Shown: piece by piece, positions 1-64,000 of the stretch
Position numbering within the stretch: position 1 is the first letter of the stretch
Layout of the letters: each line of letters opens with the position of its first letter
From: Frateuria defendens
GTDB lineage: Bacteria; Pseudomonadota; Gammaproteobacteria; Xanthomonadales; Rhodanobacteraceae
DNA length: 64,000 nucleotides
Assembly: GCF_001182895.1 (NCBI RefSeq)
Contig: NZ_LFQR01000004.1
Span: 1-64,000, forward strand
Direction: 5' to 3'
Position numbers and translations under genes: made by a program
Notes under the pieces: model-generated
What the model saw: the letters and a program-made list of their open reading frames with translations, nothing else
Told to the model about the DNA's origin: nothing
The model's database searches: none

Positions 1-105
1 GCCGTCCTCCACCAAGGCAAGGCGCGGGGCGCCAGCTTGCGCTGGCATGACGGGACCCCACGACACCGTCGCCTCGACGACGACATGTCCGCACAAGGAT
101 CGACC

Positions 106-1128
106 ATGACTACCTCGCACAGCGACGCCCACCTCCTCGACCCGGGCTTCTCGCTCACCCTGCGCCCAATGCGCTACCCCAGCTTCTACGAGATGTTCCG
201 CAACGCCATCAAGAACACCTGGACGGTGGAGGAGGTGGACTTCTCGCTCGACACCACCGACCTGAAGTCCAAGATGTCCGACGCGGACCGCCACCTAATC
301 CACCGCCTGGTGGCCTTCTTCGCCACCGGCGACACCATCGTGTCGAACAACCTGGTGCTGAACCTCTACCAGCACATCAACGCGCCCGAGGCGCGCATGT
401 ACCTCTCACGCCAGCTCTACGAGGAAGCGCTGCACGTGCAGTTCTACCTCACCCTGCTGGACACCTACATCCCCGACCCGGCCGAGCGCGCCAAGGCCTT
501 CGCGGCGATCGAGAACATCCCCTCGATCCGCCAGAAGGGCGAGTTCTGCTTCAAGTGGATCGACTCCATCCAGGACCTCAGGCGGCTGGAGACGCGCGAG
601 CAGCGCCGGCAGTTCCTGCTGAACCTGATCTGCTTCGCGGCCTGCATCGAGGGCCTGTTCTTCTTCGCCGCCTTCGCCTACGTCTACTTCCTGCGCTCGC
701 GCGGCCTGCTGCACGGCCTGGCCTCCGGCACCAACTGGGTGTTCCGCGACGAATCCGGCCACATGGCCTTCGCCTTCGAAGTGGTGCGCACCGTGCGCGA
801 GCAGGAGCCGGACCTGTTCGACGAGGCCATGCGCGAACAGGTGGAAGCCATGCTGGAAGACGCCATCGCCTGCGAGACCCAGTTCGCCGAGGACGTGCTC
901 GCCGGCGGCGTCGCCGGCCTCTCGGTGAAGGACATGCGCCAGTACCTCGAATACTGCGCCGACCAGCGCCTGGCCCAGCTCGACCTGCCGAAGAAATACG
1001 GCGCCAGCAACCCCTTCGACTTCATGGACCTGCAGGACGTGCAGGAACTGACCAACTTCTTCGAGCGCCGCGTGTCGGCCTACCAGGTGGGCGTGGAGGG
1101 CGAGGTGGCGTTCGACATGGCGTTCTGA
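106..1128 (+). CDS. nrdB: Ribonucleoside-diphosphate reductase subunit beta (class Ia R2)
   Basis: This is the small subunit of class I ribonucleotide reductase. It holds the di-iron/tyrosyl radical that lets NrdA reduce ribonucleotides to deoxyribonucleotides in the cytoplasm. The 340-residue product has the ferritin-like ligand pattern: a first acidic ligand near D76, an ExxH motif at E107-H110, and a tyrosine four residues after that histidine (Y114), matching the radical Tyr of the family. A second ExxH (ESGH) occurs later. The start at 106 is chosen because AAGGA lies 6 nt upstream; in-frame ATGs further upstream have no such site. The C-terminus ends in the acidic/aromatic tail that docks NrdA. 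nrdA would be expected upstream, outside the window; the first 105 bases show no coding sign. Confidence 0.96.
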   Translation: MTTSHSDAHLLDPGFSLTLRPMRYPSFYEMFRNAIKNTWTVEEVDFSLDTTDLKSKMSDADRHLIHRLVAFFATGDTIVSNNLVLNLYQHINAPEARMYLSRQLYEEALHVQFYLTLLDTYIPDPAERAKAFAAIENIPSIRQKGEFCFKWIDSIQDLRRLETREQRRQFLLNLICFAACIEGLFFFAAFAYVYFLRSRGLLHGLASGTNWVFRDESGHMAFAFEVVRTVREQEPDLFDEAMREQVEAMLEDAIACETQFAEDVLAGGVAGLSVKDMRQYLEYCADQRLAQLDLPKKYGASNPFDFMDLQDVQELTNFFERRVSAYQVGVEGEVAFDMAF

Positions 1129-1261
1129 GCCGCGCCGCCGCACGGCGGGAATATCGGTGATGCGGGCTTGCTGCGTTTGGCCGTCCTGGCAGCCTCCTCA
1201 TGGACAGCCCACCCGCGGGCACGCCACCGCTTCCAGGTTCGGGAGACCGCCGCGCAGCCGC

Positions 1262-1558
1262 TCAGGCTGCGTGCGGATGGATGCGCCGCAACGTATCGCC
1301 CAGTTCCCGGCGCGCCGTCTCCAGCTCGTAGCGCTTTTGCAAGTTGATCCATACGTCCGGCGTGGTGCCGAAGTAACGCGCCAGGCGCAGAGCCGTATCC
1401 GCCGTGATGCCGCGCCGCTCGTTCGCAATATCGTTGATGCGGGCCGGCGTGACGCCGAGCGCGCGGGCAAGCGCATTGCTCGACAGCTCGAGCGGCCGCA
1501 TGAACTCCTCGCGCAGGATTTCGCCCGGGTGGACCGGTGGGAGCAACTTCGTGGCCAT
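1262..1558 (-). CDS. higA: HigA-family antitoxin (XRE helix-turn-helix)
   Basis: This is the antitoxin of a type II pair. It should bind and neutralise the HigB-like toxin encoded just upstream and repress the shared promoter. The product has 98 residues, the usual HigA length. It opens with the HPGEIL(R/K)EEF motif typical of HigA and continues into an XRE helix-turn-helix with the family NxRRGIT segment. ATG 1558 is preferred because AGGA lies 8 nt upstream, inside the toxin's 3' end; ATG 1567 has no properly spaced site. It is cotranscribed with the toxin, with a gap of 11 nt. Confidence 0.92.
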   Translation of the reverse strand: MATKLLPPVHPGEILREEFMRPLELSSNALARALGVTPARINDIANERRGITADTALRLARYFGTTPDVWINLQKRYELETARRELGDTLRRIHPHAA

Positions 1559-1569
1559 GTGTCTCATCC

Positions 1570-1851
1570 TCAGTGGTAGTCCACGATCTCGACCGCGTGC
1601 GCCGCGCCATCCTTCCATACGAAACAGATGCGGAACTGGTCGTTCACGCGAATGCTGTACTGGCCGGCCCGGTCGCCCTTTAGAGCCTCGAGACGATTGC
1701 CTGGCGGCGAACGCAGGTCGTCGAGGGTTTGCGCCGCATCGAGGTATTCAAGCTTGCGCCGAGCCACCCCCTCGATGCTCACGAAGCGGCGCACGCGCAC
1801 GCCATGGAACAACGCTTCCGCATCCTTGCTGGCGAAGAAGGTCTTGATCAC
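1570..1851 (-). CDS. higB: HigB-like toxin (RelE/ParE superfamily)
   Basis: The predicted product is a ribosome-dependent mRNA interferase of the HigB type. It is 93 residues long, the standard size, and carries the family hallmarks: LHPLKG-like LEALKGDRAGQYSIRV, then the NDQFRICF strand, and a C-terminal VEIVDYH. Translation most likely begins at GTG 1851, giving the MIK start usual in the family. The gene order, toxin before antitoxin, is diagnostic of higBA. The reading frame is intact, unlike the second higB at 21.4-21.7 kb. A perfect palindrome lies 10 nt upstream. Confidence 0.9.
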   Translation of the reverse strand: MIKTFFASKDAEALFHGVRVRRFVSIEGVARRKLEYLDAAQTLDDLRSPPGNRLEALKGDRAGQYSIRVNDQFRICFVWKDGAAHAVEIVDYH

Positions 1852-1860
1852 AAGGTTTAT

Positions 1861-1876
1861 CGTATACCGATATACG
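1861..1876. promoter_or_regulatory. Candidate HigA operator palindrome
   Basis: CGTATA-CCGA-TATACG is a perfect 6-4-6 inverted repeat immediately upstream of higB, in a locally AT-rich stretch. Position and symmetry match the autoregulatory sites to which HigA antitoxins bind. The second higBA in this window has its own GTATCGC-ATA-GCGATAC palindrome at the same place. Binding is inferred. Confidence 0.7.
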
Positions 1877-2059
1877 GCATGAAAGCATCGCTTATGGGAT
1901 GCACTCCCCCTGAAGATGCGGACCTCGGTCGGGATCGAGATGGATGCCGAGTCGATCCCGCCGCGAGGCCGCTACCCGCTGGCTCATGGCTTTCGGCTAA
2001 CTATCCGCCATGCCCGTGCCTGCCATACTCGCCCGCACGACCGACTCCTCGGGGCGCCC

Positions 2060-2770
2060 ATGTTCGACTCAAGGAAGCACCGCGCAGCCGCGGCCCTCGT
2101 CGCGCTCGCCTACGTCGCCATCCAGTCGTTCCAGTGGTTCGTCTTCGCCCGGCTGCCGCCCGCTGACGTGCCGGCGCAGGCGCTGATGCAGGGGCCGCTG
2201 CCGCTCAACGTGGCGCGGGCGGTCGCGATGCTGCTCGCCTTCCCCGGGCTGGCCTACCTGTTCCTGGTCGTCTGCGGCCTCGTCCATCGTCGCCGCCCTG
2301 CGCTCGCCGTCGCCGCCTTCCTCGGCTTCTTCGTGTTCTGCCTGCTGGAAGTGCAACTGCGCTCGGTGGAGCTGTTCTACGTGTATCTGGAACTGCCCGC
2401 CCGCTACCAGGCCGCCGCCTCGGCGGCCGGGCAGGCGCGCGTGCTGGCGGCGCAGGCCGCGTTCCAGTCCGTGCAGCACGCGCTGTATTTCCCGCTCGGC
2501 CTGTCGTGGCTGATCGCCAGCACCCTGGTCTGCCTGGGCCTGGGCGGACACCGGCTCGACGGGCTGGCGCAATGGGCCTTCGGCCTCAACGCCGTGCGGC
2601 TGTTGCTGCGCATGCTCGACGCCTATGTGCTCGGCCCCCGCTTCGACGCGCTCTACGAGGCGCTGTACCTACCGCTGGTGTTCCTGACCTTTCTGCCGCT
2701 GGCCGCCTGGCTGCACTGGGGAGGGCGCGATGGCGCGCCTGCACCGCCGCAAGCCGTGGTGGAACGCTAG
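2060..2770 (+). CDS. Membrane protein of unknown function
   Basis: The 236-residue product has about six hydrophobic segments and short basic loops, so it is an inner-membrane protein. I do not recognise the family. Segments lie near residues 10-28, 50-72, 80-100, 133-158 and 200-220, with a soluble stretch rich in Ala and Gln around residues 112-135. ATG 2060 is chosen because the upstream in-frame extension reads as noncoding, Arg/His-rich sequence. The gene ends 7 nt from the convergent ArsR gene. No functional link to its neighbours is visible. Confidence 0.7.
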   Translation: MFDSRKHRAAAALVALAYVAIQSFQWFVFARLPPADVPAQALMQGPLPLNVARAVAMLLAFPGLAYLFLVVCGLVHRRRPALAVAAFLGFFVFCLLEVQLRSVELFYVYLELPARYQAAASAAGQARVLAAQAAFQSVQHALYFPLGLSWLIASTLVCLGLGGHRLDGLAQWAFGLNAVRLLLRMLDAYVLGPRFDALYEALYLPLVFLTFLPLAAWLHWGGRDGAPAPPQAVVER

Positions 2771-2777
2771 CCTGCGC

Positions 2778-3161
2778 TCAGCCGGTCGTCGCCTTCCGCG
2801 CCGCCGGCTTCTTCTTCGCGCCGCGCATCCGCTCCTCGAACTGCGCGCGGTGCGCCTGCATGATCGCCGGGAGCAACCCCGGGAAACGTTGCTCGATCTC
2901 CGCGCAGCGGGTGGTGTTGCGCATCTCCACACCGTGCCGCTCGCTGCGGATCAGGCCCGCCTCGCGCAGCGCGCGAAAGTGCTGGGACAGGGTGGACTTG
3001 GGGATGCAGCGGTCGCTGATCTGCTGGAAATTGGAGCAGGTGCGGGCGGAATCCGCGTCGGCCAGCTGCGCGTAGATCGCCACGCGCACCGGGTCGGACA
3101 GCGCGTGGAGGATGCCCTCCACGGTGATGTCGTCGATCGATGGGTGGGTCAGCGGCCTCAT
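2778..3161 (-). CDS. ArsR-family winged-helix transcriptional regulator
   Basis: This 127-residue DNA-binding protein contains the ArsR winged helix: LSDPVRVAIYAQL near residue 20, then SKSTLSQHFRALREAGLIR as the recognition helix and wing around residues 55-75. It has no paired Cys metal site of the ArsR/SmtB type, so metal sensing is unlikely. The C-terminal tail is Lys/Ala-rich. It is divergent from an SDR gene, with the shared promoter in the 97 bp between them. The usual arrangement suggests it represses that oxidoreductase and itself. Confidence 0.88.
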   Translation of the reverse strand: MRPLTHPSIDDITVEGILHALSDPVRVAIYAQLADADSARTCSNFQQISDRCIPKSTLSQHFRALREAGLIRSERHGVEMRNTTRCAEIEQRFPGLLPAIMQAHRAQFEERMRGAKKKPAARKATTG

Positions 3162-3180
3162 GCGGGCATTTTACCAGCCC

Positions 3181-3209
3181 TTGATTGATAGTTCTAAAGT
3201 TCGTATGTT
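3181..3209 (+). promoter_or_regulatory. Candidate promoter for the SDR gene
   Basis: TTGATT (3181-3186) and TATGTT (3204-3209) are separated by exactly 17 nt in an AT-rich island between the ArsR gene and the SDR gene. The spacer carries a direct GTTC repeat (3191 and 3199), which could serve as the ArsR-family binding site. Assignment is by eye. Confidence 0.5.
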
Positions 3210-3258
3210 TTGAAGTATTGGATCAATGGACTCACCCCAACCCTCCACGGGAGTCGTC

Positions 3259-4005
3259 ATGAGCAAGCTCAAAGACAAAGTCGCCGTCGTCACCGGCGCA
3301 TCCAAGGGTATCGGCGCGGCCATCGCCAAGTCGCTGGCCGCCGAAGGCGCGTCGGTGGTCGTCAACTACGCCTCCAGCAGGGCCGGCGCCGACAAGGTGG
3401 TGGCCGAGATCGAGGCGGCCGGCGGCAAGGCGGTGGCGGTGGGCGGCGACATCGCCAAGGCCGCCGAGGCGCAGGCCATCGTCGATGCCGCGGTCGAGCG
3501 GTTCGGCCGGCTGGACATACTGGTGAACAACTCCGGCGTGTACGAGTTCGCGCCGCTCGAGGCCATCACCGAGGAGCAGTTCCACCGGCAGTTCAACGTC
3601 AACGTGCTCGGCCTGCTGCTGACCACGCAGGCGGCCGCCAAGCACCTGGGCGAAGGGGCCAGCATCATCAACATCGGCTCCCTCGCGACGCGCATCGTGC
3701 CACCGGCGAGCGCGGTGTACGCGGGTACCAAGGGCGCGGTGGACGCGATCACCGGCGTGCTGGCGCAAGAGCTTGGCCCGCGCAAGATCCGCGTCAACGC
3801 GGTGAATCCGGGACTGATCGAGACCGAGGGCGTGCACACCGCCGGCGTCATCGGCTCGGACCTCGAAACCCTGACGGTGACGAAGACGCCGCTGGGCCGC
3901 ATCGGCCAGCCGAAGGACATCGCCTCGATCGTCACCTTCCTCGCCTCGGACGATTCGTACTGGCTGACCGGCGAGCAGTTGGTCGCCGCCGGCGGCATGC
4001 GCTGA
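3259..4005 (+). CDS. SDR-family NAD(P)-dependent oxidoreductase
   Basis: This is a classical short-chain dehydrogenase/reductase of 248 residues with all core motifs: TGASKGIG for cofactor binding at the N-terminus, NNSG, the catalytic Ser in the INIGSLA region, and YAGTK (YxxxK). The sequence resembles 3-oxoacyl-ACP reductase/glucose-dehydrogenase-like SDRs, but the substrate cannot be read from sequence. Start 3259 is chosen for GGGAG about 8 nt upstream and for the MSKLKDKVAVVTG start typical of the family; an ATG 33 nt earlier is less likely. It is divergently paired with an ArsR-type regulator. Confidence 0.92.
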   Translation: MSKLKDKVAVVTGASKGIGAAIAKSLAAEGASVVVNYASSRAGADKVVAEIEAAGGKAVAVGGDIAKAAEAQAIVDAAVERFGRLDILVNNSGVYEFAPLEAITEEQFHRQFNVNVLGLLLTTQAAAKHLGEGASIINIGSLATRIVPPASAVYAGTKGAVDAITGVLAQELGPRKIRVNAVNPGLIETEGVHTAGVIGSDLETLTVTKTPLGRIGQPKDIASIVTFLASDDSYWLTGEQLVAAGGMR

Positions 4006-4061
4006 GCGGGGCCGGCCCCGGGGCCCGTATGGGCTCCCGGGGTCGCCCTCGCGCGACCATC

Positions 4062-4970
4062 TCAACCGGGGCGGGCCTCGTCCGTGCCGGCGCGGTGCGG
4101 GTAATCCGCGCCGCGCTCGCCCAGCTGCCCGCGCCGGCGCCAGACGACGACCGCCACCAGCACCACCACCAGCGGCAACATGAAGCCGAATTCGTCGATC
4201 GCGTACGGCGTGATGGCGCCGTGCGGGCTGGTGATGGGGGTGAAGAACTGCTGGATGAACACGTTGTGGCTGGCATGCAGGATCGCCGCCGGCCACAGGC
4301 TGCCCGAGCGCAGGCGCAGCCAGGCCATCGGCACGCTGATCGCCAGCACCATCAGCGTGAAGCACGGCAGCGCGAACCACCAGGGCGTGCCCGAGTTGTA
4401 GTCGGCGAACAGCAGGATCGGCATGTGCCACAGCGCCCACACCGCGCCGGTCAGCAGCGCGCCGCGGGTGAAGCCGAACGCCTCGGTCATGCGCGGGGCG
4501 AGGTAGCCGCGCCAGCCGATCTCCTCGCCCAGTGCGGTAGAGAGGCCGAACACCAGCCCCACGCTGGCCCGCAGCAGGAAATAGCCGGCCACGACCAGCC
4601 AGGACGGCGCCGCCCCCCAGCCCAGGCCCTCGGCGAGCGAGGCGACGAACTGCGGGTTGCCGAAGCCGCCCAGGCCGCCCAGCCACACGATCGCATAGGC
4701 CACCGCCGCATAGCCGAGCGGAAGCAGGTAGGCGAGCCAGGCCCAGCGCGCCGCGCTCCAATGCCAGCCGAGGCCGGCCAGCGGCTGGCCGCCGAGGCGG
4801 CAGCTCGCCAGCGCCGCCATGGCCGGGCACCACATGAGGCCGGCGACGTACATGCGGAAACCGCCGCCGAGGTGGCCGGTGGCGATCACCAGCGCGTAGA
4901 AGACCGCACTGAACGCGAAAACCAGCAGCAGATACAGGCCGATCGCCGGCCGTGGATGCCCAAGTGCCAT
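4062..4970 (-). CDS. CPBP-family intramembrane glutamic endopeptidase
   Basis: This is a 302-residue polytopic membrane protein with the CPBP (Rce1-like, formerly Abi) signature. It has EEIGWRGYL on one membrane helix, a downstream WHMP segment, and the third motif HASHN. The Glu pair and the two His groups form the catalytic site of this family, which cleaves proteins in the bilayer. About seven hydrophobic stretches are visible. ATG 4970 is preceded by a strong AGGAGG. It converges on the SDR gene. The target is unknown; some relatives act in bacteriocin immunity, but nothing nearby suggests that here. Confidence 0.9.
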   Translation of the reverse strand: MALGHPRPAIGLYLLLVFAFSAVFYALVIATGHLGGGFRMYVAGLMWCPAMAALASCRLGGQPLAGLGWHWSAARWAWLAYLLPLGYAAVAYAIVWLGGLGGFGNPQFVASLAEGLGWGAAPSWLVVAGYFLLRASVGLVFGLSTALGEEIGWRGYLAPRMTEAFGFTRGALLTGAVWALWHMPILLFADYNSGTPWWFALPCFTLMVLAISVPMAWLRLRSGSLWPAAILHASHNVFIQQFFTPITSPHGAITPYAIDEFGFMLPLVVVLVAVVVWRRRGQLGERGADYPHRAGTDEARPG

Positions 4971-5078
4971 CGCCAGTCCTCCTGGAGTCCGGGACCGGCC
5001 GATATAAGAACGACGGCGGTCGCTCGCGCAACCGCCGTCGGTCATGGTTCACGGGGCGGGCCCTTGCGGGCCTGCCGC

Positions 5079-5732
5079 TCAGCTCCAGTTGCTGTCGTCG
5101 TCGAAACCGCTGTCGGCGAAGTCGGAGTCGTCGGAGGGGCCTAAGTTGTCGAAGCCGCTGTTGTCGTGGTCATTCTGCGAATCGTCGTAGAAGTTGTTCT
5201 GGGTGACGTTCTCGACCACCTCCGGCTGGCCGCCGGCCAGGCCGCCGCCCTGGTGGCCGCCGATCAGGCTCTCGATGCCGTTGAACAGGAACATGCCGCC
5301 CGCGACGCCGGCCGCGGTGGTGGCGGCGCTGGCGAGGAAGCTGGGCGCGCCGCCGCCGGCCGCCTGCGGCGGGGGCACCGGCGGGGGCGTGGCGCCGCCG
5401 CCGAAGAAGCGCTCACGCCAGCCCGGGGCCGGCGGCGGTGCGGACGGCGCTGGCGGCGGCACCTGGCCGCGGCGCCAGTCCTGCTGGCCGCCGAGGAAGC
5501 TGCCGCCGCCCTGCCCGCCGGCCTGCGCCTGCAGGCGGGCGATCTCGGCCTTGGCGTTCTCCAGTGCCTGCTGCTGCAGCAGGCTGCGCTGCACCAGCAG
5601 GTAGAGCGCGTCCGGCTGGTCGGCCACGCGCTGGCGGATCAGCGCGTCGGCCTGCGGGTCTTTCGCCACGCCGCGCGCGGCGGCCAGGCGGTCGAGGAAA
5701 TCTTCCAGCAGTTGCTGTTCCTGCGGTGTCAT
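5079..5732 (-). CDS. DUF2076 family protein
   Basis: The 217-residue product starts MTPQEQQLLEDFLDRL and continues through a helical N-terminus with a Gln/Leu coiled coil (about residues 35-70), as DUF2076 proteins do. A Pro/Gly-rich linker follows (about 75-130), then a small hydrophobic Ala/Gly segment, a Gly-rich patch, and an Asn/Asp/Ser-rich acidic C-terminus ending in Trp-Ser. The family is widespread in proteobacteria and its role is not established. The longer reading frame upstream of 5732 is Arg-rich and looks noncoding. Confidence 0.85.
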   Translation of the reverse strand: MTPQEQQLLEDFLDRLAAARGVAKDPQADALIRQRVADQPDALYLLVQRSLLQQQALENAKAEIARLQAQAGGQGGGSFLGGQQDWRRGQVPPPAPSAPPPAPGWRERFFGGGATPPPVPPPQAAGGGAPSFLASAATTAAGVAGGMFLFNGIESLIGGHQGGGLAGGQPEVVENVTQNNFYDDSQNDHDNSGFDNLGPSDDSDFADSGFDDDSNWS

Positions 5733-6063
5733 GCGCAAAGCTCCGGACTCATGGATGGTTGCGTAGCCCTTGGCACTGCCGTGGTTCCGGCGGCGCCGGG
5801 TACGCCCGCCGCCGCGACGGAACGGTTCCGTCACGCAGCGGCGTAAGGAGGACTGTAGGGGCGCCCCGTGACGCATCCAAGGCATCGGCCGCGCGGCATT
5901 AGGCGGGCGATTCAGGCGGCGTCGGCGACGCAAGTTCTTGCCGGGCGCCCGCCCGCGGCCCCGCACCGCGGTTTGCGCCGGTACGGCAGCCGCGAAGCGG
6001 ACCGGGCCGCACGCACGGCGCGACAGCATGCCGCGGTGCCGCGCCCCGTCGTGGCGGCCGCGC
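5733..6063. other. Intergenic, no gene recognised
   Basis: About 330 bp lie between the DUF2076 gene and the porin gene, both on the minus strand. The stretch is very GC-rich. Its open frames translate to Arg/Pro-rich sequence without family features. I see no repeat or clear terminator. Confidence 0.6.
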
Positions 6064-7353
6064 TCACTTGAGCGCCAGCACGTAGTCGAGGATCAGCCGG
6101 TTCTCGTTGAAGCGGTTGGCGGCCGCGTAGCTGCTGCGGATCGCCGTGTTGCGCCAGCGCAGCGAGAAGCCCTTCAGCGGGCCGCCGGGAAAGGCGTAGC
6201 CGATGTCGGTGTTGCGCTCCCACTCGCGTCCGGCGGGCAGGCCAGCGCCGCGGTCGATGTGGTCGCCGGCGGTGTAGCGGGTCATGAAGGTGAGGCCCGG
6301 CAGGCCGAGCCGCGCGAAGTCGTAGTCGAAGCGGTACTGCCAGGAACGCTCGTGCGCGTTGGCGAAGTCGTTGATGGTGACGAAGTTGATGAGGTAGGCC
6401 GTGCTGCGCGCCAGGTAGGGGAAGGGGTCGCGCCCGCCCATGTGCTGGTAGCCCACGCCGAAGGCGGCGCCGCCGAGCTTGTAGGTGAGCATGGCGTCCA
6501 CCGCGCGGTTGTCCACCGGCGCCCGGCTGCCGCCGTCCGGTCGGGTGACGTGGTAGCGCAGGTCGCCGGACAGCGACTGGCCCGCGCCCGTGTGCCAGCT
6601 GCCCTTGAGGCCGTAGAAGCTCTGCCGGTAGATACCGTCGAGCCAGATGTAGCGATAGGTGGCGCTGGCGCCGAGCGCGCCGGGGAAACTATAGGTGCCG
6701 CCGCCCATCACCAGCTTGTCGCTGCGGTAGGCCGGGTAGCGGTTGAGCACGAAGTCGCTGTAGTGGGTGGCGTTGGCGTACTGGTTGCCGCTGAGCCTGG
6801 CGCCGATCAGGGCGAGGCGGTCGAGGTCGTGCGACTCCACCAGCCAGCCCTTGTAGGTGGCCTGCAACAGGCGCGTGTAGTCGGAGATGGCGAAGGGGTC
6901 GTTGAAGACGAAGGTGCCGTACTTCACCGTGGTCTTGCCGAGCTTCGCCTTGTAGGTCGGGCGCAGCTTGGCGTACTCGTTCTCCGGCGAGCCGTCGGTG
7001 CGGTAGGGCATGATGTTGGTGCCCGCGCCGCCGTGCAGGCGGTAGCCGGCCTGGCCGAGCAGGTCCACGCCCAGGCCCACCGGGCCGGCGGTGTAGCCGG
7101 AGTTGAACTGGAAGATGAAAGCCTGCGCCAGCCCCACCGCGCCCGGCCGCGGCGCGGGTTGGTGGTGGAACTCGCGGTTGAAGTAGAACTGGCGCGCCTC
7201 GAGCGTCGCGCTGCTGCCGTTCCAGAAATCCGCCGCGCTGCGGCTGGCCCAGTCGTCGGCATGGGCCGGCGCGACGGCGGCCAGCGACAGCCCCCCGGCG
7301 CAGGCCGCACAGAGGGCCAGGCGATGCATGGGCGAGCTTGGCCTCGTCATCAT
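6064..7353 (-). CDS. OprD-family outer membrane porin
   Basis: This is a 429-residue outer-membrane beta-barrel with a cleavable signal peptide ending in AHA-DD. It then has the OprD-type opening (FWNGSSATLEARQFYFNREF) and repeated aromatic-ended strands, finishing in LILDYVLALK. OprD relatives form substrate-specific channels for small acids, amino acids and peptides. The gene begins with ATGA overlapping the dctA stop at 7350-7352, so translation is probably coupled. The partner suggests a channel for C4-dicarboxylates or similar acids, which is inference. MM (7353/7350) or M7329 are alternative starts. Confidence 0.9.
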   Translation of the reverse strand: MMTRPSSPMHRLALCAACAGGLSLAAVAPAHADDWASRSAADFWNGSSATLEARQFYFNREFHHQPAPRPGAVGLAQAFIFQFNSGYTAGPVGLGVDLLGQAGYRLHGGAGTNIMPYRTDGSPENEYAKLRPTYKAKLGKTTVKYGTFVFNDPFAISDYTRLLQATYKGWLVESHDLDRLALIGARLSGNQYANATHYSDFVLNRYPAYRSDKLVMGGGTYSFPGALGASATYRYIWLDGIYRQSFYGLKGSWHTGAGQSLSGDLRYHVTRPDGGSRAPVDNRAVDAMLTYKLGGAAFGVGYQHMGGRDPFPYLARSTAYLINFVTINDFANAHERSWQYRFDYDFARLGLPGLTFMTRYTAGDHIDRGAGLPAGREWERNTDIGYAFPGGPLKGFSLRWRNTAIRSSYAAANRFNENRLILDYVLALK

Positions 7354-8654
7354 GCCGACCCGCCTCGATCCAGCCCGGCTGCCGCGACCGGCGCCTCCAC
7401 GGGCGCCTCGCCCGCCAGCACGGTCCGGGCTTTCGCATGGTCGAGCGTGCGGGTGAAGGTGCCCACCACCAGCGTGGCGACGCAGTTGCCGAGGTAGTTG
7501 GTGAGCGCGCGGGCGATGCCCACGAACCAGTCCGCCGGCAGCAACAGCAGCAGGCCGGACACCGGCAGCGAAGGCACCGCCGCCAGGGTGGCGGCGAGAA
7601 TCACGATGGCCGCCCCCGGCACGCCGTGCGCGCCCTTGGAGGTGAGCAGCGCGATCAGCAGCACGCTCACCACCTGCCCCGCACTGAGCGCGGTGTCGGT
7701 GGCCTGGGCGATGAACAGCACGGCCAGCGTGAGGTACAGGGAAAAGCCGTCGAGGTTGAACGAGTAGCCGGTGGGGATCACCAGGCCCACCGTGCCCTCC
7801 TCCACGCCCAGGTCCTCCAGCTTCTTCATGGTCTGCGGCAGCACCGCGTCGGAGGAAGTGGTGGCCGCGACGATGGCGATCTCCTCGCGCAGGTAGCGCG
7901 CCAGCGCGGTGAGGCGATAGCCGCACAGCCGCAGCAGGCCGCCGAACACCAGCAGCACGAAGACCAGGCAGGCGCCGAAATAGGCGAGCAGCAGCAGACC
8001 GACCTTCTCCAGCGAGGCCAGGCCGAAGCTCGCCGTGGTGTAGGCCATCGCACCCAGCACGCCGAGCGGCGCGAGGCGCACGAACAGGCCGAGGATGCGG
8101 AAGAACAGGCGGCTGGCGTCCTCGATCACGTGGCCGATCTTCTCGCCCGGGGGGCCGAGCAGGATCAGCGCCACGCCGGTGACGATCGCCAGCAGCAGGA
8201 TCTGCAGCACGTCGCCCTGCACGAAGGGGCTGAGCAGCGAATCGGGGATCAGGCGCTGGAAGAAATCGGCCACGCCGCCCAGTTCATGGTGGGCCGCCGC
8301 CGGCGGCTCGCCCAGCTGCGCCAGCGCCGCGGGCGAGGCGTGCAGGCCGCGGCCCGGCTGCACCACGAAGGCCACCAGCACGCCGAACAGCAGCGCGACG
8401 GTGCTGACCACCTCGAAATACAGCAGGGCCAGCCCGCCCAGCCGGCCGACCCGGCGCAGGTCGCCGCTCTTGGCGATGCCGCAGGCCACCACGCAGAACA
8501 CCACCGGCCCGACCATGATCTTGATCAGCTGGATGAAGTCCTTGGCGAGCGGGCTCAACCGCTTGGCGAACTCCGGCACGAACGCGCCGAGCAGCACGCC
8601 CAGCACGGCCGCGAGCACCACCTGCAAGAACAACGAGCGTGCCAGATACCGCAT
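7350..8654 (-). CDS. dctA: C4-dicarboxylate/proton symporter
   Basis: This is an inner-membrane DAACS/GltPh-fold transporter of 434 residues, the usual DctA length. It imports succinate, fumarate and malate with protons or cations. Diagnostic stretches are the N-terminal LSPLAKDFIQLIKIMVGPVVF, the Ser-rich re-entrant loop TTSSDAVLPQTMKKLEDLGV, and the GYSFNLDGFSLYLTLAVLFIAQAT segment. A good site (GGGAGG) precedes the ATG at 8654. The stop overlaps the start of an OprD-type porin, giving a two-gene outer-plus-inner-membrane uptake unit. It is divergent from a secreted cyclase-family hydrolase. Confidence 0.93.
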   Translation of the reverse strand: MRYLARSLFLQVVLAAVLGVLLGAFVPEFAKRLSPLAKDFIQLIKIMVGPVVFCVVACGIAKSGDLRRVGRLGGLALLYFEVVSTVALLFGVLVAFVVQPGRGLHASPAALAQLGEPPAAAHHELGGVADFFQRLIPDSLLSPFVQGDVLQILLLAIVTGVALILLGPPGEKIGHVIEDASRLFFRILGLFVRLAPLGVLGAMAYTTASFGLASLEKVGLLLLAYFGACLVFVLLVFGGLLRLCGYRLTALARYLREEIAIVAATTSSDAVLPQTMKKLEDLGVEEGTVGLVIPTGYSFNLDGFSLYLTLAVLFIAQATDTALSAGQVVSVLLIALLTSKGAHGVPGAAIVILAATLAAVPSLPVSGLLLLLPADWFVGIARALTNYLGNCVATLVVGTFTRTLDHAKARTVLAGEAPVEAPVAAAGLDRGGSA

Positions 8655-8853
8655 GCCATACCTCCCTAGTCACTCTTCCACTAACCATGCAGGCGGGAGC
8701 GGCTCAACCGGCAAATTGACGCATAGCCATCCAGGCGTCCATACGAAAACGCTTCCGCTGCCTCCATCGCCGCCTCCGTCCGGGCCGTGCGGCGGCCGGC
8801 GCTGGCGCGCCGCTGCGCTAGGATGCCCGCGATCCCAGCGCAAGGAAAACCCG

Positions 8854-9762
8854 ATGCCCCGCCCGCCCCTGCTGCTACCACTTCTGATGCTGCTCGCCCT
8901 GGCCGGCCCCGCCCGCGCCGCCGACGACACCCGCCTGTGGGACGCCTACGCGCAGCAGCTGCGCGGGGTGAAGTACGTGTCGCTCTCGCACGTGATCGCG
9001 CCGGGCATCCCGGTGTGGCACGGCTTCGGCCCCTCGCGCTTCGCGCCGGCCGCCGACCCCGCGGACGGCCACGCCTACACGTATGCGAAGGACGGCTTCG
9101 AGGCCACCCGCTATGAGCTTTCCACCGACCAGCTCGGCACCCAGCTCGACCCGCCCGCGCACTGGGCGCCGGAATACCCGTCCATCGACGAGCTGCCGGC
9201 CAGCTACACGCTGCGGCCGCTGGCGGTGATCTCCATCGTCGCGCAGGTGAAGCGCGACCCGGGCTACGCGCTCACGGTGGCCGACATCACGGCGTGGGAA
9301 AAGCGGCACGGGCGCATCCCGGCCGGCGCGGTGGTGTTCGTGCGCTCGGACTGGTCCAGGCGCTGGCCCGATCCCGCGCTCGCCACGCTCAAGCACTTCC
9401 CCGGCGTATCGCTGGCCGCGCTCAAGTTCCTGCACGAGCAGCGGCACATCCTGCTGCACGGCCACGAACCGCTGGACACCGACGACAGCCCGGACCTGGA
9501 AGGCGAATCCTGGCTGATGCACCACGGCTACGCCCAGGCCGAGGGCGTGGCGCACCTGGACCAGGTGCCCGAGGCCGGCGCGCTGGTGGCGATCGGCTTC
9601 CCGCGCTTTGCGGGCGGCACCGGCGGCTACGCCAGCTTCACCGCCCTCTGCCCGCCCGACTGGCCCTACGGCGTGGCCGCCGACCCGACCCGCGACGCCC
9701 CACTGCCCAAGGCCGCCCGGCCGCTGCATTGGGACCCGGCCACGGGCGTGCGCGTGCGCTGA
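8854..9762 (+). CDS. Secreted cyclase-family (kynurenine formamidase-like) metal hydrolase
   Basis: The 302-residue product begins with a clear Sec signal peptide (MPRPPLLLPLLMLLALAGPARA, cut before ADD). The rest follows the cyclase family, whose members include kynurenine formamidase and isatin hydrolase. The metal-site region reads TDQLGTQLDPPAHW, so the family's GTHxD histidine is Gln here, while the Asp and second His are kept. HGHEPLDTDD and LEGESWLMHHGYAQ follow in the usual order. It probably opens a cyclic amide or lactone in the periplasm. ATG 8854 has AAGGAAA upstream. It is divergent from dctA, so its product may be an acid taken up by that system; this is inference. Confidence 0.85.
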   Translation: MPRPPLLLPLLMLLALAGPARAADDTRLWDAYAQQLRGVKYVSLSHVIAPGIPVWHGFGPSRFAPAADPADGHAYTYAKDGFEATRYELSTDQLGTQLDPPAHWAPEYPSIDELPASYTLRPLAVISIVAQVKRDPGYALTVADITAWEKRHGRIPAGAVVFVRSDWSRRWPDPALATLKHFPGVSLAALKFLHEQRHILLHGHEPLDTDDSPDLEGESWLMHHGYAQAEGVAHLDQVPEAGALVAIGFPRFAGGTGGYASFTALCPPDWPYGVAADPTRDAPLPKAARPLHWDPATGVRVR

Positions 9763-9841
9763 AGTGGCGTCCACTGCGCCGCCTCGCCTGCCCGCGCCAC
9801 GACACGGCCCCGGCGCCCGTTCGCCTCATGCTTCCGGATTG

Positions 9842-9896
9842 ACGCATCGACGATGCGTGGACCAGCATCAACTATGTGAGTAAATCCTCATATAAT
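9842..9896 (+). promoter_or_regulatory. Palindromic operator candidate and -10 box upstream of the AbrB-family gene
   Basis: ACGCATCG-A-CGATGCGT at 9842-9858 is a perfect 17-bp palindrome. A consensus TATAAT lies 33 nt further on at 9891-9896. No good -35 is seen at the right spacing, so the promoter may need an activator bound at the palindrome. The downstream gene starts at 9951. Confidence 0.55.
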
Positions 9897-9950
9897 GCGC
9901 ACGGCACGAACCGCCACCGCACCGCTCCTTCACCTGGCGAGGATCTCCCC

Positions 9951-11048
9951 ATGTCGCAAGCCGACCAGGCTCCGCCTCCATCGCCGCGCGTCGACGGGCA
10001 CGTGGCGCTGCGATGGCCGGCGCTGCTGGTGCTCTCCGCCGTGCTGGTGATCCTGCTCGAAGCCATGCACCTCTCCGCCGCCCTGTTGATCGGCCCGATG
10101 GTCGCGGCGATCGCGCTGGCCGCCGCCGGCCGCGCGCCGCGCATTCCCAACGTCCCCTTTCTCGCCGCGCAAGGCGTGGTCGGCTGCATGATCGCGCGCA
10201 GCCTCACGCCGTCCATCGCCGTGGAAATGGCGCGCGGCTGGCCGCTGTTTCTCGCCGCCGTAGCCTCGGTGATCACGGCAAGCGCCGCCCTGGGCTGGCT
10301 CCTCACGCGCTGGCGCGTGCTGCCGGGCAGCACCGCGATCTGGGGTTCGTTCCCCGGCGCGGCCGCCACCATGAGCCTGATGGCCGAGGCCTTCGGCGCC
10401 GACATCCGCCTGGTTGCCTTCATGCAGTACCTGCGCGTGCTACTGGTGGCGCTGGCCGCATCCGGTGTCGCGCGGCTCGGCGGAGGCGACACGGTCGCGC
10501 ACGCAACGACATGGTTCACGCCGGTCACGCCGGGGCCGTTCGCCCCCACGCTGGCCTTGGCGTTCGGCGCAGCGGCGCTGGCGCCGCGCCTGCGCATCCC
10601 GGCCGGCCCGCTGCTGCTGCCGATGGTGCTGAGCGCCGTGCTGCAAGGCTTCGGCTGGCTCACCATCACCCTGCCGCCCTGGCTGCTGGCGGCCAGCTAC
10701 GCGCTGGTTGGCTGGAGCATCGGCCAACGCTTCACGCCCACCATCCTGCGCCATGCCCTGAAGGCGCTGCCGCAGGTGGTGGGCGCCATCGCGGCGCTGA
10801 TCCTGGTCTGCGGCCTGCTCGCGCTCGGCCTGATGCGCCTGGCCCACGTGAGCGCTCTCACCGCCTACCTCGCCATGAGCCCCGGCGGCGCCGATTCGGT
10901 GGCGATCATCGCCGCCTCCAGCAAGGTCGACGTGCCGCTGGTGATGGCCCTGCAGAGCGCGCGCTTCGTCACGGTGCTGCTGGTGGGGCCGGCGCTCGCG
11001 CGCCTGCTGGCCCGACGCGTGCCTGGGGAGGCCGACGCGCCGGCGTAG
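9951..11048 (+). CDS. AbrB/COG3180-family membrane protein
   Basis: This is a polytopic inner-membrane protein of 365 residues with roughly ten hydrophobic helices in two homologous halves. Each half carries a Gly/Pro-rich motif: GSFPGAAATMSLMAEAFGAD in the first and MSPGGADSVAIIAASSKVDV in the second. These identify the AbrB (ammonia-monooxygenase-like) family, named for E. coli abrB. Its transport function is not settled. ATG 9951 is chosen for AGGA 9 nt upstream; the longer frame from GTG 9876 would run through the -10 box. It converges on a TonB-dependent receptor across a strong hairpin. Confidence 0.85.
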   Translation: MSQADQAPPPSPRVDGHVALRWPALLVLSAVLVILLEAMHLSAALLIGPMVAAIALAAAGRAPRIPNVPFLAAQGVVGCMIARSLTPSIAVEMARGWPLFLAAVASVITASAALGWLLTRWRVLPGSTAIWGSFPGAAATMSLMAEAFGADIRLVAFMQYLRVLLVALAASGVARLGGGDTVAHATTWFTPVTPGPFAPTLALAFGAAALAPRLRIPAGPLLLPMVLSAVLQGFGWLTITLPPWLLAASYALVGWSIGQRFTPTILRHALKALPQVVGAIAALILVCGLLALGLMRLAHVSALTAYLAMSPGGADSVAIIAASSKVDVPLVMALQSARFVTVLLVGPALARLLARRVPGEADAPA

Positions 11049-11055
11049 TCGCGAA

Positions 11056-11086
11056 CGCCACGGCCGTCCTCACGACGGCCGTGGCG
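11056..11086. terminator. Hairpin between convergent genes
   Basis: A perfect 13-bp stem (11056-11068 with 11074-11086) and a 5-nt loop sit between the AbrB-family stop and the TonB receptor stop. There is no clear T-run on either strand. It may stop transcription from both sides or protect the mRNA ends. Confidence 0.6.
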
Positions 11087-11095
11087 CGGCGTTGC

Positions 11096-13516
11096 TCAGA
11101 AGAACGAGGCGCCGAAAGTCAGCATCACCGCGCGCGTCTGCAACACCTTGTAGACGGCGGGGTTGCTCACCGCCACCGCGGCGCCGCTCGAATCCACCGC
11201 GGTGCCGGAGGACTGGAAATCGCCCACTGTGTCGGCCGCCGCCAGCGCCTTGCGGCTGAACAGGTTGGACACGTTGAGGCGGATGTACGGCTTGCGGAAG
11301 TCGGAGGAGAAATCCGCGAAGTTCCAGCCGGCGTTGAGGTTCACCGTGGTGTAGCCGCCGAAGCGCTCGGTGTTGGCCCAGTCCGCCCACTGCGAGCCGG
11401 TGTAGCGCGTGTTGAGGCTGGCCCAGAACGGCCCCTGGTTGTAGTTCAACGTGAGGTTGGCGAGGTTGCGCGGCGTGTTGACCAGGGTCTTGCCGTCGGT
11501 GGCGTAGGTGATGGTGGTGCCGGCCGCGCCGCCCGGGCCGACCATGTCGGACTTGTTGGTGGCGTGCGTGTAGGCGTAGGAGCCGTAGAGCTTCCAGTTC
11601 GGCGTGAAGGCATAGCTCGCCTCCGCATCGAGGCCGCTGGTCTTGGCCTTGGGCAGGCTCACGTAGAGGGTGCTGGCGGGCATCGCCGGGTTGCTGCCCG
11701 ACACCAGGCGGTTCTTGAAGTTGGTGGTGAAGGCATCCACGCTGGCCGACACGCTGTCGCCGTAGAAGCGCCAGCCGAGGTCGGCCGTCCACGCGGTTTC
11801 GGGCGAGATCTTGCTGCTGGGCGACAGCGCGCCGTTCAGGGCCGCGGTGGCGGTAGGCGCGCGGAAGGTCTGGCCCAGGCTGGCGTAGAACTGGTTGCGG
11901 TCGTCGAGCTGGAACTTCACGCCGCCGTTGGGCGTGAGCTTGTGGAAGCTGCGATCCACCGGGCCGCCGGCCTGGAGCGTGGTGCCGGGGTTGAGGTATT
12001 CCCAGCCCTTGCGGCTAGCCCACAGGTAGGCCGCGCCCAGGGTCACCGTCCATTGGTCGTTGGGCGTCCAGGTGTTGGTGGCGAAGAGCTTGCGCGTCTC
12101 GGCCGTGGCGTAGGTCTCCAGGCCCTTCTCGATGCGCCCGCCGGGCAGGCGGATCACCGCGGGATCGGTGTCGGCCCAGTAATCGGCCGGGATGCCGCTG
12201 GCCTGGTCCACCGGCGTGGCCTTGGTGCCCTGCTGCTGGCGCGGGCGGTCGTACCAGAAGCCGTATTCCAGGCTGTCGTTGAGGCCCAGGTCCTGGTTGA
12301 ACTTGACGATCACGCCGGGGCGGAAGGTGTTGGAGTAGAAGAAGCCGTAGCCCACGCCCACCTCGCCCTCGCGCACCACGCCGTTGCCGCTGGCGTCCTG
12401 GTTCACGTAGGGGTAGCCGAGCTCGGTCGAGGGCGTGGTGGATTCGAACAGCGGCACGCCGAAGCCGCCGCCGCCGTAGCCGTACTGGAAGTAGGGCACC
12501 ACCGAGAGGTGCAGGCTGTCGGTCAAGGTGAACTCGCCGTCCACGCTGGCCGTCCAGCTCATGAAGGGGTCGGTCTGGTACTTGTAGTAGTCCAGGTTGT
12601 CGAACGGCGAGGCGCTGGGGTCGTAGACCTTGTCGTAGCCCTGGTCGTACTTCTGCTGCGCCTGGGCCTTGGTCAGCGGCTGGTAGTTGATGCGGAACTC
12701 GCGCGCGAACTGCAGCGAGGCGGCGATGGAGTTCTTCTCGTCGATGGTCCACACCGACTTGCCGTCCACCTTGGTCACCTTCATCTTGCCGCCGCCGCGC
12801 CACAGCGAGGCGGTGTTGTTGGAGTAGGAAAACCACGAGCGCACCGGCCCGGTGTCGCCGGTGTTGAGGCGCACGAAGCCGCGCCGGTAGTCGTTGCTGC
12901 CCACGCCCGCGCTCACGTCCAGCCCGGCCTTGTGCGAGGGCATCAGCGACACCCACGCCACCGAGCCGCCGACCGCCGCGGCGGTGGCCATGTCCACGTC
13001 GGGGAAGCCCTGCGTCACCGTGATGTCGCCCATGTTCTCGGTGTCGCCGTACTGGGTGGCCCAGATGGCGTAGTTGCCGGCGTCGTTCACCGGCGCGCCA
13101 TTCACGGTGACGCCGATCTCGTCGGCGTAGAAGCCGCGCATGGTGAACTGGCCGTCGTTGAGGCCGGTGGCATCCACCGTGGCCGTGTTGACGCCCGGGA
13201 TGGTCGCCAGCATCTGGGTGAAGTTGGAGCTGGAAGGCGCCTGCGCGATGGCCTCGCGGGTGACGGTGGAGACCGCCTTGGGCGCGTCCTGCGTGGTCAT
13301 CAGGCCGCCGCCCAGCGTGGGCGACTGGCCCGACACGCTCACGCCCTGCATCTGCTGCACACGCTTGGTGTCGTTGGAGGTGGTGGTGTTGGAGGTGCTG
13401 AACACGCTGCGGCGGGCGGCCGGCTTGCCGTCCCCCTGCGCGTCCTGGGCCGCCGCCGTGCCGGCCGCCGTACACAAGGCGATCGCGATCGCCGCCGCCA
13501 GATGCCTGCTCTCCAT
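11096..13516 (-). CDS. TonB-dependent outer membrane receptor
   Basis: This 806-residue receptor has a signal peptide cut after AAA-QD, then a 40-residue Ser/Thr/Asn-rich lead with a TonB-box-like GVSVSG. The plug domain follows (APKAVSTVTREAIAQAP to about residue 180, including MRGFYADEIGVTVNGAPVNDAGNY), then a 22-strand-type barrel ending in a C-terminal Phe (LTFGASFF). It imports an unidentified scarce nutrient using TonB energy. ATG 13516 is preceded by GGAGACGAGGA. It stands alone, with no inner-membrane transporter or regulator beside it. Plug and barrel are complete. Confidence 0.92.
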   Translation of the reverse strand: MESRHLAAAIAIALCTAAGTAAAQDAQGDGKPAARRSVFSTSNTTTSNDTKRVQQMQGVSVSGQSPTLGGGLMTTQDAPKAVSTVTREAIAQAPSSSNFTQMLATIPGVNTATVDATGLNDGQFTMRGFYADEIGVTVNGAPVNDAGNYAIWATQYGDTENMGDITVTQGFPDVDMATAAAVGGSVAWVSLMPSHKAGLDVSAGVGSNDYRRGFVRLNTGDTGPVRSWFSYSNNTASLWRGGGKMKVTKVDGKSVWTIDEKNSIAASLQFAREFRINYQPLTKAQAQQKYDQGYDKVYDPSASPFDNLDYYKYQTDPFMSWTASVDGEFTLTDSLHLSVVPYFQYGYGGGGFGVPLFESTTPSTELGYPYVNQDASGNGVVREGEVGVGYGFFYSNTFRPGVIVKFNQDLGLNDSLEYGFWYDRPRQQQGTKATPVDQASGIPADYWADTDPAVIRLPGGRIEKGLETYATAETRKLFATNTWTPNDQWTVTLGAAYLWASRKGWEYLNPGTTLQAGGPVDRSFHKLTPNGGVKFQLDDRNQFYASLGQTFRAPTATAALNGALSPSSKISPETAWTADLGWRFYGDSVSASVDAFTTNFKNRLVSGSNPAMPASTLYVSLPKAKTSGLDAEASYAFTPNWKLYGSYAYTHATNKSDMVGPGGAAGTTITYATDGKTLVNTPRNLANLTLNYNQGPFWASLNTRYTGSQWADWANTERFGGYTTVNLNAGWNFADFSSDFRKPYIRLNVSNLFSRKALAAADTVGDFQSSGTAVDSSGAAVAVSNPAVYKVLQTRAVMLTFGASFF

Positions 13517-13805
13517 TCCTCGTCTCCCCCGCGCATGCGTGAACCCGTCCGGTCGGCGCGTCCCCGCGGCCGACGAAAACCAAGCTAGCGGCCCTGTCAC
13601 CGTTTTGCCACAGCAAGTTTTTGCGATGCAGCATCCGGTCACGTTTTGGAAAAACCTCGCCAACCACGGCACGGCCAGCCCTTCCATCGCCAGCGCCCGA
13701 GCCATGTCGCTACGAAAATGTGCGCTTGCGGCAACATGCCGCCTCGCCGCCCCGCGGCTTGGCCTGGCCGTGTAGACGTCCGTCCGCCGCATGCCGGCCG
13801 GCCTA

Positions 13806-13852
13806 TTGACTACATGTGTAGTCAAGGCGTAGCGTGACTACACACGTAGTCA
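13806..13852 (+). promoter_or_regulatory. Two BlaI-type operators over the blaI-M56 promoter
   Basis: Two inverted repeats lie directly upstream of blaI. TGACTACATGTGTAGTCA (13807-13824) is a perfect 18-bp palindrome, and TGACTACACACGTAGTCA (13835-13852) is symmetric except for its centre. Both carry the GACTACA/TGTAGTC half-site that BlaI/MecI/CopY regulators recognise. Their centres are 28 bp apart. A TTGACT -35 candidate (13806-13811) overlaps the first. A dimer on each should shut the operon. Confidence 0.85.
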
Positions 13853-13865
13853 CGGAAACCTCCCC

Positions 13866-14252
13866 ATGTCCAAGCCCTCCATCGGCGACCAGGAGCTGGC
13901 GCTGCTGCACTACCTGGCCGAGCACGAACCGGCCTCGGTCGGCGAAGTCGCCGCGGATTTCGGCGAGGCGCGCGGCATCGCCCGCTCCACCGTGCTCACC
14001 ATGATGGAGCGCCTGCGCGCCAAGGGTTACCTCAAGCGCCGCCAGCTCAAGGGCGTATACCGCTACAGCACCGCCACCGGCCCCGGCGAGGCGATGCGCC
14101 GCGCGGTGGGCAGCTTCGTGGAGAAGACCCTGAGCGGCTCGGTGTCGCCCTTCGTGGCCTGGATGGCCGAGCGCGGCAAGGTCAGCGACGAGGAACTGGC
14201 CGAGCTGGAATCGCTGGTGGCCAGGCTGCAATCCGGCCGCAAGGGGAAATGA
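13866..14252 (+). CDS. blaI: BlaI/MecI/CopY-family repressor
   Basis: This 128-residue winged-helix repressor has the family layout: an N-terminal DNA-binding domain (IGDQELALLHYLAEHEPASVGEVAADFG ... STVLTMMERLRAKGYLKRRQ) and a C-terminal dimerisation helix. In the known Bla/Mec systems the repressor is inactivated by proteolysis when a partner M56 sensor protease is triggered, and that partner follows here 1 nt after the stop. Two operators cover the promoter. No beta-lactamase gene is nearby, so the regulated function is probably broader or distant. Confidence 0.93.
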   Translation: MSKPSIGDQELALLHYLAEHEPASVGEVAADFGEARGIARSTVLTMMERLRAKGYLKRRQLKGVYRYSTATGPGEAMRRAVGSFVEKTLSGSVSPFVAWMAERGKVSDEELAELESLVARLQSGRKGK

Positions 14253-14253
14253 C

Positions 14254-16248
14254 ATGGCGACGCTCGATCAGCTCTCGTCCCTGCTGCTGACGCGACTGGC
14301 CTGGTCGTCGCTGCAGGCGGCCGTGCTGGTCGGCGTGGTGGCGCTGCTGGTGCGCCGGCTGCCCAGGCTGCCGGCCGCCGTGGGCGCCATGCTGTGGTGG
14401 CTGGTGGCCTTGCAGGGCGTGGTCGGGCTGGGCTGGCATGCGCCGCTGGCGTTGCCGCTGCTCGCACCGGCTTCGGCGCCCACCGCCGCCTCGCCCGCCG
14501 GCACTGAGCCGCCCATGCGCGCCGATGCCATGGCCGTGGGCATGCCGTCCCGGCCGACGACCGCGGCGCCCACCGCCTCCGTGCCGGCCTCGCCGCCGCG
14601 CGCCTCCGCCGCCACCGAGCGTATGGCGCGGCCGAGCTTCGCCCCCGCCGACCACTGGCGCACCGCCCTGGCCGCGCTGTGGCTACTCGGCGTGCTCGCG
14701 CCGTTGCCGCTGTGGCTGCGGCAGGGCTGGCGCACGCACCGCCTGCTGTGCGAGGCGGCGCCGGTGGCCGATCCACGGCTGCGCGCGCAGTGCATGGCGC
14801 AGGCGAAGGCGCTGGGCCTGCGCCGCTGCCCGGCGTTGCGCGCCTCGCCGACGATCCGCTCGCCCCAGGTGGCCGGGTTGTGGCGGCCGACCGTGCTGTG
14901 GCCCGCCGCGTCCGCCTTGAGCGCCGAGGAATCGGCCATGGCGCTCGCCCACGAGCTGGCCCACCTGCGCCGCGGCGACCTGTGGCTGGGCTGGCTGCCG
15001 GCGATCGCGCAGCGGTTGTTCTTCTTCCACCCGCTGGTAGCCTGGGCCGCGCGCGAATACGCCCTGCACCGCGAGGCCGCCTGCGACGCGCTGGCGACGC
15101 GCGAGCTGCGCGCCGCCCCGCAGGACTACGGCCGCCTGCTGCTGCGCCTGGGCGTGGCCCGGCCGCTGCACGCCGGGCTCGCCGGCGCGTCGCCCACCTT
15201 CCGCAACCTCAAGAGGCGCCTGACCATGCTGCAGCAGACGAACGAGACGCCGCGCGCCCGCGGCTGGGTGCTGGTGGCGCTGGTCGCGCTGGCCGGCGTG
15301 CTGCCCTACCGGCTCACCGCCGCGCCGGAACCCGCGGCGACCGCGGCGCCGGCCGTCGCCGCCACGGCGCAGGCGAACCCCGTGCCGCGCGCCGCCGGCA
15401 CGCCCGCGGCTTCGCCCCGGCCCGCCGCAACGGCCGCCCGCGCCACGCCGGCCAGCCGGGCAACCTATACCGACGACACCCTCAACAGACCGCCGCCGCC
15501 GCCCGCCCCCTTGCCGCCGCCCCCGCTCGCGGCGCCGCCGGCGCCACCCGCGCCACCCTCGCCGCCAGCACCCCTGCCGGCCAGGGGCCTGGCCGGCCAC
15601 CACGTGGATATAGACGTCTATACCGACGCCGAACGCGGCTTCGCCCTGTTCGACGGCGACACCGTGATGGTGCACGGCGACGAGCACGATCTCGCCCAGG
15701 CCAGGGCATGGCATGAGCACGATGCGCCGCTGCTGTGGCTGCGCCGCGACGGCCGCGCCTACGTGGTCCGCGACGCCGCCTTCGTCCGCCACGCCCGCGA
15801 CCTGTACGCGCCGCTGACCGAACTGTCCAAGCAGCAAGGCCAGCTAGCCAGCCAGCAGGGCGCCCTCGCCGGCCGGCAGGGCGGCCTGGCCGCCCGCGAG
15901 GGCGCACTGGCCTCGCGGCGGGCCGAGCTGGAAGGCCGCCGCGCCGCCGTCGAGGCCGAGCGCGCCACCATGCAGGCTCGGCCCGACCCCACCTCGCACA
16001 CGGCGGCCAGTGCGGCGACCGACGCCAAGGCGAAAGTCATCGCCGAGCAACTCGCCGCCCTGGCCCAGGCGCGCACCGGCCTCGACGGCGAGCAGGCGAA
16101 GCTGGCGCAGCAGCAGGCGGCGCTGTCCCTGCAACAAGCCGAACTGTCCAGGCACCAGCGCAACCTCTCGGCGCAACTGGGCAAGCAGATGGATCGGCTG
16201 CTGGACGAGGCCCTGGCGAAGGGGCTGGCGCAGCCGGCCGCCCGCTGA
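14254..16248 (+). CDS. M56-family sensor metalloprotease with coiled-coil ectodomain
   Basis: This 664-residue BlaR1-like membrane protease should respond to a periplasmic signal and trigger cleavage of the BlaI repressor. Hydrophobic helices lie near residues 15-35, 43-63, 137-155 and 337-351. HELAH at 233-237 is the zinc HExxH, and REAACD at 273-278 supplies the third ligand region. The part beyond the last helix is odd. It has an Ala/Thr-rich stretch, a Pro-rich segment (412-443), a small folded-looking unit (446-515), then seven heptads with Leu/Val at 524, 531, 538, 545, 552, 559 and 566, and a second Gln/Leu coiled coil (593-655). BlaR1's penicillin-binding sensor domain is absent. The partner blaI ends 1 nt upstream. 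Confidence 0.88.
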   Translation: MATLDQLSSLLLTRLAWSSLQAAVLVGVVALLVRRLPRLPAAVGAMLWWLVALQGVVGLGWHAPLALPLLAPASAPTAASPAGTEPPMRADAMAVGMPSRPTTAAPTASVPASPPRASAATERMARPSFAPADHWRTALAALWLLGVLAPLPLWLRQGWRTHRLLCEAAPVADPRLRAQCMAQAKALGLRRCPALRASPTIRSPQVAGLWRPTVLWPAASALSAEESAMALAHELAHLRRGDLWLGWLPAIAQRLFFFHPLVAWAAREYALHREAACDALATRELRAAPQDYGRLLLRLGVARPLHAGLAGASPTFRNLKRRLTMLQQTNETPRARGWVLVALVALAGVLPYRLTAAPEPAATAAPAVAATAQANPVPRAAGTPAASPRPAATAARATPASRATYTDDTLNRPPPPPAPLPPPPLAAPPAPPAPPSPPAPLPARGLAGHHVDIDVYTDAERGFALFDGDTVMVHGDEHDLAQARAWHEHDAPLLWLRRDGRAYVVRDAAFVRHARDLYAPLTELSKQQGQLASQQGALAGRQGGLAAREGALASRRAELEGRRAAVEAERATMQARPDPTSHTAASAATDAKAKVIAEQLAALAQARTGLDGEQAKLAQQQAALSLQQAELSRHQRNLSAQLGKQMDRLLDEALAKGLAQPAAR

Positions 16249-16369
16249 AGGCACGCCGCCTCCCCGGCGACAGCGGCCCTACGATAGCCAACCTGGCCCC
16301 CAGCCGCGGGGCATGGCCGGCGGCATCCTTGGGATGCCTGTTCGCGATCTTGCCGAAGGCATCGAAACC

Positions 16370-16450
16370 GTAGGAGCGCGCCTTGCGCGCGACAGCGGTG
16401 TGGCAGCGTCGCTGCTGCGTAGGCTTGTCGCGCGCAAGGCGCGCTCCTAC
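16370..16450. repeat. REP-type inverted repeat (GTAG family)
   Basis: Two arms of 24 nt (16370-16393 and 16427-16450) are perfect reverse complements separated by 33 nt, and each arm starts outermost with GTAGGAGCGCG. GTAG-led GC-rich palindromes of this kind are the REP elements of pseudomonads and xanthomonads, mobilised by RAYT (TnpA-REP) proteins. It lies between the M56 gene and a convergent peptidase gene. The rest of the 370-bp gap shows nothing. No other copy is seen in this window. Confidence 0.85.
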
Positions 16451-16617
16451 GTCGGTGATGTGCCATGGAAGGAGGAGCCACGGGGGCCCTCTACTGGCCT
16501 GTTCATCCGGCGCCATCGTTACAGGCGTTGGCGACGGACGAGCCAGGATTCGCGCCGGGACGCCACAGCGGCGCGGGGGAGCGACCACCTCCCCGCGCCG
16601 CCGTCGCCGGCGCTGGC

Positions 16618-18951
16618 TCAATCCTTCGGCGGCGCCAGCTTGTACGCCACCGGCGGCGTGTCGCCGGCGAGGTAGCGCACGAAATAGTCCCAGCGCCGGC
16701 GCATGGCGTAGTAGGTGCCCTCGGTACCGTAGCCGTGGTGCACGTTGGGGATCATCAGGAGGTCGAAATCCTTGCCGGCCTTGATCAGCGCGTCGGCCAC
16801 CAGCAGCGTCTCGTAGGGCGGCACGTTGTCGTCCAGGGTGCCGTGCACCAGCATCAGGTGGCCCTTGAGGTTGGCGGCGTGGTTCTGGTTGGCCTGGTCG
16901 TCGTAGTTGCTCTTGCCGTCGGGGCCGGTGGCGAGCAGGCCCTGCCACTTCTCGGCCCAGTCGTCCTCGTAGTTGCGGTTGTCGTGGTTGCCGCTCTCGG
17001 CCCAGCCGACCTTGAAGAAGTCGGGGTAGCGGAACATCGCGCCCGCGGTGGCGTTGCCGCCGCCGGAGTGGCCCCAGATGCCCACGCGGCCCAGGTCGAT
17101 CCACGTGTAGCGCTGGCCCAGCTCCTTGATGCCGGCCACCTGGTCGGGCAGCGTGTTGTCGCCGATGTTGCCGAAGTAGGCGTCGTGGAAGGCCTTGGAG
17201 CGCCACGGCGTGCCCATGCCGTCGATGGCGACCACGACGAAGCCCAGCTCCGCCAGCGCCTGGTTGTCGCCGTGCGCGGCCAGGAAACTGCGCCCGCGCA
17301 CCGAGCCGGTCTGCGGGCCGGGGTAGATGTAGTCGACGATCGGGTACTTCTTCGACGGGTCGAAGTGGCTGGGCTTGAACAGCAGGCCGTAGAGGTCGGT
17401 CTTGCCGTCGCGCGCCTTCACCACGATGGGCTGCGGCGGCACCCAGCCGGCGGCCTTGAGGCGGCCGATGTCGGCCTTGGCCACGCCGGCGAGGGTGTGG
17501 CCGTCGCCGGCCGCGCGCAGCACGGTCACCGGCGGCGTGACGGAGGTGGAATAGGCATCGACGAAGTAGCGCCCGTCGGGCGAGAGCGTCACGGTGTGGT
17601 CGGCCGCCTCCGGGGTGAGCAACTGCGGCGCGCCGCCGTCCAGGCTCACCTTCCAGAACTGCTGGTAGTACGGGTCCACGCCCGGCGTGCGGCCCACGCC
17701 GCGGAACCACACGGTGCGGGTCTTCGCGTCCACGCGCAGCACTTCGGTGACGTTGCCCTCGCCGGTGGTGACGGCGCGCTTGAGCTTGCCGGTGTCCAGG
17801 TCATAGAGGTAGAGCTGGCCCCAGTTGCTGCGCTCGGAGAACCAGATGGCCTCGTGGCTGGCGGGCAGGTAGAACCAGTTCACCTGGCCGTTGCCGCTCT
17901 CGTAGTAGGTGGGCACGCTCTCCTCGAACGCGGTGCGCACCGCGCCGGTGGCCGGGTCGGCGAGGCGGAACCATTCGTGCTTGTGGTCGCGCGAGGTGGA
18001 GACGAAGGCCAGCGAGGTGCCGTCCGGCGCCCACTTCACGTCGTCCCAGCCGCCGTCGGGGCCGCAGCTGACGTCGTCGCACAGGGTGGAGCGGTGCTGG
18101 TCGGGCGGCATCTTGAGCCGCACCACCTTCTTCGCGGCCACGTCGATCACCACGCGCTCGATCATAGTCACGTCCTTGTCGCCCACCAGCGGGTACTTCC
18201 ACGCCTCGAGCCTGGGGTGGCCCACGTTGGTGCTGACCAGGTACATGTCGCCGGTCTTGCGCTGGTCCTGCTGGAAGGTGGCGATGCGCTTCGAATCGGG
18301 CGACCACACCAGGATCGCGTTGTCGGTGTGCTTCCAGCCGGCGTTGTCGGTGGCGTAGCCGAAGTTCTCCACCCCGTCGGTGGTGAGCGCCGTCTCCTTG
18401 CCGGTGGCGACGTCGCGCAGCCACAGGTTCCAGTTGCGGATGAAGGCCTCGCTCCGGTCGTCGGGCGAGCGCACGCCCGGCTCCTTGCCGGTCCTGGCCT
18501 GCGCGGCGCGGCCCTCGCACTTGGGCTCGGCGGCCTTGAGGTCGCACAGGTAGTGCTTGCCGCGAAGCTGGACGTCCAGACGTCCATCCGCCTCGACACT
18601 GAAATCGCGGACGCCGAGCTTGTCGGCCTTGACCGGCTTGCCCGCGGCCTGGCCGAGCGCCGCGGCGAGCTTGGCCTGGTCGAAGGCCGGCGCCGCCTTG
18701 CCGGTGGCGGCATCCATGATCCGGTAATGGTCGCCCTGGGCGTCGTGGTCCACGAACCAGAAGCGGCCCGCGTCGAGCCAGGCGACCTTCTGCACCGCGT
18801 GATCGACCAGCGGCGCGGTGCCGTAGGCGAGGAGGCGCTCGGCCTGCGCATAGTCCTGCGCGGTCAGCGTGCGCCCCTGCGCCATCGCGCCGGTCGCCAG
18901 CGCGCCCAGTGCCAGAGCGCCGAGCAGGCGCGGCTTGCCCTTCAAGATCAT
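16618..18951 (-). CDS. Secreted S9B dipeptidyl-peptidase (DPP-IV-like)
   Basis: This is a 777-residue serine exopeptidase with an N-terminal signal peptide ending AMA-QG. A beta-propeller (about 60-510) follows, with repeats such as VWSPDSKRIATF and VKWAPDGTSLAFV, and then an alpha/beta-hydrolase domain. The triad is readable: Ser near 629 in GHSGGG, Asp near 707 in HGTLDDNV, and His near 739 in NVHHGYG. It should remove X-Pro-type dipeptides from peptides in the periplasm or outside the cell, feeding peptide nutrition. GHSGGG replaces the more common GWSYGG. ATG 18951 has GAGGTGACC upstream. It is divergent from a thioesterase gene. Confidence 0.93.
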   Translation of the reverse strand: MILKGKPRLLGALALGALATGAMAQGRTLTAQDYAQAERLLAYGTAPLVDHAVQKVAWLDAGRFWFVDHDAQGDHYRIMDAATGKAAPAFDQAKLAAALGQAAGKPVKADKLGVRDFSVEADGRLDVQLRGKHYLCDLKAAEPKCEGRAAQARTGKEPGVRSPDDRSEAFIRNWNLWLRDVATGKETALTTDGVENFGYATDNAGWKHTDNAILVWSPDSKRIATFQQDQRKTGDMYLVSTNVGHPRLEAWKYPLVGDKDVTMIERVVIDVAAKKVVRLKMPPDQHRSTLCDDVSCGPDGGWDDVKWAPDGTSLAFVSTSRDHKHEWFRLADPATGAVRTAFEESVPTYYESGNGQVNWFYLPASHEAIWFSERSNWGQLYLYDLDTGKLKRAVTTGEGNVTEVLRVDAKTRTVWFRGVGRTPGVDPYYQQFWKVSLDGGAPQLLTPEAADHTVTLSPDGRYFVDAYSTSVTPPVTVLRAAGDGHTLAGVAKADIGRLKAAGWVPPQPIVVKARDGKTDLYGLLFKPSHFDPSKKYPIVDYIYPGPQTGSVRGRSFLAAHGDNQALAELGFVVVAIDGMGTPWRSKAFHDAYFGNIGDNTLPDQVAGIKELGQRYTWIDLGRVGIWGHSGGGNATAGAMFRYPDFFKVGWAESGNHDNRNYEDDWAEKWQGLLATGPDGKSNYDDQANQNHAANLKGHLMLVHGTLDDNVPPYETLLVADALIKAGKDFDLLMIPNVHHGYGTEGTYYAMRRRWDYFVRYLAGDTPPVAYKLAPPKD

Positions 18952-19120
18952 GCGGGTCACCTCGTGGTTGTTGCGCGGACGCCGGAGCGGCGCGGCGTTC
19001 AAAACGCCTGATCGTAGCCCCAGGCCGCGGCCGCCACCCCTGCCATTGGTCCTGTCCTGTGCTGCGTTGCGGCAGAATAGGGGCCTCCGGCTCCCTGTCC
19101 CCGCCCCTCCCGAGATCGCC

Positions 19121-19537
19121 ATGTCCGTCGCCGTGCCCGAAGCCCGCCTGCTCGAAATCGTCTTCCCCGACCACACCAACCACCTGGGCACGCTGTTCGG
19201 CGGCCAGGCGCTGGCGTGGATGGACAAGGCCGCCTTCATCGTCGCCTCGCGCCACGCGCGCCGCACCGTGGTCACCGCGCGTTCGGAGCAGGTGGATTTC
19301 CGCGTGCCGGTGCGCCAGGGCCAGTTGGTCGAGCTGATCGCGCGGCTGGTCGAGGTGGGCCGCAGCTCGATGAAGGTGCAGGTGGAAATGACCGCCGAGG
19401 ACCCGCTCACCGGCGACCGCCAGGTCTGCACCACCGGCCAGTTCGTGATGATCGCCATCGACTCGCACGGCAAGCCGACCACGGTGCCGCCGCTGGATGC
19501 GGCCGCGGCACCGCAGGCGGCGGCCGTCGCCGGCTGA
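19121..19537 (+). CDS. Acyl-CoA thioesterase (hotdog fold)
   Basis: This is a 138-residue hotdog thioesterase of the YciA/BFIT type that hydrolyses acyl-CoA to fatty acid and CoA in the cytoplasm. The diagnostic stretch is FPDHTNHLGTLFGGQALAWMDKAAFIVASRHA, containing the active-site Asn-His-x-Gly-x-x-Phe-Gly-Gly and the Asp of WMDKAA. SEQVDFRVPVRQGQLVEL follows as the second hotdog motif. The C-terminus is an Ala-rich tail. ATG 19121 matches the family's start. It is divergent from the S9 peptidase gene. Confidence 0.92.
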   Translation: MSVAVPEARLLEIVFPDHTNHLGTLFGGQALAWMDKAAFIVASRHARRTVVTARSEQVDFRVPVRQGQLVELIARLVEVGRSSMKVQVEMTAEDPLTGDRQVCTTGQFVMIAIDSHGKPTTVPPLDAAAAPQAAAVAG

Positions 19538-19706
19538 AAAGCCGGCGTCGTGCCGGACGGGTCGCGGCCAACAGCGGCGACCCGCACGGAACATCCGTGC
19601 CGCGAACCGCCTTCGCGCCGCAACGGGGGCCGCTTCGCGCCCCGCCCGCTTGACGCCGCGCCGCCCTCGCCGCAGGCTGCGGCTCCCCGCATTCCGGAGC
19701 CGGGCG

Positions 19707-20456
19707 ATGGCGCAACGCCTGCAGGTGATCGGCAACTACCTCTCGCCCTACGTGCGCAAGGTGCTGGTATGCCTGGAGCTGAAGGGGCTCGACTACGCGA
19801 TCGACCCCATCACCCCCTTCTACGGCGACGAGGCCTTCGCGCGGCTGAGCCCGCTGCGCCGCGTGCCGGTGCTGCTGGACGGCGAGCTGGTGCTCAACGA
19901 CTCCTCGGTGATCTGCCAGTATCTGGAAGACAAATACCCGCAGCCCGCGCTCTACCCCGCCGACATCGCCCAGCGCGCGCAGGCGCGCTGGCTGGAGGAG
20001 TACGCCGACACGCGCCTGGCCGACCTGCTGATCTGGCGGCTGTTCTACCAGTTGGCGATCCGCCGGCACATCTTCCGCGAGGGCACCGACGAGGCGGTGG
20101 TGCGCAAGGCCCGCGAGGTGCAGATCCCGGCCGCGCTCGATTACCTGGAAGGCGTACTGCCCGCCGCAGGCTACCTGTTCGGCGCGCCCTCGATCGCCGA
20201 CATCAGCCTCGCCAGCTATTTCCGCACCGCCTCGTTCGTGCGCTACGCGGTGGACGCCGCGCGCTGGCCGCGCACCGCGGCCTTCGTCGAGCGCGTGCTG
20301 GCGCTCGAACCCTTCCGCAAGCTGGCCCGCTACGAGGACGCCATGCTGCGCCTGCCGCCGCCCGCGCAGCGCGACGCCCTGGCGGCGATCGGCGCGCCGC
20401 TGACCGCGTGGACGCACGGCACCGCCACGCCGCGCCGGGGCGTGCCGCGCGGCTGA
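19707..20456 (+). CDS. Glutathione S-transferase family protein
   Basis: The 249-residue cytoplasmic protein has an N-terminal thioredoxin-fold domain: NYLSPYVRKVLVCLELKG with the SPY(V)RK active-site region, RVPVLLDGELVLNDSSVICQYLEDKYP with the cis-Pro and the glutathione-binding ESxxI-like DSSVI. An all-helical C-terminal domain follows. The substrate is unknown. ATG 19707 is chosen because the frame upstream is Arg-rich filler. The last 30 residues are a Pro/Arg-rich extension. Its stop lies 16 nt from a pilin remnant on the other strand. Confidence 0.9.
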   Translation: MAQRLQVIGNYLSPYVRKVLVCLELKGLDYAIDPITPFYGDEAFARLSPLRRVPVLLDGELVLNDSSVICQYLEDKYPQPALYPADIAQRAQARWLEEYADTRLADLLIWRLFYQLAIRRHIFREGTDEAVVRKAREVQIPAALDYLEGVLPAAGYLFGAPSIADISLASYFRTASFVRYAVDAARWPRTAAFVERVLALEPFRKLARYEDAMLRLPPPAQRDALAAIGAPLTAWTHGTATPRRGVPRG

Positions 20457-20472
20457 GGCGCGCGGCGGCCGG

Positions 20473-20775
20473 TCAGCGGCGGCAGCTGCTGGGCATGTAC
20501 CTCAGCAACTGGCGGTCGGTGATGTTCGCATTGGTGCACGACCAATGGATCGCCCCCTCGCCGGTGATCGCGGACAGCCCCACCTGCTTGCCGGCGGGCA
20601 TGGCGTGCGCCTTCTGCACGCTGTCCGAGTCGAAATGGATGAGGATCTGGCCCGGGTTCTGCGTGGCGTAGACGTGGCTCACGTACTTGCCCGAAATATC
20701 GCCGGAACTGCCGGGCAGGCCCGCGGACTCCGGCGTCGTCGGGAAATGCCCGTAGTTTGCGTATTCCGGCCCACC
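20473..20775 (-). pseudogene. Type IV pilin, C-terminal fragment
   Basis: The frame reads GGPEYANYGHFPTTPESAGL, then GKYVSHVYATQNPGQIL, and ends GEGAIHWSCTNANITDRQLLRYMPSSCRR. This is the globular head of a PilA/PilE major pilin, with the typical Ala-Ile-x-Trp-x-Cys and the terminal Pro-x-x-Cys disulfide pair. The N-terminal methylated helix is missing: 12 nt upstream the frame meets an inverted repeat and unrelated sequence. A pilin N-terminal fragment lies 1 kb away on the same strand (21774-21953). The two overlap around the xNYxxF region, so they look like parts of two paralogous pilins rather than one interrupted gene. Confidence 0.75.
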
Positions 20776-21079
20776 TGACCACCGCGTCCGGTAATGACTG
20801 ACCAGGCACTGGTGTCGACCACCCTGCCGGTACTGACCAAGGGGGGCTCAAATTGTCTAAGGAATGGTGCCTGCTCCTGCGGCACGCGCCATCTTCGCTT
20901 CATGCCTTTGACGAGTTCGTATCGACCTGCGTCGAGCTGGCGGACCTTGATCGGCACGCCAGTGATCTTGGGCCTTGCTGCTGGGTGATCCAGGTCGCGA
21001 CGGTAAGCACGGATTTCGGCTGATGTGTGGGCTCAATGGCCAGGGACGGAAGCGTGGCCGGCGAGAGGCAAAGGCCCCA

Positions 21080-21107
21080 GAAGCAAGGAAGGCGTGGCCA
21101 TCACGCC
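21080..21107 (-). terminator. Terminator candidate after the second higBA
   Basis: GGCGTG-ATGGC-CACGCC followed by TTCCTTGCTTCT, read on the minus strand, forms a 6-bp GC stem with a T-rich tail. It starts just inside the 3' end of the antitoxin gene. Confidence 0.5.
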
Positions 21108-21388
21108 ACACGCCCCTGTAGCGCACGCACCGCTGGCTGCCGATGCTGCTTGGCCTGCCAGAGATCATAGTTCGCCTGCATGGAGAGCCACGCCCGGGCG
21201 GTGCTGACGCCGGCCTCCTCAAGGCGCACGGCCAGGTCAGGGCTGATGGCAGCCTTGCCGTTGAGCACCCGCGACAAGGCAACACGCGACATGGCCAACC
21301 GGCTGGCGGCCTCGGTCACAGACAGATTCAGCCGGGCAAGCACTTCGTCCTTGAGGATGCCGCCCGGATGGGGAGGATTGTGCATCAT
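21101..21388 (-). CDS. higA: HigA-family antitoxin, partner toxin degraded
   Basis: This 95-residue XRE-type antitoxin starts MMHNPPHPGGILKDEVLARLNLSVTEAASRLAMSRVALSRVLNGKAAISPDLAVRLE. It contains the HPG(G/E)ILK(D/E)E motif and a complete helix-turn-helix, and ends after the KQHRQPAVRALQ helix. GAGGAACCGAACC precedes the first ATG. It belongs to the HigA subgroup paired with HigB toxins ending in VDYQDYH, a different subgroup from the higBA at 1.3-1.85 kb. The toxin upstream is frameshifted, so this is an orphan antitoxin that could still repress its own promoter or related higBA loci. Confidence 0.88.
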   Translation of the reverse strand: MMHNPPHPGGILKDEVLARLNLSVTEAASRLAMSRVALSRVLNGKAAISPDLAVRLEEAGVSTARAWLSMQANYDLWQAKQHRQPAVRALQGRVA

Positions 21389-21399
21389 GGTTCGGTTCC

Positions 21400-21677
21400 T
21401 CAATGGTAGTCCTGGTAGTCGACCAGTTCGACGTTCGAGTCGACGAAACGGAAGGTGACCCGCCAGTTGCCGTTCACCCAGACCGACCAGTGGCTTTTCA
21501 TCTGGCCTTGAGAGGGTGCAGTTTGAAGGACGGCAGCGCCATATCATCCGGCCCTGCCGCGACGTCAAGAAGCCCGAGGATGTTGCGGAGCTTATTCGCG
21601 TGTGCGGCCTGTATGCCTCGGGTCGACCCCGTGCGGTAGAACGTTTCGAGGCCCTTGTGCCGAAACCCGGTGAGCAT
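21400..21677 (-). pseudogene. higB: HigB-like toxin, frameshifted
   Basis: The first part (MLTGFRHKGLETFYRTGSTR ... DMALPSFKLHPLK) and the last part (MKSHWSVWVNGNWRVTFRF ... VDYQDYH) are textbook HigB, but in different frames. In CTCAAGGCCAGATGA one base is missing after AAG, so the first frame ends LKAR-stop and the remaining 30 codons are cut off. These 30 codons hold the core strands of the RelE fold, so the toxin should be inactive. A sequencing error at this base remains possible. Confidence 0.82.
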
Positions 21678-21694
21678 GCGCACGGGATTAATTC

Positions 21695-21711
21695 GTATCG
21701 CATAGCGATAC
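21695..21711. promoter_or_regulatory. Candidate HigA operator, second locus
   Basis: GTATCGC-ATA-GCGATAC is a perfect 7-3-7 palindrome 18 nt upstream of the toxin start, with TTGTAT and AATTAAT promoter-like stretches around it on the minus strand. It shares the GTAT...ATAC ends with the palindrome upstream of the first higBA. Confidence 0.65.
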
Positions 21712-21773
21712 AACCCGGTGTGGACTTGGCGACCAGCAGCGCGGTCAGTCCAGATCGGAACGCTGGCCAGCCA

Positions 21774-21953
21774 TTACCGGAATCTGCAGTAGTTCATGTA
21801 GAACTCCTCGCGCGCCGTCTTGGGCCCCTCGGCCAGCGAGAACCCTTCGGCGATCTGCGTGCGCACGACATGGCTCTGGTACGCCGGCAGGGCGATGGCC
21901 GCCAGGACGGCGACGATCGCCACCACGATCATCAATTCGATCAAGGTGAAGCC
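21774..21953 (-). pseudogene. Type IV pilin, N-terminal fragment
   Basis: The frame reads [20 protein letters not shown], then [20 protein letters not shown] and ends [15 protein letters not shown]-stop. This is the prepilin peptidase site (G-FTLIE, with the Glu5 needed for assembly) and the hydrophobic helix of a major pilin. It stops after 58 codons at an inverted repeat, and there is no head domain. Upstream in frame there is no ATG or normal basic leader before the GST stop codon, so both ends are damaged. It is the mate of the pilin head fragment at 20473-20775. Confidence 0.78.
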
Positions 21954-22058
21954 CGCCCGGCTTCGACTTGCGGATACAGGTCGCCCATCCCCGCTGGTCG
22001 GCTCGCCGACCAGGATGATCAGCGGACGACGTCCGCTTTCATCCTCGGAACGGAACCA

Positions 22059-22712
22059 TCAGCCGGCTTGCGACTTGGCGGTGTTGACCGCCCATTGGGC
22101 GGCGAAAGCCCGCTGGTAGGCGGGCCGCGCTTCGCCGCGGGCGACATAGGCCGCCAGGTCCGGAAATTCGTCCAGCATGCCCGCCGGCCGCAGCCTGAGG
22201 AGCACCGACACCATCATCAGATCGCCCGCGCTGAACGCACCATCGAGCCAGCCGGCATCGCCCAGGCGGGCAGAAAGCTGGACCAGCCGCTGGCGAATGC
22301 GATCCTCGACCAGGGGCAGGCGTTCCTGGCTCCAGGGCTTGTCGCGCTCCGCGATCCTGGTGTTGGAGAGGTCAAGGATCGGCGGCTCCACGGTGTTGAG
22401 CGCGGCGAACATCCAGGTGATCGCCCGCGCCCGCGCGTTGGCATCGTCCGGCAACAGGCCTGGGTGGCGCTGGGCGAGATGAAAGACGATCGCGCCCGTT
22501 TCGAACAGGACGAGATCGCCTTCCTCGTAGGTGGGAATCTGGCCGAAGGGATGCAGGCGCAGGTGCGCGGGTTCCTTCATCGCACGGAACGAAACGAGGC
22601 GGACCTCGTAGGGTTGGCCTACTTCTTCCAGCGCCCAGCGCACGCGCGTATCGCGCGCCAGTCCCTTGCCGCCATCGGGCGACCGTTCAAAGGCGGTAAT
22701 GGTGATGGTCAT
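22059..22712 (-). CDS. Glutathione S-transferase family protein
   Basis: This 217-residue protein has an N-terminal thioredoxin-fold domain (ARDTRVRWALEEVGQPYEVRLVSF, then HPFGQIPTYEEGDLVLFETGAIVFHLAQR with cis-Pro and ETGAI glutathione contact) and a helical C-terminal domain with the GDAGWLDGAFSAGDLMMVSVLLRL capping motif. It is unrelated in detail to the GST at 19.7 kb. The pilin N-terminal remnant follows its stop in the same frame with no start codon of its own. A promoter is not obvious. Confidence 0.9.
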   Translation of the reverse strand: MTITITAFERSPDGGKGLARDTRVRWALEEVGQPYEVRLVSFRAMKEPAHLRLHPFGQIPTYEEGDLVLFETGAIVFHLAQRHPGLLPDDANARARAITWMFAALNTVEPPILDLSNTRIAERDKPWSQERLPLVEDRIRQRLVQLSARLGDAGWLDGAFSAGDLMMVSVLLRLRPAGMLDEFPDLAAYVARGEARPAYQRAFAAQWAVNTAKSQAG

Positions 22713-23224
22713 CGTGCGGCACGCCTGCTGAAAATCGGTTGCGGGGCTGTCAGGCCGCCAGGAAACGCTCGCACCTCGGCGGGTGCATGGCGGGCCTTAC
22801 CCCGGGCCGGCGTCTCATGCATGTGGTTGAGCGCGTCGATACCAGGGATCATCGCTTTGCCGTCCAGGGCCGGGGGCGTAGTTTTCGGGATGTTGAGTTG
22901 CCACCAGACGTTGCGGCATGTTTGCTCCTTAGAGATCAGCCCAGGCGGCCTGATTGCCCGCTTTCACCATGGCGACGAACGGCCGGACCCGAATTCGACG
23001 CATGCCGGAAAAAATTTGCGCGCATGAGCGCGCATCTTCAGGGGCATGGCGCCCGCGTTCGACCCAAAGGACTATTGGCCCACCAGTAAAGTGATCAACG
23101 CGGATCGGTTGGCCGATCCGCGCGCGTCGGTCCGTCTGGTCAACGTCATCGGTACGCGCAGGCCTCCGGCCTGCACCCATCTGCCGCTACAGTTGCACCC
23201 TGCAATCCGCCGCAAAGACCCTCC
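22713..23224. other. Intergenic with degraded coding traces
   Basis: No intact gene is recognised in about 510 bp. On the minus strand an AAGGAG site precedes an ATG at about 22921 that opens only a 34-codon frame. A shifted frame in the same place reads as coding-like sequence (NVWWQLNIPKTTPPALDG, then MIPGIDALNHMHETPARGK) before stopping. This looks like a small decayed gene of unknown family. A second minus frame around 22930-23100 is also unassigned. Confidence 0.4.
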
Positions 23225-24931
23225 ATGCCGCTCAACCCTTCGCATCGCGTGGCCTCCGCCCTGGGAACCGCGCTGCCGCTCCTGCTCGGCGTCGCCGCGT
23301 TCTTCCTCGTCACCGGCGGCGCCCTGCTGCCGCCGGGCAACGTGCGGTGGCTGCAGCACAGCGACCTCGCGCAGAGCTACCTCGGCTGGGCCTTCTACCG
23401 GCACGACCCGTGGACGCTGCCGTTCGGCGCCAACCCCTCCTACGGGCTGGAGTTCCATTCCTCGGTCTACTACTCCGACTCGATCCCGCTGGTGGCGATG
23501 GCGCTCAAGCCGGTCGCCGCCTGGCTGCCGGAGCCGTTCCAGTATTTCGGGCTATGGCTGCTGCTCTGCTTCGCATTGCAGGCGCTGTTCGCCTGGCGCC
23601 TGCTCGCCCTGGCCACCCCGAGCCTGGCCGCGCGCGCACTGGGCTGCGTGTTCTTCGTGCTGGCGCCGCCCATGCTGGTGCGCCTGGGCGGGCACATGGC
23701 GCTGTGCGCGCACTGGGCGATCCTGGCGGCGCTGTATCTGTACCTGCGGCCGTCGCAAGAGCGCCAGCGCGGGCTGTGGACCGTCCTCGTCGCCGTGGCG
23801 ATGCTGGTCCACGCCTATATCTTCCTGATGGTGGCCGCGCTGTGGGCCGCCGATCTCGTGCGCCGCGCCTTGGCGCAGGCGCGAGCGCGGCAGGTCGCGC
23901 TGCCGGCGATGTGGCAGCCGGTGCTGCGGGAGGCGGCCCAGGTCGTCGCCGCGACGCTGGCGGTGGCCTGGCTGGCCGGCTTCTTCATGGTGCCCGGCCG
24001 CGGCATGCACGCCGACGGCTTCGGCTACTACAAGATGAACCTGCTCGCGCCCTTCAACGGCAACGGCTGGTCGTTCTTCGGCCTGCACATGGCACAGGCC
24101 GCCGGCGAATACGAGGGCTTCAACTACCTTGGCCTCGGCGGCCTCGCACTGTGCCTGCTGGCCGTGCCGGCATGGCTGCTCGGCAAGAGGCGTGCGGAAG
24201 GCGCGCCGCGGCGGATGCTCTGGCCGCTGCTGGCCGTCGCCATCGCGCTGGCGCTCTTCGCCGTCACCCACCACATCGGGCTCGGCGCCGAACAATGGCG
24301 GCTCCCGCTGCCGGCCGCGTTGCAGAAGAAGCTGGACCGCTCGGCCATCCAGGCAACCGGGCGGCTGTTCTGGGTGGCGTACTACACGCTGCTGATCGGC
24401 GCGCTCTTCGCGCTCGCCAGGGCGCTGCCCCCGCGCGGGCTCGTCGCCGCGCTCGGACTGCTGGTCGCGGTGCAGCTGGTGGACCTGCGTCCCGGCCTCG
24501 CCAGCCTTCATACAGCGCTCGTGCAGCGCGCCACGCTCGACGACGCGCCGCCCCTCGAGGGCCCGTTCTGGACCCAGGCCGCGCAGCGCTACACGCGCCT
24601 GCGCCTGGTGCCCTCGCGCATCCTCGCGCCCGGCTGGGAGCGCCTGGCGCGCTACGCGCGAGAACACGGCATGGCGACCGACGCCATCCAGGTGGCCCGC
24701 GCGGACTGGAAAGTATTCACCCAGGTGCGGACGCAGCAGGTGCAGCGGGTGACGACGGGGACGCCGGAGGAACAGACCCTCTACATCCTCGATCCCGCCG
24801 TGGCGGCCACGGTCGCACGCGCGGCGCGGCCAGGGGATGCGGTCTTCGCGCTCGACGGCCTCGACATCCTCGCGCCCGGCTGGAACACACCGCTACCGGC
24901 TGGCGCGGCGAACCTCAAACACTCGCCCTGA
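23225..24931 (+). CDS. Large polytopic membrane protein, DUF6311/GT-C-like
   Basis: This 568-residue inner-membrane protein has about ten hydrophobic helices in the first 430 residues and a soluble C-terminal domain (about 440-568). A large first loop after helix 1 holds HSDLAQSYLGWAFYRHDPWTLPFGANPSYGLEFHSSVYYSDSIPL, with the acidic residues typical of GT-C glycosyltransferases. The overall pattern fits the DUF6311 group of putative membrane glycosyltransferases. That family call is from memory of such sequences. No sugar-pathway genes are adjacent, and the acceptor is unknown. Confidence 0.7.
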   Translation: MPLNPSHRVASALGTALPLLLGVAAFFLVTGGALLPPGNVRWLQHSDLAQSYLGWAFYRHDPWTLPFGANPSYGLEFHSSVYYSDSIPLVAMALKPVAAWLPEPFQYFGLWLLLCFALQALFAWRLLALATPSLAARALGCVFFVLAPPMLVRLGGHMALCAHWAILAALYLYLRPSQERQRGLWTVLVAVAMLVHAYIFLMVAALWAADLVRRALAQARARQVALPAMWQPVLREAAQVVAATLAVAWLAGFFMVPGRGMHADGFGYYKMNLLAPFNGNGWSFFGLHMAQAAGEYEGFNYLGLGGLALCLLAVPAWLLGKRRAEGAPRRMLWPLLAVAIALALFAVTHHIGLGAEQWRLPLPAALQKKLDRSAIQATGRLFWVAYYTLLIGALFALARALPPRGLVAALGLLVAVQLVDLRPGLASLHTALVQRATLDDAPPLEGPFWTQAAQRYTRLRLVPSRILAPGWERLARYAREHGMATDAIQVARADWKVFTQVRTQQVQRVTTGTPEEQTLYILDPAVAATVARAARPGDAVFALDGLDILAPGWNTPLPAGAANLKHSP

Positions 24932-25000
24932 ACGCCCGCCCGAACGAGCCCGCCCGGCAACGCCCGGGCGGCGCGTGTTCGCCGCTGACGCGGCTTGGCT

Positions 25001-25119
25001 CCTCCCCCTGCAAGCAGTGCTTGCAGGGGGAGGCTGGGAGGGGGGTGAAGTCTGGCCTCGAGGCAAGGGTTTACCCCTCCCTGCACCCTCCCCTGCACGC
25101 AGGGGAGGGTGCAGGGAGG
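25001..25119. repeat. Dispersed double-hairpin repeat, copy 1
   Basis: The repeat consists of a perfect 33-nt hairpin (25001-25033, 16-bp arms around one base), a linker containing GCCTCGAGGCAAGGG, and a second perfect hairpin of 21-bp arms with a 2-nt loop (25076-25096 with 25099-25119). A diverged copy is at 27231-27331. It sits between two convergent genes and could act as a bidirectional transcription stop. It is a separate type from the GTAG repeat at 16.4 kb. Confidence 0.85.
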
Positions 25120-25138
25120 AGAGACTTTGAACAGGCTC

Positions 25139-26035
25139 TTAGCGCAAGCCGGCCATCAGCTCGGACAGCCACTCCACGAACACGCGCACGCGGGCGGAGA
25201 GCTGGCGTTGCGCCGGGTAGAGCACCGAGACCGGCAGCGAGGGCGGCGGGTACTGCGGCAGCACTTCGACAAGGCGGCCGGCGGCGAGGTCGGGCAGGAG
25301 GTCGTAGCGCGGGCGCTGGATCATGCCCAGGCCCGCGTGGCAGCAGGCGGCGTAGATCTCGCCCTGGTTGACGGTAAGCGTGCCCGGCACGTCCACCGAA
25401 CGCAGTACGCCATCGACCATGAAATCCAGCCCCTCCGTGCGGCCGGTGGTCGGCGAGCGCCACCTCACCGCCTGGTGCGAGGCCAGCTCGTCCAGGCTCT
25501 GCGGCAGGCCGTGGCGCGCGACGTAGGCGGGGCTCACGCAGGTGGCCTGCGACAGCTCCGCCACCCGCCGCGCGATCAGCCCCGAGTCGCTCAGCACGCC
25601 GGCGCGCACCACGCAGTCGACGCCCTCCTGCATGAGGTCCACGTAGCGGTCGCTGGCGCTGACGTCCAGCTCCAGCTGCGGGTAGCGCGCGCGGAAGTCG
25701 GGCAGCGCCGGCACGATCACGCGGGCGCCCAGCGGGCCGGGCAGCTCGATGCGCAGGCTGCCGCGCGGCTGCGCCGCGGCGTGGCGGAAGCCCGCCTCGG
25801 TTTCCTCGATGTCGGCCAGCAGGCGCAGGCAGCGGGTGTAGTAGGCCTGCCCGTCCAAGGTGGGGCGCACGCTGCGGGTGGTGCGCACCAGCAGCTGCGT
25901 GCCCAGCCGCGCCTCCAGCTGGCGGATGGCGTGGCTCACCGTGGCGCGGGGAATGCCCAGCTCGTCGCCGGCCCGGGCGAAGCTGCCGAGGGCGACGATG
26001 CGGGTGTACAGGCGCATGGCGTCGAAGCGGTCCAT
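25139..26035 (-). CDS. LysR-family transcriptional regulator
   Basis: The 298-residue regulator has an N-terminal winged helix-turn-helix (MRLYTRIVALGSFARAGDELGIPRATVSHAIRQLEARLGTQLLVRTTRSV) and a periplasmic-binding-protein-like effector domain from about residue 90. It belongs to the group with the LLxRTTRSV wing. ATG 26035 is the family-like start; ATGs at 26044 and 26062 are possible. It is divergent from an aldo/keto reductase, with a 15-bp palindrome between them, so it most likely controls that gene and itself. The inducer is unknown. Confidence 0.92.
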   Translation of the reverse strand: MDRFDAMRLYTRIVALGSFARAGDELGIPRATVSHAIRQLEARLGTQLLVRTTRSVRPTLDGQAYYTRCLRLLADIEETEAGFRHAAAQPRGSLRIELPGPLGARVIVPALPDFRARYPQLELDVSASDRYVDLMQEGVDCVVRAGVLSDSGLIARRVAELSQATCVSPAYVARHGLPQSLDELASHQAVRWRSPTTGRTEGLDFMVDGVLRSVDVPGTLTVNQGEIYAACCHAGLGMIQRPRYDLLPDLAAGRLVEVLPQYPPPSLPVSVLYPAQRQLSARVRVFVEWLSELMAGLR

Positions 26036-26068
26036 GCCGGCCATTATTGAGATTTTTTGCATGGAGAT

Positions 26069-26083
26069 GCCAATTCAATTGGC
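26069..26083. promoter_or_regulatory. Candidate LysR binding site
   Basis: GCCAATT-C-AATTGGC is a perfect 15-bp palindrome 34 nt upstream of the LysR start, in the AT-rich divergent promoter region. Its symmetry and position fit the recognition site of a LysR dimer. Confidence 0.65.
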
Positions 26084-26203
26084 TTTATCCAACCCATGGC
26101 GACGCCGACAATCGTTTCACGTTTTCCCCTCTGCACGATCTCCCGCGCCGGCGCGCGCCTGCCGGCGGCGTTTTCCCCGTCCCTCACCTCACGGAGCACC
26201 GCG

Positions 26204-27196
26204 ATGCAAACCCGTCTCCTCGGCAAGCACGGCCCCGCCGTTTCCGCCCTCGGCCTCGGCTGCATGGGCATGAGCGATTTCTACGGCGTGCGCGACGACG
26301 CCGAATCCATCGCCACCATCCACCACGCCCTCGACCGCGGCCTTACCCTGCTCGACACCGCCGACATGTACGGCCCGTACACCAACGAGGAACTGGTGGG
26401 CCGCGCCATCGCCGGGCGCCGCGACGAGGTGTTCCTGGCCACCAAGTTCGGCATCGTGCGCGATCCCAACGACCCCAGCGTGCGCGGCGTCAGCGGCCGG
26501 CCGGAGTACGTGCGCGCCTCCTGCGAGGGCAGCCTCAGGCGGCTGGGCGTGGACCACATCGACCTCTACTACCAGCACCGCGTGGACCCCAGCGTGCCGG
26601 TGGAGGAAACCGTGGGCGCGATGGCCGACCTGGTGGCCGCCGGCAAGGTGCGCTACCTCGGCCTCTCCGAAGCCTCGGGCGCCACGCTGGAGCGCGCCGC
26701 CACGGTGCACCCGATCGCCGCGCTGCAGGTGGAGTACTCGCTGTGGACGCGCGACCCCGCGCAGAACGGCATGCTCGACGCCTGCCGCAGGCTGGGCGTG
26801 GCCCTGGTGGCCTACTCGCCGCTGGGCCGCGGCTTCCTCACCGGCGCGCTGCGCTCGCCGGCGGATTTCGACGCCGACGACTACCGCCGCCACAGCCCGC
26901 GCTTCCAGGGCGAGAACTTCGCCCGCAACCTGGCCCTGGTGGACAAGGTGAAGGCGCTCGCCGACGAGAAGGGCTGCACGCCCGCGCAGCTCGCGCTGGC
27001 CTGGGTGCTGGCGCAGGGCGAGGACGTGATCGCCATCCCCGGCACCAAGCGCCGCGACCGCCTGGACGACAACCTCGGCGCGCTCGACGTGCGGCTCTCG
27101 GCGCAGGAACTGGCCGCGATCGACGCGGTGTTCCCGCCCGAGGCGGTGGCCGGCCCGCGCTACCCCGAGGCGATGATGAAGCTGGTGAACGCCTGA
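26204..27196 (+). CDS. Aldo/keto reductase
   Basis: This 330-residue NADPH-dependent TIM-barrel reductase resembles the YajO/AKR13-like family. The tetrad is visible: Asp and Tyr in [18 protein letters not shown], Lys in FLATKFGI, and His in [10 protein letters not shown]. The cofactor end carries [21 protein letters not shown] 26204 is chosen for ACGGAG upstream and the [19 protein letters not shown] start typical of the family. It is divergent from a LysR regulator and probably induced by aldehydes or electrophiles; the exact substrate is unknown. Confidence 0.92.
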
Positions 27197-27230
27197 GCCC
27201 CCGTCGACGATCCTGCCACCGATGAATGCC

Positions 27231-27331
27231 CCTCCCCCTGCTCGCAGTGCTCGCAGGGGGAGGTCGGGAGGGGTGAGGCCTCGCCTCGAGGCAAGGGCTC
27301 ACTCTTCTCCCCTCCCCTGCAAGCAGGGGAG
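27231..27331. repeat. Dispersed double-hairpin repeat, copy 2
   Basis: The order is the same as copy 1: a CCTCCCCCTGC/GCAGGGGGAGG hairpin (27231-27263), a linker with GCCTCGAGGCAAGGG, then CTCCCCTGC-AA-GCAGGGGAG (27312-27331). The central 4 nt of the first hairpin and the length of the second differ from copy 1. It lies between the aldo/keto reductase and queF. Confidence 0.82.
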
Positions 27332-27432
27332 AGATCGGCTGCCCCGAAACTCCCACGGCCGATACGGCGGGCTTTCCCGCGGCGGCGGCATGCCGCGGCG
27401 CCGCGCCGGGCGCCACCCTCTAGAATGGCCGC

Positions 27433-28260
27433 ATGAGCACGCCCGACCATTCCCCCCTCGGCAAGGCCACCGTCTACGCCGACCGCTACGACCCCGGCCT
27501 GCTGTTCCCGATCCCCCGCCAGCCCAAGCGCGCGGAGATCGGCGTGCACGGCGCGCTGCCGTTCCACGGCGTGGACATCTGGAACGCCTACGAGCTCTCC
27601 TGGCTGGACGCGCGCGGCAAGCCGCACGTGGCCGTGGCCGAGTTCCGCGTGCCGGCCGACTCGCCCCACATCATCGAGTCCAAGTCCTTCAAGCTGTACT
27701 TGAACGGCTTCGCGCAGGAGCGCCTGGCCGATGCGGACGCGCTGCGCGAGACGCTGGCGCGCGACCTCGCCGCCGCCGCCGGCGCGCCCGTCGCGGTGAC
27801 GCTGGGCGCGCCCACCGCGCGCGCCTACGCCTTCGCCGACCTGGACGGCGCCTCGCTCGACGCGCAGGACCTCGACCTCGACGACTACGGCCCGCCCAAG
27901 GCCGGCTACCTGCGCGCCGAGGCGGGTGCGACCGAAGTCGAGGAAACGCTGGTCTCCGACCTGCTGCGCTCGAACTGCCCGGTCACCGGCCAGCCCGACT
28001 GGGGCAGCGTGCAGATCCGCTACCGCGGCGCGCCGATCGACCGCGCGGGCCTGCTGCGCTACCTCGTCTCCTTCCGCACCCACAGCGAATTCCACGAGCA
28101 GTGCGTGGAGCGCATCTTCGTGGACCTCATGGCGCGCTGCACGCCCGCGCAGCTCAGCGTGTACGCCCGCTACACCCGCCGCGGCGGGCTGGACATCAAC
28201 CCGTTCCGCAGCAGCGAGGCGGGCGCGGCGCCGGCCAATCCGCGCGGGGCGCGCCAGTGA
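27433..28260 (+). CDS. queF: NADPH-dependent 7-cyano-7-deazaguanine reductase
   Basis: QueF reduces preQ0 to preQ1 in queuosine tRNA modification. At 275 residues this is the long, two-domain type II form. The QueF motif [10 protein letters not shown] is at 82-91. The catalytic Cys182 and Asp189 are in [12 protein letters not shown], and the NADPH/preQ0-binding [11 protein letters not shown] lies in the second half. It acts alone in the cytoplasm as a dimer. No other queuosine gene is in the window. A downstream Ala/Arg tail is slightly longer than usual. Confidence 0.96.
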
Positions 28261-28378
28261 GCGAGCCGTGAAGGCCGGCGCGCGCCGCTAATCCTCGCTT
28301 CATCCCGGCGGCGCTAGGGTTTGGGCTCCCCGGGCCGCGCTTCGCCGCGGCCGCCACTACCGGATCAAGGGACAGTCC

Positions 28379-28984
28379 ATGAAACGAGTCGCCCTCTCCC
28401 CGCTCCTGCTCGCCGCGCTGGCGCTCGCCGCCTGCGGCAAGCAGGAAAACCAGGCGCCGGCTTCCGCCCCTTCGCCTTCCGCCACCGCCAACGCACCGGC
28501 GCCCGCCGGCACGGCGCCGGCCCGCCCCGCCACCACGCCCACGCCGGCCGCCCCGGCCAGCGCACCGGCTGCGCCGGCCCCGGCCAGCACGGCGCCGGCA
28601 GCCGCCGGCACCTCCGCCAGCGCCGCGCCCGCAGATCAGGGCTTCCGCGTCGACAGCGTGCAGCTCGGCGACGCGGTTACCGCCGCGCACAAGGTCCGCA
28701 CGGTGAAGGACAGCTTCGAGCCCGGCCAGAAGACCCTCTACGCTAGCGTCGCCACCCTCGGCAAGACCGCCGGCGCCACGCTCAGCGCGCGCTGGAGCTA
28801 TCTGGAAGGCAAGGGCCAGCCGGTCAGCACCATCAGCCAGTCGATCGCCACCGACGGCCCGGCCATCACCACCTTCAAGGTGCTGAACCCCAATGCCTGG
28901 CCGGAGGGCAAGTACAAGGTGGAGATCTCGCTCGACGGCAAGCCGGTCGCCAGCCAGACCTTCCAGGTGAAGGCCTCCTCCTGA
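28379..28984 (+). CDS. Lipoprotein of unknown function
   Basis: This 201-residue envelope protein has a lipobox (LALAAC, Cys at about residue 19), so it is lipidated and membrane-anchored. An Ala/Pro/Ser-rich low-complexity linker (about 25-85) follows, then a compact 110-residue domain (FRVDSVQLGDAVTAAHKVRTVKDSFEPGQKTLYASVAT ... KYKVEISLDGKPVASQTFQV) that reads as a beta-sandwich. I know similar domains only as uncharacterised. AGGGACAG precedes the ATG. A strong terminator follows 25 nt after the stop, so it is a single-gene unit. Confidence 0.85.
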   Translation: MKRVALSPLLLAALALAACGKQENQAPASAPSPSATANAPAPAGTAPARPATTPTPAAPASAPAAPAPASTAPAAAGTSASAAPADQGFRVDSVQLGDAVTAAHKVRTVKDSFEPGQKTLYASVATLGKTAGATLSARWSYLEGKGQPVSTISQSIATDGPAITTFKVLNPNAWPEGKYKVEISLDGKPVASQTFQVKASS

Positions 28985-29007
28985 CCGCACTGCCCGCGGC
29001 CCCCCTC

Positions 29008-29035
29008 GAGGCGCCCCACGGGGCGCCTTTTCGTT
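29008..29035 (+). terminator. Rho-independent terminator after the lipoprotein gene
   Basis: GGCGCCCC-AC-GGGGCGCC (29010-29027) is followed directly by TTTTCGTT, a classic GC stem with a T tail. Confidence 0.88.
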
Positions 29036-29153
29036 GCCGGCGTAATGAATCGATGAGGCGGATGCCACGCCACCTTTACGCCGCGGCGAGTCCAATCACA
29101 GAGCGGTGCCGTCCCTCATGCACCGCGCATCCCCTCGACCAAGAGGCTTCACC

Positions 29154-29357
29154 ATGAACCAGGACACCATCCATGGCCAGTGGAAACAGCTGGCCGGCAA
29201 TATCCGGCAGAAGTGGGGCAAGCTCACCGACGACGACCTGAAGGTCGCCGAAGGCGACGCGGAATACCTCGCCGGCAGACTGCAGGAGCGCTACGGCATC
29301 GCCCACGACGAAGCGGAGCGGCAAGTCAGGGACTTCGAGCGCAGCCTGCGCCACTGA
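29154..29357 (+). CDS. CsbD-family stress protein
   Basis: This 67-residue hydrophilic protein matches CsbD (YjbJ-like): [61 protein letters not shown]. In the family this is a small general-stress protein of unknown mechanism. AAGAGG lies upstream of ATG 29154; the in-frame ATG at 29118 lacks a site. It is flanked by terminators on both sides, so it is monocistronic. Confidence 0.93.
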
Positions 29358-29383
29358 TCCCCCCAACCGATAGGACCTTATCG

Positions 29384-29420
29384 ACGCCGGCAGTCCGAGG
29401 CTGCCGGCGTTTTCAGTTTT
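29384..29420 (+). terminator. Rho-independent terminator after the CsbD gene
   Basis: ACGCCGGCAG (29384-29393), a 7-nt loop and CTGCCGGCGT (29401-29410) form a perfect 10-bp stem, followed by TTTCAGTTTT. Confidence 0.9.
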
Positions 29421-29447
29421 CCGCGCCGGCGAAAACCCACCGCAGTG

Positions 29448-29562
29448 CTTGTGTTCAACGGCATCATCAGCAGTCGCTCGCTGCGCACGCTCTCGACCAC
29501 CTGCAGCAGCGAGGCGCGCAGCAGCCGTTCCGGCGGGATCGAGGTGCGGCCACAGACCGCAT
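29448..29562 (-). pseudogene. IS5-type transposase remnant
   Basis: One minus-strand frame reads GRTSIPPERLLRASLLQVVE, then SVRSERLLMMPL. This matches the conserved N-terminal block of IS5-family transposases (SIPPERLLRALLLQ, then SxRSERLLxExL). It lasts about 38 codons and has neither the DDE residues nor ends. It marks an old insertion just upstream of the GH32 gene. Confidence 0.72.
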
Positions 29563-29821
29563 AGCCCGGGCGATGGCTTCCTGCGGGACGTGCCCGGGAC
29601 CGCGTTTTGCGTCGGGCGGTTGATGATAGGTTCCTCGTAGTTCAGGGGGCGCCCATTGCTGGGCGGAAAGTCGCTTTGACGAAACTGGCGCGGCGATAGC
29701 CGCGAGCTTGCTGCTTATCACGGACGTATCCAGGTCTTTGTGGATCGACTCCAGAGGCGTTCCTGACGCCGCCCGGCACGACAGCCGGGCATCACGACAG
29801 AAAGCTGAAGAGAGCACGTCC

Positions 29822-31420
29822 ATGACCATCAAGCTATTCCGATCCCCTATGCCTCAAGGGGCGCAACGCATTGCCGTGACAGCCGTAGCCGTCTTCGCAG
29901 GCATGTTTGGTAGCCACGCACCCGCCGCCGCCGAGGACTTGCAGGTGAGCGCCGCAGGGCTCGGCGAGCTGCGTCCCGCCGTGCACCTGACCTCGGCGAG
30001 CGGCTGGATGAACGATCCCCAGCGTCCGTTTTTCCGCGATGGCCGCTGGCATCTGTATTACCTCTACAACGAGGATTACCCGAACGGGAACGGCACCGAG
30101 TGGTACCACGTCACCTCGACCGACCTGGTCCACTGGTTCGACGAGGGCGTGGCGATCCACAAGTACACGCTCGGCGACGGCGACATCCAGTCCGGCAGCG
30201 CCGTCATCGACGTGGACAACACGGCCGGATTCGGCGCCGGCGCGATCGTTGCCGTGGCGACGCAGCAGTTGAACGCCGTACAGACCCAGTCGCTGTTCTA
30301 CTCCACCGACGGTGGCTACACCTTCGCGCAGTACGCGGGCAATCCCGTCCTGCGCAGCCCGGTGGAGGGCGCGGACTTCCGCGATCCGAAGATCACCTGG
30401 GACGCGGAGCATTCGCGCTGGCTGATGCTCATCTCCGAGCCGCACAAGGTCGGCTTCTACACCTCCACCAACCTGCGGCAGTGGAATTACCTGTCGGGGT
30501 TCGTACGCGACGACCTCGGCATCATGGAGTGCCCGGAGCTGTTCCGCATGGCGGTCGACGGCGATCCCTCGCGCACGACCTGGGTGCTTGCGACCGGTGC
30601 GAACGGGTTCAATTACGGCATGAATTCCGGCTATGCCTATTGGACCGGCAGCTGGGACGGAACGAATTTCCACCCCGACCAGGCCGAACCCCAGTGGCTC
30701 GACAACGGGTCGGACTTCTACGCGGCCATCACCTGGACCGACCCGCGGCAAGCCGCCGAAGAGCAGCTGCGCACCCGATATGCCATCGGCTGGACGAACA
30801 ATTGGGACTATGCCCGCCGCCTTCCTGCCAGCGAATGGGGTGGCAGCCACCTCTCGCTCGTGCGCGAGGTGCACCTGCGGGATATCGATGGCCGGCTCAC
30901 GCTCACTTCGCGGCCCGTCGACGCGGTCAACGCGCTCGAGGGCGCGCAGGCCCGCACCGAGCAGCTGTTGATTGGCCACGGCGAGACCTGGGCGGTGCCG
31001 CAGCCGACGAGTCCCGCCTACCGATTGCGCGCCTCGATCGCGCAGGACCTGTCCAATCCGGCGAAGGAGGTGCGGCTGAAGCTCAAGACGGACGGCACGC
31101 ACTTCGTGACCGTCGGCTATGACTTCGCCACCCAGACGGCATTCATGGTCCGCGACCAGGATGCGATCGCCGACCAGCTGACCGAGGTGTACCGCCACGG
31201 ACGCACGATCCGCGTCCGGCCGCGCAATGGCGTGATCGATCTGGACGTCATCGTCGACCGTAGCTCGGTGGAAATGTTCGTGAACGGCGACGAGCACGCG
31301 CTGAGCGCGGTCGCGTACGGCGCAAACGGCATCACGGCCGAGGCGTTCGACGGACTGGCCATCATTCAGTCGATGAGCGTCACCGAGCTTGCGCCGGCTC
31401 CACCGGTGCGCCAGCCCTGA
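29822..31420 (+). CDS. Secreted GH32 fructan hydrolase (levanase/fructanase-like)
   Basis: This 532-residue glycoside hydrolase family 32 enzyme cuts beta-fructosidic bonds in levan, inulin or sucrose, releasing fructose. It has a signal peptide ending near APAAA-ED. The five-bladed propeller carries the nucleophile Asp65 in GWMNDPQ, Asp188 in FRDPK, and acid/base Glu236 in MECPELF. A C-terminal beta-sandwich (about 390-520) includes VIVDRSSVEMFVNGDE. All catalytic residues are kept. No sugar transporter, fructokinase or regulator adjoins it. An IS5 remnant upstream and a barrel fragment downstream suggest a transferred patch. Confidence 0.94.
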   Translation: MTIKLFRSPMPQGAQRIAVTAVAVFAGMFGSHAPAAAEDLQVSAAGLGELRPAVHLTSASGWMNDPQRPFFRDGRWHLYYLYNEDYPNGNGTEWYHVTSTDLVHWFDEGVAIHKYTLGDGDIQSGSAVIDVDNTAGFGAGAIVAVATQQLNAVQTQSLFYSTDGGYTFAQYAGNPVLRSPVEGADFRDPKITWDAEHSRWLMLISEPHKVGFYTSTNLRQWNYLSGFVRDDLGIMECPELFRMAVDGDPSRTTWVLATGANGFNYGMNSGYAYWTGSWDGTNFHPDQAEPQWLDNGSDFYAAITWTDPRQAAEEQLRTRYAIGWTNNWDYARRLPASEWGGSHLSLVREVHLRDIDGRLTLTSRPVDAVNALEGAQARTEQLLIGHGETWAVPQPTSPAYRLRASIAQDLSNPAKEVRLKLKTDGTHFVTVGYDFATQTAFMVRDQDAIADQLTEVYRHGRTIRVRPRNGVIDLDVIVDRSSVEMFVNGDEHALSAVAYGANGITAEAFDGLAIIQSMSVTELAPAPPVRQP

Positions 31421-31444
31421 ACAGGCCGGCGACGCGGGGCGAAG

Positions 31445-31699
31445 CCGGCGTCGTTCGGTCGCCAGGGTGGCTTTGAGTTCAAGGACCGCCGGGGAAGGCT
31501 GCAGGCCTCGTTCGCGCAAGAACACAGGCTTATGTTCGACGTGGCTGGCCAGGACGTTGGCCGCCATACGCTCGCATGGAACCTCGGCCCCGGCAGCCGG
31601 CTCAACCAGCGCACCTCACTCCTGCTCGACTACGTCGGGGAACGCTTCAGCCGAAGCGTGACGCACGGCCTCCTGCTGGGCGTGGCCCATGCCTTCTAG
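31445..31699 (+). pseudogene. C-terminal outer-membrane beta-barrel (autotransporter-like) fragment
   Basis: After the GH32 stop the same frame stays open to TAG 31697. It reads FGRQGGFEFKDRRGRLQASF, and later HTLAWNLGPGSRLNQRTSLL, ending HGLLLGVAHAF. The alternating strands, Gly turns and terminal Phe are those of the last strands of an autotransporter or similar barrel. There is no ribosome site, start codon or complete barrel. I read it as the tail of a lost gene. Confidence 0.55.
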
Positions 31700-31948
31700 C
31701 CGCGGACCGCTGGTGTGGCCGGGTGGCCTGAACGTGTTCGGGCTGCTCCGGCCACGCGCCCCGGAAGCCTTCCACGCCGGTGCTCATGATCTGTCTGTAG
31801 CCCGGCCTGCCGCACGGCCGAGGTTGGTGAAATCATCCAAACGGCCTATCACGCTGCGGATTAACGCCGCCTCCACGGCCTACGCGCTCGACTAGACAAC
31901 TATATCCGCACCCGCTCTCGCGCCCTTCATCGGTCACAGGGGTGAAAC
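31700..31948. other. Intergenic, promoter region for the acyltransferase gene
   Basis: About 250 bp with no recognised gene. The last 60 bp become AT-richer (GACAACTATATCC) and end with AGGGGTGAAAC before the next start. Confidence 0.4.
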
Positions 31949-33187
31949 ATGGCTTTCCTGGCTTATCGCGAAACGTTCGGCCGACTGGTCCGGGGAAGCG
32001 CCCAGGCGCCCTCGCCGGCTGAGCTATCGCAGGTCATCAGCTTCGCCCGCATCATGCTCATCGTCGGGCTGGTGTTCCTGCACTACCAGAAGTTTCCCGA
32101 TTCGAACGTGTCGCCCTTCGTCGGCGTGGACCTCGCGCAGAACCCGCTGGCCACCTTCGTCAACAGTTTCATCCTGTTCTTTTTCTTCAGCGTGGTGCCG
32201 CTGCTGAGCATGGTGTCGGGCTGGCTGTTCTTCACCTTCGATGCGAACGCGGCCGGTGCCGGCCTGCGCCACCGCATCGGCAAGCGCTTCACCTCGCTCT
32301 ATCTGCCGATGGTGTGCTGGAACGCGCTGTTTCTGCTGGCGCTGGGCGCGCTGTTCCTGCTCCGGCCGCACTACCCGCTGCTCGGCGAACTCAACATTCG
32401 CTTCGACCGGGCCGGCGCGATGGACTACGCCAACGCCCTGTTCGGCCTCACCCGGCACCCGATCGGCTTCCAGTTCTGGTTCGTGCGCGACCTGTTCGTG
32501 ACGGCGCTGGTCAGTCCGCTGCTGTGGCTGTCGCTGCGGCGCGCGCCCTACCTCGGCATGGCGGTGCTGGGCGTCGCGTGGCTGGCGGGCAGCGGGCTGG
32601 GCCTCTTCTTCCGCACCGACGTGGCGTTCTTCTTCTACCTGGGCGGCTTCCTGCGCCTGCGCAACACGCCGCTGCACATCGGCGCCCGCACGGCCTGGGC
32701 CGTCATGGCGCTTTACGTGGCGCTGGTCACCCTGCGGACCCTCGCACCGTGGCTGATCGACATGAGCGGCGACCGCCCCGACCTCATCACGGCGGCCACC
32801 CGCGCGATGCGGCTGGTGGGCGTGGTCGCCTGCTGGGGTGTGTTCCTGCAGATCGCCCTCACCCCGCTCGGCGCCTTCGTCGCCCGCTACGGCGGCCTGG
32901 CGTTCTTCCTGCACGCGGCGCATTACCCGCTGATCGCCGAGGTAAAGCTCCTGTTGTGGCCGCTGCTGCCCGCCGCCACGGACGGCTGGCTGGTGGCGCA
33001 CCTGGTGGCGAGCGTGCTGGTCACGGTGGCGATCGGTATCTCGCTCGGCCTGGTGCTGGCGCGCGGCGCGCCGAAGGTGTTCGCCCTGATGAACGGCGGG
33101 CGCTCGGGCACGGGGCCGCAAAATCCCAACGTGGCGGTGGCAACGCCACCGCTGACGGCCGCCAAAGATTCGCTGGTCGGCTCCTAG
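31949..33187 (+). CDS. Acyltransferase-3 family membrane protein
   Basis: The 412-residue protein has about ten membrane helices. It has the acyltransferase-3 layout, with an arginine-bearing first helix region (ISFARIMLIVGLVFLHYQKFP) and the conserved FWFVRDLFV (RDL) motif after helix 5. Such proteins move O-acetyl or similar groups onto exopolysaccharide or lipid sugars; xanthan GumF/GumG are relatives. AGGGG precedes the ATG. A partial transposase follows 150 bp after the stop. The acceptor glycan is unknown. Confidence 0.88.
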   Translation: MAFLAYRETFGRLVRGSAQAPSPAELSQVISFARIMLIVGLVFLHYQKFPDSNVSPFVGVDLAQNPLATFVNSFILFFFFSVVPLLSMVSGWLFFTFDANAAGAGLRHRIGKRFTSLYLPMVCWNALFLLALGALFLLRPHYPLLGELNIRFDRAGAMDYANALFGLTRHPIGFQFWFVRDLFVTALVSPLLWLSLRRAPYLGMAVLGVAWLAGSGLGLFFRTDVAFFFYLGGFLRLRNTPLHIGARTAWAVMALYVALVTLRTLAPWLIDMSGDRPDLITAATRAMRLVGVVACWGVFLQIALTPLGAFVARYGGLAFFLHAAHYPLIAEVKLLLWPLLPAATDGWLVAHLVASVLVTVAIGISLGLVLARGAPKVFALMNGGRSGTGPQNPNVAVATPPLTAAKDSLVGS

Positions 33188-33336
33188 CAGGCAGCGGCAT
33201 GTCCCTGCAGCAGTTTGGCCGTCTCCTGCGCGTGCATGGCGGCACAGGCCGTCGCTTTCTACGCCTCCGACACCGACCTCGAAACCTTTCGCTCGATGGC
33301 GCGGGCCACAAGAAACCCCGCATGACGCGGGGCGCG

Positions 33337-34300
33337 ATGGCGATGAATCGTGTGCAGTGCCAGCCGGGCCTGTCGATGGTGGAGTCCATGCAGCAGTACG
33401 GTGCCGAGGCGACGTGCTACCGCCCGCTGTACCGGGCGCGCTGGCCGCAGGGCTTCCGCTGCCCGGCCTGCAACGAGCGCCGGCGCTCGCGTTTCCGCCG
33501 CGGCGCGCAGGTCTATTACCAGTGCCGCACGTGCCGGCACCAGACGACCCTCCTCAGCGGCACGATCTTCCAGGCGACCAAGCTGCCGCTGCGCACGTGG
33601 ATGCTGGCCATCCACCTGCTGACCTCGACCAAGACCAGCCTGGCCGCGCTGGAGCTGATGCGGCACCTGGGCGTGAACGACAAGGCGGCCTGGCGCATCA
33701 AGCACAAGGTCATGCAGGCCATGGCAGAGCGGGAGGCACCGCGCCAGTTGTCCGGGTTCGTACAGATCGACGACGCCTACTTGGGCGGCGAATGCAACGG
33801 TGGCAAGCCCGGCCGCGGCTCGCCGAACAAGCAGGCGTTCCCGATCGCGGTGGAGACCGATGCCATGCTGGAGCCTCCGGCCCATGCGGTCATCGAGCCG
33901 GTGCGCAGCTTCGACGATGAGAGCCTCAAGGACTGGCAGCGGCGCCATCTGGCGCCGGACGCCGAGGTCTTCAGCGACGGTCTGCACGGCTTCCGCCGCG
34001 TGGCCGACGCCGGGCATGCCCACACCGTGTTGGAAACGGCCGGCGAACGAGCGGCCTGCGTGGTGCGCGGCGCACGCTGGGTCAACGTGCTTGCTGGGCA
34101 ACGTCAAACGCGCCATCAGCGGGAGCTACCACGCCATTGGTCAGGGTAAGTACGCGCTGCGCTATCTGGCTGAGGCGGCGTATCGTTTCAACCGCCGGTT
34201 TCGCCTGCGCGAGATGGTGCCGCGCCTGGCTCGGGCCATGATGCTGTGCAAGCCCCATGCAGAACCGGTCCTGCGGATGGCCAGCCCTTTTCATGGCTGA
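33337..34300 (+). pseudogene. IS1595 (ISXO2-type) transposase, frameshifted
   Basis: The frame from MAMNRVQCQPGLSM has a CxxC-x18-CxxC zinc ribbon (CPACNERRRSRF ... CRTCRHQTTLLSGTIF), then TSTKTSLAALELMRHLGVNDKAAWRIKHKVMQAM and VQIDDAYLGGECNGGKPGRG with the first catalytic Asp. In GTGCTTGCTGGGC one extra base (about 34090) breaks the frame. The C-terminus (GNVKRAISGSYHAIGQGKYALRYLAEAAYRFNRRF) continues in the next frame, so the element is probably dead. I could not identify terminal inverted repeats. A CCCCGC-ATGAC-GCGGGG hairpin overlaps the start region. Confidence 0.88.
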
Positions 34301-34396
34301 GGGTCGGAGCTAAACAGGTTATTCAATGGCCTTCATGCTTCCACTCAACAGTATTCACCCCTATGGGTGCGATATCCCTGATAGTCTCGGAAGCAC

Positions 34397-35299
34397 ATGC
34401 TCACGTCCGTTTCGCCACGACCCGCTTTTCTGACCGACGACAGCGCCACGATCCTGCGCTTTGCGGTGGACGCCATCGCGTCTGGGGCCGTTGCCGCGCT
34501 GGTGACGCTGGTGGAGATCCGCGGCGGCTCAGCTCGGCGGCTAGGTTCACAGATGGCGGTACGGGAGGACGGCTGCTACTGCGGTTTCGTCTCCGGCGGC
34601 TGCACGGAGGCCGCGGTCGCCACCGAAGCGCTCGAAGCGATCGCCGCAGGAGAAGACCGCCGGGTCAGCTTCGGGCAGGGATCAACCTACTTCGATATCG
34701 TACTGCCCTGTGGCGGCGGCATCACGCTGGATATCCACGTCCTGCGTTCGCCGCAGCCTTTGTTGGCGGTGCTGGCGGCACTCGACGCGCGCACTCCGGC
34801 GGGCCTGCGCTATGCCCCTGGCCCGAATACGCTCGAATACGTTCCGCGGGAACTCGTCAACGGCTGGAACGGCCCGTGCTTCGACATTGGCTACCGCCCG
34901 CGGACGCGCTTGCTGCTCTACGGCCGCTCCATTGAGGTCGAGGCGACGGCGAAGCTGGCGCAAGCGGCCTGCTATGAGGTGCATGTCAGCGACGGCAGCA
35001 ATGCTCGCTCGACATCCACGCTCATCGACGCGGATTCGGCGGTGGCGCTGCTGTTCCATGATCTCGACCGGGAACTGCCGGCGCTCCGCGCGGCGCTCGC
35101 GGCGTCGCCTTTCTACATTGGTGCGCTTGGCAGCACCAGGACACATCAGCGCCGGATCAAGGCGCTGGCCGAGCTCGGCTACAGCGAACGCGACATTGCG
35201 CGAATCAAGGCACCGATCGGCATTTTCTCCAAGGCTCGCGATGCACACGCGCTCGCGCTATCGGTACTGGCCGACCTAGCGGCTGCGAGAACCGAGTAG
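34397..35299 (+). CDS. XdhC/CoxI-family molybdo-hydroxylase maturation protein
   Basis: XdhC proteins bind molybdenum cofactor, help sulfurate it and insert it into xanthine-dehydrogenase-type enzymes. This 300-residue protein has the N-terminal CoxI domain (VTLVEIRGGSARRLGSQMAV ... CGFVSGGCTEAAV) and the C-terminal XdhC Rossmann domain (FYIGALGSTRTHQRRIKALAELGY, then IKAPIGIFSKARDAHALALSVLADL). The usual GSxGAR-like phrase is GIFSKAR here. No molybdo-enzyme adjoins it. The only candidate client in view is the oxidoreductase at 55.6-58.4 kb, which belongs to the right superfamily. Confidence 0.9.
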   Translation: MLTSVSPRPAFLTDDSATILRFAVDAIASGAVAALVTLVEIRGGSARRLGSQMAVREDGCYCGFVSGGCTEAAVATEALEAIAAGEDRRVSFGQGSTYFDIVLPCGGGITLDIHVLRSPQPLLAVLAALDARTPAGLRYAPGPNTLEYVPRELVNGWNGPCFDIGYRPRTRLLLYGRSIEVEATAKLAQAACYEVHVSDGSNARSTSTLIDADSAVALLFHDLDRELPALRAALAASPFYIGALGSTRTHQRRIKALAELGYSERDIARIKAPIGIFSKARDAHALALSVLADLAAARTE

Positions 35300-35353
35300 C
35301 CCAGTGCAATGCGAACGACGTCGACCACCCCGTAGCCGCCGCCGCCGCAACGG

Positions 35354-36250
35354 TCAGGCGCCGTTACGAACGCGTAGCGCGTCGAGAACCAACGAGAAGG
35401 CCGGCGACGGATGCCGGCGGCTCGGGTAGTAGAGGTGATAGCCGGGAAACGGCGGGCACCAGTTCTCCAGCACGCGCACGAGGCGCCCCTCCTCGAGGTA
35501 CGGGGCGAACTCCGCCTCCGGCAAGAAGGCGATCCCCAGCCCGTCGAGCGCGGCCGCCACGATGTGCGGCGAGGTGTTGATCGTCACCTGCCCTTCGACG
35601 CGCACCTCCAGCGCGCGGCCGCGACGCTCGAACTCCCAGGCGTAGAGCCCACCGCCGACCTGTCGCTGGTTGATGCAACGATGGCGCGTCAGATCATCCG
35701 GTGTCTTCGGCGGCAAGTGGCTGGCGAAGTAGGCGGGCGACGCCACCGCCGCCATCCGCAGCTTCGGCCCGATCGGGACGGCGATCATGTCCTTGTGGAC
35801 ACGCTCGCCCAGGCGCACGCCGGCATCGAAGCGGTCCGCGACGATGTCCCGCAGGCCGTAGCTCACATCGAACTCGACGTTGACGTCTGGATAGTCCCGG
35901 AGCACGGGCGCCAGCTTGGGCCAGATCGTCGTGCGCAGGACATGATCGGAGCAGGTGATGCGCACCGTACCGGCCGGCTTGTCGCGCATGGCCGTCAGCG
36001 CGTCCAATTCCGCCTCGATCTCCTCGAAGCGATGCCCGATGGCCTGCACCAGGTGCGCCCCGGCCTCGGTCGGAGCGACGCTGCGCGTCGTCCTCGTCAG
36101 CAGCCGGATATCGAGGCGCGCCTCCAGCGCCCGGATGGTCTGGCTGAGGGCCGACTGGGTCACGCCCAGCACGGCGGCCGCGCGCGTGAAGCTGCCTTCC
36201 CGGGCCACCGTCACGAAGGCGAGCAAGTCGTTGAGGTTGCGCTTGGCCAT
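35354..36250 (-). CDS. LysR-family transcriptional regulator
   Basis: This 298-residue LysR protein has the helix-turn-helix in FVTVAREGSFTRAAAVLGVTQSALSQTIRALEARLDIRLLTRTTRSVAPTEAG and an effector domain with DHVLRTTIWPKLAPVLRDYPDVNVEFDVSYGLRDIVADRFDAGVRLGE. It closely parallels the LysR at 44.6 kb. ATG 36250 gives the usual MAKRNLNDLLAF start. A T-N11-A type palindrome lies 20 nt upstream. It is divergent from the hydrolase-MFS-SDR-aldo/keto reductase run, which it probably activates. Confidence 0.92.
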   Translation of the reverse strand: MAKRNLNDLLAFVTVAREGSFTRAAAVLGVTQSALSQTIRALEARLDIRLLTRTTRSVAPTEAGAHLVQAIGHRFEEIEAELDALTAMRDKPAGTVRITCSDHVLRTTIWPKLAPVLRDYPDVNVEFDVSYGLRDIVADRFDAGVRLGERVHKDMIAVPIGPKLRMAAVASPAYFASHLPPKTPDDLTRHRCINQRQVGGGLYAWEFERRGRALEVRVEGQVTINTSPHIVAAALDGLGIAFLPEAEFAPYLEEGRLVRVLENWCPPFPGYHLYYPSRRHPSPAFSLVLDALRVRNGA

Positions 36251-36270
36251 GGCGTTTTCCAAGAAAATTA

Positions 36271-36285
36271 ATTAGATCAACTAAT
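36271..36285. promoter_or_regulatory. Candidate LysR binding site
   Basis: ATTAG-ATCAA-CTAAT is a perfect 5-5-5 inverted repeat in an AT-rich stretch just upstream of the LysR gene. Its complement contains AGTTGAT, a core seen again in the LysR divergent region at 43.5 kb. Confidence 0.6.
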
Positions 36286-36502
36286 AGCTTCTTTAAGTTT
36301 TCATTATCTAGTCAAGGTCTCGCGCGCCCGCGAAAATGCCCGACATGGATACGACGCGCCCGATGCCTGCCGTCGGAGCCATCGCACAAGCTGTCCGCAC
36401 GGGACGCGCCTGATGGCTGGCCTCCCATGGCCGGCGAGCCGACCAGCTACGTGCATTAGGACAACTTGGCGATTTTCATCAAGGGTTGCTCCCTATTCGT
36501 GA

Positions 36503-36634
36503 AGCCTGCCGCCGCTGGGCAAGCTGGATGAGGGCCTGGCCATCCTGGCGCAACCCGGACCGTACGAGGTGCGGATCGAGCGCGCCGAGCTTGACCGCCT
36601 GATTTGCATCGATGAGGAATACAACCATGTCTGA
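36503..36634 (+). pseudogene. C-terminal fragment, possibly cyclophilin-like domain
   Basis: A 43-codon open stretch reads SLPPLGKLDEGLAILAQPGP, then YEVRIERAELDRLICIDEEYNHV-stop. The LGKLDEGL-x5-PG-x-YEVRIERA pattern resembles the end of small cyclophilin-like fold proteins. There is no start: a TGA closes the frame at 36500. It overlaps the start of the next gene. The family call is tentative. Confidence 0.35.
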
Positions 36635-37736
36635 CCCGCGAGACATCAAGCGGCGCGACTTCCTGAGCGCAGTGGGCACCGGCGTGGCCGCGCTGGGCGT
36701 GCTATCGATCACCGGCGGTGCGCTGGCCGCATCGCCCGCGCAACCCCAGGCACAGGCGCCAGCGAAACCCGCCGACGCGGACAACTTCTACACGAGCGAC
36801 CTGGTCGGCGTGCGGAAGGTGCGCTTCAAAAACCAGTACCAGATGGACGTAGCGGGCAACCTCTACGTGCCCAAGTCGTTGGACCCCAAGACCAAGCATG
36901 CGGCCCTGGTCGTCGGGCACCCAATGGGCGCGGTCAAGGAGCAGAGCGCGAACCTGTACGCCACGAAGATGGCCGAGCGCGGCTTCGTCGCGCTGTCCAT
37001 CGACCTGCCGTGCTGGGGCGAAAGCGAGGGGGCGCGCAACCGTGTCTCGCCGGACCTGTACGCCGAGGCATTCAGCGCGGCGGTCGATTTCCTCGGCGCG
37101 CAGCCGATGATCGACCGCGAGCGCATCGGCGCCATCGGCATCTGCGGCAGCGGCAGCTTCGTCATCAGCGCGGCCAAGATCGACCCGCGCATGAAGGCGA
37201 TCGCCACCGTGAGCATGTACGACATGGGCGCGGTCAACCGACACGCGCTGCGCGAGTCGCTGACGCTGGAACAGCGCAAGGCCATCATCGCCGAGGCGGC
37301 GCACCAGCGCGACGTGGAGTTCGCCGGCGGTCCGCTCAAATACACCAGCGGCACGGTGCATGAATTGACCGCGCAGTCCACTCCGATCGAGCGCGAGTTC
37401 TACGCCTTCTACCGCACGCCGCGCGGCGAGTTCACGCCCGCAGGCGCCACGCCGCAGACCACCACGCACCCGACGCTGACCAGCAACGTCAAGTTCATGA
37501 ACTTCTACCCGTTCAATGACATCGAGACGATCTCGCCGCGCCCGCTGCTGTTCATCAGCGGCGACCAGGCTCACTCCAGGGAGTTCAGCGAGGACGCCTA
37601 CCGGCGCGCGGCGGAGCCGAAGGAGCTTGTCTGGGTTCCAGGGGCCGGCCACGTCGATCTGTACGACCGCGTGGGGCTGATTCCCTGGGACAAGCTGACG
37701 GCGTTCTTCCAGAAGAACCTGGCGAGGCCCGCCTGA
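36627..37736 (+). CDS. Tat-exported alpha/beta hydrolase
   Basis: The 369-residue protein starts with a twin-arginine leader (IKRRDFLSAVGTGVAALGVLS, cleaved near AAS). The alpha/beta-hydrolase fold follows, with VVGHPMGAVKEQSANLYATKMAERGFVALSIDLPCWGES and the nucleophile elbow IGAIGICGSGSF. The elbow resembles the GxCxxG of dienelactone-hydrolase relatives, so the nucleophile may be Cys rather than Ser (inference). Late Asp (ISGDQAHS) and His (GAGHVDLYD) complete the triad. ATG 36627 has GAGGA upstream. It leads a run of four plus-strand genes opposite a LysR regulator. Confidence 0.85.
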   Translation: MSDPRDIKRRDFLSAVGTGVAALGVLSITGGALAASPAQPQAQAPAKPADADNFYTSDLVGVRKVRFKNQYQMDVAGNLYVPKSLDPKTKHAALVVGHPMGAVKEQSANLYATKMAERGFVALSIDLPCWGESEGARNRVSPDLYAEAFSAAVDFLGAQPMIDRERIGAIGICGSGSFVISAAKIDPRMKAIATVSMYDMGAVNRHALRESLTLEQRKAIIAEAAHQRDVEFAGGPLKYTSGTVHELTAQSTPIEREFYAFYRTPRGEFTPAGATPQTTTHPTLTSNVKFMNFYPFNDIETISPRPLLFISGDQAHSREFSEDAYRRAAEPKELVWVPGAGHVDLYDRVGLIPWDKLTAFFQKNLARPA

Positions 37737-37807
37737 GCGTGCCTGCCGCGTCCCACCGCTGCTTTCCATGATTCCCCATTGAGCCATTTGAAAAGTCAGG
37801 GCCTTTC

Positions 37808-39025
37808 ATGACAACCACCGTAACCCCCGCGGGCACTTCCCATGAAACACAAGTGCATTCGGCATCCTGGAGTGGCGTCTTCGCCATGTCGGTTTGCGCG
37901 TTCGCACTGATCGCATCGGAATTCCTGCCCGTCAGCCTGCTGACGCCCATGGCCAGGGACCTCCATGTCACCGAAGGCATGACCGGCCAGGGCATCGCCA
38001 TCTCCGGCGCGTTCGCCGTGCTCACCAGCCTGTTCATTTCGGCGCTGGCCGGCAGCCTGAACCGCAAGACGCTCCTGCTGGGGCTGACGGCCGCGATGGG
38101 GGTATCCGGCGCCATCATCGCGCTGGCGCCGAACTACTCGACCTACATGCTGGGTCGTGCGCTGATCGGCGTGGTCGTGGGAGGCTTCTGGTCCATGTCG
38201 GCAGCCACGGCCATTCGGCTGGTGCCGGCGCGCGATGTGCCGCGCGCCCTGGCCATCGTCAATGGCGGTAATGCGCTGGCCACCGTAGTGGCCGCGCCGC
38301 TGGGCGCCTACCTCGGCAATGTCATCGGCTGGCGCGGCGCCTTCCTGTGCCTCGTGCCGGTGGCCCTGATTGCATTGGCCTGGCAATGGAAAACGCTGCC
38401 GTCCATGCAGGCCGCAGCGCGTGCGCCCGGTATCGGCAATGTGTTCAAGATATTCACGCTGTTCGCACGCCCCGGCGTCACCGTGGGCATGCTGGGCAGC
38501 AGCCTGCTGTTCATGGGGCAGTTCTCGTTGTTCACCTACGTGCGGCCGTTTCTGGAGACGGTCACGGGAGTGCATGGCGCCACGATCTCACTCCTCCTGC
38601 TCGTGATCGGCGCGGCGGGCGTTATCGGCACCGTACTCGTCGGCAGGGTTCTGCAGCGGGGCTTTTACCAGACGCTGATCTTCACCCCGCTGCTGATGGC
38701 CTTGACGGCGCTGGCCCTGATCGCATTTGGCGGCTGGGTCGCCATCGTCGTCGCCCTGCTTGGGCTGTGGGGATTGACGGGCACCTCGGCTCCCGTGGGC
38801 TGGTGGGCCTGGATCGCCAGGGTCTTCCCGAAGGATGCCGAGGCGGGCGGCGGCCTGTTCGTCGCCGTGGTGCAGATGTCCATCGCGCTGGGCTCCACCG
38901 TGGGCGGCCTGTTGTTCGACCACCGCGGCTACCAAAGCACATTCGTCGTGAGCGCGGCGCTGCTGACGATCTCCGCTTTCCTGACCTTCATGACCGCACG
39001 CAGCACGGCGGCGCACGCCGCCTGA
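37808..39025 (+). CDS. MFS efflux transporter, NepI-like
   Basis: This 405-residue major facilitator protein has 12 hydrophobic helices. FALIASEFLPVSLLTPMARDL, GRALIGVVVGGFWSMSAATAIRLVP and PVGWWAWIARVFPKDAEAGGGLFVAVVQMS closely follow E. coli NepI, a purine ribonucleoside exporter. The substrate here is not proved. AGGGCC lies before the ATG. It sits 71 bp after the hydrolase gene and 50 bp before an SDR gene, consistent with one transcript. Confidence 0.87.
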   Translation: MTTTVTPAGTSHETQVHSASWSGVFAMSVCAFALIASEFLPVSLLTPMARDLHVTEGMTGQGIAISGAFAVLTSLFISALAGSLNRKTLLLGLTAAMGVSGAIIALAPNYSTYMLGRALIGVVVGGFWSMSAATAIRLVPARDVPRALAIVNGGNALATVVAAPLGAYLGNVIGWRGAFLCLVPVALIALAWQWKTLPSMQAAARAPGIGNVFKIFTLFARPGVTVGMLGSSLLFMGQFSLFTYVRPFLETVTGVHGATISLLLLVIGAAGVIGTVLVGRVLQRGFYQTLIFTPLLMALTALALIAFGGWVAIVVALLGLWGLTGTSAPVGWWAWIARVFPKDAEAGGGLFVAVVQMSIALGSTVGGLLFDHRGYQSTFVVSAALLTISAFLTFMTARSTAAHAA

Positions 39026-39075
39026 GCACGGCTTCGTCACCGACTTGGCCGTAGCCTGGATTGGGAGAAAACATC

Positions 39076-39819
39076 ATGATCAAAGATAAAGTCATCATCA
39101 TCACCGGCGCATCTTCCGGCATCGGCGAGGCAACGGCCAAACTGCTCGCAAGCAAGGGCGCCAAAGTTGTGCTCGGCGCACGACGCGAAGCGAAGCTGAA
39201 GCAGCTGACGGACCAAATCAGGCAGAGCGGAGGTCAAGCGGTCTACCAGGAATTGGACGTGACCAGGCCACAGGAGAACGAGAGCATCGTCAAACTGGCC
39301 AAAGAGGAGTTTGGCCGCGTGGATGTCATCTTTTTGAATGCGGGCCTGATGCCCAACTCGCCGCTGTCCGCGCTGAAGACCGACGACTGGCACCAGATGG
39401 TCGACATCAACGTCAAAGGCGTTCTGAACGGGGTGGCGGCGGTGCTGCCGGCGTTCCTGGAGCAGAAATCCGGCCACGTCATTGCGACTTCTTCGGTTGC
39501 CGGACTCAAAGCCTATCCGGGCGGCGCCGTCTATGGCGGAACGAAATGGTTCGTGCGTGACTTCATGGAAGTTCTGCGCATGGAATCGGCCATGGAAGGA
39601 ACCAACATCCGTACGGCGACGATCTACCCGGCCGCCATCCATACCGAGTTGCTGACGACGATCAGCGAAAAGGAAACGCTCAACCAGATGCAGGGCATCT
39701 ACGACAGGTACGGCATCTCCCCGGAGCGGATCGCCAACGTCGTGGCCTTTGCGATCGATCAGCCCGAGGACACCACGATCAACGAGTTCACGGTGGGCCC
39801 CGCGAACCAACCCTGGTGA
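39076..39819 (+). CDS. SDR-family oxidoreductase
   Basis: This 247-residue classical SDR has TGASSGIG at the cofactor site, LNAG, catalytic Ser in ATSSVAG, and YGGTK as the YxxxK motif. It resembles the YdfG/serine-3-dehydrogenase-like group. Codon choice is visibly less GC-biased (AAAGATAAAGTCATCATC) than in neighbouring genes, which suggests acquisition from elsewhere. GGGAG precedes ATG 39076. An in-frame TTG 15 nt earlier is unlikely to be the start. Confidence 0.92.
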   Translation: MIKDKVIIITGASSGIGEATAKLLASKGAKVVLGARREAKLKQLTDQIRQSGGQAVYQELDVTRPQENESIVKLAKEEFGRVDVIFLNAGLMPNSPLSALKTDDWHQMVDINVKGVLNGVAAVLPAFLEQKSGHVIATSSVAGLKAYPGGAVYGGTKWFVRDFMEVLRMESAMEGTNIRTATIYPAAIHTELLTTISEKETLNQMQGIYDRYGISPERIANVVAFAIDQPEDTTINEFTVGPANQPW

Positions 39820-40015
39820 GCGCATTGCCTTGACGCGGCCTTTCGCCAAGGCCGCGGCCATGCCGCAAAGCGGGCGCCAGCTTGCCACGGCGATCGCTGC
39901 GGCGGCGCCCGGGGGAAATAGAGAGGCAGCCAACAGCCGCCTCTCGCCCGGATCACCGCCCCTCACCGCGCCATCCGGACGGCCCCGCCTGCGGCAGTTA
40001 CAGGAGTGATATCCG

Positions 40016-41008
40016 ATGAACTACACGCATCTTGGCCGCACCGGCCTCAAAGTCAGCCGTATCGCGCTCGGCACCATGAATTTCGGTGAGCTGACCGATG
40101 AAGCGGCCAGCTTCAGGATCATGGACGAGGCGCTGGGCGCCGGCATCAACTTCTTCGACACCGCCGACGTCTATGGCGGCCCGCAGTCGCCGGACATGGA
40201 GAAAGGCTACGGCATCTCCGAAGAGATCATCGGCCGCTGGTTGGCCCAAGACGGCAGCCGGCGCGGCAGGATCGTGCTGGCCACCAAGGTGTACCAGCCG
40301 ATGGATACCGGGCCGAACGACAAGTACCTGTCGGCCTACCACATCCGGCGGGCCTGCGAGGCCAGCCTCAAGCGGCTGAAGACCGATCACATCGACCTCT
40401 ACCAGATGCACCACGTCGATCGCGCAACGCCGTGGGAGGAAATCTGGCAGGCGATGGAGCAACTGATCCGCGAGGGCAAAATCACCTATGTTGGCAGCAG
40501 CAATTTCGCCGGCTGGGACATCGCCACCGCGCAATGCACGGCGGCAGCACGCCACCTGCTGGGGCTGGCATCCGAGCAGAGTCTCTACAACCTCACCCAG
40601 CGCACCATCGAGCTGGAAGTGATCCCTGCGCTGCGTTATTTCGGGATCGGCCTCATCCCCTGGAGCCCCATCGGCATGGGGCTGCTGGGCGGCGTGCTGG
40701 GCAACAAGATCGCCAAGGGGCGTCGGGCCACGCCAAACCTGCAACAGCGGATCACCCGGCTGCGCCCGCAACTGGAAGCCTATGAAGCCTTATGCGACGA
40801 ACTGGGCGAGACGCCTTCCGACGTGGCCCTGGCCTGGCTGCTGCACAACCCGGCCGTGACCTCCACGATCTGCGGCCCGCGCACGGTTGAGCAACTGCAA
40901 CAGAACCTCCATGCGCTGACCTTGAAGCTTTCCGAGGAGACGCTGGCGAAGCTGGATGAGATCTGGCCGGGACCGGGCGGTGAGGCGCCGAAAGCTTACG
41001 CCTGGTAG
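40016..41008 (+). CDS. Aldo/keto reductase
   Basis: The 330-residue NADPH-dependent TIM-barrel reductase has the catalytic set Asp/Tyr in FFDTADVYGGPQ, Lys in VLATKVYQP and His in LYQMHHVDRA. A late cofactor segment reads ICGPRTVEQLQQNLHAL. It is a different subgroup from the aldo/keto reductase at 26.2 kb. AGGAGTGATATCCG gives it the best ribosome site of this cluster. It is separated from the SDR gene by 196 bp without a recognised gene. A decayed quinone reductase follows on the other strand. Confidence 0.92.
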   Translation: MNYTHLGRTGLKVSRIALGTMNFGELTDEAASFRIMDEALGAGINFFDTADVYGGPQSPDMEKGYGISEEIIGRWLAQDGSRRGRIVLATKVYQPMDTGPNDKYLSAYHIRRACEASLKRLKTDHIDLYQMHHVDRATPWEEIWQAMEQLIREGKITYVGSSNFAGWDIATAQCTAAARHLLGLASEQSLYNLTQRTIELEVIPALRYFGIGLIPWSPIGMGLLGGVLGNKIAKGRRATPNLQQRITRLRPQLEAYEALCDELGETPSDVALAWLLHNPAVTSTICGPRTVEQLQQNLHALTLKLSEETLAKLDEIWPGPGGEAPKAYAW

Positions 41009-41011
41009 ATC

Positions 41012-41194
41012 CCTTGTCGTTGGCCATCGCGATCGCCATGGCGCAGTCCCCGGCGCACAAATCGGTGGCGGTGCCTTCGCCGATCCGCTCGACACGCCCG
41101 CCGCCTCCATGCCCGGGACATAAGGCGGCTCGGCGCCGGCGACGAAAGCCTGTCCGCGGCGCACCATGGCATCGACCGGGTTGACGGCGGCGGC
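41012..41194 (-). pseudogene. NADPH:quinone reductase-like fragment
   Basis: Two minus-strand frames together read AAAVNPVDAMVRRGQAFVAG, then AEPPYVPGMEAAGV and, shifted, VERIGEGTATDLCAGDCAMAIAM. This is the GroES-like N-terminus of a zinc-independent MDR/quinone oxidoreductase. One base is missing in GGCGTGTCGAGC. The Rossmann domain and the start are absent. Confidence 0.7.
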
Positions 41195-41224
41195 CGGGCT
41201 GCGCGGCCGGAACCGGCAACGCGA

Positions 41225-41644
41225 TTACGGCAACAACGCTGCTCCGGAGCCATCGGCTGCCAGGGCTTGCTGGACGAGGTGGCTGTCGGCGACCTGCTCG
41301 AGCGCGGCGAGCTTGCCATCACGCACGGTCCACAAATGGATGAAGCGAACGTCGGCCTTCTTCCCGCTCTTGGTGACCCCGTGATACTGGCCGGTCACGA
41401 AGACGTGGTTCTCGTCGTCGCCGTAGAATGCCTGCGCCTGGGTGCTCCAGGACGCGAACAGCGGAACGAACTGCCCGAAGAAATCCTTCATCGTGCTGTC
41501 GTAGCCGTGATAGACACCGCCGCGGGGAAAGCCTGGGGTGATGTCCCAGACGAGGTCTGGAGCCAGGATCTCCCGGGTGACGTCCGGGGCGGCGCCGGAA
41601 TCGTAGAGCCGGCGAGCGAGGGCGATGTTGTCTGCCTTTGACAT
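41225..41644 (-). CDS. SnoaL/NTF2-like protein
   Basis: The 139-residue protein has the cone-shaped NTF2-like fold of the SnoaL group: ALARRLYDSGAAPDVTREILAPDLVWDITPGFPRGGVYHGYDSTMKDFFGQFVPLF, then ADVRFIHLWTVRDGKLAALEQVADSHLVQQAL. Members act as small-ring hydrolases/isomerases or as binding proteins. Function here is unknown. GGAG precedes ATG 41644. It lies downstream of the alcohol dehydrogenase on the same strand, about 190 bp away. Confidence 0.88.
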   Translation of the reverse strand: MSKADNIALARRLYDSGAAPDVTREILAPDLVWDITPGFPRGGVYHGYDSTMKDFFGQFVPLFASWSTQAQAFYGDDENHVFVTGQYHGVTKSGKKADVRFIHLWTVRDGKLAALEQVADSHLVQQALAADGSGAALLP

Positions 41645-41836
41645 GGAATTCTCCGTCAGTAGTTGAGGGGCTTCGCGTGGCGGTTCGTTCAACGTCCCCG
41701 CACCCGGCATGGCATGCGAGGGTCGACGAGACGGCGGCTCATCTGCAATAGCGGCGGGGGTGTCGCCACTGCGACTACGGGCACTTGCGGCGCGCCCCTG
41801 CCATGGCGCCCAGCGGCGCCATTCGTCCACGTCGTC

Positions 41837-42901
41837 TCACGCGTGTTCGGGCTCATCCTGCAGGGAGGCCAAGTCGATGACGAAGCGGTACTTGACGTCG
41901 CTCTTGAGCATGCGCTCGTAGGCCTCGTTGATTTGCTGGATGGGAATCACCTCGACCTCCGAGACGACGCCGTGCTCGCCGCAAAAATCGAGCATCTGCT
42001 GGGTCGCCGCCACGCCGCCGATGAAGGAGCCGGCGATGGCCTTGCGCCCGAACACCAGTGCGCCCGCCGAGACCGGCGCGTTCAGCGGTCCCATGTAGCC
42101 GACCAGTACCAGCGTGCCGTTGAAGGCCAGCGTAGGCAGGTACGGATTGACGTCGTGCTCGTAGGGGACAGTGTCCACGATCAAGTCGAAGCGGCCGGCG
42201 ACGGATGCCATCTGCTCGGCATCGGTCGACAGCACGACATGGTCGGCGCCCAGGCGCCGCGCGTCGGCTTCCTTGCCCGGCGAGCGGGTGAAGAGCGTGA
42301 CCTCCGCGCCGAGCGCCTTGGCCAGCTTCAGGGCCATGTGGCCCAGCCCGCCCAACCCGACCACGGCGACCCGCTTGCCCGGGCCGGCCTGCCACTGATG
42401 CAGCGGCTCCCAGGTGGTGATGCCGGCGCACAGCAGCGGCGCCGCACCGGCCAGGTCGAGCCCCTCGGGAATGCGCAGGACGAATTTCTCGGACACGACC
42501 ATCCGCTTCGAGTAACCGCCGTAGGTCGGCTGGCGGTCGTGCCGGTCGGTGCCGTTGTAGGTGAAGGTGGCGCCTTCCGCGCAATGCTGCTCGAAGCCCT
42601 GCTGGCAAGGGTCGCAGTGCCGGCAGGAGTCGACCATGCAGCCGACGCCGATGGTGTCACCCACCTTGAAGCGGGTGACGCCGCTGCCGACCCAGGTGAC
42701 CCGGCCGATGACCTCGTGGCCGGGCACCACCGGGTAGCGGGTAACGCCGCCGTGGTTGCGGGCGAAGTGCAGGTCGGTGTGGCACACGCCGCAGTAGAGG
42801 ACGTCCAGCACGAGGTCGTCCGAGCGCGGCTCGCGACGTTCGAACGGAAACGGAACCAGCGCCTCCGTCGCGGAGGGAGCGGCATATCCCAGGGTTTCCA
42901 T
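41837..42901 (-). CDS. Zinc-dependent NADP alcohol dehydrogenase (YahK/CAD-like)
   Basis: The 354-residue medium-chain dehydrogenase reduces aldehydes. Its catalytic zinc is bound by Cys in YCGVCHTDLH and His-Glu in PGHEVIG. The structural zinc is bound by four Cys in CRHCDPCQQGFEQHC. The Rossmann core is GLGGLGHMALKLAKALGAEVTLF. It belongs to the cinnamyl-alcohol-dehydrogenase-like YahK group, usually NADPH-linked with broad aldehyde use. It follows the flavodoxin-like gene by 15 nt, so the two are cotranscribed. Confidence 0.93.
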   Translation of the reverse strand: METLGYAAPSATEALVPFPFERREPRSDDLVLDVLYCGVCHTDLHFARNHGGVTRYPVVPGHEVIGRVTWVGSGVTRFKVGDTIGVGCMVDSCRHCDPCQQGFEQHCAEGATFTYNGTDRHDRQPTYGGYSKRMVVSEKFVLRIPEGLDLAGAAPLLCAGITTWEPLHQWQAGPGKRVAVVGLGGLGHMALKLAKALGAEVTLFTRSPGKEADARRLGADHVVLSTDAEQMASVAGRFDLIVDTVPYEHDVNPYLPTLAFNGTLVLVGYMGPLNAPVSAGALVFGRKAIAGSFIGGVAATQQMLDFCGEHGVVSEVEVIPIQQINEAYERMLKSDVKYRFVIDLASLQDEPEHA

Positions 42902-42916
42902 GGCGCCCGCCCTCTT

Positions 42917-43474
42917 TCAACCGCGCCCGGCGCTGAACTGCTGGGCCAGCTCGGCGACGCGCTTGCCCAGATGGTGCGCCGTTTCCAGGTCGCTCTTGAT
43001 CGGCGAGAGTTCCGGCGACTCGTCCTTCGAGTACGCCATGGCGCCCAGCCAGCCACCGACGCGGTTGAGCTCCTCGTTGCTCTTGCCCGGGAACAGGTCA
43101 AGGCCGACCCAGATCATGCCGTGCTGGGCCGCGAACAGCGCCATGGCGACCAGCGAGTTGAGCTTGTCGCCGTGCATGGAGCCGGAGTTGGTGAAACCGG
43201 CGGCGATCTTGTTGCGCCAGATCTGAGGCACCCACGCGGTCTTCGTCGAGTCTTCCATGAACTGCTTGAAGCGGGCGCTGACCGTGCCGTTGTAGGTCGG
43301 CGAACCAAAGACAATGGCATCGCTGGCGGCGAGCGCCTCCCAGTCGACCGGGCCATCGGCCACAGCAACCAGTCGAGCCTCGCCCCCGGCGACGCTGCCA
43401 ACGCCCGCGGCGATGGCCTCGGCTTGCTTCTTGGTGTGGCCGTAGCCGCTGTCGTAGACAATGGAAACGGACAT
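42917..43474 (-). CDS. Flavodoxin-like NAD(P)H:quinone oxidoreductase (WrbA-like)
   Basis: This 185-residue flavodoxin-fold protein binds FMN through DSGYGHTKKQAEAI (phosphate loop), SPTYNGTVSARFKQFMEDS and FTNSGSMHGDKLNSL. It probably performs two-electron quinone reduction, protecting against redox cycling. AGGAGAAATGC precedes the ATG. It is first in a two-gene unit with the alcohol dehydrogenase and divergent from a LysR regulator, so the set looks like an inducible quinone/aldehyde defence. Confidence 0.92.
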   Translation of the reverse strand: MSVSIVYDSGYGHTKKQAEAIAAGVGSVAGGEARLVAVADGPVDWEALAASDAIVFGSPTYNGTVSARFKQFMEDSTKTAWVPQIWRNKIAAGFTNSGSMHGDKLNSLVAMALFAAQHGMIWVGLDLFPGKSNEELNRVGGWLGAMAYSKDESPELSPIKSDLETAHHLGKRVAELAQQFSAGRG

Positions 43475-43524
43475 GCATTTCTCCTAGTGGGCAGTGCAGT
43501 GTTGTACCCATCATGCGCGCCGCC

Positions 43525-43579
43525 TCAATCAACAAGAAGTATCGAATTGGTTGATTAGGAATAAACTTATAGTTGATAA
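43525..43579. promoter_or_regulatory. LysR divergent promoter with repeated GTTGAT half-sites
   Basis: Three copies of one half-site occur in 55 bp: AATCAAC (43527-43533, inverted), GTTGATTA (43550-43557) and GTTGATAA (43572-43579). The last two are 22 bp apart, two helical turns. The AT-rich stretch lies between the flavodoxin gene and the LysR gene. Repeated dimer sites like this are usual for LysR activators. Confidence 0.55.
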
Positions 43580-43617
43580 TTGAGGCCGCCGTTCGGCAAT
43601 ACGGCAGGGGGCGCAGC

Positions 43618-44574
43618 ATGGATTCTCCGCATCGGGTACGCGCGATCCTTTCTTTCATCCAGGCCGCGGACACCGGCAGCTTTGCCGCTGCCGGCCGCGC
43701 GCTGGGCGTGACCTCGGCCGCGGTCAGCAAGAACGTCGCCACCCTGGAGAAGTCGCTGGGGGTCCGCCTGCTCAATCGCACGACGCGCTCGCTCAAGCTC
43801 ACCGACGAGGGGGCGGCGTTTCTTCGGCAAGCCCGTATCGCTCTCGAGGCGCTGGACGCCGCCGTCGACACCGTCGCCGCGCGACGCGCCGAGCCCCATG
43901 GGCGCGTCCGCATCTCGACGAGCGTGGCGCTCGGGCAAGGACAATTGATGCCCGTGCTCCCCGGGCTCCTGTCCCGCCACCCGGGCTTGTCCATCGCCGT
44001 GGACTTCGATGACCGCATGGTCGATCTGGTTCGCGACGGCTACGACCTCGCCCTGCGCGGCGGACACATCCGGGATTCCGCCCTGATCTCACGCCCGGTG
44101 TCCCGCCTCAATACGGTACTCGTCGCGTCGACCGACTACCTCGCGCACCAGGGCGTGCCGCGCGCGGTCGCGGATCTGCGCCGACACAGGTTGATCGCCC
44201 GCCGCTTCCTGGGCGGGAGCATCGATTCCTGGAGCTTCGCGGCCGCCGACGGCAGCATCACCACCCTGGACCCCTCCGATACGGCCGTTCTGACGTTGTC
44301 CGCGCCGGAGGCCCTGGTCGAAGCGGCGCTCGGCGGCGTCGGTGTTGCGCAGGTCGCCGTTCATCTCGCCTGGAGGCACCTGGTGTCCGGCAGGTTGAAG
44401 GTCGTCATGTACCGGCTGCACCACCCAGGCGCCTACGAAATGGTGATCCAGTACCCGCACCGCGCCTTGATCGCTCCGCGCGTGCGGGTGGTGGTGGATT
44501 ACCTGCTCGAGGCATTTGCGGCGGACAAGGCCTTGCACGTGCCCATGGACTCGCTGGCCGCGTACATGGCCTGA
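43618..44574 (+). CDS. LysR-family transcriptional regulator
   Basis: The 318-residue regulator has its helix-turn-helix in FIQAADTGSFAAAGRALGVTSAAVSKNVATLEKSLGVRLLNRTTRSLKLTDEG. The effector domain has VDLVRDGYDLALRGGHIRDSALISRPVSRLNTVLVAS, typical of the CrgA/PA2220-like branch. CAGGGGG precedes ATG 43618. It is divergent from the flavodoxin-alcohol dehydrogenase pair and probably controls it through the GTTGAT half-sites. Confidence 0.92.
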   Translation: MDSPHRVRAILSFIQAADTGSFAAAGRALGVTSAAVSKNVATLEKSLGVRLLNRTTRSLKLTDEGAAFLRQARIALEALDAAVDTVAARRAEPHGRVRISTSVALGQGQLMPVLPGLLSRHPGLSIAVDFDDRMVDLVRDGYDLALRGGHIRDSALISRPVSRLNTVLVASTDYLAHQGVPRAVADLRRHRLIARRFLGGSIDSWSFAAADGSITTLDPSDTAVLTLSAPEALVEAALGGVGVAQVAVHLAWRHLVSGRLKVVMYRLHHPGAYEMVIQYPHRALIAPRVRVVVDYLLEAFAADKALHVPMDSLAAYMA

Positions 44575-44579
44575 CGCCG

Positions 44580-45494
44580 CTATCGGCGCGCGGCCGAGGA
44601 AGCAGGCCGGTGCCGCAGCGCATCGATCAGCACCCGCATCGCGCGCGACGTCTCGGACTGCCTTGCATAGACGAGGTAATACCCAGGGAACTTGCGCCAC
44701 CACGGCTTCAATACCGGCAATAGCTTTCCCGATTTCAGGTACGGTGCAGCCAGGTCTTCGGGCACATAGGCCAGGCCATGGCCGGACAGCGAGGCGTTGA
44801 GAACCTGGTAGATGCCATTGAACGCCAGTCGTCCATTCACGCGGGCGTGCATGGTCCGCTGGCCTCGCTTGAGCTCCCAGGAAGGCAAGCCCCCCCGGGA
44901 AGGGGGCCCCAGCACAATGCACTCATGGCGCAGCAGGTCTTCCGGCTTGGTCGGCATGGCATGCGAGGCGAGGTATTTGGCCGTGCCCACGATCGCAAAC
45001 CGCTGATCGGGGCCGATGCGCACGGCCAGAATGTCCTTGGCCACCGCATTGCCCCGCCGCACGCCGAAGTCGTACCGCCCTTGAACGATGTCGTTCAAGG
45101 CGTAGTCGACGTGCAGTTCCACCTTGATCTGCGGATAGGCCGGCAGAACCTTGGCAAGCTTTGGCCAGACCACGGTGTCGATCGCGTGGTCGGTGGCGGT
45201 GATCCGGAGGGTGCCCGCCGGCACATCCCTCAGCTCCATCACGCCACGCAGTTCCGCTTCGATGTCTTTCAGCCGCGGCGCGATCACGGCCAGCAGCCGC
45301 TCGCCTGCTTCCGTCACCGATACGCTGCGCGTGGTGCGCGTCAGGAGACGCACGCCCAAGCGCTCTTCCATCTGCCGAATCGTATGACTGAGCATCGACT
45401 GCGACATGCCCAGCTCCGCAGCCGCGCGCGTGAAGCTGCGCTCGCGCGCGACCGCGACCAACGCGAGAAGATCACTGTAGTGTTGCCGAGGCAT
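44580..45494 (-). CDS. LysR-family transcriptional regulator
   Basis: The 304-residue LysR protein closely parallels the one at 35.4 kb. Its helix-turn-helix is in LVAVARERSFTRAAAELGMSQSMLSHTIRQMEERLGVRLLTRTTRSVSVTEAG, and its effector domain has TDHAIDTVVWPKLAKVLPAYPQIKVELHVDYALNDIVQGRYDFGVRRG. The two may stem from one duplicated regulator. It ends 5 nt from the convergent LysR gene. A GGATGCATCC palindrome (45512-45521) lies upstream. It has no divergent partner; the next gene upstream is the uptake operon on the same strand. Confidence 0.92.
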   Translation of the reverse strand: MPRQHYSDLLALVAVARERSFTRAAAELGMSQSMLSHTIRQMEERLGVRLLTRTTRSVSVTEAGERLLAVIAPRLKDIEAELRGVMELRDVPAGTLRITATDHAIDTVVWPKLAKVLPAYPQIKVELHVDYALNDIVQGRYDFGVRRGNAVAKDILAVRIGPDQRFAIVGTAKYLASHAMPTKPEDLLRHECIVLGPPSRGGLPSWELKRGQRTMHARVNGRLAFNGIYQVLNASLSGHGLAYVPEDLAAPYLKSGKLLPVLKPWWRKFPGYYLVYARQSETSRAMRVLIDALRHRPASSAARR

Positions 45495-45593
45495 TTATCT
45501 ATCCTGCGTATGGATGCATCCGATTTTATCAGCGCAAAGCAGCAGGGCCGGTCCGCAAGACCGACCGATGGAGGCGCATCCGCGCTGCCTTGA

Positions 45594-46607
45594 TCAGGGC
45601 CCTGGCGGCAGGCCTGCAAGGATGCGCCGCGCCTCGTCGTCCGACAGCCGGTAATCGAAAAAGTGGGCATAGAAGTCGCGCACACGCGCTTGCATGTCCG
45701 CCTGATCGACCTGGCCGCTGCGCAACAACTGCGCCGCCCAGAGCACCTGCAGCGCCAACTCGGGCCCGTAGCGGTCCCAGGGGAACACGCCGCGCGGGTT
45801 GTGGTAGACCCGGCCCTGCTGCACCGCCGGCAAGCTGCGCCACAGCGTGGCTTGCGGCGTATCGGCCAGGTTGCCGGCATCGGCCGCCAGGATGATCAGG
45901 TCAGGCCGCCAGGCCAATACCTGTTCGATCGACACCGGCTGCATGTTGCCGTGCAGGCCTGCGGCGGCGTTGCGGCCGCCGGCCAGCTGGATCCACTCGT
46001 CGATGATGGTGCCCTGGCCGTCCACCTTCAGCGGCGCCAGTGAAACGACATGCAGCACGCGGGGGCGCCTTGCCGGCGGGATCGCCGCAGTGCGGCGCGC
46101 CGTGTCGGCCAGCACCTGCTGCAGGTAGTCTCGATAAGCCTCGGCGCGCCGAGTGGCGCGCGGGTCGTCGAGCGCCTGCACGGTCTGCGCCAGGCAGTCC
46201 AGCATCGAGCTGAAACTGTTGAAGCCGACCTTGACCACGTCGAGGCCGGCGCGCTGCAGCGCTGGCGTCGACGGATCGGCCGGGGCCACGAACACCAGTT
46301 GGGTGCCCAGTCGCAACAGCTCCTCGGCATTCATCGTACTGCCCTCGACCAGGGTGGCATGGGACAACTGCGGCGCCACCCGATACATCCAGGGAAACGC
46401 CTTCGGACCGGCGACGGTGACCACCACGTGGTCGGCCTGGCCCAGCATTACCAGCAAGGCATTGTGGGCGAACCAGGCATCGGCTAGCCGCGTCGGCGCA
46501 GCCGCCTGCAGTGGCAGTGTCAGGACCGCCAGGCCCGCAGCAAGCCAGCTCGCCGCGTGAGGTCGAAAGACGCGGGACCTTGGCCGTGGGTGGGAAATCG
46601 AGCGCAT
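45594..46607 (-). CDS. ABC transporter periplasmic binding protein (FecB/BtuF type)
   Basis: The 337-residue class III binding protein has a signal peptide (SWLAAGLAVLTLPLQAAA), then two lobes joined by a long helix. VEGSTMNAEELLRLGTQLVFVAP, MQPVSIEQVLAWRPDLIILAADAGN and VYHNPRGVFPWDRYGPELALQVLWAAQLL fit binding proteins for siderophores, heme or cobalamin. ATG 46607 has AGGAAA 9 nt upstream; a GTG at 46616 is too close to that site. It is the last of four genes for one uptake route. Confidence 0.9.
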   Translation of the reverse strand: MRSISHPRPRSRVFRPHAASWLAAGLAVLTLPLQAAAPTRLADAWFAHNALLVMLGQADHVVVTVAGPKAFPWMYRVAPQLSHATLVEGSTMNAEELLRLGTQLVFVAPADPSTPALQRAGLDVVKVGFNSFSSMLDCLAQTVQALDDPRATRRAEAYRDYLQQVLADTARRTAAIPPARRPRVLHVVSLAPLKVDGQGTIIDEWIQLAGGRNAAAGLHGNMQPVSIEQVLAWRPDLIILAADAGNLADTPQATLWRSLPAVQQGRVYHNPRGVFPWDRYGPELALQVLWAAQLLRSGQVDQADMQARVRDFYAHFFDYRLSDDEARRILAGLPPGP

Positions 46608-46631
46608 GCTTGGCACTTTCCTGATGCGGGC

Positions 46632-48794
46632 TCAGATCTGGAACTGCACCGAGGCGACCACCGCGCGCGGTGCGCCCGGCGAGGCGCTGGCATTGCCCGC
46701 CCCGGTATAACCATTGAGGCCGCCGGGCACGATGTTGGTCCAGTAGCGTCGGTTGGTCAGGTTGTTGATGTTGAGCAGGTAGGTCACCGGCTGCCCGCGC
46801 ACCGTCATGCGATAGCCCAGGCCCACATCCAGCGTGGTGTAGGCGCTGACCGAGTGGAGGTTGGCGTTGTCCGTCGGGCGCGCGCTGACGTAGTGCACGT
46901 TGATCGAAGTGGACAGGCCGGGCAGAGCCCTCGGGCGATACTCGGCCAGCAGGTTGGCGGTGGCGTGGGCCAGGCCGACGATACGTTTGCCCTCGGTAGC
47001 GGCATTGCCGGTGTCGAACAACTTGGGATCCAGCCAGGCCACGCCGCCGAACAGCGAGAGTTCCTCGTTGACCTGGCCGTCGGTCATCAGTTCGACGCCG
47101 CGGTTGCGCTGCTGCCCGGCCACGCCGAACACGCCGTCGGACCGGGTGAAGGCGAACGGGCGCTTGATCTGGAAGGCCGCCACACTGAGGTTGAGCTTGT
47201 CCAGCGCCAGCTTGTAGCCAAGTTCCCACTGTTTGCTGCGGAACGGCGCCAGGATGCTGCCGGCGTTGCTGCTGCCCACCGGAGCGGTATCACCCTGCTG
47301 CAGGCTGTCGGCGTAGCTCAGGTAGGTGCTCATGTTCCACTGCGGCTTGAATACCAGGCTGGCCGCGCTGGATACGCCATCGTTGGAGGAACGGCTGATC
47401 TGCACGCCCCTGAGGTTGTAATTGTGGCTGGCCAGCCAGCTCTGGCTGGCCACCAGCAGCGCCGACCAGCGCGGCGAGAAGGTCAGGTCGTCGCCGACGA
47501 TCAACGACTGCTGCCGGGCGGCCGCGCTCTGATAGCGGCGGGTGAAGTCGGGTACGCCGATCAACGGGAACGACTGCGGATGGGCCAGGCTGGCCGCGCC
47601 CAGCGTGGCGGTGCCGCCGTTGCGGGGGTTGTAGTTGTTCCAGTCGAAGCCGCTGTTGCCGAAGGTCAGTGCATGCTCGATCTCGCCAGTGTGCACCTTG
47701 CCGTTGAGGTAGAGCGTGTTGCTGGTGATGGTGAAGCGGCTGGCCGCACCGGTGGCGATGGTGGTGCGGTAGGCGCCGGCCTGGTTGATCAGGGTATTGG
47801 TCGGGCCAGTCGACTCACGGTCGGCGATCTGCCGCAGCAGCCCCACGCTCAGCCGCCATTGGTCGGAGAAGGCGTGCCTGAACTCCAGGCTGCCGGTGTC
47901 GGTGGTGTTGTCGTTGCCGCCGCTGCGCACCGCATAGGCCGCGCGTGCGGGATCCAGCGGCGACGGAAAATGTACGCCGGCGGCCAGCGCAAAGGTGGCC
48001 GGCAGCCCCTTGGAGACGTAACGGTAATGGCTGAAGTTGCTCTCCAGCACGGTGTCGGGCGAAAAGTGGTAGTCCAGTGCCAGGTTGGCCAACTGCCGTC
48101 GCAGGCGGCTGCCATCGGTGTAGTTGCCGCCATGCTCGTTGAGCAGAATGACCCGGTAGCCGAGCGGCCCGATCGGGCCGGCCAGGTCCGCCTGCGCCAG
48201 TCGGCGGCTGGCCGTGCTATAGCCCAGGGTGAACCGGTTGAGGCGCTGCTCGGTCGGCCGCTTGAGAATGTAGTCGAAGCTGCCAGACGGATTGGCCGGG
48301 CCGTACAGCGCGCCGGCCGGGCCATTGAGTACCTCGATGCGGTCGAACTGCTCGATCGGGTAGTCGGTGGTGGACACCGCGTTCAGCCCGTCGATCCGGC
48401 TGTTCTGCACCACGCTGCCCTGCACGCCGCGGCTTTGCGGGCGCACGCCGTCGCCTTGCACCGAAGGCAGGTAACGCAGGGCATCGGCGATGCTCTTCAG
48501 CTGCTGATCGTCGATCAGTGCCTGCGGCACCACGTTGACCGTATAGGGCGTGTCCAGCCGGCTCATAGACCCGAGCGGCCCCAACTGCGCCGCATCCACG
48601 CGCAGGCCATTGCTGGTCGCCTGCGTACCCTGCACGGTCACCGTATCGAGCGTCTTGGCCTGATGGCCGTCGGTGGCCGACGGCGCCGCCTGCATGGTCC
48701 CGGCAGCGTGCAGCGCCTCGATGCAGAGCGCACTGCCACCGACAGCGAGCCAGCGAAGAAGGGAATGAGAGGGCTTGTCCATGGTGGTATCCAT
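46632..48794 (-). CDS. TonB-dependent siderophore-type receptor
   Basis: This is a 720-residue outer-membrane receptor. After a signal peptide it has a TonB-box-like DTVTVQG, then the plug (LDTPYTVNVVPQALIDDQQLKSIADALRYLPSVQGDGVR ... IDGLNAVSTTDYPIEQFDRIEVLNGPAGALYGPANPSGSFDYILKRPT). The barrel ends in Ile, with NINNLTNRRYWTNIVP near its end. The plug phrases match ferric-siderophore receptors, but the adjacent ABC type also serves cobalamin-like ligands. It lies between the ATPase and binding-protein genes, with gaps of 23 and 24 nt. Confidence 0.93.
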   Translation of the reverse strand: MDTTMDKPSHSLLRWLAVGGSALCIEALHAAGTMQAAPSATDGHQAKTLDTVTVQGTQATSNGLRVDAAQLGPLGSMSRLDTPYTVNVVPQALIDDQQLKSIADALRYLPSVQGDGVRPQSRGVQGSVVQNSRIDGLNAVSTTDYPIEQFDRIEVLNGPAGALYGPANPSGSFDYILKRPTEQRLNRFTLGYSTASRRLAQADLAGPIGPLGYRVILLNEHGGNYTDGSRLRRQLANLALDYHFSPDTVLESNFSHYRYVSKGLPATFALAAGVHFPSPLDPARAAYAVRSGGNDNTTDTGSLEFRHAFSDQWRLSVGLLRQIADRESTGPTNTLINQAGAYRTTIATGAASRFTITSNTLYLNGKVHTGEIEHALTFGNSGFDWNNYNPRNGGTATLGAASLAHPQSFPLIGVPDFTRRYQSAAARQQSLIVGDDLTFSPRWSALLVASQSWLASHNYNLRGVQISRSSNDGVSSAASLVFKPQWNMSTYLSYADSLQQGDTAPVGSSNAGSILAPFRSKQWELGYKLALDKLNLSVAAFQIKRPFAFTRSDGVFGVAGQQRNRGVELMTDGQVNEELSLFGGVAWLDPKLFDTGNAATEGKRIVGLAHATANLLAEYRPRALPGLSTSINVHYVSARPTDNANLHSVSAYTTLDVGLGYRMTVRGQPVTYLLNINNLTNRRYWTNIVPGGLNGYTGAGNASASPGAPRAVVASVQFQI

Positions 48795-48817
48795 CTAGCT
48801 GGCGGCCTCCCCGACGC

Positions 48818-49597
48818 TCAAGGGCGATGGGTGAAAAAGCGCTGTGCACTGGCGTCAAGCTGGGTCAGCGCAACGCCATACAGCGCGCTCATCGAGCCGG
48901 CATCGATCACCTGTTGCGGTGGTCCATCAGCGATCAGCCTGCCGTGCTGCAACAGCACGGCGCGCGTGGCGACTTGCAAGGCCTCGTCCGGCCGATGGGT
49001 AGTGTTGAGTATGGCGTAGCCTTCGCTGGCCAGTTCGCGCAGCAGCGCCTGCATGCGTACCTGATGGCCGTAGTCCAGGGCCGTCATCGGCTCGTCCATC
49101 ACCAGGATCGGCGCCTGCTGCGCCAGGGCACGCGCCAGCAACACGCGCTGGCGCTCGCCGCCGGACAACGAGGTGTAATCGCGCCGGGCCAGCGAGAAGA
49201 CCTGCATGCGTTGCAAGGCCGCCTGGACGGCCTCGCGGTCCTCCCCGCCCAGCGCCCGCCCCAGGCCGGCATGCGGCAGCCGGCCCAGCGCCACGACCTG
49301 CTCGACCGTATAGGGAAAGCTCGCCACGTGGGTCTGCGGCACGTAGGCCATGCGCCGCGCCCGCGCCGGCGCCGACCACCGCGGCAAGGGTCGCCCGTCC
49401 AGCCTAACCTCACCGGCCTGCGGCCGCAGCAGGCCCAGCATGATGCGCAGCAAGCTGCTCTTGCCGGCACCGTTGGCCCCAAGCAGAGACACCACCTCGC
49501 CCGCCGACACCGTCAGCGACACATCGTCGAGCACCCGACGGCGGTCTCGGACAAAGACCACCTGGCGACAGGCCAGCGAGGCGGCCGGCGGGCTCAC
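48818..49597 (-). CDS. ABC transporter ATP-binding protein (FecE/BtuD type)
   Basis: This 259-residue ATPase powers the permease encoded upstream. Walker A is GANGAGKSS, the Q-loop is in AYVPQTHVA, the signature is LSGGERQR, Walker B is ILVMDEP, and the switch His follows in NTTHRP. The start is GTG 49597, overlapping the permease stop (GTGA), so translation is coupled. No ATG in the right place exists. Confidence 0.94.
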   Translation of the reverse strand: MSPPAASLACRQVVFVRDRRRVLDDVSLTVSAGEVVSLLGANGAGKSSLLRIMLGLLRPQAGEVRLDGRPLPRWSAPARARRMAYVPQTHVASFPYTVEQVVALGRLPHAGLGRALGGEDREAVQAALQRMQVFSLARRDYTSLSGGERQRVLLARALAQQAPILVMDEPMTALDYGHQVRMQALLRELASEGYAILNTTHRPDEALQVATRAVLLQHGRLIADGPPQQVIDAGSMSALYGVALTQLDASAQRFFTHRP

Positions 49598-50646
49598 GAC
49601 GCATCCTGCCGCAGCCGGCGCAGCACCAGTGCGAAACCCAACGCGCCGAACAGCTGGGTGACAATGCCCAACGGCACCTCGCCAGCCGACACGCTGCGCG
49701 CGCAGGTGTCGGCCAGGATCAGCACGATGGCGCCGATCACCGCGCTCAACGGCAGCAGCTGGCGATGACCGGCACCGACCAGCAGGCGCGCCATGTGAGG
49801 CACCAGCAGGCCGATCCAGCCGATGATGCCGGCCACCGACACGGTCAGGGCCGAGATCAGCGTGGCCAAGGCGATCACCGCCAGGCGCAGCGCGGTCACC
49901 GGCACGCCCAGGCTGCGCGCTTCGTCGTCGCTCAGCGACAAGGCATCGAGCAGCCGGCCGCCAGCGCAGAGCAAGCCGGTGCCCAGCGCCAGCGGCACGG
50001 CGAAGCGGTCCAGGTCGTCCCAACCCACCTGGGCCAGACTGCCGAGCAGCCAGTAGACGATCGCCGGCAGCTGGTTCTGGGGGTCGGCCACGTACTTCAC
50101 CAGCGACAGCAGAGAGGAGAACAGCGCATCGCTGATCAGCCCGCCCAAGACCAGGGCGAGTACGTTGCCGCTGCGCAGGGCGCCGGCGATGCCCAGGCCC
50201 ACGGCCGCAGCGGTCAGCCCACCGGCAAAGGCCGCCGCCTGCACCCACAGCGGATGCGCAGCCAGCACGATGGCCAGCGCGGCACCAAAGGCCGAACCAC
50301 TGAGCACGCCGAGCAGGCCAGGCGACACCAGCGGGTTGCGGAACACCGTCTGATAGCTGGCGCCAGCCACCGACAATGCTGCGCCGACCAGTGCTGCCGC
50401 CAGCAGACGCGGCAAGCGGACCTCGATCACCACCATGCGGAGCACGCTCAGCGCCGGACTGTCTTGCCGGCCCAATAGGGCCAGCAAGACTTCATGCGGT
50501 GAGACCGGATAACGCCCCAGCCCCAAGGTTCCCAGGGAAACCGCCGCGAGCATCGCCAGCGCGGCAATCCAGATACCGATACGTCGTTGGTGGCCGGGGC
50601 GTGCGGACAGGTCGTCGAAGTCCGGTCGGTCGGTAGAACGGGACAT
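49594..50646 (-). CDS. ABC transporter permease (FecCD/BtuC family)
   Basis: The 350-residue inner-membrane protein has the ten-helix FecCD pattern: RLPRLLAAALVGAALSVAGASYQTVFRNPLVSPGLLGVLSGSAFGAALAI near residue 78, and GWIGLLVPHMARLLVGAGHRQLLPLSAVIGAIVLILADTCAR later, both strongly conserved in the family. It forms the pore for a siderophore/heme/cobalamin-type ligand. It is first in the operon permease-ATPase-receptor-binding protein. I see no Fur box or cobalamin riboswitch upstream. Confidence 0.94.
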   Translation of the reverse strand: MSRSTDRPDFDDLSARPGHQRRIGIWIAALAMLAAVSLGTLGLGRYPVSPHEVLLALLGRQDSPALSVLRMVVIEVRLPRLLAAALVGAALSVAGASYQTVFRNPLVSPGLLGVLSGSAFGAALAIVLAAHPLWVQAAAFAGGLTAAAVGLGIAGALRSGNVLALVLGGLISDALFSSLLSLVKYVADPQNQLPAIVYWLLGSLAQVGWDDLDRFAVPLALGTGLLCAGGRLLDALSLSDDEARSLGVPVTALRLAVIALATLISALTVSVAGIIGWIGLLVPHMARLLVGAGHRQLLPLSAVIGAIVLILADTCARSVSAGEVPLGIVTQLFGALGFALVLRRLRQDAS

Positions 50647-51216
50647 GGCCCCCTGGGTGTTGCCGCGGTGGGATGGAGCTAATGACTGGCGTTCACGGCC
50701 AGAGCGGAGAGACGGCGCCGGGCACCAGGCTGGCCGTCCATGTAGCCATGACTATATATCGAAGCAGAGTGCGTTGATGAAGGCAGCACCGGACAAGTGC
50801 CCACATTTTGAGGGCCCGTGATGGCGGCAGTGATCATCTTGTTCGATGAAGCCTCGACCTCCCGCGTTGAGTTGGCCATTCATCAACTCAGGTCATAGAA
50901 GCATTCTCTTTATTCGCACCCCAACTACAAAGAGGCCAAGCTAAATTGGGTTTGTAACCTCGCCTCAAGCCAGCCCGCACCGGGAAGTCAGACCGCCAAT
51001 ACCTTCGCGTTCCAGGGAAGACCTTGCGATGAAAAACCCGATCAGGACTGGACTGCCGATCGAATCGAGTGCCGAAGAAGTGCCACTCCTTGAAGAGCCC
51101 GAGCCGGACGAAGCCGCTCCATCACGGCACGCCTTCATGGTCGGCTCAGCCGCTGGCGCCATCGACGCAACAGGTAACCGCGTATGCGATTTGCCGATCA
51201 CAACGGAAAGACGGTC
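50647..51216. other. Divergent intergenic region, uptake operon and PQQ dehydrogenase
   Basis: About 570 bp hold no recognised gene. A GATATATAGT stretch near 50750 could be a -10 for the uptake operon on the minus strand. Only tiny open frames occur between 50800 and 51200, for example a 25-codon frame at 50821 and one at 51029 rich in Glu/Pro. Neither has family features. Confidence 0.45.
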
Positions 51217-53667
51217 ATGACATCGCTCGGCGCAAACACACCTCTCCCCGCGGATACGACGACTCGGATTGTCCCCGCCCGTCACTGGCCTCGGCGCATC
51301 GCAGCGCTGATCCTGCTGGCCTTCGGCTTGCCGCTCGTCGTCGGCGGCGTGGTGCTGGCCGTCAGCGGCGGTTCGCTCTACTACGTGTTCACCGGCTTGG
51401 CCTTCCTCGCCAGCAGCGTGCTGCTCTGGCGCGGCGATGCACGCGGCGCATGGCTGTATGCCGCGATGCTGCTCTGGACCGTCGCATGGAGCGTATGGGA
51501 GGTAGGCTTCGTCGGCTGGCAGCTTGCGCCACGACTCATTGCGCCTTTCGTTCTCGCCGCGCTGTGGCTGCTGCCGTCGATTCGCAAGCTTCAGGCAACC
51601 AGGCCCGCGCCATGGCGGACCCACGGTTGGGCGACCTTCGGCGGCGGACTGATCGTGGCAATGGCGCTGGGCGGCATCGTCCACGCCTTGGGGCCGGGCG
51701 CCGCGCCACCCCCGGCACTGCGTCGCGGCCTGCAAGCACAGGTTCCAGGCAAGCTGCCGCAACCGCTGGCGACGATCGACCGCGACGACTGGCAAGCCTA
51801 TGGCAACGACCAGGGAGGCACCCGCTACAGTCCGCTCGACCAGATCAATACGTCCAACGTCGCCCGCCTGACCAAGGTCTGGGAAGCGGAGATGACGCCG
51901 ACGGTGCCCGGCCCGATGAATGCCCTGGAAGTGACCCCGATCATGATCGGCGACACGCTCTACGCCTGCGACGGCAACAATGGCGTGCACGCGTTTGACG
52001 CCGAGACCGGTCAGGTGCGCTGGCGACGCAATGTCTCCAACGGCCAGCCGCCATCCGGCAAGCCCTGCCGCGGCGTCGCCTACTACAAGGTGCCCGGCGC
52101 CCACGGTCTGTGCGCCGAGCGCATCTTCGCGCCCAGCCACAACCCGACCCTGACCGCGCTGGACGCCCGCACCGGCCAGCTCTGTCCCGGCTTCGGCAAG
52201 GACGGCCTGGTGGACCTGCAGCAAGGCATCGCGCCCTATCCGCACGGCCTGTTCTACGTCAGCTCGGCGCCGCAGGTGATCCACGGCAAGGTGGTGGTCG
52301 GCGGCGGCATCCCTGACGGCCAGTACTGGGGAGGGCCGTCGGGCGTGATCCGCGCCTTCGATGCCGTGACCGGCAAATTGGCCTGGGCCTATGACGCCGG
52401 CGTGCCTGATCGGATCGGCGCACCGCCGTCGGGTGGGGTCTACACGCCGTCATCGCCCAACAGCTGGGCGCCGATCAGCGCCGACGAGCAGCTCGGCCTG
52501 GTCTACCTGCCCATAGGCGGGGCGACGCCCGACGCCTTCGGCGGGCAGCGGCGCCCCTTCGACGACAGCATCGGCAGTTCCGTCATCGCACTGGACGCCG
52601 ACACTGGCCGGTTGCGCTGGCGCTTCCAGACCACCCACCACGACATCTGGGACTACGACGTCGCCTCACAACCGACCCTGGCCGACGTGCCCACGCCACA
52701 GGGCGTGCGCCATGCGCTGATCCAGCCAACCAAGCGCGGAGAGATCTTCGTACTCGACCGCGAAACCGGCGAGCCGATCAAGACGGTGCGCGAGCTGCCG
52801 GTGCCGCAGGGCGGCATCGCCGCCGGCGAGCGGCTGTCGCCGACCCAGCCCGAGTCCAGCGATCTGCCGGCCTTCCGCGGCCCGCCGCTGCACGAGAAGG
52901 ACATGTGGGGCGTGTCGCCGATCGACCAGATGCTCTGCCGCATCGAATTCAGGCGCTCGCGCTATGAAGGCATGTTCACCCCGGTCACACTGGACAAGAC
53001 CATCGTGATCGATCCCGGCTCCATGGGGGGCGTCAACTGGAATGGTGTGTCGCTCGATGTTGATCGCGGCATCATGATCGTCAACTGGACGCAGGTGCCC
53101 GACCGGCTCGAACTGATCACGCGCGCGGAAGCCACGCGCCGCAACTTCCAAATCGCGCCGGGCCTTGATGCGGGCGGCCAGACCGATCAGCCGATGTTGG
53201 GCACGCCGTATGGCGCCTACCGCACCCAGTTCCTCTCCGTGCTCGGCTCGCCCTGCAATGCCCCGCCGTGGGGCCTGATCGGCGCAGTGGACCTGGCCAG
53301 CGGCCGCCTGCTGTGGTCCAAGCCGCTTGGCACCGGACGCGACATCGGCCCGCTGAAGCTGGGCGTACGCACGATGCTTCCCATCACCATCGGCACGCCG
53401 ACCGCCGGCGGCGCGGTGACGACGCGCGGCGGGCTGGTGTTCATCGGAGGCGCGGCCGAGCACACGTTCCGCGCACTGGACGCCACCACCGGCCGCGAAC
53501 TGTGGAGCAGCCGCCTGGCCACCAGCGCCAATGCAACGCCGATGACCTACCGCGGCCCAGTCAGCGGACGCCAGTTCGTGGTTGTCGCCGTAGGCGGTCG
53601 TCCCGCCTACGGCACGAAGCCGGGAACGAAGCTGGTCGCCTTTGCGCTGCCGGTATCGCAGCAGTGA
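51217..53667 (+). CDS. Membrane-bound PQQ-dependent dehydrogenase (glucose/quinate type)
   Basis: This is an 816-residue quinoprotein. The N-terminal 120 residues form about five membrane helices. An eight-bladed propeller follows in the periplasm: DDWQAYGNDQGGTRYSPLDQINTSNVARL at about 190, then TPIMIGDTLYACDGNNGVHAFDAETGQVRW and TTHHDIWDYDVASQPTL with the calcium/PQQ-contact region. It oxidises a sugar or polyol with PQQ and passes electrons to ubiquinone. The layout matches Gcd and quinate dehydrogenase; substrate choice is not certain. No PQQ synthesis genes are in view. ATG 51217 fits the membrane start; ATG 51184 is possible. Confidence 0.92.
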   Translation: MTSLGANTPLPADTTTRIVPARHWPRRIAALILLAFGLPLVVGGVVLAVSGGSLYYVFTGLAFLASSVLLWRGDARGAWLYAAMLLWTVAWSVWEVGFVGWQLAPRLIAPFVLAALWLLPSIRKLQATRPAPWRTHGWATFGGGLIVAMALGGIVHALGPGAAPPPALRRGLQAQVPGKLPQPLATIDRDDWQAYGNDQGGTRYSPLDQINTSNVARLTKVWEAEMTPTVPGPMNALEVTPIMIGDTLYACDGNNGVHAFDAETGQVRWRRNVSNGQPPSGKPCRGVAYYKVPGAHGLCAERIFAPSHNPTLTALDARTGQLCPGFGKDGLVDLQQGIAPYPHGLFYVSSAPQVIHGKVVVGGGIPDGQYWGGPSGVIRAFDAVTGKLAWAYDAGVPDRIGAPPSGGVYTPSSPNSWAPISADEQLGLVYLPIGGATPDAFGGQRRPFDDSIGSSVIALDADTGRLRWRFQTTHHDIWDYDVASQPTLADVPTPQGVRHALIQPTKRGEIFVLDRETGEPIKTVRELPVPQGGIAAGERLSPTQPESSDLPAFRGPPLHEKDMWGVSPIDQMLCRIEFRRSRYEGMFTPVTLDKTIVIDPGSMGGVNWNGVSLDVDRGIMIVNWTQVPDRLELITRAEATRRNFQIAPGLDAGGQTDQPMLGTPYGAYRTQFLSVLGSPCNAPPWGLIGAVDLASGRLLWSKPLGTGRDIGPLKLGVRTMLPITIGTPTAGGAVTTRGGLVFIGGAAEHTFRALDATTGRELWSSRLATSANATPMTYRGPVSGRQFVVVAVGGRPAYGTKPGTKLVAFALPVSQQ

Positions 53668-54189
53668 GGGCTTCGCCGACGCCCCTGCGCGAGGGCACAG
53701 GAAGTCTCGGCATAGGGCGTGCGTAAGGAGTAAGGACTCGACTTGCCCCTCCTCTCGGCGCGGAACCCGGGTGAGAAATGTCGATCCGGCCATGGAAGCG
53801 GACGCCGGCGCGTGGAGCGCGGGGAGCACGCCTGATGACTTCGCCCTCATAGGCACGGCGCAATGCGAGGGCCGGCGCGCGGCGACCCAACATCATCCCG
53901 CACAGCTTCGCCCCTGCCTTCGGCACACGCCCGCCACACACTGTTCCCCGCACCATGTGCTGACCGCGCGCGGTCAGCTCACCAATGTCCCCGACTAGCG
54001 CTGCTACTCATCAATCGCCGACGGCACCATCGTCGGCAGCCCCGGCTGCCAATACGGCCAACTTCGTACCCGCGTACCGTGATGGCCAGCACCGAGCTGG
54101 CGGCTATCGAGCGCGCAGGCAGCAGGCCGCTGATTCCGGTGCGCCGACCGCCCCAGCCAATAATCGGATGCGGCCGGCGGCGTTAACCA
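53668..54189. other. Intergenic between convergent genes
   Basis: About 520 bp separate the PQQ dehydrogenase from the convergent cytochrome c gene. No gene is recognised. A GCCGACG-7 nt-CGTCGGC hairpin is at 54017-54037. Minus-strand frames here are Arg/Pro-rich and look like noise. Confidence 0.5.
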
Positions 54190-55560
54190 TCAACGCATCT
54201 GCAGGACGATGACCTCGCTGCTCGCAGGATTCGTCCGTTCGCGAAGGTTCTTCACGTCCTCCGGCTTCACCGTACCCCCCCTGTTGCCCCAGGACGTCCG
54301 CACGAAAGTCAGCACGTCCGCGATCTCCTGATCGGAAAGCTGATTCCGGTAGGAGGGCATGCGATAGGCGTCCGGGATGCCACTGGCGACCACCCGTCCC
54401 GACCCGTTCAAGGTCGCGTTGATGCTGGAAGCATTCTCCTTCGCCATGGACGACGCGCTCCCGGCCAGAGGCGGTATCCATTGTCCCTGCCCGCGCCCGT
54501 CCGGCCCATGGCAGGCGCTGCACCGGGCCATGAAGGTCTGCGTACCGGGAAGCTTCGATCGCTCGCCCATGGCCAGGGCGCCGCCCGACGTCTCCTCGTA
54601 TTTCCACGGCGCGCCATCCCTGCCGGGATCGCCAGGCAGCGATTTGAGATAGCGCGCGACCGCCTTCAGGTCGTCGTCCGCCATGAACTGCGTCGAGTTG
54701 TTGTAGGCGTCGGTCATCGAACCGAAGACGACGGCGTGCCGGTTGCGTCCGCTCTTGAGGAACTGATAGATGTCCGCCTCGCTCCACCGGCCGAGCCCCG
54801 TATTCCCGTCGCCGCGAAGGCTGGGCGCATACCAGCCGTCGAGCAAGGCGCCGGATAGATAGAGCGGGCTGGTTTCGTCGAGCGCCTTCTCGTTCATCGC
54901 CCATCCGCGCGGCGTGTGGCAGCTACCGCAGTGACCGGGTCCCTGGACGAGATAGGCGCCGCGATTCCACAGCGCGTCCGCGTTCTCGGACGCCTTAGGC
55001 CGGTAGCTGCCCGATTCCGTGAAGACTGCATTCCACACCGCCAACGGCCAGCGCATGTTCATCGGCCAGGGAATGTTGCTCCGCCTGTTCTCCTGATGGA
55101 CCGGCCGCACCTCGTGCATGAAATAGGCGTAGAGCGCACGCACATCCTCGTCACTGAGCTTGACGTAGGACGGATAGGGCATCGCGGGATAGAGGCGGTG
55201 CCCATTCCGCGCCACGCCGCGGCGGACCGCCCGGTCGAAGTCCGCCAGACTGTACGCACCGATGCCGGTTTCCTTGTCGGGCGTGATGTTGGTCGCGAAG
55301 ATCGAGCCCATGGGCGTCGCCATTTCGAGGCCCCCGGTAAAGGGAGCGCCCTCCGGCGTGCTATGGCAGGCCACGCAATCGCCGAGCCGGGCGACGTACT
55401 CGCCGCGGCCGACCAGCTCGGCCGACGGCGCTCCGCTACTGGCGACGCCATCGAAGGGCGATGCAGGCGTGCGCGTTGCCAGCCATGTCACGACGACCGC
55501 GACGAGGATGCACACCGACAGCAAGGCAACCAGGATTCTTCTGGACCGGCTTTTCATCAT
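54190..55560 (-). CDS. Tri-heme membrane cytochrome c (alcohol-dehydrogenase-type electron acceptor)
   Basis: The 456-residue cytochrome has one N-terminal membrane anchor (ILVALLSVCILVAVVVTWLA) and three c-type heme sites: CVACH (62-66), CGSCH (211-215) and CSACH (347-351). Each is followed by a distal Met-bearing segment such as YPAMPYPSYVKLSDEDVRALYAYF. This is the layout of the cytochrome subunit that links periplasmic dehydrogenases to ubiquinone or an oxidase. It lies 31 nt after the molybdopterin subunit gene, so it is the third gene of that operon and the likely electron acceptor of the enzyme. Confidence 0.93.
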   Translation of the reverse strand: MMKSRSRRILVALLSVCILVAVVVTWLATRTPASPFDGVASSGAPSAELVGRGEYVARLGDCVACHSTPEGAPFTGGLEMATPMGSIFATNITPDKETGIGAYSLADFDRAVRRGVARNGHRLYPAMPYPSYVKLSDEDVRALYAYFMHEVRPVHQENRRSNIPWPMNMRWPLAVWNAVFTESGSYRPKASENADALWNRGAYLVQGPGHCGSCHTPRGWAMNEKALDETSPLYLSGALLDGWYAPSLRGDGNTGLGRWSEADIYQFLKSGRNRHAVVFGSMTDAYNNSTQFMADDDLKAVARYLKSLPGDPGRDGAPWKYEETSGGALAMGERSKLPGTQTFMARCSACHGPDGRGQGQWIPPLAGSASSMAKENASSINATLNGSGRVVASGIPDAYRMPSYRNQLSDQEIADVLTFVRTSWGNRGGTVKPEDVKNLRERTNPASSEVIVLQMR

Positions 55561-55591
55561 GGGTTGTCGCTATTCCTGGAAGGCGGTTGGG

Positions 55592-57853
55592 CTAGGCCTT
55601 GAAGTCGTACCGCGACAGCGGCATGCCACGGATGCGCTGGCCGGTCAGCCTGGAAACGGCATTGGCCACCGCGGGCGGAACAGCCGGCAGCGGTGGCTCG
55701 CCGATGCCGCCCATCTTGGCGCCGCTCTCGATGATCCGGACATGCACGCGCGCCATGCGATCGGGCGTCAGGATCGGGTACATGTCGTAGTTGCGGGCCG
55801 CCGGCATGCCTTTCTTGTAAACGGTTTCCTCGAGCAGGACCTGCGAAAGCCCCAGCGCGACGGCCCCGTTCACCTGGGCCTCGATGATGGCCGGATTCAC
55901 GATGCTGCCCGGGTCGATGGCTTCCCAGACATCGTGCACCCTGACCTGGCCGTTCTCGATCGAGACTTCCGCGATCACCGCCGCCTGCGTACCGAACGGC
56001 GAGGCCATCGCGATACCGCGAGCGCGCCGCGTACCGTCCTCGGCGGTGAAGGGGCCGCGCTTCCATCCGCCGGACAGTTCGGCGACGGCCCGTAGCAGAT
56101 GGGTCAACCGCTCATTGCCCTGCAGCAGCCGCAGCCGCAGTTCGTAGGGGTCCTGCCCGCCCTTGTCGGCCAGCTCGTCCAGGAACGTCTCGTAGAGGAA
56201 GTCGTTCATGGAATTGCCGACCGAACGCCAGTAGCCGAGCATCGCCGGCGTCTTCACGTAGAGCTGGGCAATGCGCCGGTTCGGAATCGCATAGGCCTTG
56301 CCGGTCAAGCCCTCGAGGGCCGAGTCGTCGAGTTTCTCGCCCCGTTTGTTGCTGATGCCTTCGGTGGGCCCCTCGGTGGCGCTCACCGCCTCGAGGGCGA
56401 CAGGCATGCCCTGCGCATCGAGTCCGCCCCGGAAGCGCACGACGGCCATGGGGCGCAGGACGTCCCGCAGGAATTCCTCCTCGCGGCTCCAGATCACTTT
56501 GACGGGACGGCCGACTTCCTTCGCCAGCTGGACCGCCTGGGGATAGACCATGGCGGTGTCGTAGATGAAGTGGCGCCCGAAGAACCCGCCCAGCAACGGC
56601 GAATGGAGGGTGATCCTGGCCGGGTCGAGGCCGGTTCGCTTGGCCACGTCGGCAAGGAACATCTCCGGAGCCTGGTTGGGCATCCACAGTTCGAGCGTGC
56701 CGTCCGCATTGAACCGCGCCAGCGCCGAGGGCGGCTCCAGCTGCGCGTGGTTGAGGTACTGGCTGTGATAGGTCGCGCCGACGACCGTGTGCGCGCCCTT
56801 CAGCGCACTGGCGACATCGCCCGCGGTCTCCGCATCGTCGCCCGAGCCCGGCTCGTTGGCGAGCCGTTCGCGGAACGCATCCGTCGAGAAATCAGCCGGC
56901 ATGTAGCGGAGGGTGGAATCCTGCCCCGGCTCCCGCCAGTCGACCTGGATGGCCTCCACGGCGCGCCTTGCGTCCCACCATCGCTCGGCGACGACCGCGA
57001 CCGCGCCAGGCAGGCGATGGACGGAGTGGACGCCTTTCATCGCCTTGACCTGGCCCTCGTTGCGGATGGCGCCCACGGTCAGGCCCAGCCGGGGCGCGTG
57101 CTGTACGGCCGCTTGCAGCATGCCCTCGACGCGAACATCAATGGCGTAGACCGCCTTGCCCGTCGATTTCGCGTGCACGTCCAGGCGCTCGACGGGTTTG
57201 CCGATCCAGCGGAATTGGCTCGGGTCCCTCAGCTTCACGCTGTCGGGGTCCGGTACCGGCATGTCAAGCGCGTGCGGCGCAAGCTCGCCGTAGCTGATCG
57301 ACCGCCCCGAGGCCGCATGGACGACCTTTCCGGGCTCGGTGGTCAATTGGCCGACCGGCACCGCCAGGCGCTCGGCCGCCGCCTGCAACAGCATGCGGCG
57401 CGCCAAGGCGCCGAGGCGGCGCATCGTCGGATAACTCATGCGCACGGACATGCTGCCGCCGGTGATCCGCATGCCGTTGGACATGACGATGTAGTCGTGC
57501 CCGGGCGGCGCGTTCTCCACGACGAAGGTCGCCGGATCGGCATCGAGCTCCTCGCCGACGATCTGCGCCATGGCGGTAAAGATGCCCTGCCCACCTTCCA
57601 TGAAGGGGCTTTGCAGCCGAATCGTGTTGTCCGGCCGGATCTCCAGGAAGGCCGGAACCCGCGTACCCGGCGCCGCCGCTTTCGCGGCGCCCTGGGCGCG
57701 CGCCCGGCCCACCGGCAGGCCAAAGCCGAGGACCAGGGCCCCCGCCGCGACGCCGGCCGAAGCGAGCAGGAAGCGGCGACGGGAAATGTTGGTGGGCTCC
57801 CCCGTCGGGAGCGCTTCGCCCGCCACGGCGGGCCCGTCAGCCAGGTTCGTCAT
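55592..57853 (-). CDS. Molybdopterin-binding oxidoreductase large subunit (isoquinoline 1-oxidoreductase beta type)
   Basis: The 753-residue molybdo-hydroxylase subunit has a twin-arginine leader (ISRRRFLLASAGVAAGALVLG), so it is exported folded. FMEGGQGIFTAMAQIVGEELDAD, LEPPSALARFNADGTLELWMPNQAPEMF, GGFFGRHFIYD and, at the end, GAKMGGIGEPPLPAVPPAVANAV are the cofactor and active-site segments. The Glu in GEPPLP is the catalytic base. Members oxidise aldehydes or N-heterocycles by hydroxylation with water. It overlaps the 2Fe-2S subunit gene by one base and is followed by a cytochrome c. Confidence 0.93.
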   Translation of the reverse strand: MTNLADGPAVAGEALPTGEPTNISRRRFLLASAGVAAGALVLGFGLPVGRARAQGAAKAAAPGTRVPAFLEIRPDNTIRLQSPFMEGGQGIFTAMAQIVGEELDADPATFVVENAPPGHDYIVMSNGMRITGGSMSVRMSYPTMRRLGALARRMLLQAAAERLAVPVGQLTTEPGKVVHAASGRSISYGELAPHALDMPVPDPDSVKLRDPSQFRWIGKPVERLDVHAKSTGKAVYAIDVRVEGMLQAAVQHAPRLGLTVGAIRNEGQVKAMKGVHSVHRLPGAVAVVAERWWDARRAVEAIQVDWREPGQDSTLRYMPADFSTDAFRERLANEPGSGDDAETAGDVASALKGAHTVVGATYHSQYLNHAQLEPPSALARFNADGTLELWMPNQAPEMFLADVAKRTGLDPARITLHSPLLGGFFGRHFIYDTAMVYPQAVQLAKEVGRPVKVIWSREEEFLRDVLRPMAVVRFRGGLDAQGMPVALEAVSATEGPTEGISNKRGEKLDDSALEGLTGKAYAIPNRRIAQLYVKTPAMLGYWRSVGNSMNDFLYETFLDELADKGGQDPYELRLRLLQGNERLTHLLRAVAELSGGWKRGPFTAEDGTRRARGIAMASPFGTQAAVIAEVSIENGQVRVHDVWEAIDPGSIVNPAIIEAQVNGAVALGLSQVLLEETVYKKGMPAARNYDMYPILTPDRMARVHVRIIESGAKMGGIGEPPLPAVPPAVANAVSRLTGQRIRGMPLSRYDFKA

Positions 57854-58440
57854 CAGCCTTCCCCTCCCTGCCGGGCCGGGGCATGGCCGGGCGTGCCGAG
57901 GACGGCCAGGGCAAGCGCCCCGGCCGCGGCGGCCTTGCCTGCCGGATGCTGCGGAGCATTCCCGGCAGCGCCCGCCGCCGCGGCTTGGTCAGCTCCGCCG
58001 CCCGCCAGGTCATGGACGGCCGCCTTGATCGCGTTGTACGTCCCGCAGCGGCACAGGTTGACCATCGCCGCCGCGATGTCCTGGTCCGTCGGATGCGGCT
58101 TCTGCTTGAGCAGCGCGGTTGCCGCCATGACCTGCCCGGACTGGCAATAGCCGCACTGGGGAACCTGATGCCTGACCCAGGCGGCTACGACGCGCTTGCC
58201 GATGTCGTCGGCCTCGATGGCCTCGATCGTGGTGATCTTCCGTCCTGCCGCTCCATCGACAGGCATCACGCAGGAACGCACCACCGCGCCGTCGATGAGC
58301 ACGGAACACGCCCCGCATTGCGCCAGGCCACAGCCGTATTTCGTGCCCGTCAACCCGAGCTCGTCGCGGATCACCCACAGCAAGGGCGTATCGGCATCCG
58401 CCTGGACCTCGTAGGTCTTGCCGTTGATCTGAAGTTCCAT
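57853..58440 (-). CDS. 2Fe-2S subunit of molybdo-hydroxylase, with extended C-terminus
   Basis: The 195-residue small subunit carries two iron-sulfur clusters. The plant-ferredoxin type uses C37, C42, C45 and C57; the second uses C96, C99, C130 and C132 (CGYCQSGQ and CRCGTY). It passes electrons from molybdopterin to the cytochrome c. Typical relatives stop near residue 150. Here an Ala/Gly/Pro-rich tail of about 45 residues is added, ending just before the overlapping large-subunit start. There is no Tat leader, so it should be exported together with its partner. GGAG precedes the ATG. Confidence 0.93.
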   Translation of the reverse strand: MELQINGKTYEVQADADTPLLWVIRDELGLTGTKYGCGLAQCGACSVLIDGAVVRSCVMPVDGAAGRKITTIEAIEADDIGKRVVAAWVRHQVPQCGYCQSGQVMAATALLKQKPHPTDQDIAAAMVNLCRCGTYNAIKAAVHDLAGGGADQAAAAGAAGNAPQHPAGKAAAAGALALAVLGTPGHAPARQGGEG

Positions 58441-58749
58441 GGTTCTCCAAATAGCTGCTTGGGTCGGAACCCTGGCTCAATGGCTGATGCGGGTACCTTA
58501 TGTAGGCCGCATAGCCCCGTTTAGACGCTAACACGGCAACAACGCCTCCTAAGGCGCGCAATCTTGCATGGGGCTAGCAATGAGATTGATAAATCGCAGC
58601 GATCCGCCTGCCGCCGGCCCAATTTATGACCCGGTTTCATGGCGGCATGCAACTATCGCACGCATGGCTGCGCGTATCATCGGTGCAGCCCCTCCTTGGC
58701 CGGGCCGTGCGTCATGCGCGGGCCGGCGACCGTTCCTAGCCGCAATGAC
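58441..58749. other. Divergent promoter region, molybdo-hydroxylase and moaA
   Basis: About 310 bp contain an AT-richer middle (GAGATTGATAAATC near 58580 and CAATTTATGACC near 58620), suitable for promoters in both directions. I looked for a molybdenum-cofactor riboswitch and did not recognise one. Confidence 0.45.
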
Positions 58750-59808
<1,059 letters not shown>

Positions 59809-59996
59809 CGCAGCCGGCCTTGCATGCCGGAGGCTCGCCTCGCAGCGTCGGTAACGATCCACGCCGAGCCGTTCGATGCCCTGCTGACGGCGGCGTTCGC
59901 CTCGGCCATGGAGCAGCGCCGGCCGGCGGCGAAATCCACTCCCCTCCGCAACCAAGGAGGCTTGCCGGAACCTCGCGCTGCGCTCCGTCCGCGCGC
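59809..59996. other. Short region with a possible moaE-like start
   Basis: Just after moaA, ATG 59824 opens MPEARLAASVTIHAEPFDAL, which resembles the first strand of MoaE proteins (xxAEPFDxxxL). After about 30 codons the frame becomes Arg/Pro-rich noise across the antisense gene. If it is real, only a stump remains. The match is too short to be firm. Confidence 0.25.
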
Positions 59997-60725
59997 TCAG
60001 CTCGCAGGGGGCAGCCCGAGGCGGCGGCGCAGCTCCGGCGCGGTCAGGTGGACGCGCCAACCGGGGCCGCCTTGCTGGAAGGCGACGGCCGAAGCCAGGT
60101 TGCCGACGACGACCGGATCACATCCCGCATCGCGCACCAAGCCTGCCGCGACCTGTAGCGCCTGCGCATCGTCGCTGGCGATCGGCATGCCGATCCTGCC
60201 TCCCGCCCGGGTTCCGGACGATTCCACGACGTTGGCGTCGACGCAGCTGAAGGCGCGCACCAGGCGTGCGCCCGGCATGTACTTCGCCACCGTTTGCGCC
60301 ACGCCGTTGGCCCGGGCTTGAAGAACGAGGGGGCTCGAGCCGCCGGACAGCGGCGGGTTGGTGGCGTCCAGCACCACCTTCCCGTTATATGAGCGCTGCA
60401 GGTCATGACCGATCTGGGGCAATGCCTCGAACGGCACCGCGAGCAGCAGAACCGTTCCGAACGCGGCCGCCTGCGCCGGCTGGCCCACCGAGGCGCGCGG
60501 GCCGAGCTCGCGCGCCATGGACTCCAGCTCCTCGGGATGGCGGGACGAGAACATCACCTCGTGTCCGGCCTTGACCCAGAGCCGGCCCACTGTGCCGCCC
60601 AGCCAGCCGGCGCCGATCACGCCGATCCGTGTGGATGGCGCCGCGCGAGCGAGGCGGGGAAGCATCCAAGGCACGGTGGCCAAGACGCCGAGCGATTTCA
60701 GGATGGCGCGACGAGAGAAAGTCAT
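59997..60725 (-). CDS. Tat-exported F420/NADP-reductase-like protein
   Basis: The 242-residue protein starts with a twin-arginine leader (FSRRAILKSLGVLATVPWMLPRLARA). It then has an NADP-binding Rossmann domain of the F420-dependent NADP reductase type: IGVIGAGWLGGTVGRLWVKAGHEVMFSSRHPEEL and LDATNPPLSGG. The RLVRAFSCVDANVVES and GLPIAGDD-like GRIGMPIASDD segments follow. A nucleotide-binding fold behind a Tat leader fits export after cofactor loading. GAGAGGACAC precedes the ATG. It is last in a minus-strand series of oxidoreductase-type genes. Confidence 0.85.
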   Translation of the reverse strand: MTFSRRAILKSLGVLATVPWMLPRLARAAPSTRIGVIGAGWLGGTVGRLWVKAGHEVMFSSRHPEELESMARELGPRASVGQPAQAAAFGTVLLLAVPFEALPQIGHDLQRSYNGKVVLDATNPPLSGGSSPLVLQARANGVAQTVAKYMPGARLVRAFSCVDANVVESSGTRAGGRIGMPIASDDAQALQVAAGLVRDAGCDPVVVGNLASAVAFQQGGPGWRVHLTAPELRRRLGLPPAS

Positions 60726-60749
60726 GTCGGTGTCCTCTCAATGGAAATA

Positions 60750-61054
60750 TCAGGGGTTGTCCACGGCCAGAGGCTGTTCCGGCGGCGCTGCTGGCGCTTC
60801 CTGCCTCTGGTGGGAGCGGCCCAACCAGATGCTCAAGGCGAGCCAGGCGAGCGAGATCGGCACGGCGATCACGGCCATCTGCGTCAAGCCGAGCCCCAGC
60901 CCCATCAGGCCTGCATAGCCCAGCTCGCGACCTGGTCCCCGCCGCGGTAGATCACCGTGTCGATGAAGTTCTTGGCCTTGTAGCGATCCTCCCGCACGCT
61001 GGAAGTGAACAGGATCTCGCAGGCCGGCCGGGCCAGCGCGAAGTTCGCCGCCCG
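60750..61054 (-). pseudogene. C-terminal fragment of an NTP/NDP (ATP/ADP) exchanger-like transporter
   Basis: Two frames join as RAANFALARPACEILFTSSV, then REDRYKAKNFIDTVIYRGGD QVASWA and, shifted, YAGLMGLGLGLTQMAVIAVP, then a last helix and a Gln/Pro tail. This matches the end of NTT/MFS-like nucleotide exchangers (RYKAKNxIDTVxYRGGD). One base is missing in GAGCTGGGCTATGC. Everything upstream of this block is gone; a TGA closes the frame at 61055. Confidence 0.68.
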
Positions 61055-61083
61055 TCAGGCGTTGCAGCAGGGAGGTCGTCGAG

Positions 61084-62244
61084 CTAGATGTCATGGTCAC
61101 TTGCAACCTTCCGGGGAGCGTCCGCATGGACGGTCTCCCACCACGATGAGAATTTCTGCGGCTGACCGGCCAGGTATACCGGCTGGCCGATCTCCGGCGT
61201 CCACAGGGCATAGCGCCGTACCCGGCTCGCCGCAACGATGCGCTTGAACGGATCGTCCCAATCGTGCGGCGCCAGGGAGAAGCGGCCCACATGCTCGGGC
61301 ATGAGCACGCGGGTCCGGAGGTCCTCGGCAGCCTGCGCGGCCTGTTCGGGGGTCATGTGGACGTTCGCCCAGCGCGGGTCGTACTGGCCCATGTCGAGCG
61401 CCGCCCAGTCGAACGGGCCGAGCCGTTGGCCGATCTCGGCGAAATGCGGCCCGTAGCCCGAGTCGCCGCTGAAGAAGAGGCGGCGTTCGGGAGAGACCAG
61501 CGCGAAGCCGACCCACAACGACTGGTTGCGGGTGAAAGCGCGCCCGGAGAAATGCCGGGCCGGCGTGACGTGGATCTGCAGTTGCGGCGACAGCGCGACG
61601 GCCTCGTTCCAGTCGGCCTCGCTCACGACGCGCATGTCGTAGCCCCAGGCCTCGAAATGCGCCCCCACGCCCAACCCCACGATCACCTGCCGGACCTTGG
61701 GCTTGAGGGCCAGGATGGTCGGATAGTCCAGATGGTCGTAGTGGTCGTGGCTGATCAGCAGCGCATCGATCTCGGGCATGTCGGCGGCCGCATAGATGCT
61801 GGTGCCCTCGAAAGCCCGGTTCGCCCCAGGCACGGGCGCGGCATTGGTGCTGAAGACCGGGTCGATCAGGATGCGCTTGCCGCCCAGCTGCACGAAGTAG
61901 GAGGAGTGGCCCAGCCAGACGACCAGATCACGCGCGGGATCGAGCGCCTTGAGGTCGGTCTTGACGGCAGGGATGGCACCCGGCGGCCGGGGATGTCCCC
62001 GCTCCCCGAAAATGGTCTCCCTCCACATCGACCACTCGGACTGGTCCGTGGTCAGCATGGGCGTGTCGATCTGGTTGCGGAACGCGCCGTCGGCATAGTG
62101 GGGCGAGCGCTCGATCCGGGCCAGGCGCTCGCCCTTGGGCAACGCCCCGAACAGCGGATGCTGCAGGTAGGTGGCGGCCCCGGCCACACCCAGGATGGCG
62201 ATGCCGGCGCAGGTCTTGAGTAGACGAGACCAGAACTTTTTCAT
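61084..62244 (-). CDS. MBL-fold metallohydrolase (NAPE-PLD/UlaG-like), membrane-anchored
   Basis: The 386-residue protein has one N-terminal hydrophobic segment (LLKTCAGIAILGVAGAATYL), then a metallo-beta-lactamase fold. VWLGHSSYFVQLGGKRILIDPVFS, LLISHDHYDHLDYPTI (HxHxDH), VTPARHFSGRAFTRNQSLWVGF and FFSGDSGYGPHFAEIG with the bridging Asp are in order. The closest pattern is the N-acyl-phosphatidylethanolamine phospholipase-D-like branch, which cuts phosphodiesters of lipids or sugars. Exact substrate unknown. It follows the SDR gene by 22 nt. Confidence 0.9.
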   Translation of the reverse strand: MKKFWSRLLKTCAGIAILGVAGAATYLQHPLFGALPKGERLARIERSPHYADGAFRNQIDTPMLTTDQSEWSMWRETIFGERGHPRPPGAIPAVKTDLKALDPARDLVVWLGHSSYFVQLGGKRILIDPVFSTNAAPVPGANRAFEGTSIYAAADMPEIDALLISHDHYDHLDYPTILALKPKVRQVIVGLGVGAHFEAWGYDMRVVSEADWNEAVALSPQLQIHVTPARHFSGRAFTRNQSLWVGFALVSPERRLFFSGDSGYGPHFAEIGQRLGPFDWAALDMGQYDPRWANVHMTPEQAAQAAEDLRTRVLMPEHVGRFSLAPHDWDDPFKRIVAASRVRRYALWTPEIGQPVYLAGQPQKFSSWWETVHADAPRKVASDHDI

Positions 62245-62266
62245 GCAGTGGGTACCGCCGGTGCCT

Positions 62267-63151
62267 TCACGCCAGTGTCGTACCGGTGGCGCGCGCGAGT
62301 TCGGCCAGCAACTGATCCTGGAACCGGGTGTCGGCGGCGGCGGGATGTGGCTTCTGGCGCTGCTGGTGGTACCAGTACCCGCCGCTGGTCAGTGCTTCGG
62401 GATCGTTGCTGGTGGCGAGCCACTCCTGGGTCAGATGCCCCAGCCGCAGGTCGTCCGGCGCGTTCGGGCCGCCCATCCTGGTCGGCACCCAGCCCGGGTC
62501 GACGGCGTTGCTGAAGACGTTCGGCCACCGCCGTGCCACGGCCATGGCCAGCGTGGTGACGAACAGCTTGCTGTCCGAGTAGCTGCCCGTGGCCGTGCGG
62601 CCTGACCAGTCCATGCCGGCCAGGCTGGCACGTCCGCCCCTGTGCATGCTGCTGCTCAGGTAGATCAGGCGCTTGGGACGCTGGACCAGGGCCGTGAGCA
62701 GGTACGGCGCGACAACGTTGACGACCAGCACAGACGAACCGGAATAGACCCCCGCGTTGTGGATGACGGCGTCCATCGTGCCGATGGCATTGACCTGGCG
62801 GGCGAGATCGCGGATTTGCGCGAGATCCGACAGATCGCCGATCGTCGCGGTGGCGCCCTGGTCCACGAGTTCCTTCACGGCCGGCAGCCGGGCCTGGGAG
62901 CGCACATGCACGACGACGTCGTGGCCCTGGGCGAGCAGCGCCTTGGCCGCGGCATGGCCCAGCCCGTCGGCCGAGCCGGTGATGAACACGCGGGCCTTTC
63001 GGCCCGCGCCCCGTTGAGCATGGGACATGGAAACCTCCTTGCGGGCATTCGGCGGGGTCTGCGCCAGGGCGGGCATGGCGGCGATCAGCGTACCCGCGAC
63101 CAGTCCCGAGCCCAGCTCGATGCCCGCGGCGAGAAATCTGCGGCGATCCAT
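62267..63151 (-). CDS. SDR-family protein with an in-frame Tat leader and an internal strong start
   Basis: From ATG 63151 the 294-residue product has a twin-arginine leader (MDRRRFLAAGIELGSGLVAG ... ALAQ). From ATG 63028 a 253-residue product starts MSHAQRGAGRKARVFITGSADGLGHAAAKALL, a normal cytoplasmic SDR with HNAG, SSS and YSDSK motifs. The internal ATG has a full AAGGAGGT at 63033-63040; the outer one has no such site. Either both forms are made, or an old leader has been fused upstream of a normal SDR gene. The reductase domain is complete. Confidence 0.85.
   Translation of the reverse strand: MDRRRFLAAGIELGSGLVAGTLIAAMPALAQTPPNARKEVSMSHAQRGAGRKARVFITGSADGLGHAAAKALLAQGHDVVVHVRSQARLPAVKELVDQGATATIGDLSDLAQIRDLARQVNAIGTMDAVIHNAGVYSGSSVLVVNVVAPYLLTALVQRPKRLIYLSSSMHRGGRASLAGMDWSGRTATGSYSDSKLFVTTLAMAVARRWPNVFSNAVDPGWVPTRMGGPNAPDDLRLGHLTQEWLATSNDPEALTSGGYWYHQQRQKPHPAAADTRFQDQLLAELARATGTTLA
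63033..63040 (-). promoter_or_regulatory. Perfect Shine-Dalgarno inside a coding frame
   Basis: AAGGAGGT, read on the minus strand, lies 4 nt before ATG 63028. It is the most complete ribosome site seen in the window and falls 37 codons inside the longer SDR frame. It decides in favour of an internal start. Confidence 0.75.
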
Positions 63152-63219
63152 AGGCGTGTGCTCCACTCAGGTCATCCGGTCCTTCGGGGCATCCGGCGCC
63201 CGAGCGTCGTCGATGCGAA

Positions 63220-64000
63220 TCACCGGGGCACGCCCTTGCTGAACACCTTGGCGTGAAACACCGTCGCGCCCTGCCCGCCGTCCCCGTCGCTGTCCACGAC
63301 GTAGACATCGTTGCTGGCAGGGTCGATGGCCATGCTGGTCGTCAGCAGGTTGTGCCCGCGCTCGCGGCCCGGCAGCAGCACCTGGCCGATGGGAATGCCG
63401 TTACGGTTGAGCACCATCACGCGGCCTTGCCCGTACATCGCCACGTACACGTTGCCATCGGCATCGGTGCGCATCGAGTCCGGGGCCGGGCCGACGAACT
63501 GGTAGGCGATGGCCGAGCCGATCGGCGCGATGGTAGCCGCGCCGGCCAGTTCGACCCGGTGCAGCAAGTTGCGGCCGAACTCCGTGGCCCACAGCGTCTT
63601 GCCGTCGGCGCTAAGCGCGACACCGTTGGCCATCGCCAAGTGGGGCATTACCGGCTTGATCGTCGAGAGATCCGGCGCGACGTAGTAAACGCCGCCCTTG
63701 GGCTCGGTCGCGGTGCCCTTGAAGTCGGTGAAGTAGAAGCCGCCCCGGGCGTCGAACACCAGGTCGTTGGGCATGAACCCAGCCGCAGGCGGAATGATCG
63801 CCCGCAAGCCCGATCCGTCCGGGTTGGCCGCAAAGATCGCGCCGCGATCGTTCGGGATGTCCAGGGCCGCGATGAACAGGCGGCCGTCCCTGGCGAAGGC
63901 CAGGCCGCCCGGCGCCAGCGCACCCTCAAGGGCTACGACCGTGGAAAGCCGCTTGTCCGGCGTGAGGCGCAGCACGCGGTGGGCGGTCACGTCGCAGAAG
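63220..64000 (-). CDS. SMP-30/gluconolactonase-like beta-propeller protein, partial
   Basis: The gene runs off the window at 64000; at least 260 residues of its C-terminal part are present. Repeated propeller phrases (GGLAFARDGRLFIAAL, PNDLVFDARGGFYFTDFKGT, ANGVALSADGKTLWATEFGRNLLHRV, DSMRTDADGNVYVAMYGQGRVMVLN) fit the SMP-30/gluconolactonase/LRE-like family of calcium-dependent lactonases. The frame stays open beyond GTG 63990 (FCDV before it), so that GTG is not taken as the start. It lies 68 bp upstream of the SDR gene on the same strand. Confidence 0.88.
   Translation of the reverse strand, partial: FCDVTAHRVLRLTPDKRLSTVVALEGALAPGGLAFARDGRLFIAALDIPNDRGAIFAANPDGSGLRAIIPPAAGFMPNDLVFDARGGFYFTDFKGTATEPKGGVYYVAPDLSTIKPVMPHLAMANGVALSADGKTLWATEFGRNLLHRVELAGAATIAPIGSAIAYQFVGPAPDSMRTDADGNVYVAMYGQGRVMVLNRNGIPIGQVLLPGRERGHNLLTTSMAIDPASNDVYVVDSDGDGGQGATVFHAKVFSKGVPR

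Follow-up and report, generated by a model that had tools for sequence, protein, structure and literature searches.

A BlaI-linked M56 protease of Frateuria defendens with a conserved ectodomain that differs from the penicillin-binding sensor of BlaR1

Proteases of the BlaR1 type are known above all for sensing penicillin. The two-gene locus described here lies in a 64,000-nucleotide stretch of the Frateuria defendens genome (contig NZ_LFQR01000004.1, positions 1 to 64,000; hereafter the window), and the closest known system is BlaR1/BlaI. With the BlaR1/MecR1 and BlaI/MecI proteins of Staphylococcus aureus and Bacillus licheniformis it shares a gluzincin motif with 41-residue spacing, the offset of a candidate autocleavage phenylalanine, an adjacent BlaI-family repressor and palindromic operators. 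It differs in the sensor, which is a class-D-like penicillin-binding domain in BlaR1/MecR1 and a Pro-rich stalk, a small domain and a predicted helical hairpin here, and in that no beta-lactamase was found under the operator. The BlaR protein of Mycobacterium tuberculosis (Rv1845c) is involved in the beta-lactam response although it has no beta-lactam domain (PMC5473688). An M56/BlaI switch without a beta-lactam-binding domain is thus common to that system and to ours (PMC5473688), but M. tuberculosis BlaR has no extracellular sensor, whereas the protein described here has a conserved ectodomain of about 220 residues. We found no account of such an architecture in the literature searched, the coverage of which was partial.

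The first-pass annotation of the window had described a BlaR1-like open reading frame beside blaI, with an M56 core carrying HELAH and REAACD motifs and with two perfect operators, and all of these features are present (Table 1). blaI ends at 14252 and the M56 gene starts one base after it, at 14254. The PF05569 profile covers residues 18-326 of the M56 protein with 150.3 bits against a curated cut-off of 31, and the HEXXH...E zinc site is complete (H233, H237 and E274). In S. aureus BlaR1 the zinc ligands are H201, H205 and E242, and the autocleavage residue is F284 (PMC9834060). The distance from H233 to E274 is 41 residues, the same as from H201 to E242, and F316 lies 42 residues past E274, matching the position of F284 past E242. 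F316 is invariant among the 16 aligned proteins. Self-cleavage at F316 and cleavage of BlaI at W99-M100 are positional candidates. The M56 protein misses the equivalog cut-off of the NCBIfam model blaR1_generic (66 bits versus 400). BlaI scores 86.2 bits against PF03965 (cut-off 22.6), and this profile match together with the palindromic operator places it in the BlaI/MecI family. Its best PDB match is S. aureus BlaI (1sd4, E 9.4e-6), and it is 75-83% identical to the BlaI proteins of relatives.

Table 1. Features of the blaI-M56 locus. Coordinates refer to the window, residues to the M56 protein.
Feature	Position	Strand	Evidence or remark
blaI, BlaI/MecI-family repressor, 128 aa	13866..14252	+	PF03965 E 2.6e-24
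BlaI operator 1, TGACTACATGTGTAGTCA	13807..13824	.	exact 18-bp palindrome
BlaI operator 2, TGACTACACACGTAGTCA	13835..13852	.	exact 18-bp palindrome; 28 bp from operator 1
Probable blaI promoter, -35 TTGACT (13806-13811), weak -10 TAGCGT (13830-13835), 18-nt spacer	13806..13835	+	conservation
BlaR1-like M56 membrane metalloprotease, 664 aa	14254..16248	+	PF05569 E 8.8e-44; hydropathy peaks
HELAH zinc motif, residues 233-237	14950..14964	+	invariant in 16 aligned proteins
REAACD, residues 273-278, with third zinc ligand E274 and D278	15070..15087	+	spacing shared with S. aureus BlaR1
F316, candidate for the P1' position of an autocleavage site	15199..15201	+	placed by offset from E274
Pro-rich spacer, residues 356-445	15319..15588	+	29 of its 90 residues are Pro
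Predicted small beta-beta-beta-alpha-beta-beta-alpha domain, about residues 449-517	15598..15804	+	AlphaFold2; profile A3
Predicted hairpin helix 1, residues 519-574, bearing heptad residues 524-566	15808..15975	+	AlphaFold2; conserved Q/L at core positions
Predicted hairpin helix 2, residues 580-655	15991..16218	+	AlphaFold2; conserved Q/L register; C-terminal EA...G.A motif

The operator consensus across relatives is TGACTACANNTGTAGTCA, and a spacing of 27-28 bp is kept in 71 of the 74 distinct operator-pair sequences collected. The blaI promoter was placed by conservation, because a generic sigma-70 promoter scan gave no promoter at blaI. The -35 box of this probable promoter overlaps operator 1, and the sequence TTGAC at the operator edge, which fits a -35 box, is kept in all 40 of the relatives' blaI promoters compared. 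The operator also follows the ectodomain in its distribution: among the 100 Rhodanobacteraceae genomes common to both samples, tallied by hand, a perfect operator is found in 48 of 74 genomes with the ectodomain and in none of the 26 without it (p 7e-10, an optimistic value because the genomes are related).

The motifs SxxK, SxN and KTG are absent from residues 356-664 of the M56 protein, and no Pfam match above threshold was found in this region. This agrees with the earlier view that the sensor is not a penicillin-binding domain, the C-terminal half showing no family match to a beta-lactam sensor. AlphaFold2 models the ectodomain as the small domain followed by two long helices, at about residues 519-574 and 580-655, with a mean pLDDT of 88. 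Modelled alone, the small domain is weaker (pLDDT 75), and its best fold match (Z 4.3) is not convincing. The helices superpose on antiparallel hairpins with Z of 10-13, a range that is common for long helices according to the tool. The first-pass annotation had read this half as a Pro-rich spacer, a small domain, seven consecutive Leu/Val heptads and then a second coiled coil. Its first three elements hold as described; the fourth holds as a second long helix, but the superposition suggests that it is the return arm of the same structure rather than an independent coil. The model thus favours one antiparallel helical hairpin, with each of the two coiled coils forming an arm. EmrA (4tko) superposes by its hairpin with Z 12.0 at 2.1 A over 124 residues, which is a generic resemblance, as values of Z below about 13 are common for long helices. 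No Pfam match to the EmrA/MacA adaptor families or to their lipoyl and beta-barrel domains was found in the window protein or in the 19 aligned ectodomains. A PDB search with the single protein sequence recovered nothing at E 0.1. The PDB matches of the profile (26 rows to E 1, best 0.029) were proteins such as keratin and designed antiparallel coiled coils, which heptads would be expected to draw, and they were set aside.

We propose that the two genes, blaI and M56, together constitute an autoregulated switch, in which BlaI bound to the two promoter-overlapping operators would repress blaI-M56. The M56 protein has hydropathy peaks at residues 15-33, 41-59, 137-155 and 339-357, and would span the inner membrane four times with the zinc protease in the cytoplasm. 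Beyond TM4, the Pro-rich stalk, the small domain and the antiparallel helical hairpin would be periplasmic. The input would be a changed contact between the ectodomain and a second protein of the periplasm or envelope; in relatives that have them, this partner might be a module copy or an ABC permease. The signal would then pass via TM4 to the protease, leading to the cutting of BlaI and derepression of the operon. We infer the M56/BlaI part of this mechanism from BlaR1 by homology. A working sense-and-cleave switch is likely, and the gene encodes a membrane protease that probably cuts the repressor of its own operon upon a change in the envelope. That such a switch takes its input from a periplasmic protein contact or the state of the envelope, and not from beta-lactam acylation, is the reading we favour with moderate confidence. 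A family that spans the order and carries another, conserved periplasmic input lets one ask what else the protease switch senses; the operator, recognizable from its sequence, and the secreted copy of the sensor in relatives both aid that question, and the clean operator is a ready reporter for signal hunting.

The switch might still answer beta-lactams indirectly, via cell-wall damage or peptidoglycan fragments; a precedent is M. tuberculosis BlaR, which appears to respond despite having no sensor domain (PMC5473688). The genes found under the operator make this unlikely, as no beta-lactamase or cell-wall gene was seen there in the source genome or at the unlinked sites of relatives. The first-pass annotation had proposed a search for further copies of the 18-bp operator to find the regulon. 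Pattern searches of the source genome (99.9% complete, 333 contigs) turned up no additional operator, also when the 14-bp core was allowed one mismatch, and the single extra site with two mismatches equals the level of a reversed-pattern control. Likewise, no operator was found before a beta-lactamase or PBP2a-type gene in the source genome. As the operator occurs there only before blaI, the switch looks mainly autoregulatory in this genome. In relatives, perfect BlaI-type operators unlinked to M56 precede an alpha/beta hydrolase gene (L111:3280 and L112:3431) and an acetamidase-like gene (L131:4193 and L132:4488), and another (L133:378) stands before an unassigned ORF. The source genome also carries a second blaI/M56 pair (G000:C127:2742-3515, locus L001), the product of which has a different C-terminal half without such heptads.

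The small-domain profile matched 4 of 370 genomes class-wide, all four of them in Xanthomonadales, and 131 of 298 genomes within that order. The ectodomain was thus found only within the order, and the named relatives belong mostly to Rhodanobacter, Dyella and Frateuria. Among the 83 distinct proteins with the small domain, 66 contain M56 and 17 do not (of the latter, L051 and L069 are truncated at contig ends and not classifiable), and five have two units. The unit stands twice in one M56 chain in L006, L007, L016, L073 and L074. In L061-L064, a module copy with a signal-peptide-like start is encoded directly after the M56 gene; the signal peptides of module copies were judged by eye. In seven loci of one genus (L065-L067 and L076-L079), the domain is missing from the M56 protein, which keeps a different helix-rich tail, and one or two secreted module copies follow its gene. 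Two loci, L068 and L070, carry a module copy with no link to M56 in the sequence retrieved; each copy has a BlaI-type operator pair of its own, the two sites showing 1 and 2 mismatches in L068 and 0 and 2 in L070. Judging from these gene arrangements, the module changes context: it occurs as a fusion to M56, twice within such a fusion, or as a separate signal-peptide-bearing protein. Such secreted copies, in the operon or with their own operators, would also fit an operon whose output is the hairpin protein itself, a periplasmic structural or scavenger protein gauged via the M56 fusion. The source genome, having only the autoregulated operon, would then make the M56 protein with its ectodomain as the main product. 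We consider this improbable, as most of the genomes with the domain show a single copy of M56-fused size, and the different tail kept in the seven split loci suggests that the receptor cannot do without its own helices.

Of the inputs suggested by the first-pass annotation, sensing of a partner protein gains support from the secreted module copies of relatives, which belong to the same operon or are preceded by the same operators; sensing of cell-wall spacing, also suggested there, is speculative. Because the module is reused both as part of a receptor and as a secreted protein, protein contact is the most likely kind of signal. More tentatively, the module may serve as receptor ectodomain and, in relatives, as a secreted product of the regulon, with M56 reading by contact either the soluble counterpart or a MacB/FtsX-type permease touched by the module; we regard this as possible but doubtful, and if it holds, the input of a BlaR1-type protease would be contact between proteins. 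Two MacB/FtsX-type permease genes lie downstream of the M56 gene, in the same direction, in 12 distinct loci of relatives, a context shared with MacA/MacB. At one of these pairs (L008:7018-9612), no ATPase gene was seen beside the permeases. In the window, the operon has no MacB/FtsX-type permease gene beside it; paralogues are encoded elsewhere in the source genome, and the contigs bearing them have no operator site. No secreted module copy was found in the source genome and no permease adjoins the operon, so the partner suggested by the relatives may not apply here. In BceS/BceAB-type modules, a sensor histidine kinase is paired with a transporter. The M56 locus of some relatives similarly encodes a signal protein beside FtsX-type permeases, but with a protease/repressor switch in place of the histidine kinase, and any physical coupling is hypothetical.

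The heptads of the window protein are exact, with Leu at positions 524, 531, 538, 545, 552 and 559 and Val at 566. A Leu/Val run of this length occurred in 3 of 20,000 shuffles of residues 518-655, and for the ectodomain as a whole, where the longest run is 8, the figure was 0 of 20,000 shuffles. The 19 related ectodomain units that were aligned have invariant Gln and Leu residues alternating at 3- and 4-residue steps, and a/d positions account for 14 of the 17 conserved helix columns (p 6e-6, which is optimistic because the register was picked after seeing the data). Values of omega for the hairpin range from 0.09 to 0.27 in eight pairs of relatives, which indicates purifying selection. The heptad region thus does not vary at random among relatives, which is what would have spoken against the earlier reading. 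A 21-bp tandem repeat (15847-15912, 3.1 copies) lies inside the heptad region of the DNA, and slippage may have lengthened the heptad array in part. That the heptads are a neutral low-complexity expansion without function, as this repeat and the stretch lengths of 118, 125, 132, 139 and 146, which could come from 21-bp slippage, might suggest (the ladder is suggestive only, with 6 of 23 distinct lengths in one class modulo 7), is very improbable in view of the low omega, the Q/L invariance across genera and the a/d enrichment.

The gene of a TonB-dependent receptor upstream of the operon (11096-13540) was considered as a divergent target and rejected, as no match to it lies near the operon in 22 related loci. 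A convergent gene for an S9-type peptidase (16618-18900, minus strand) follows the M56 gene, and a gene of this type lies nearby in 15 of the 22 related loci. Just past the M56 gene, at 16370-16453, inverted copies of a GTAGGAGCGCGCC-type sequence were noted by eye; they resemble a dispersed repeat.
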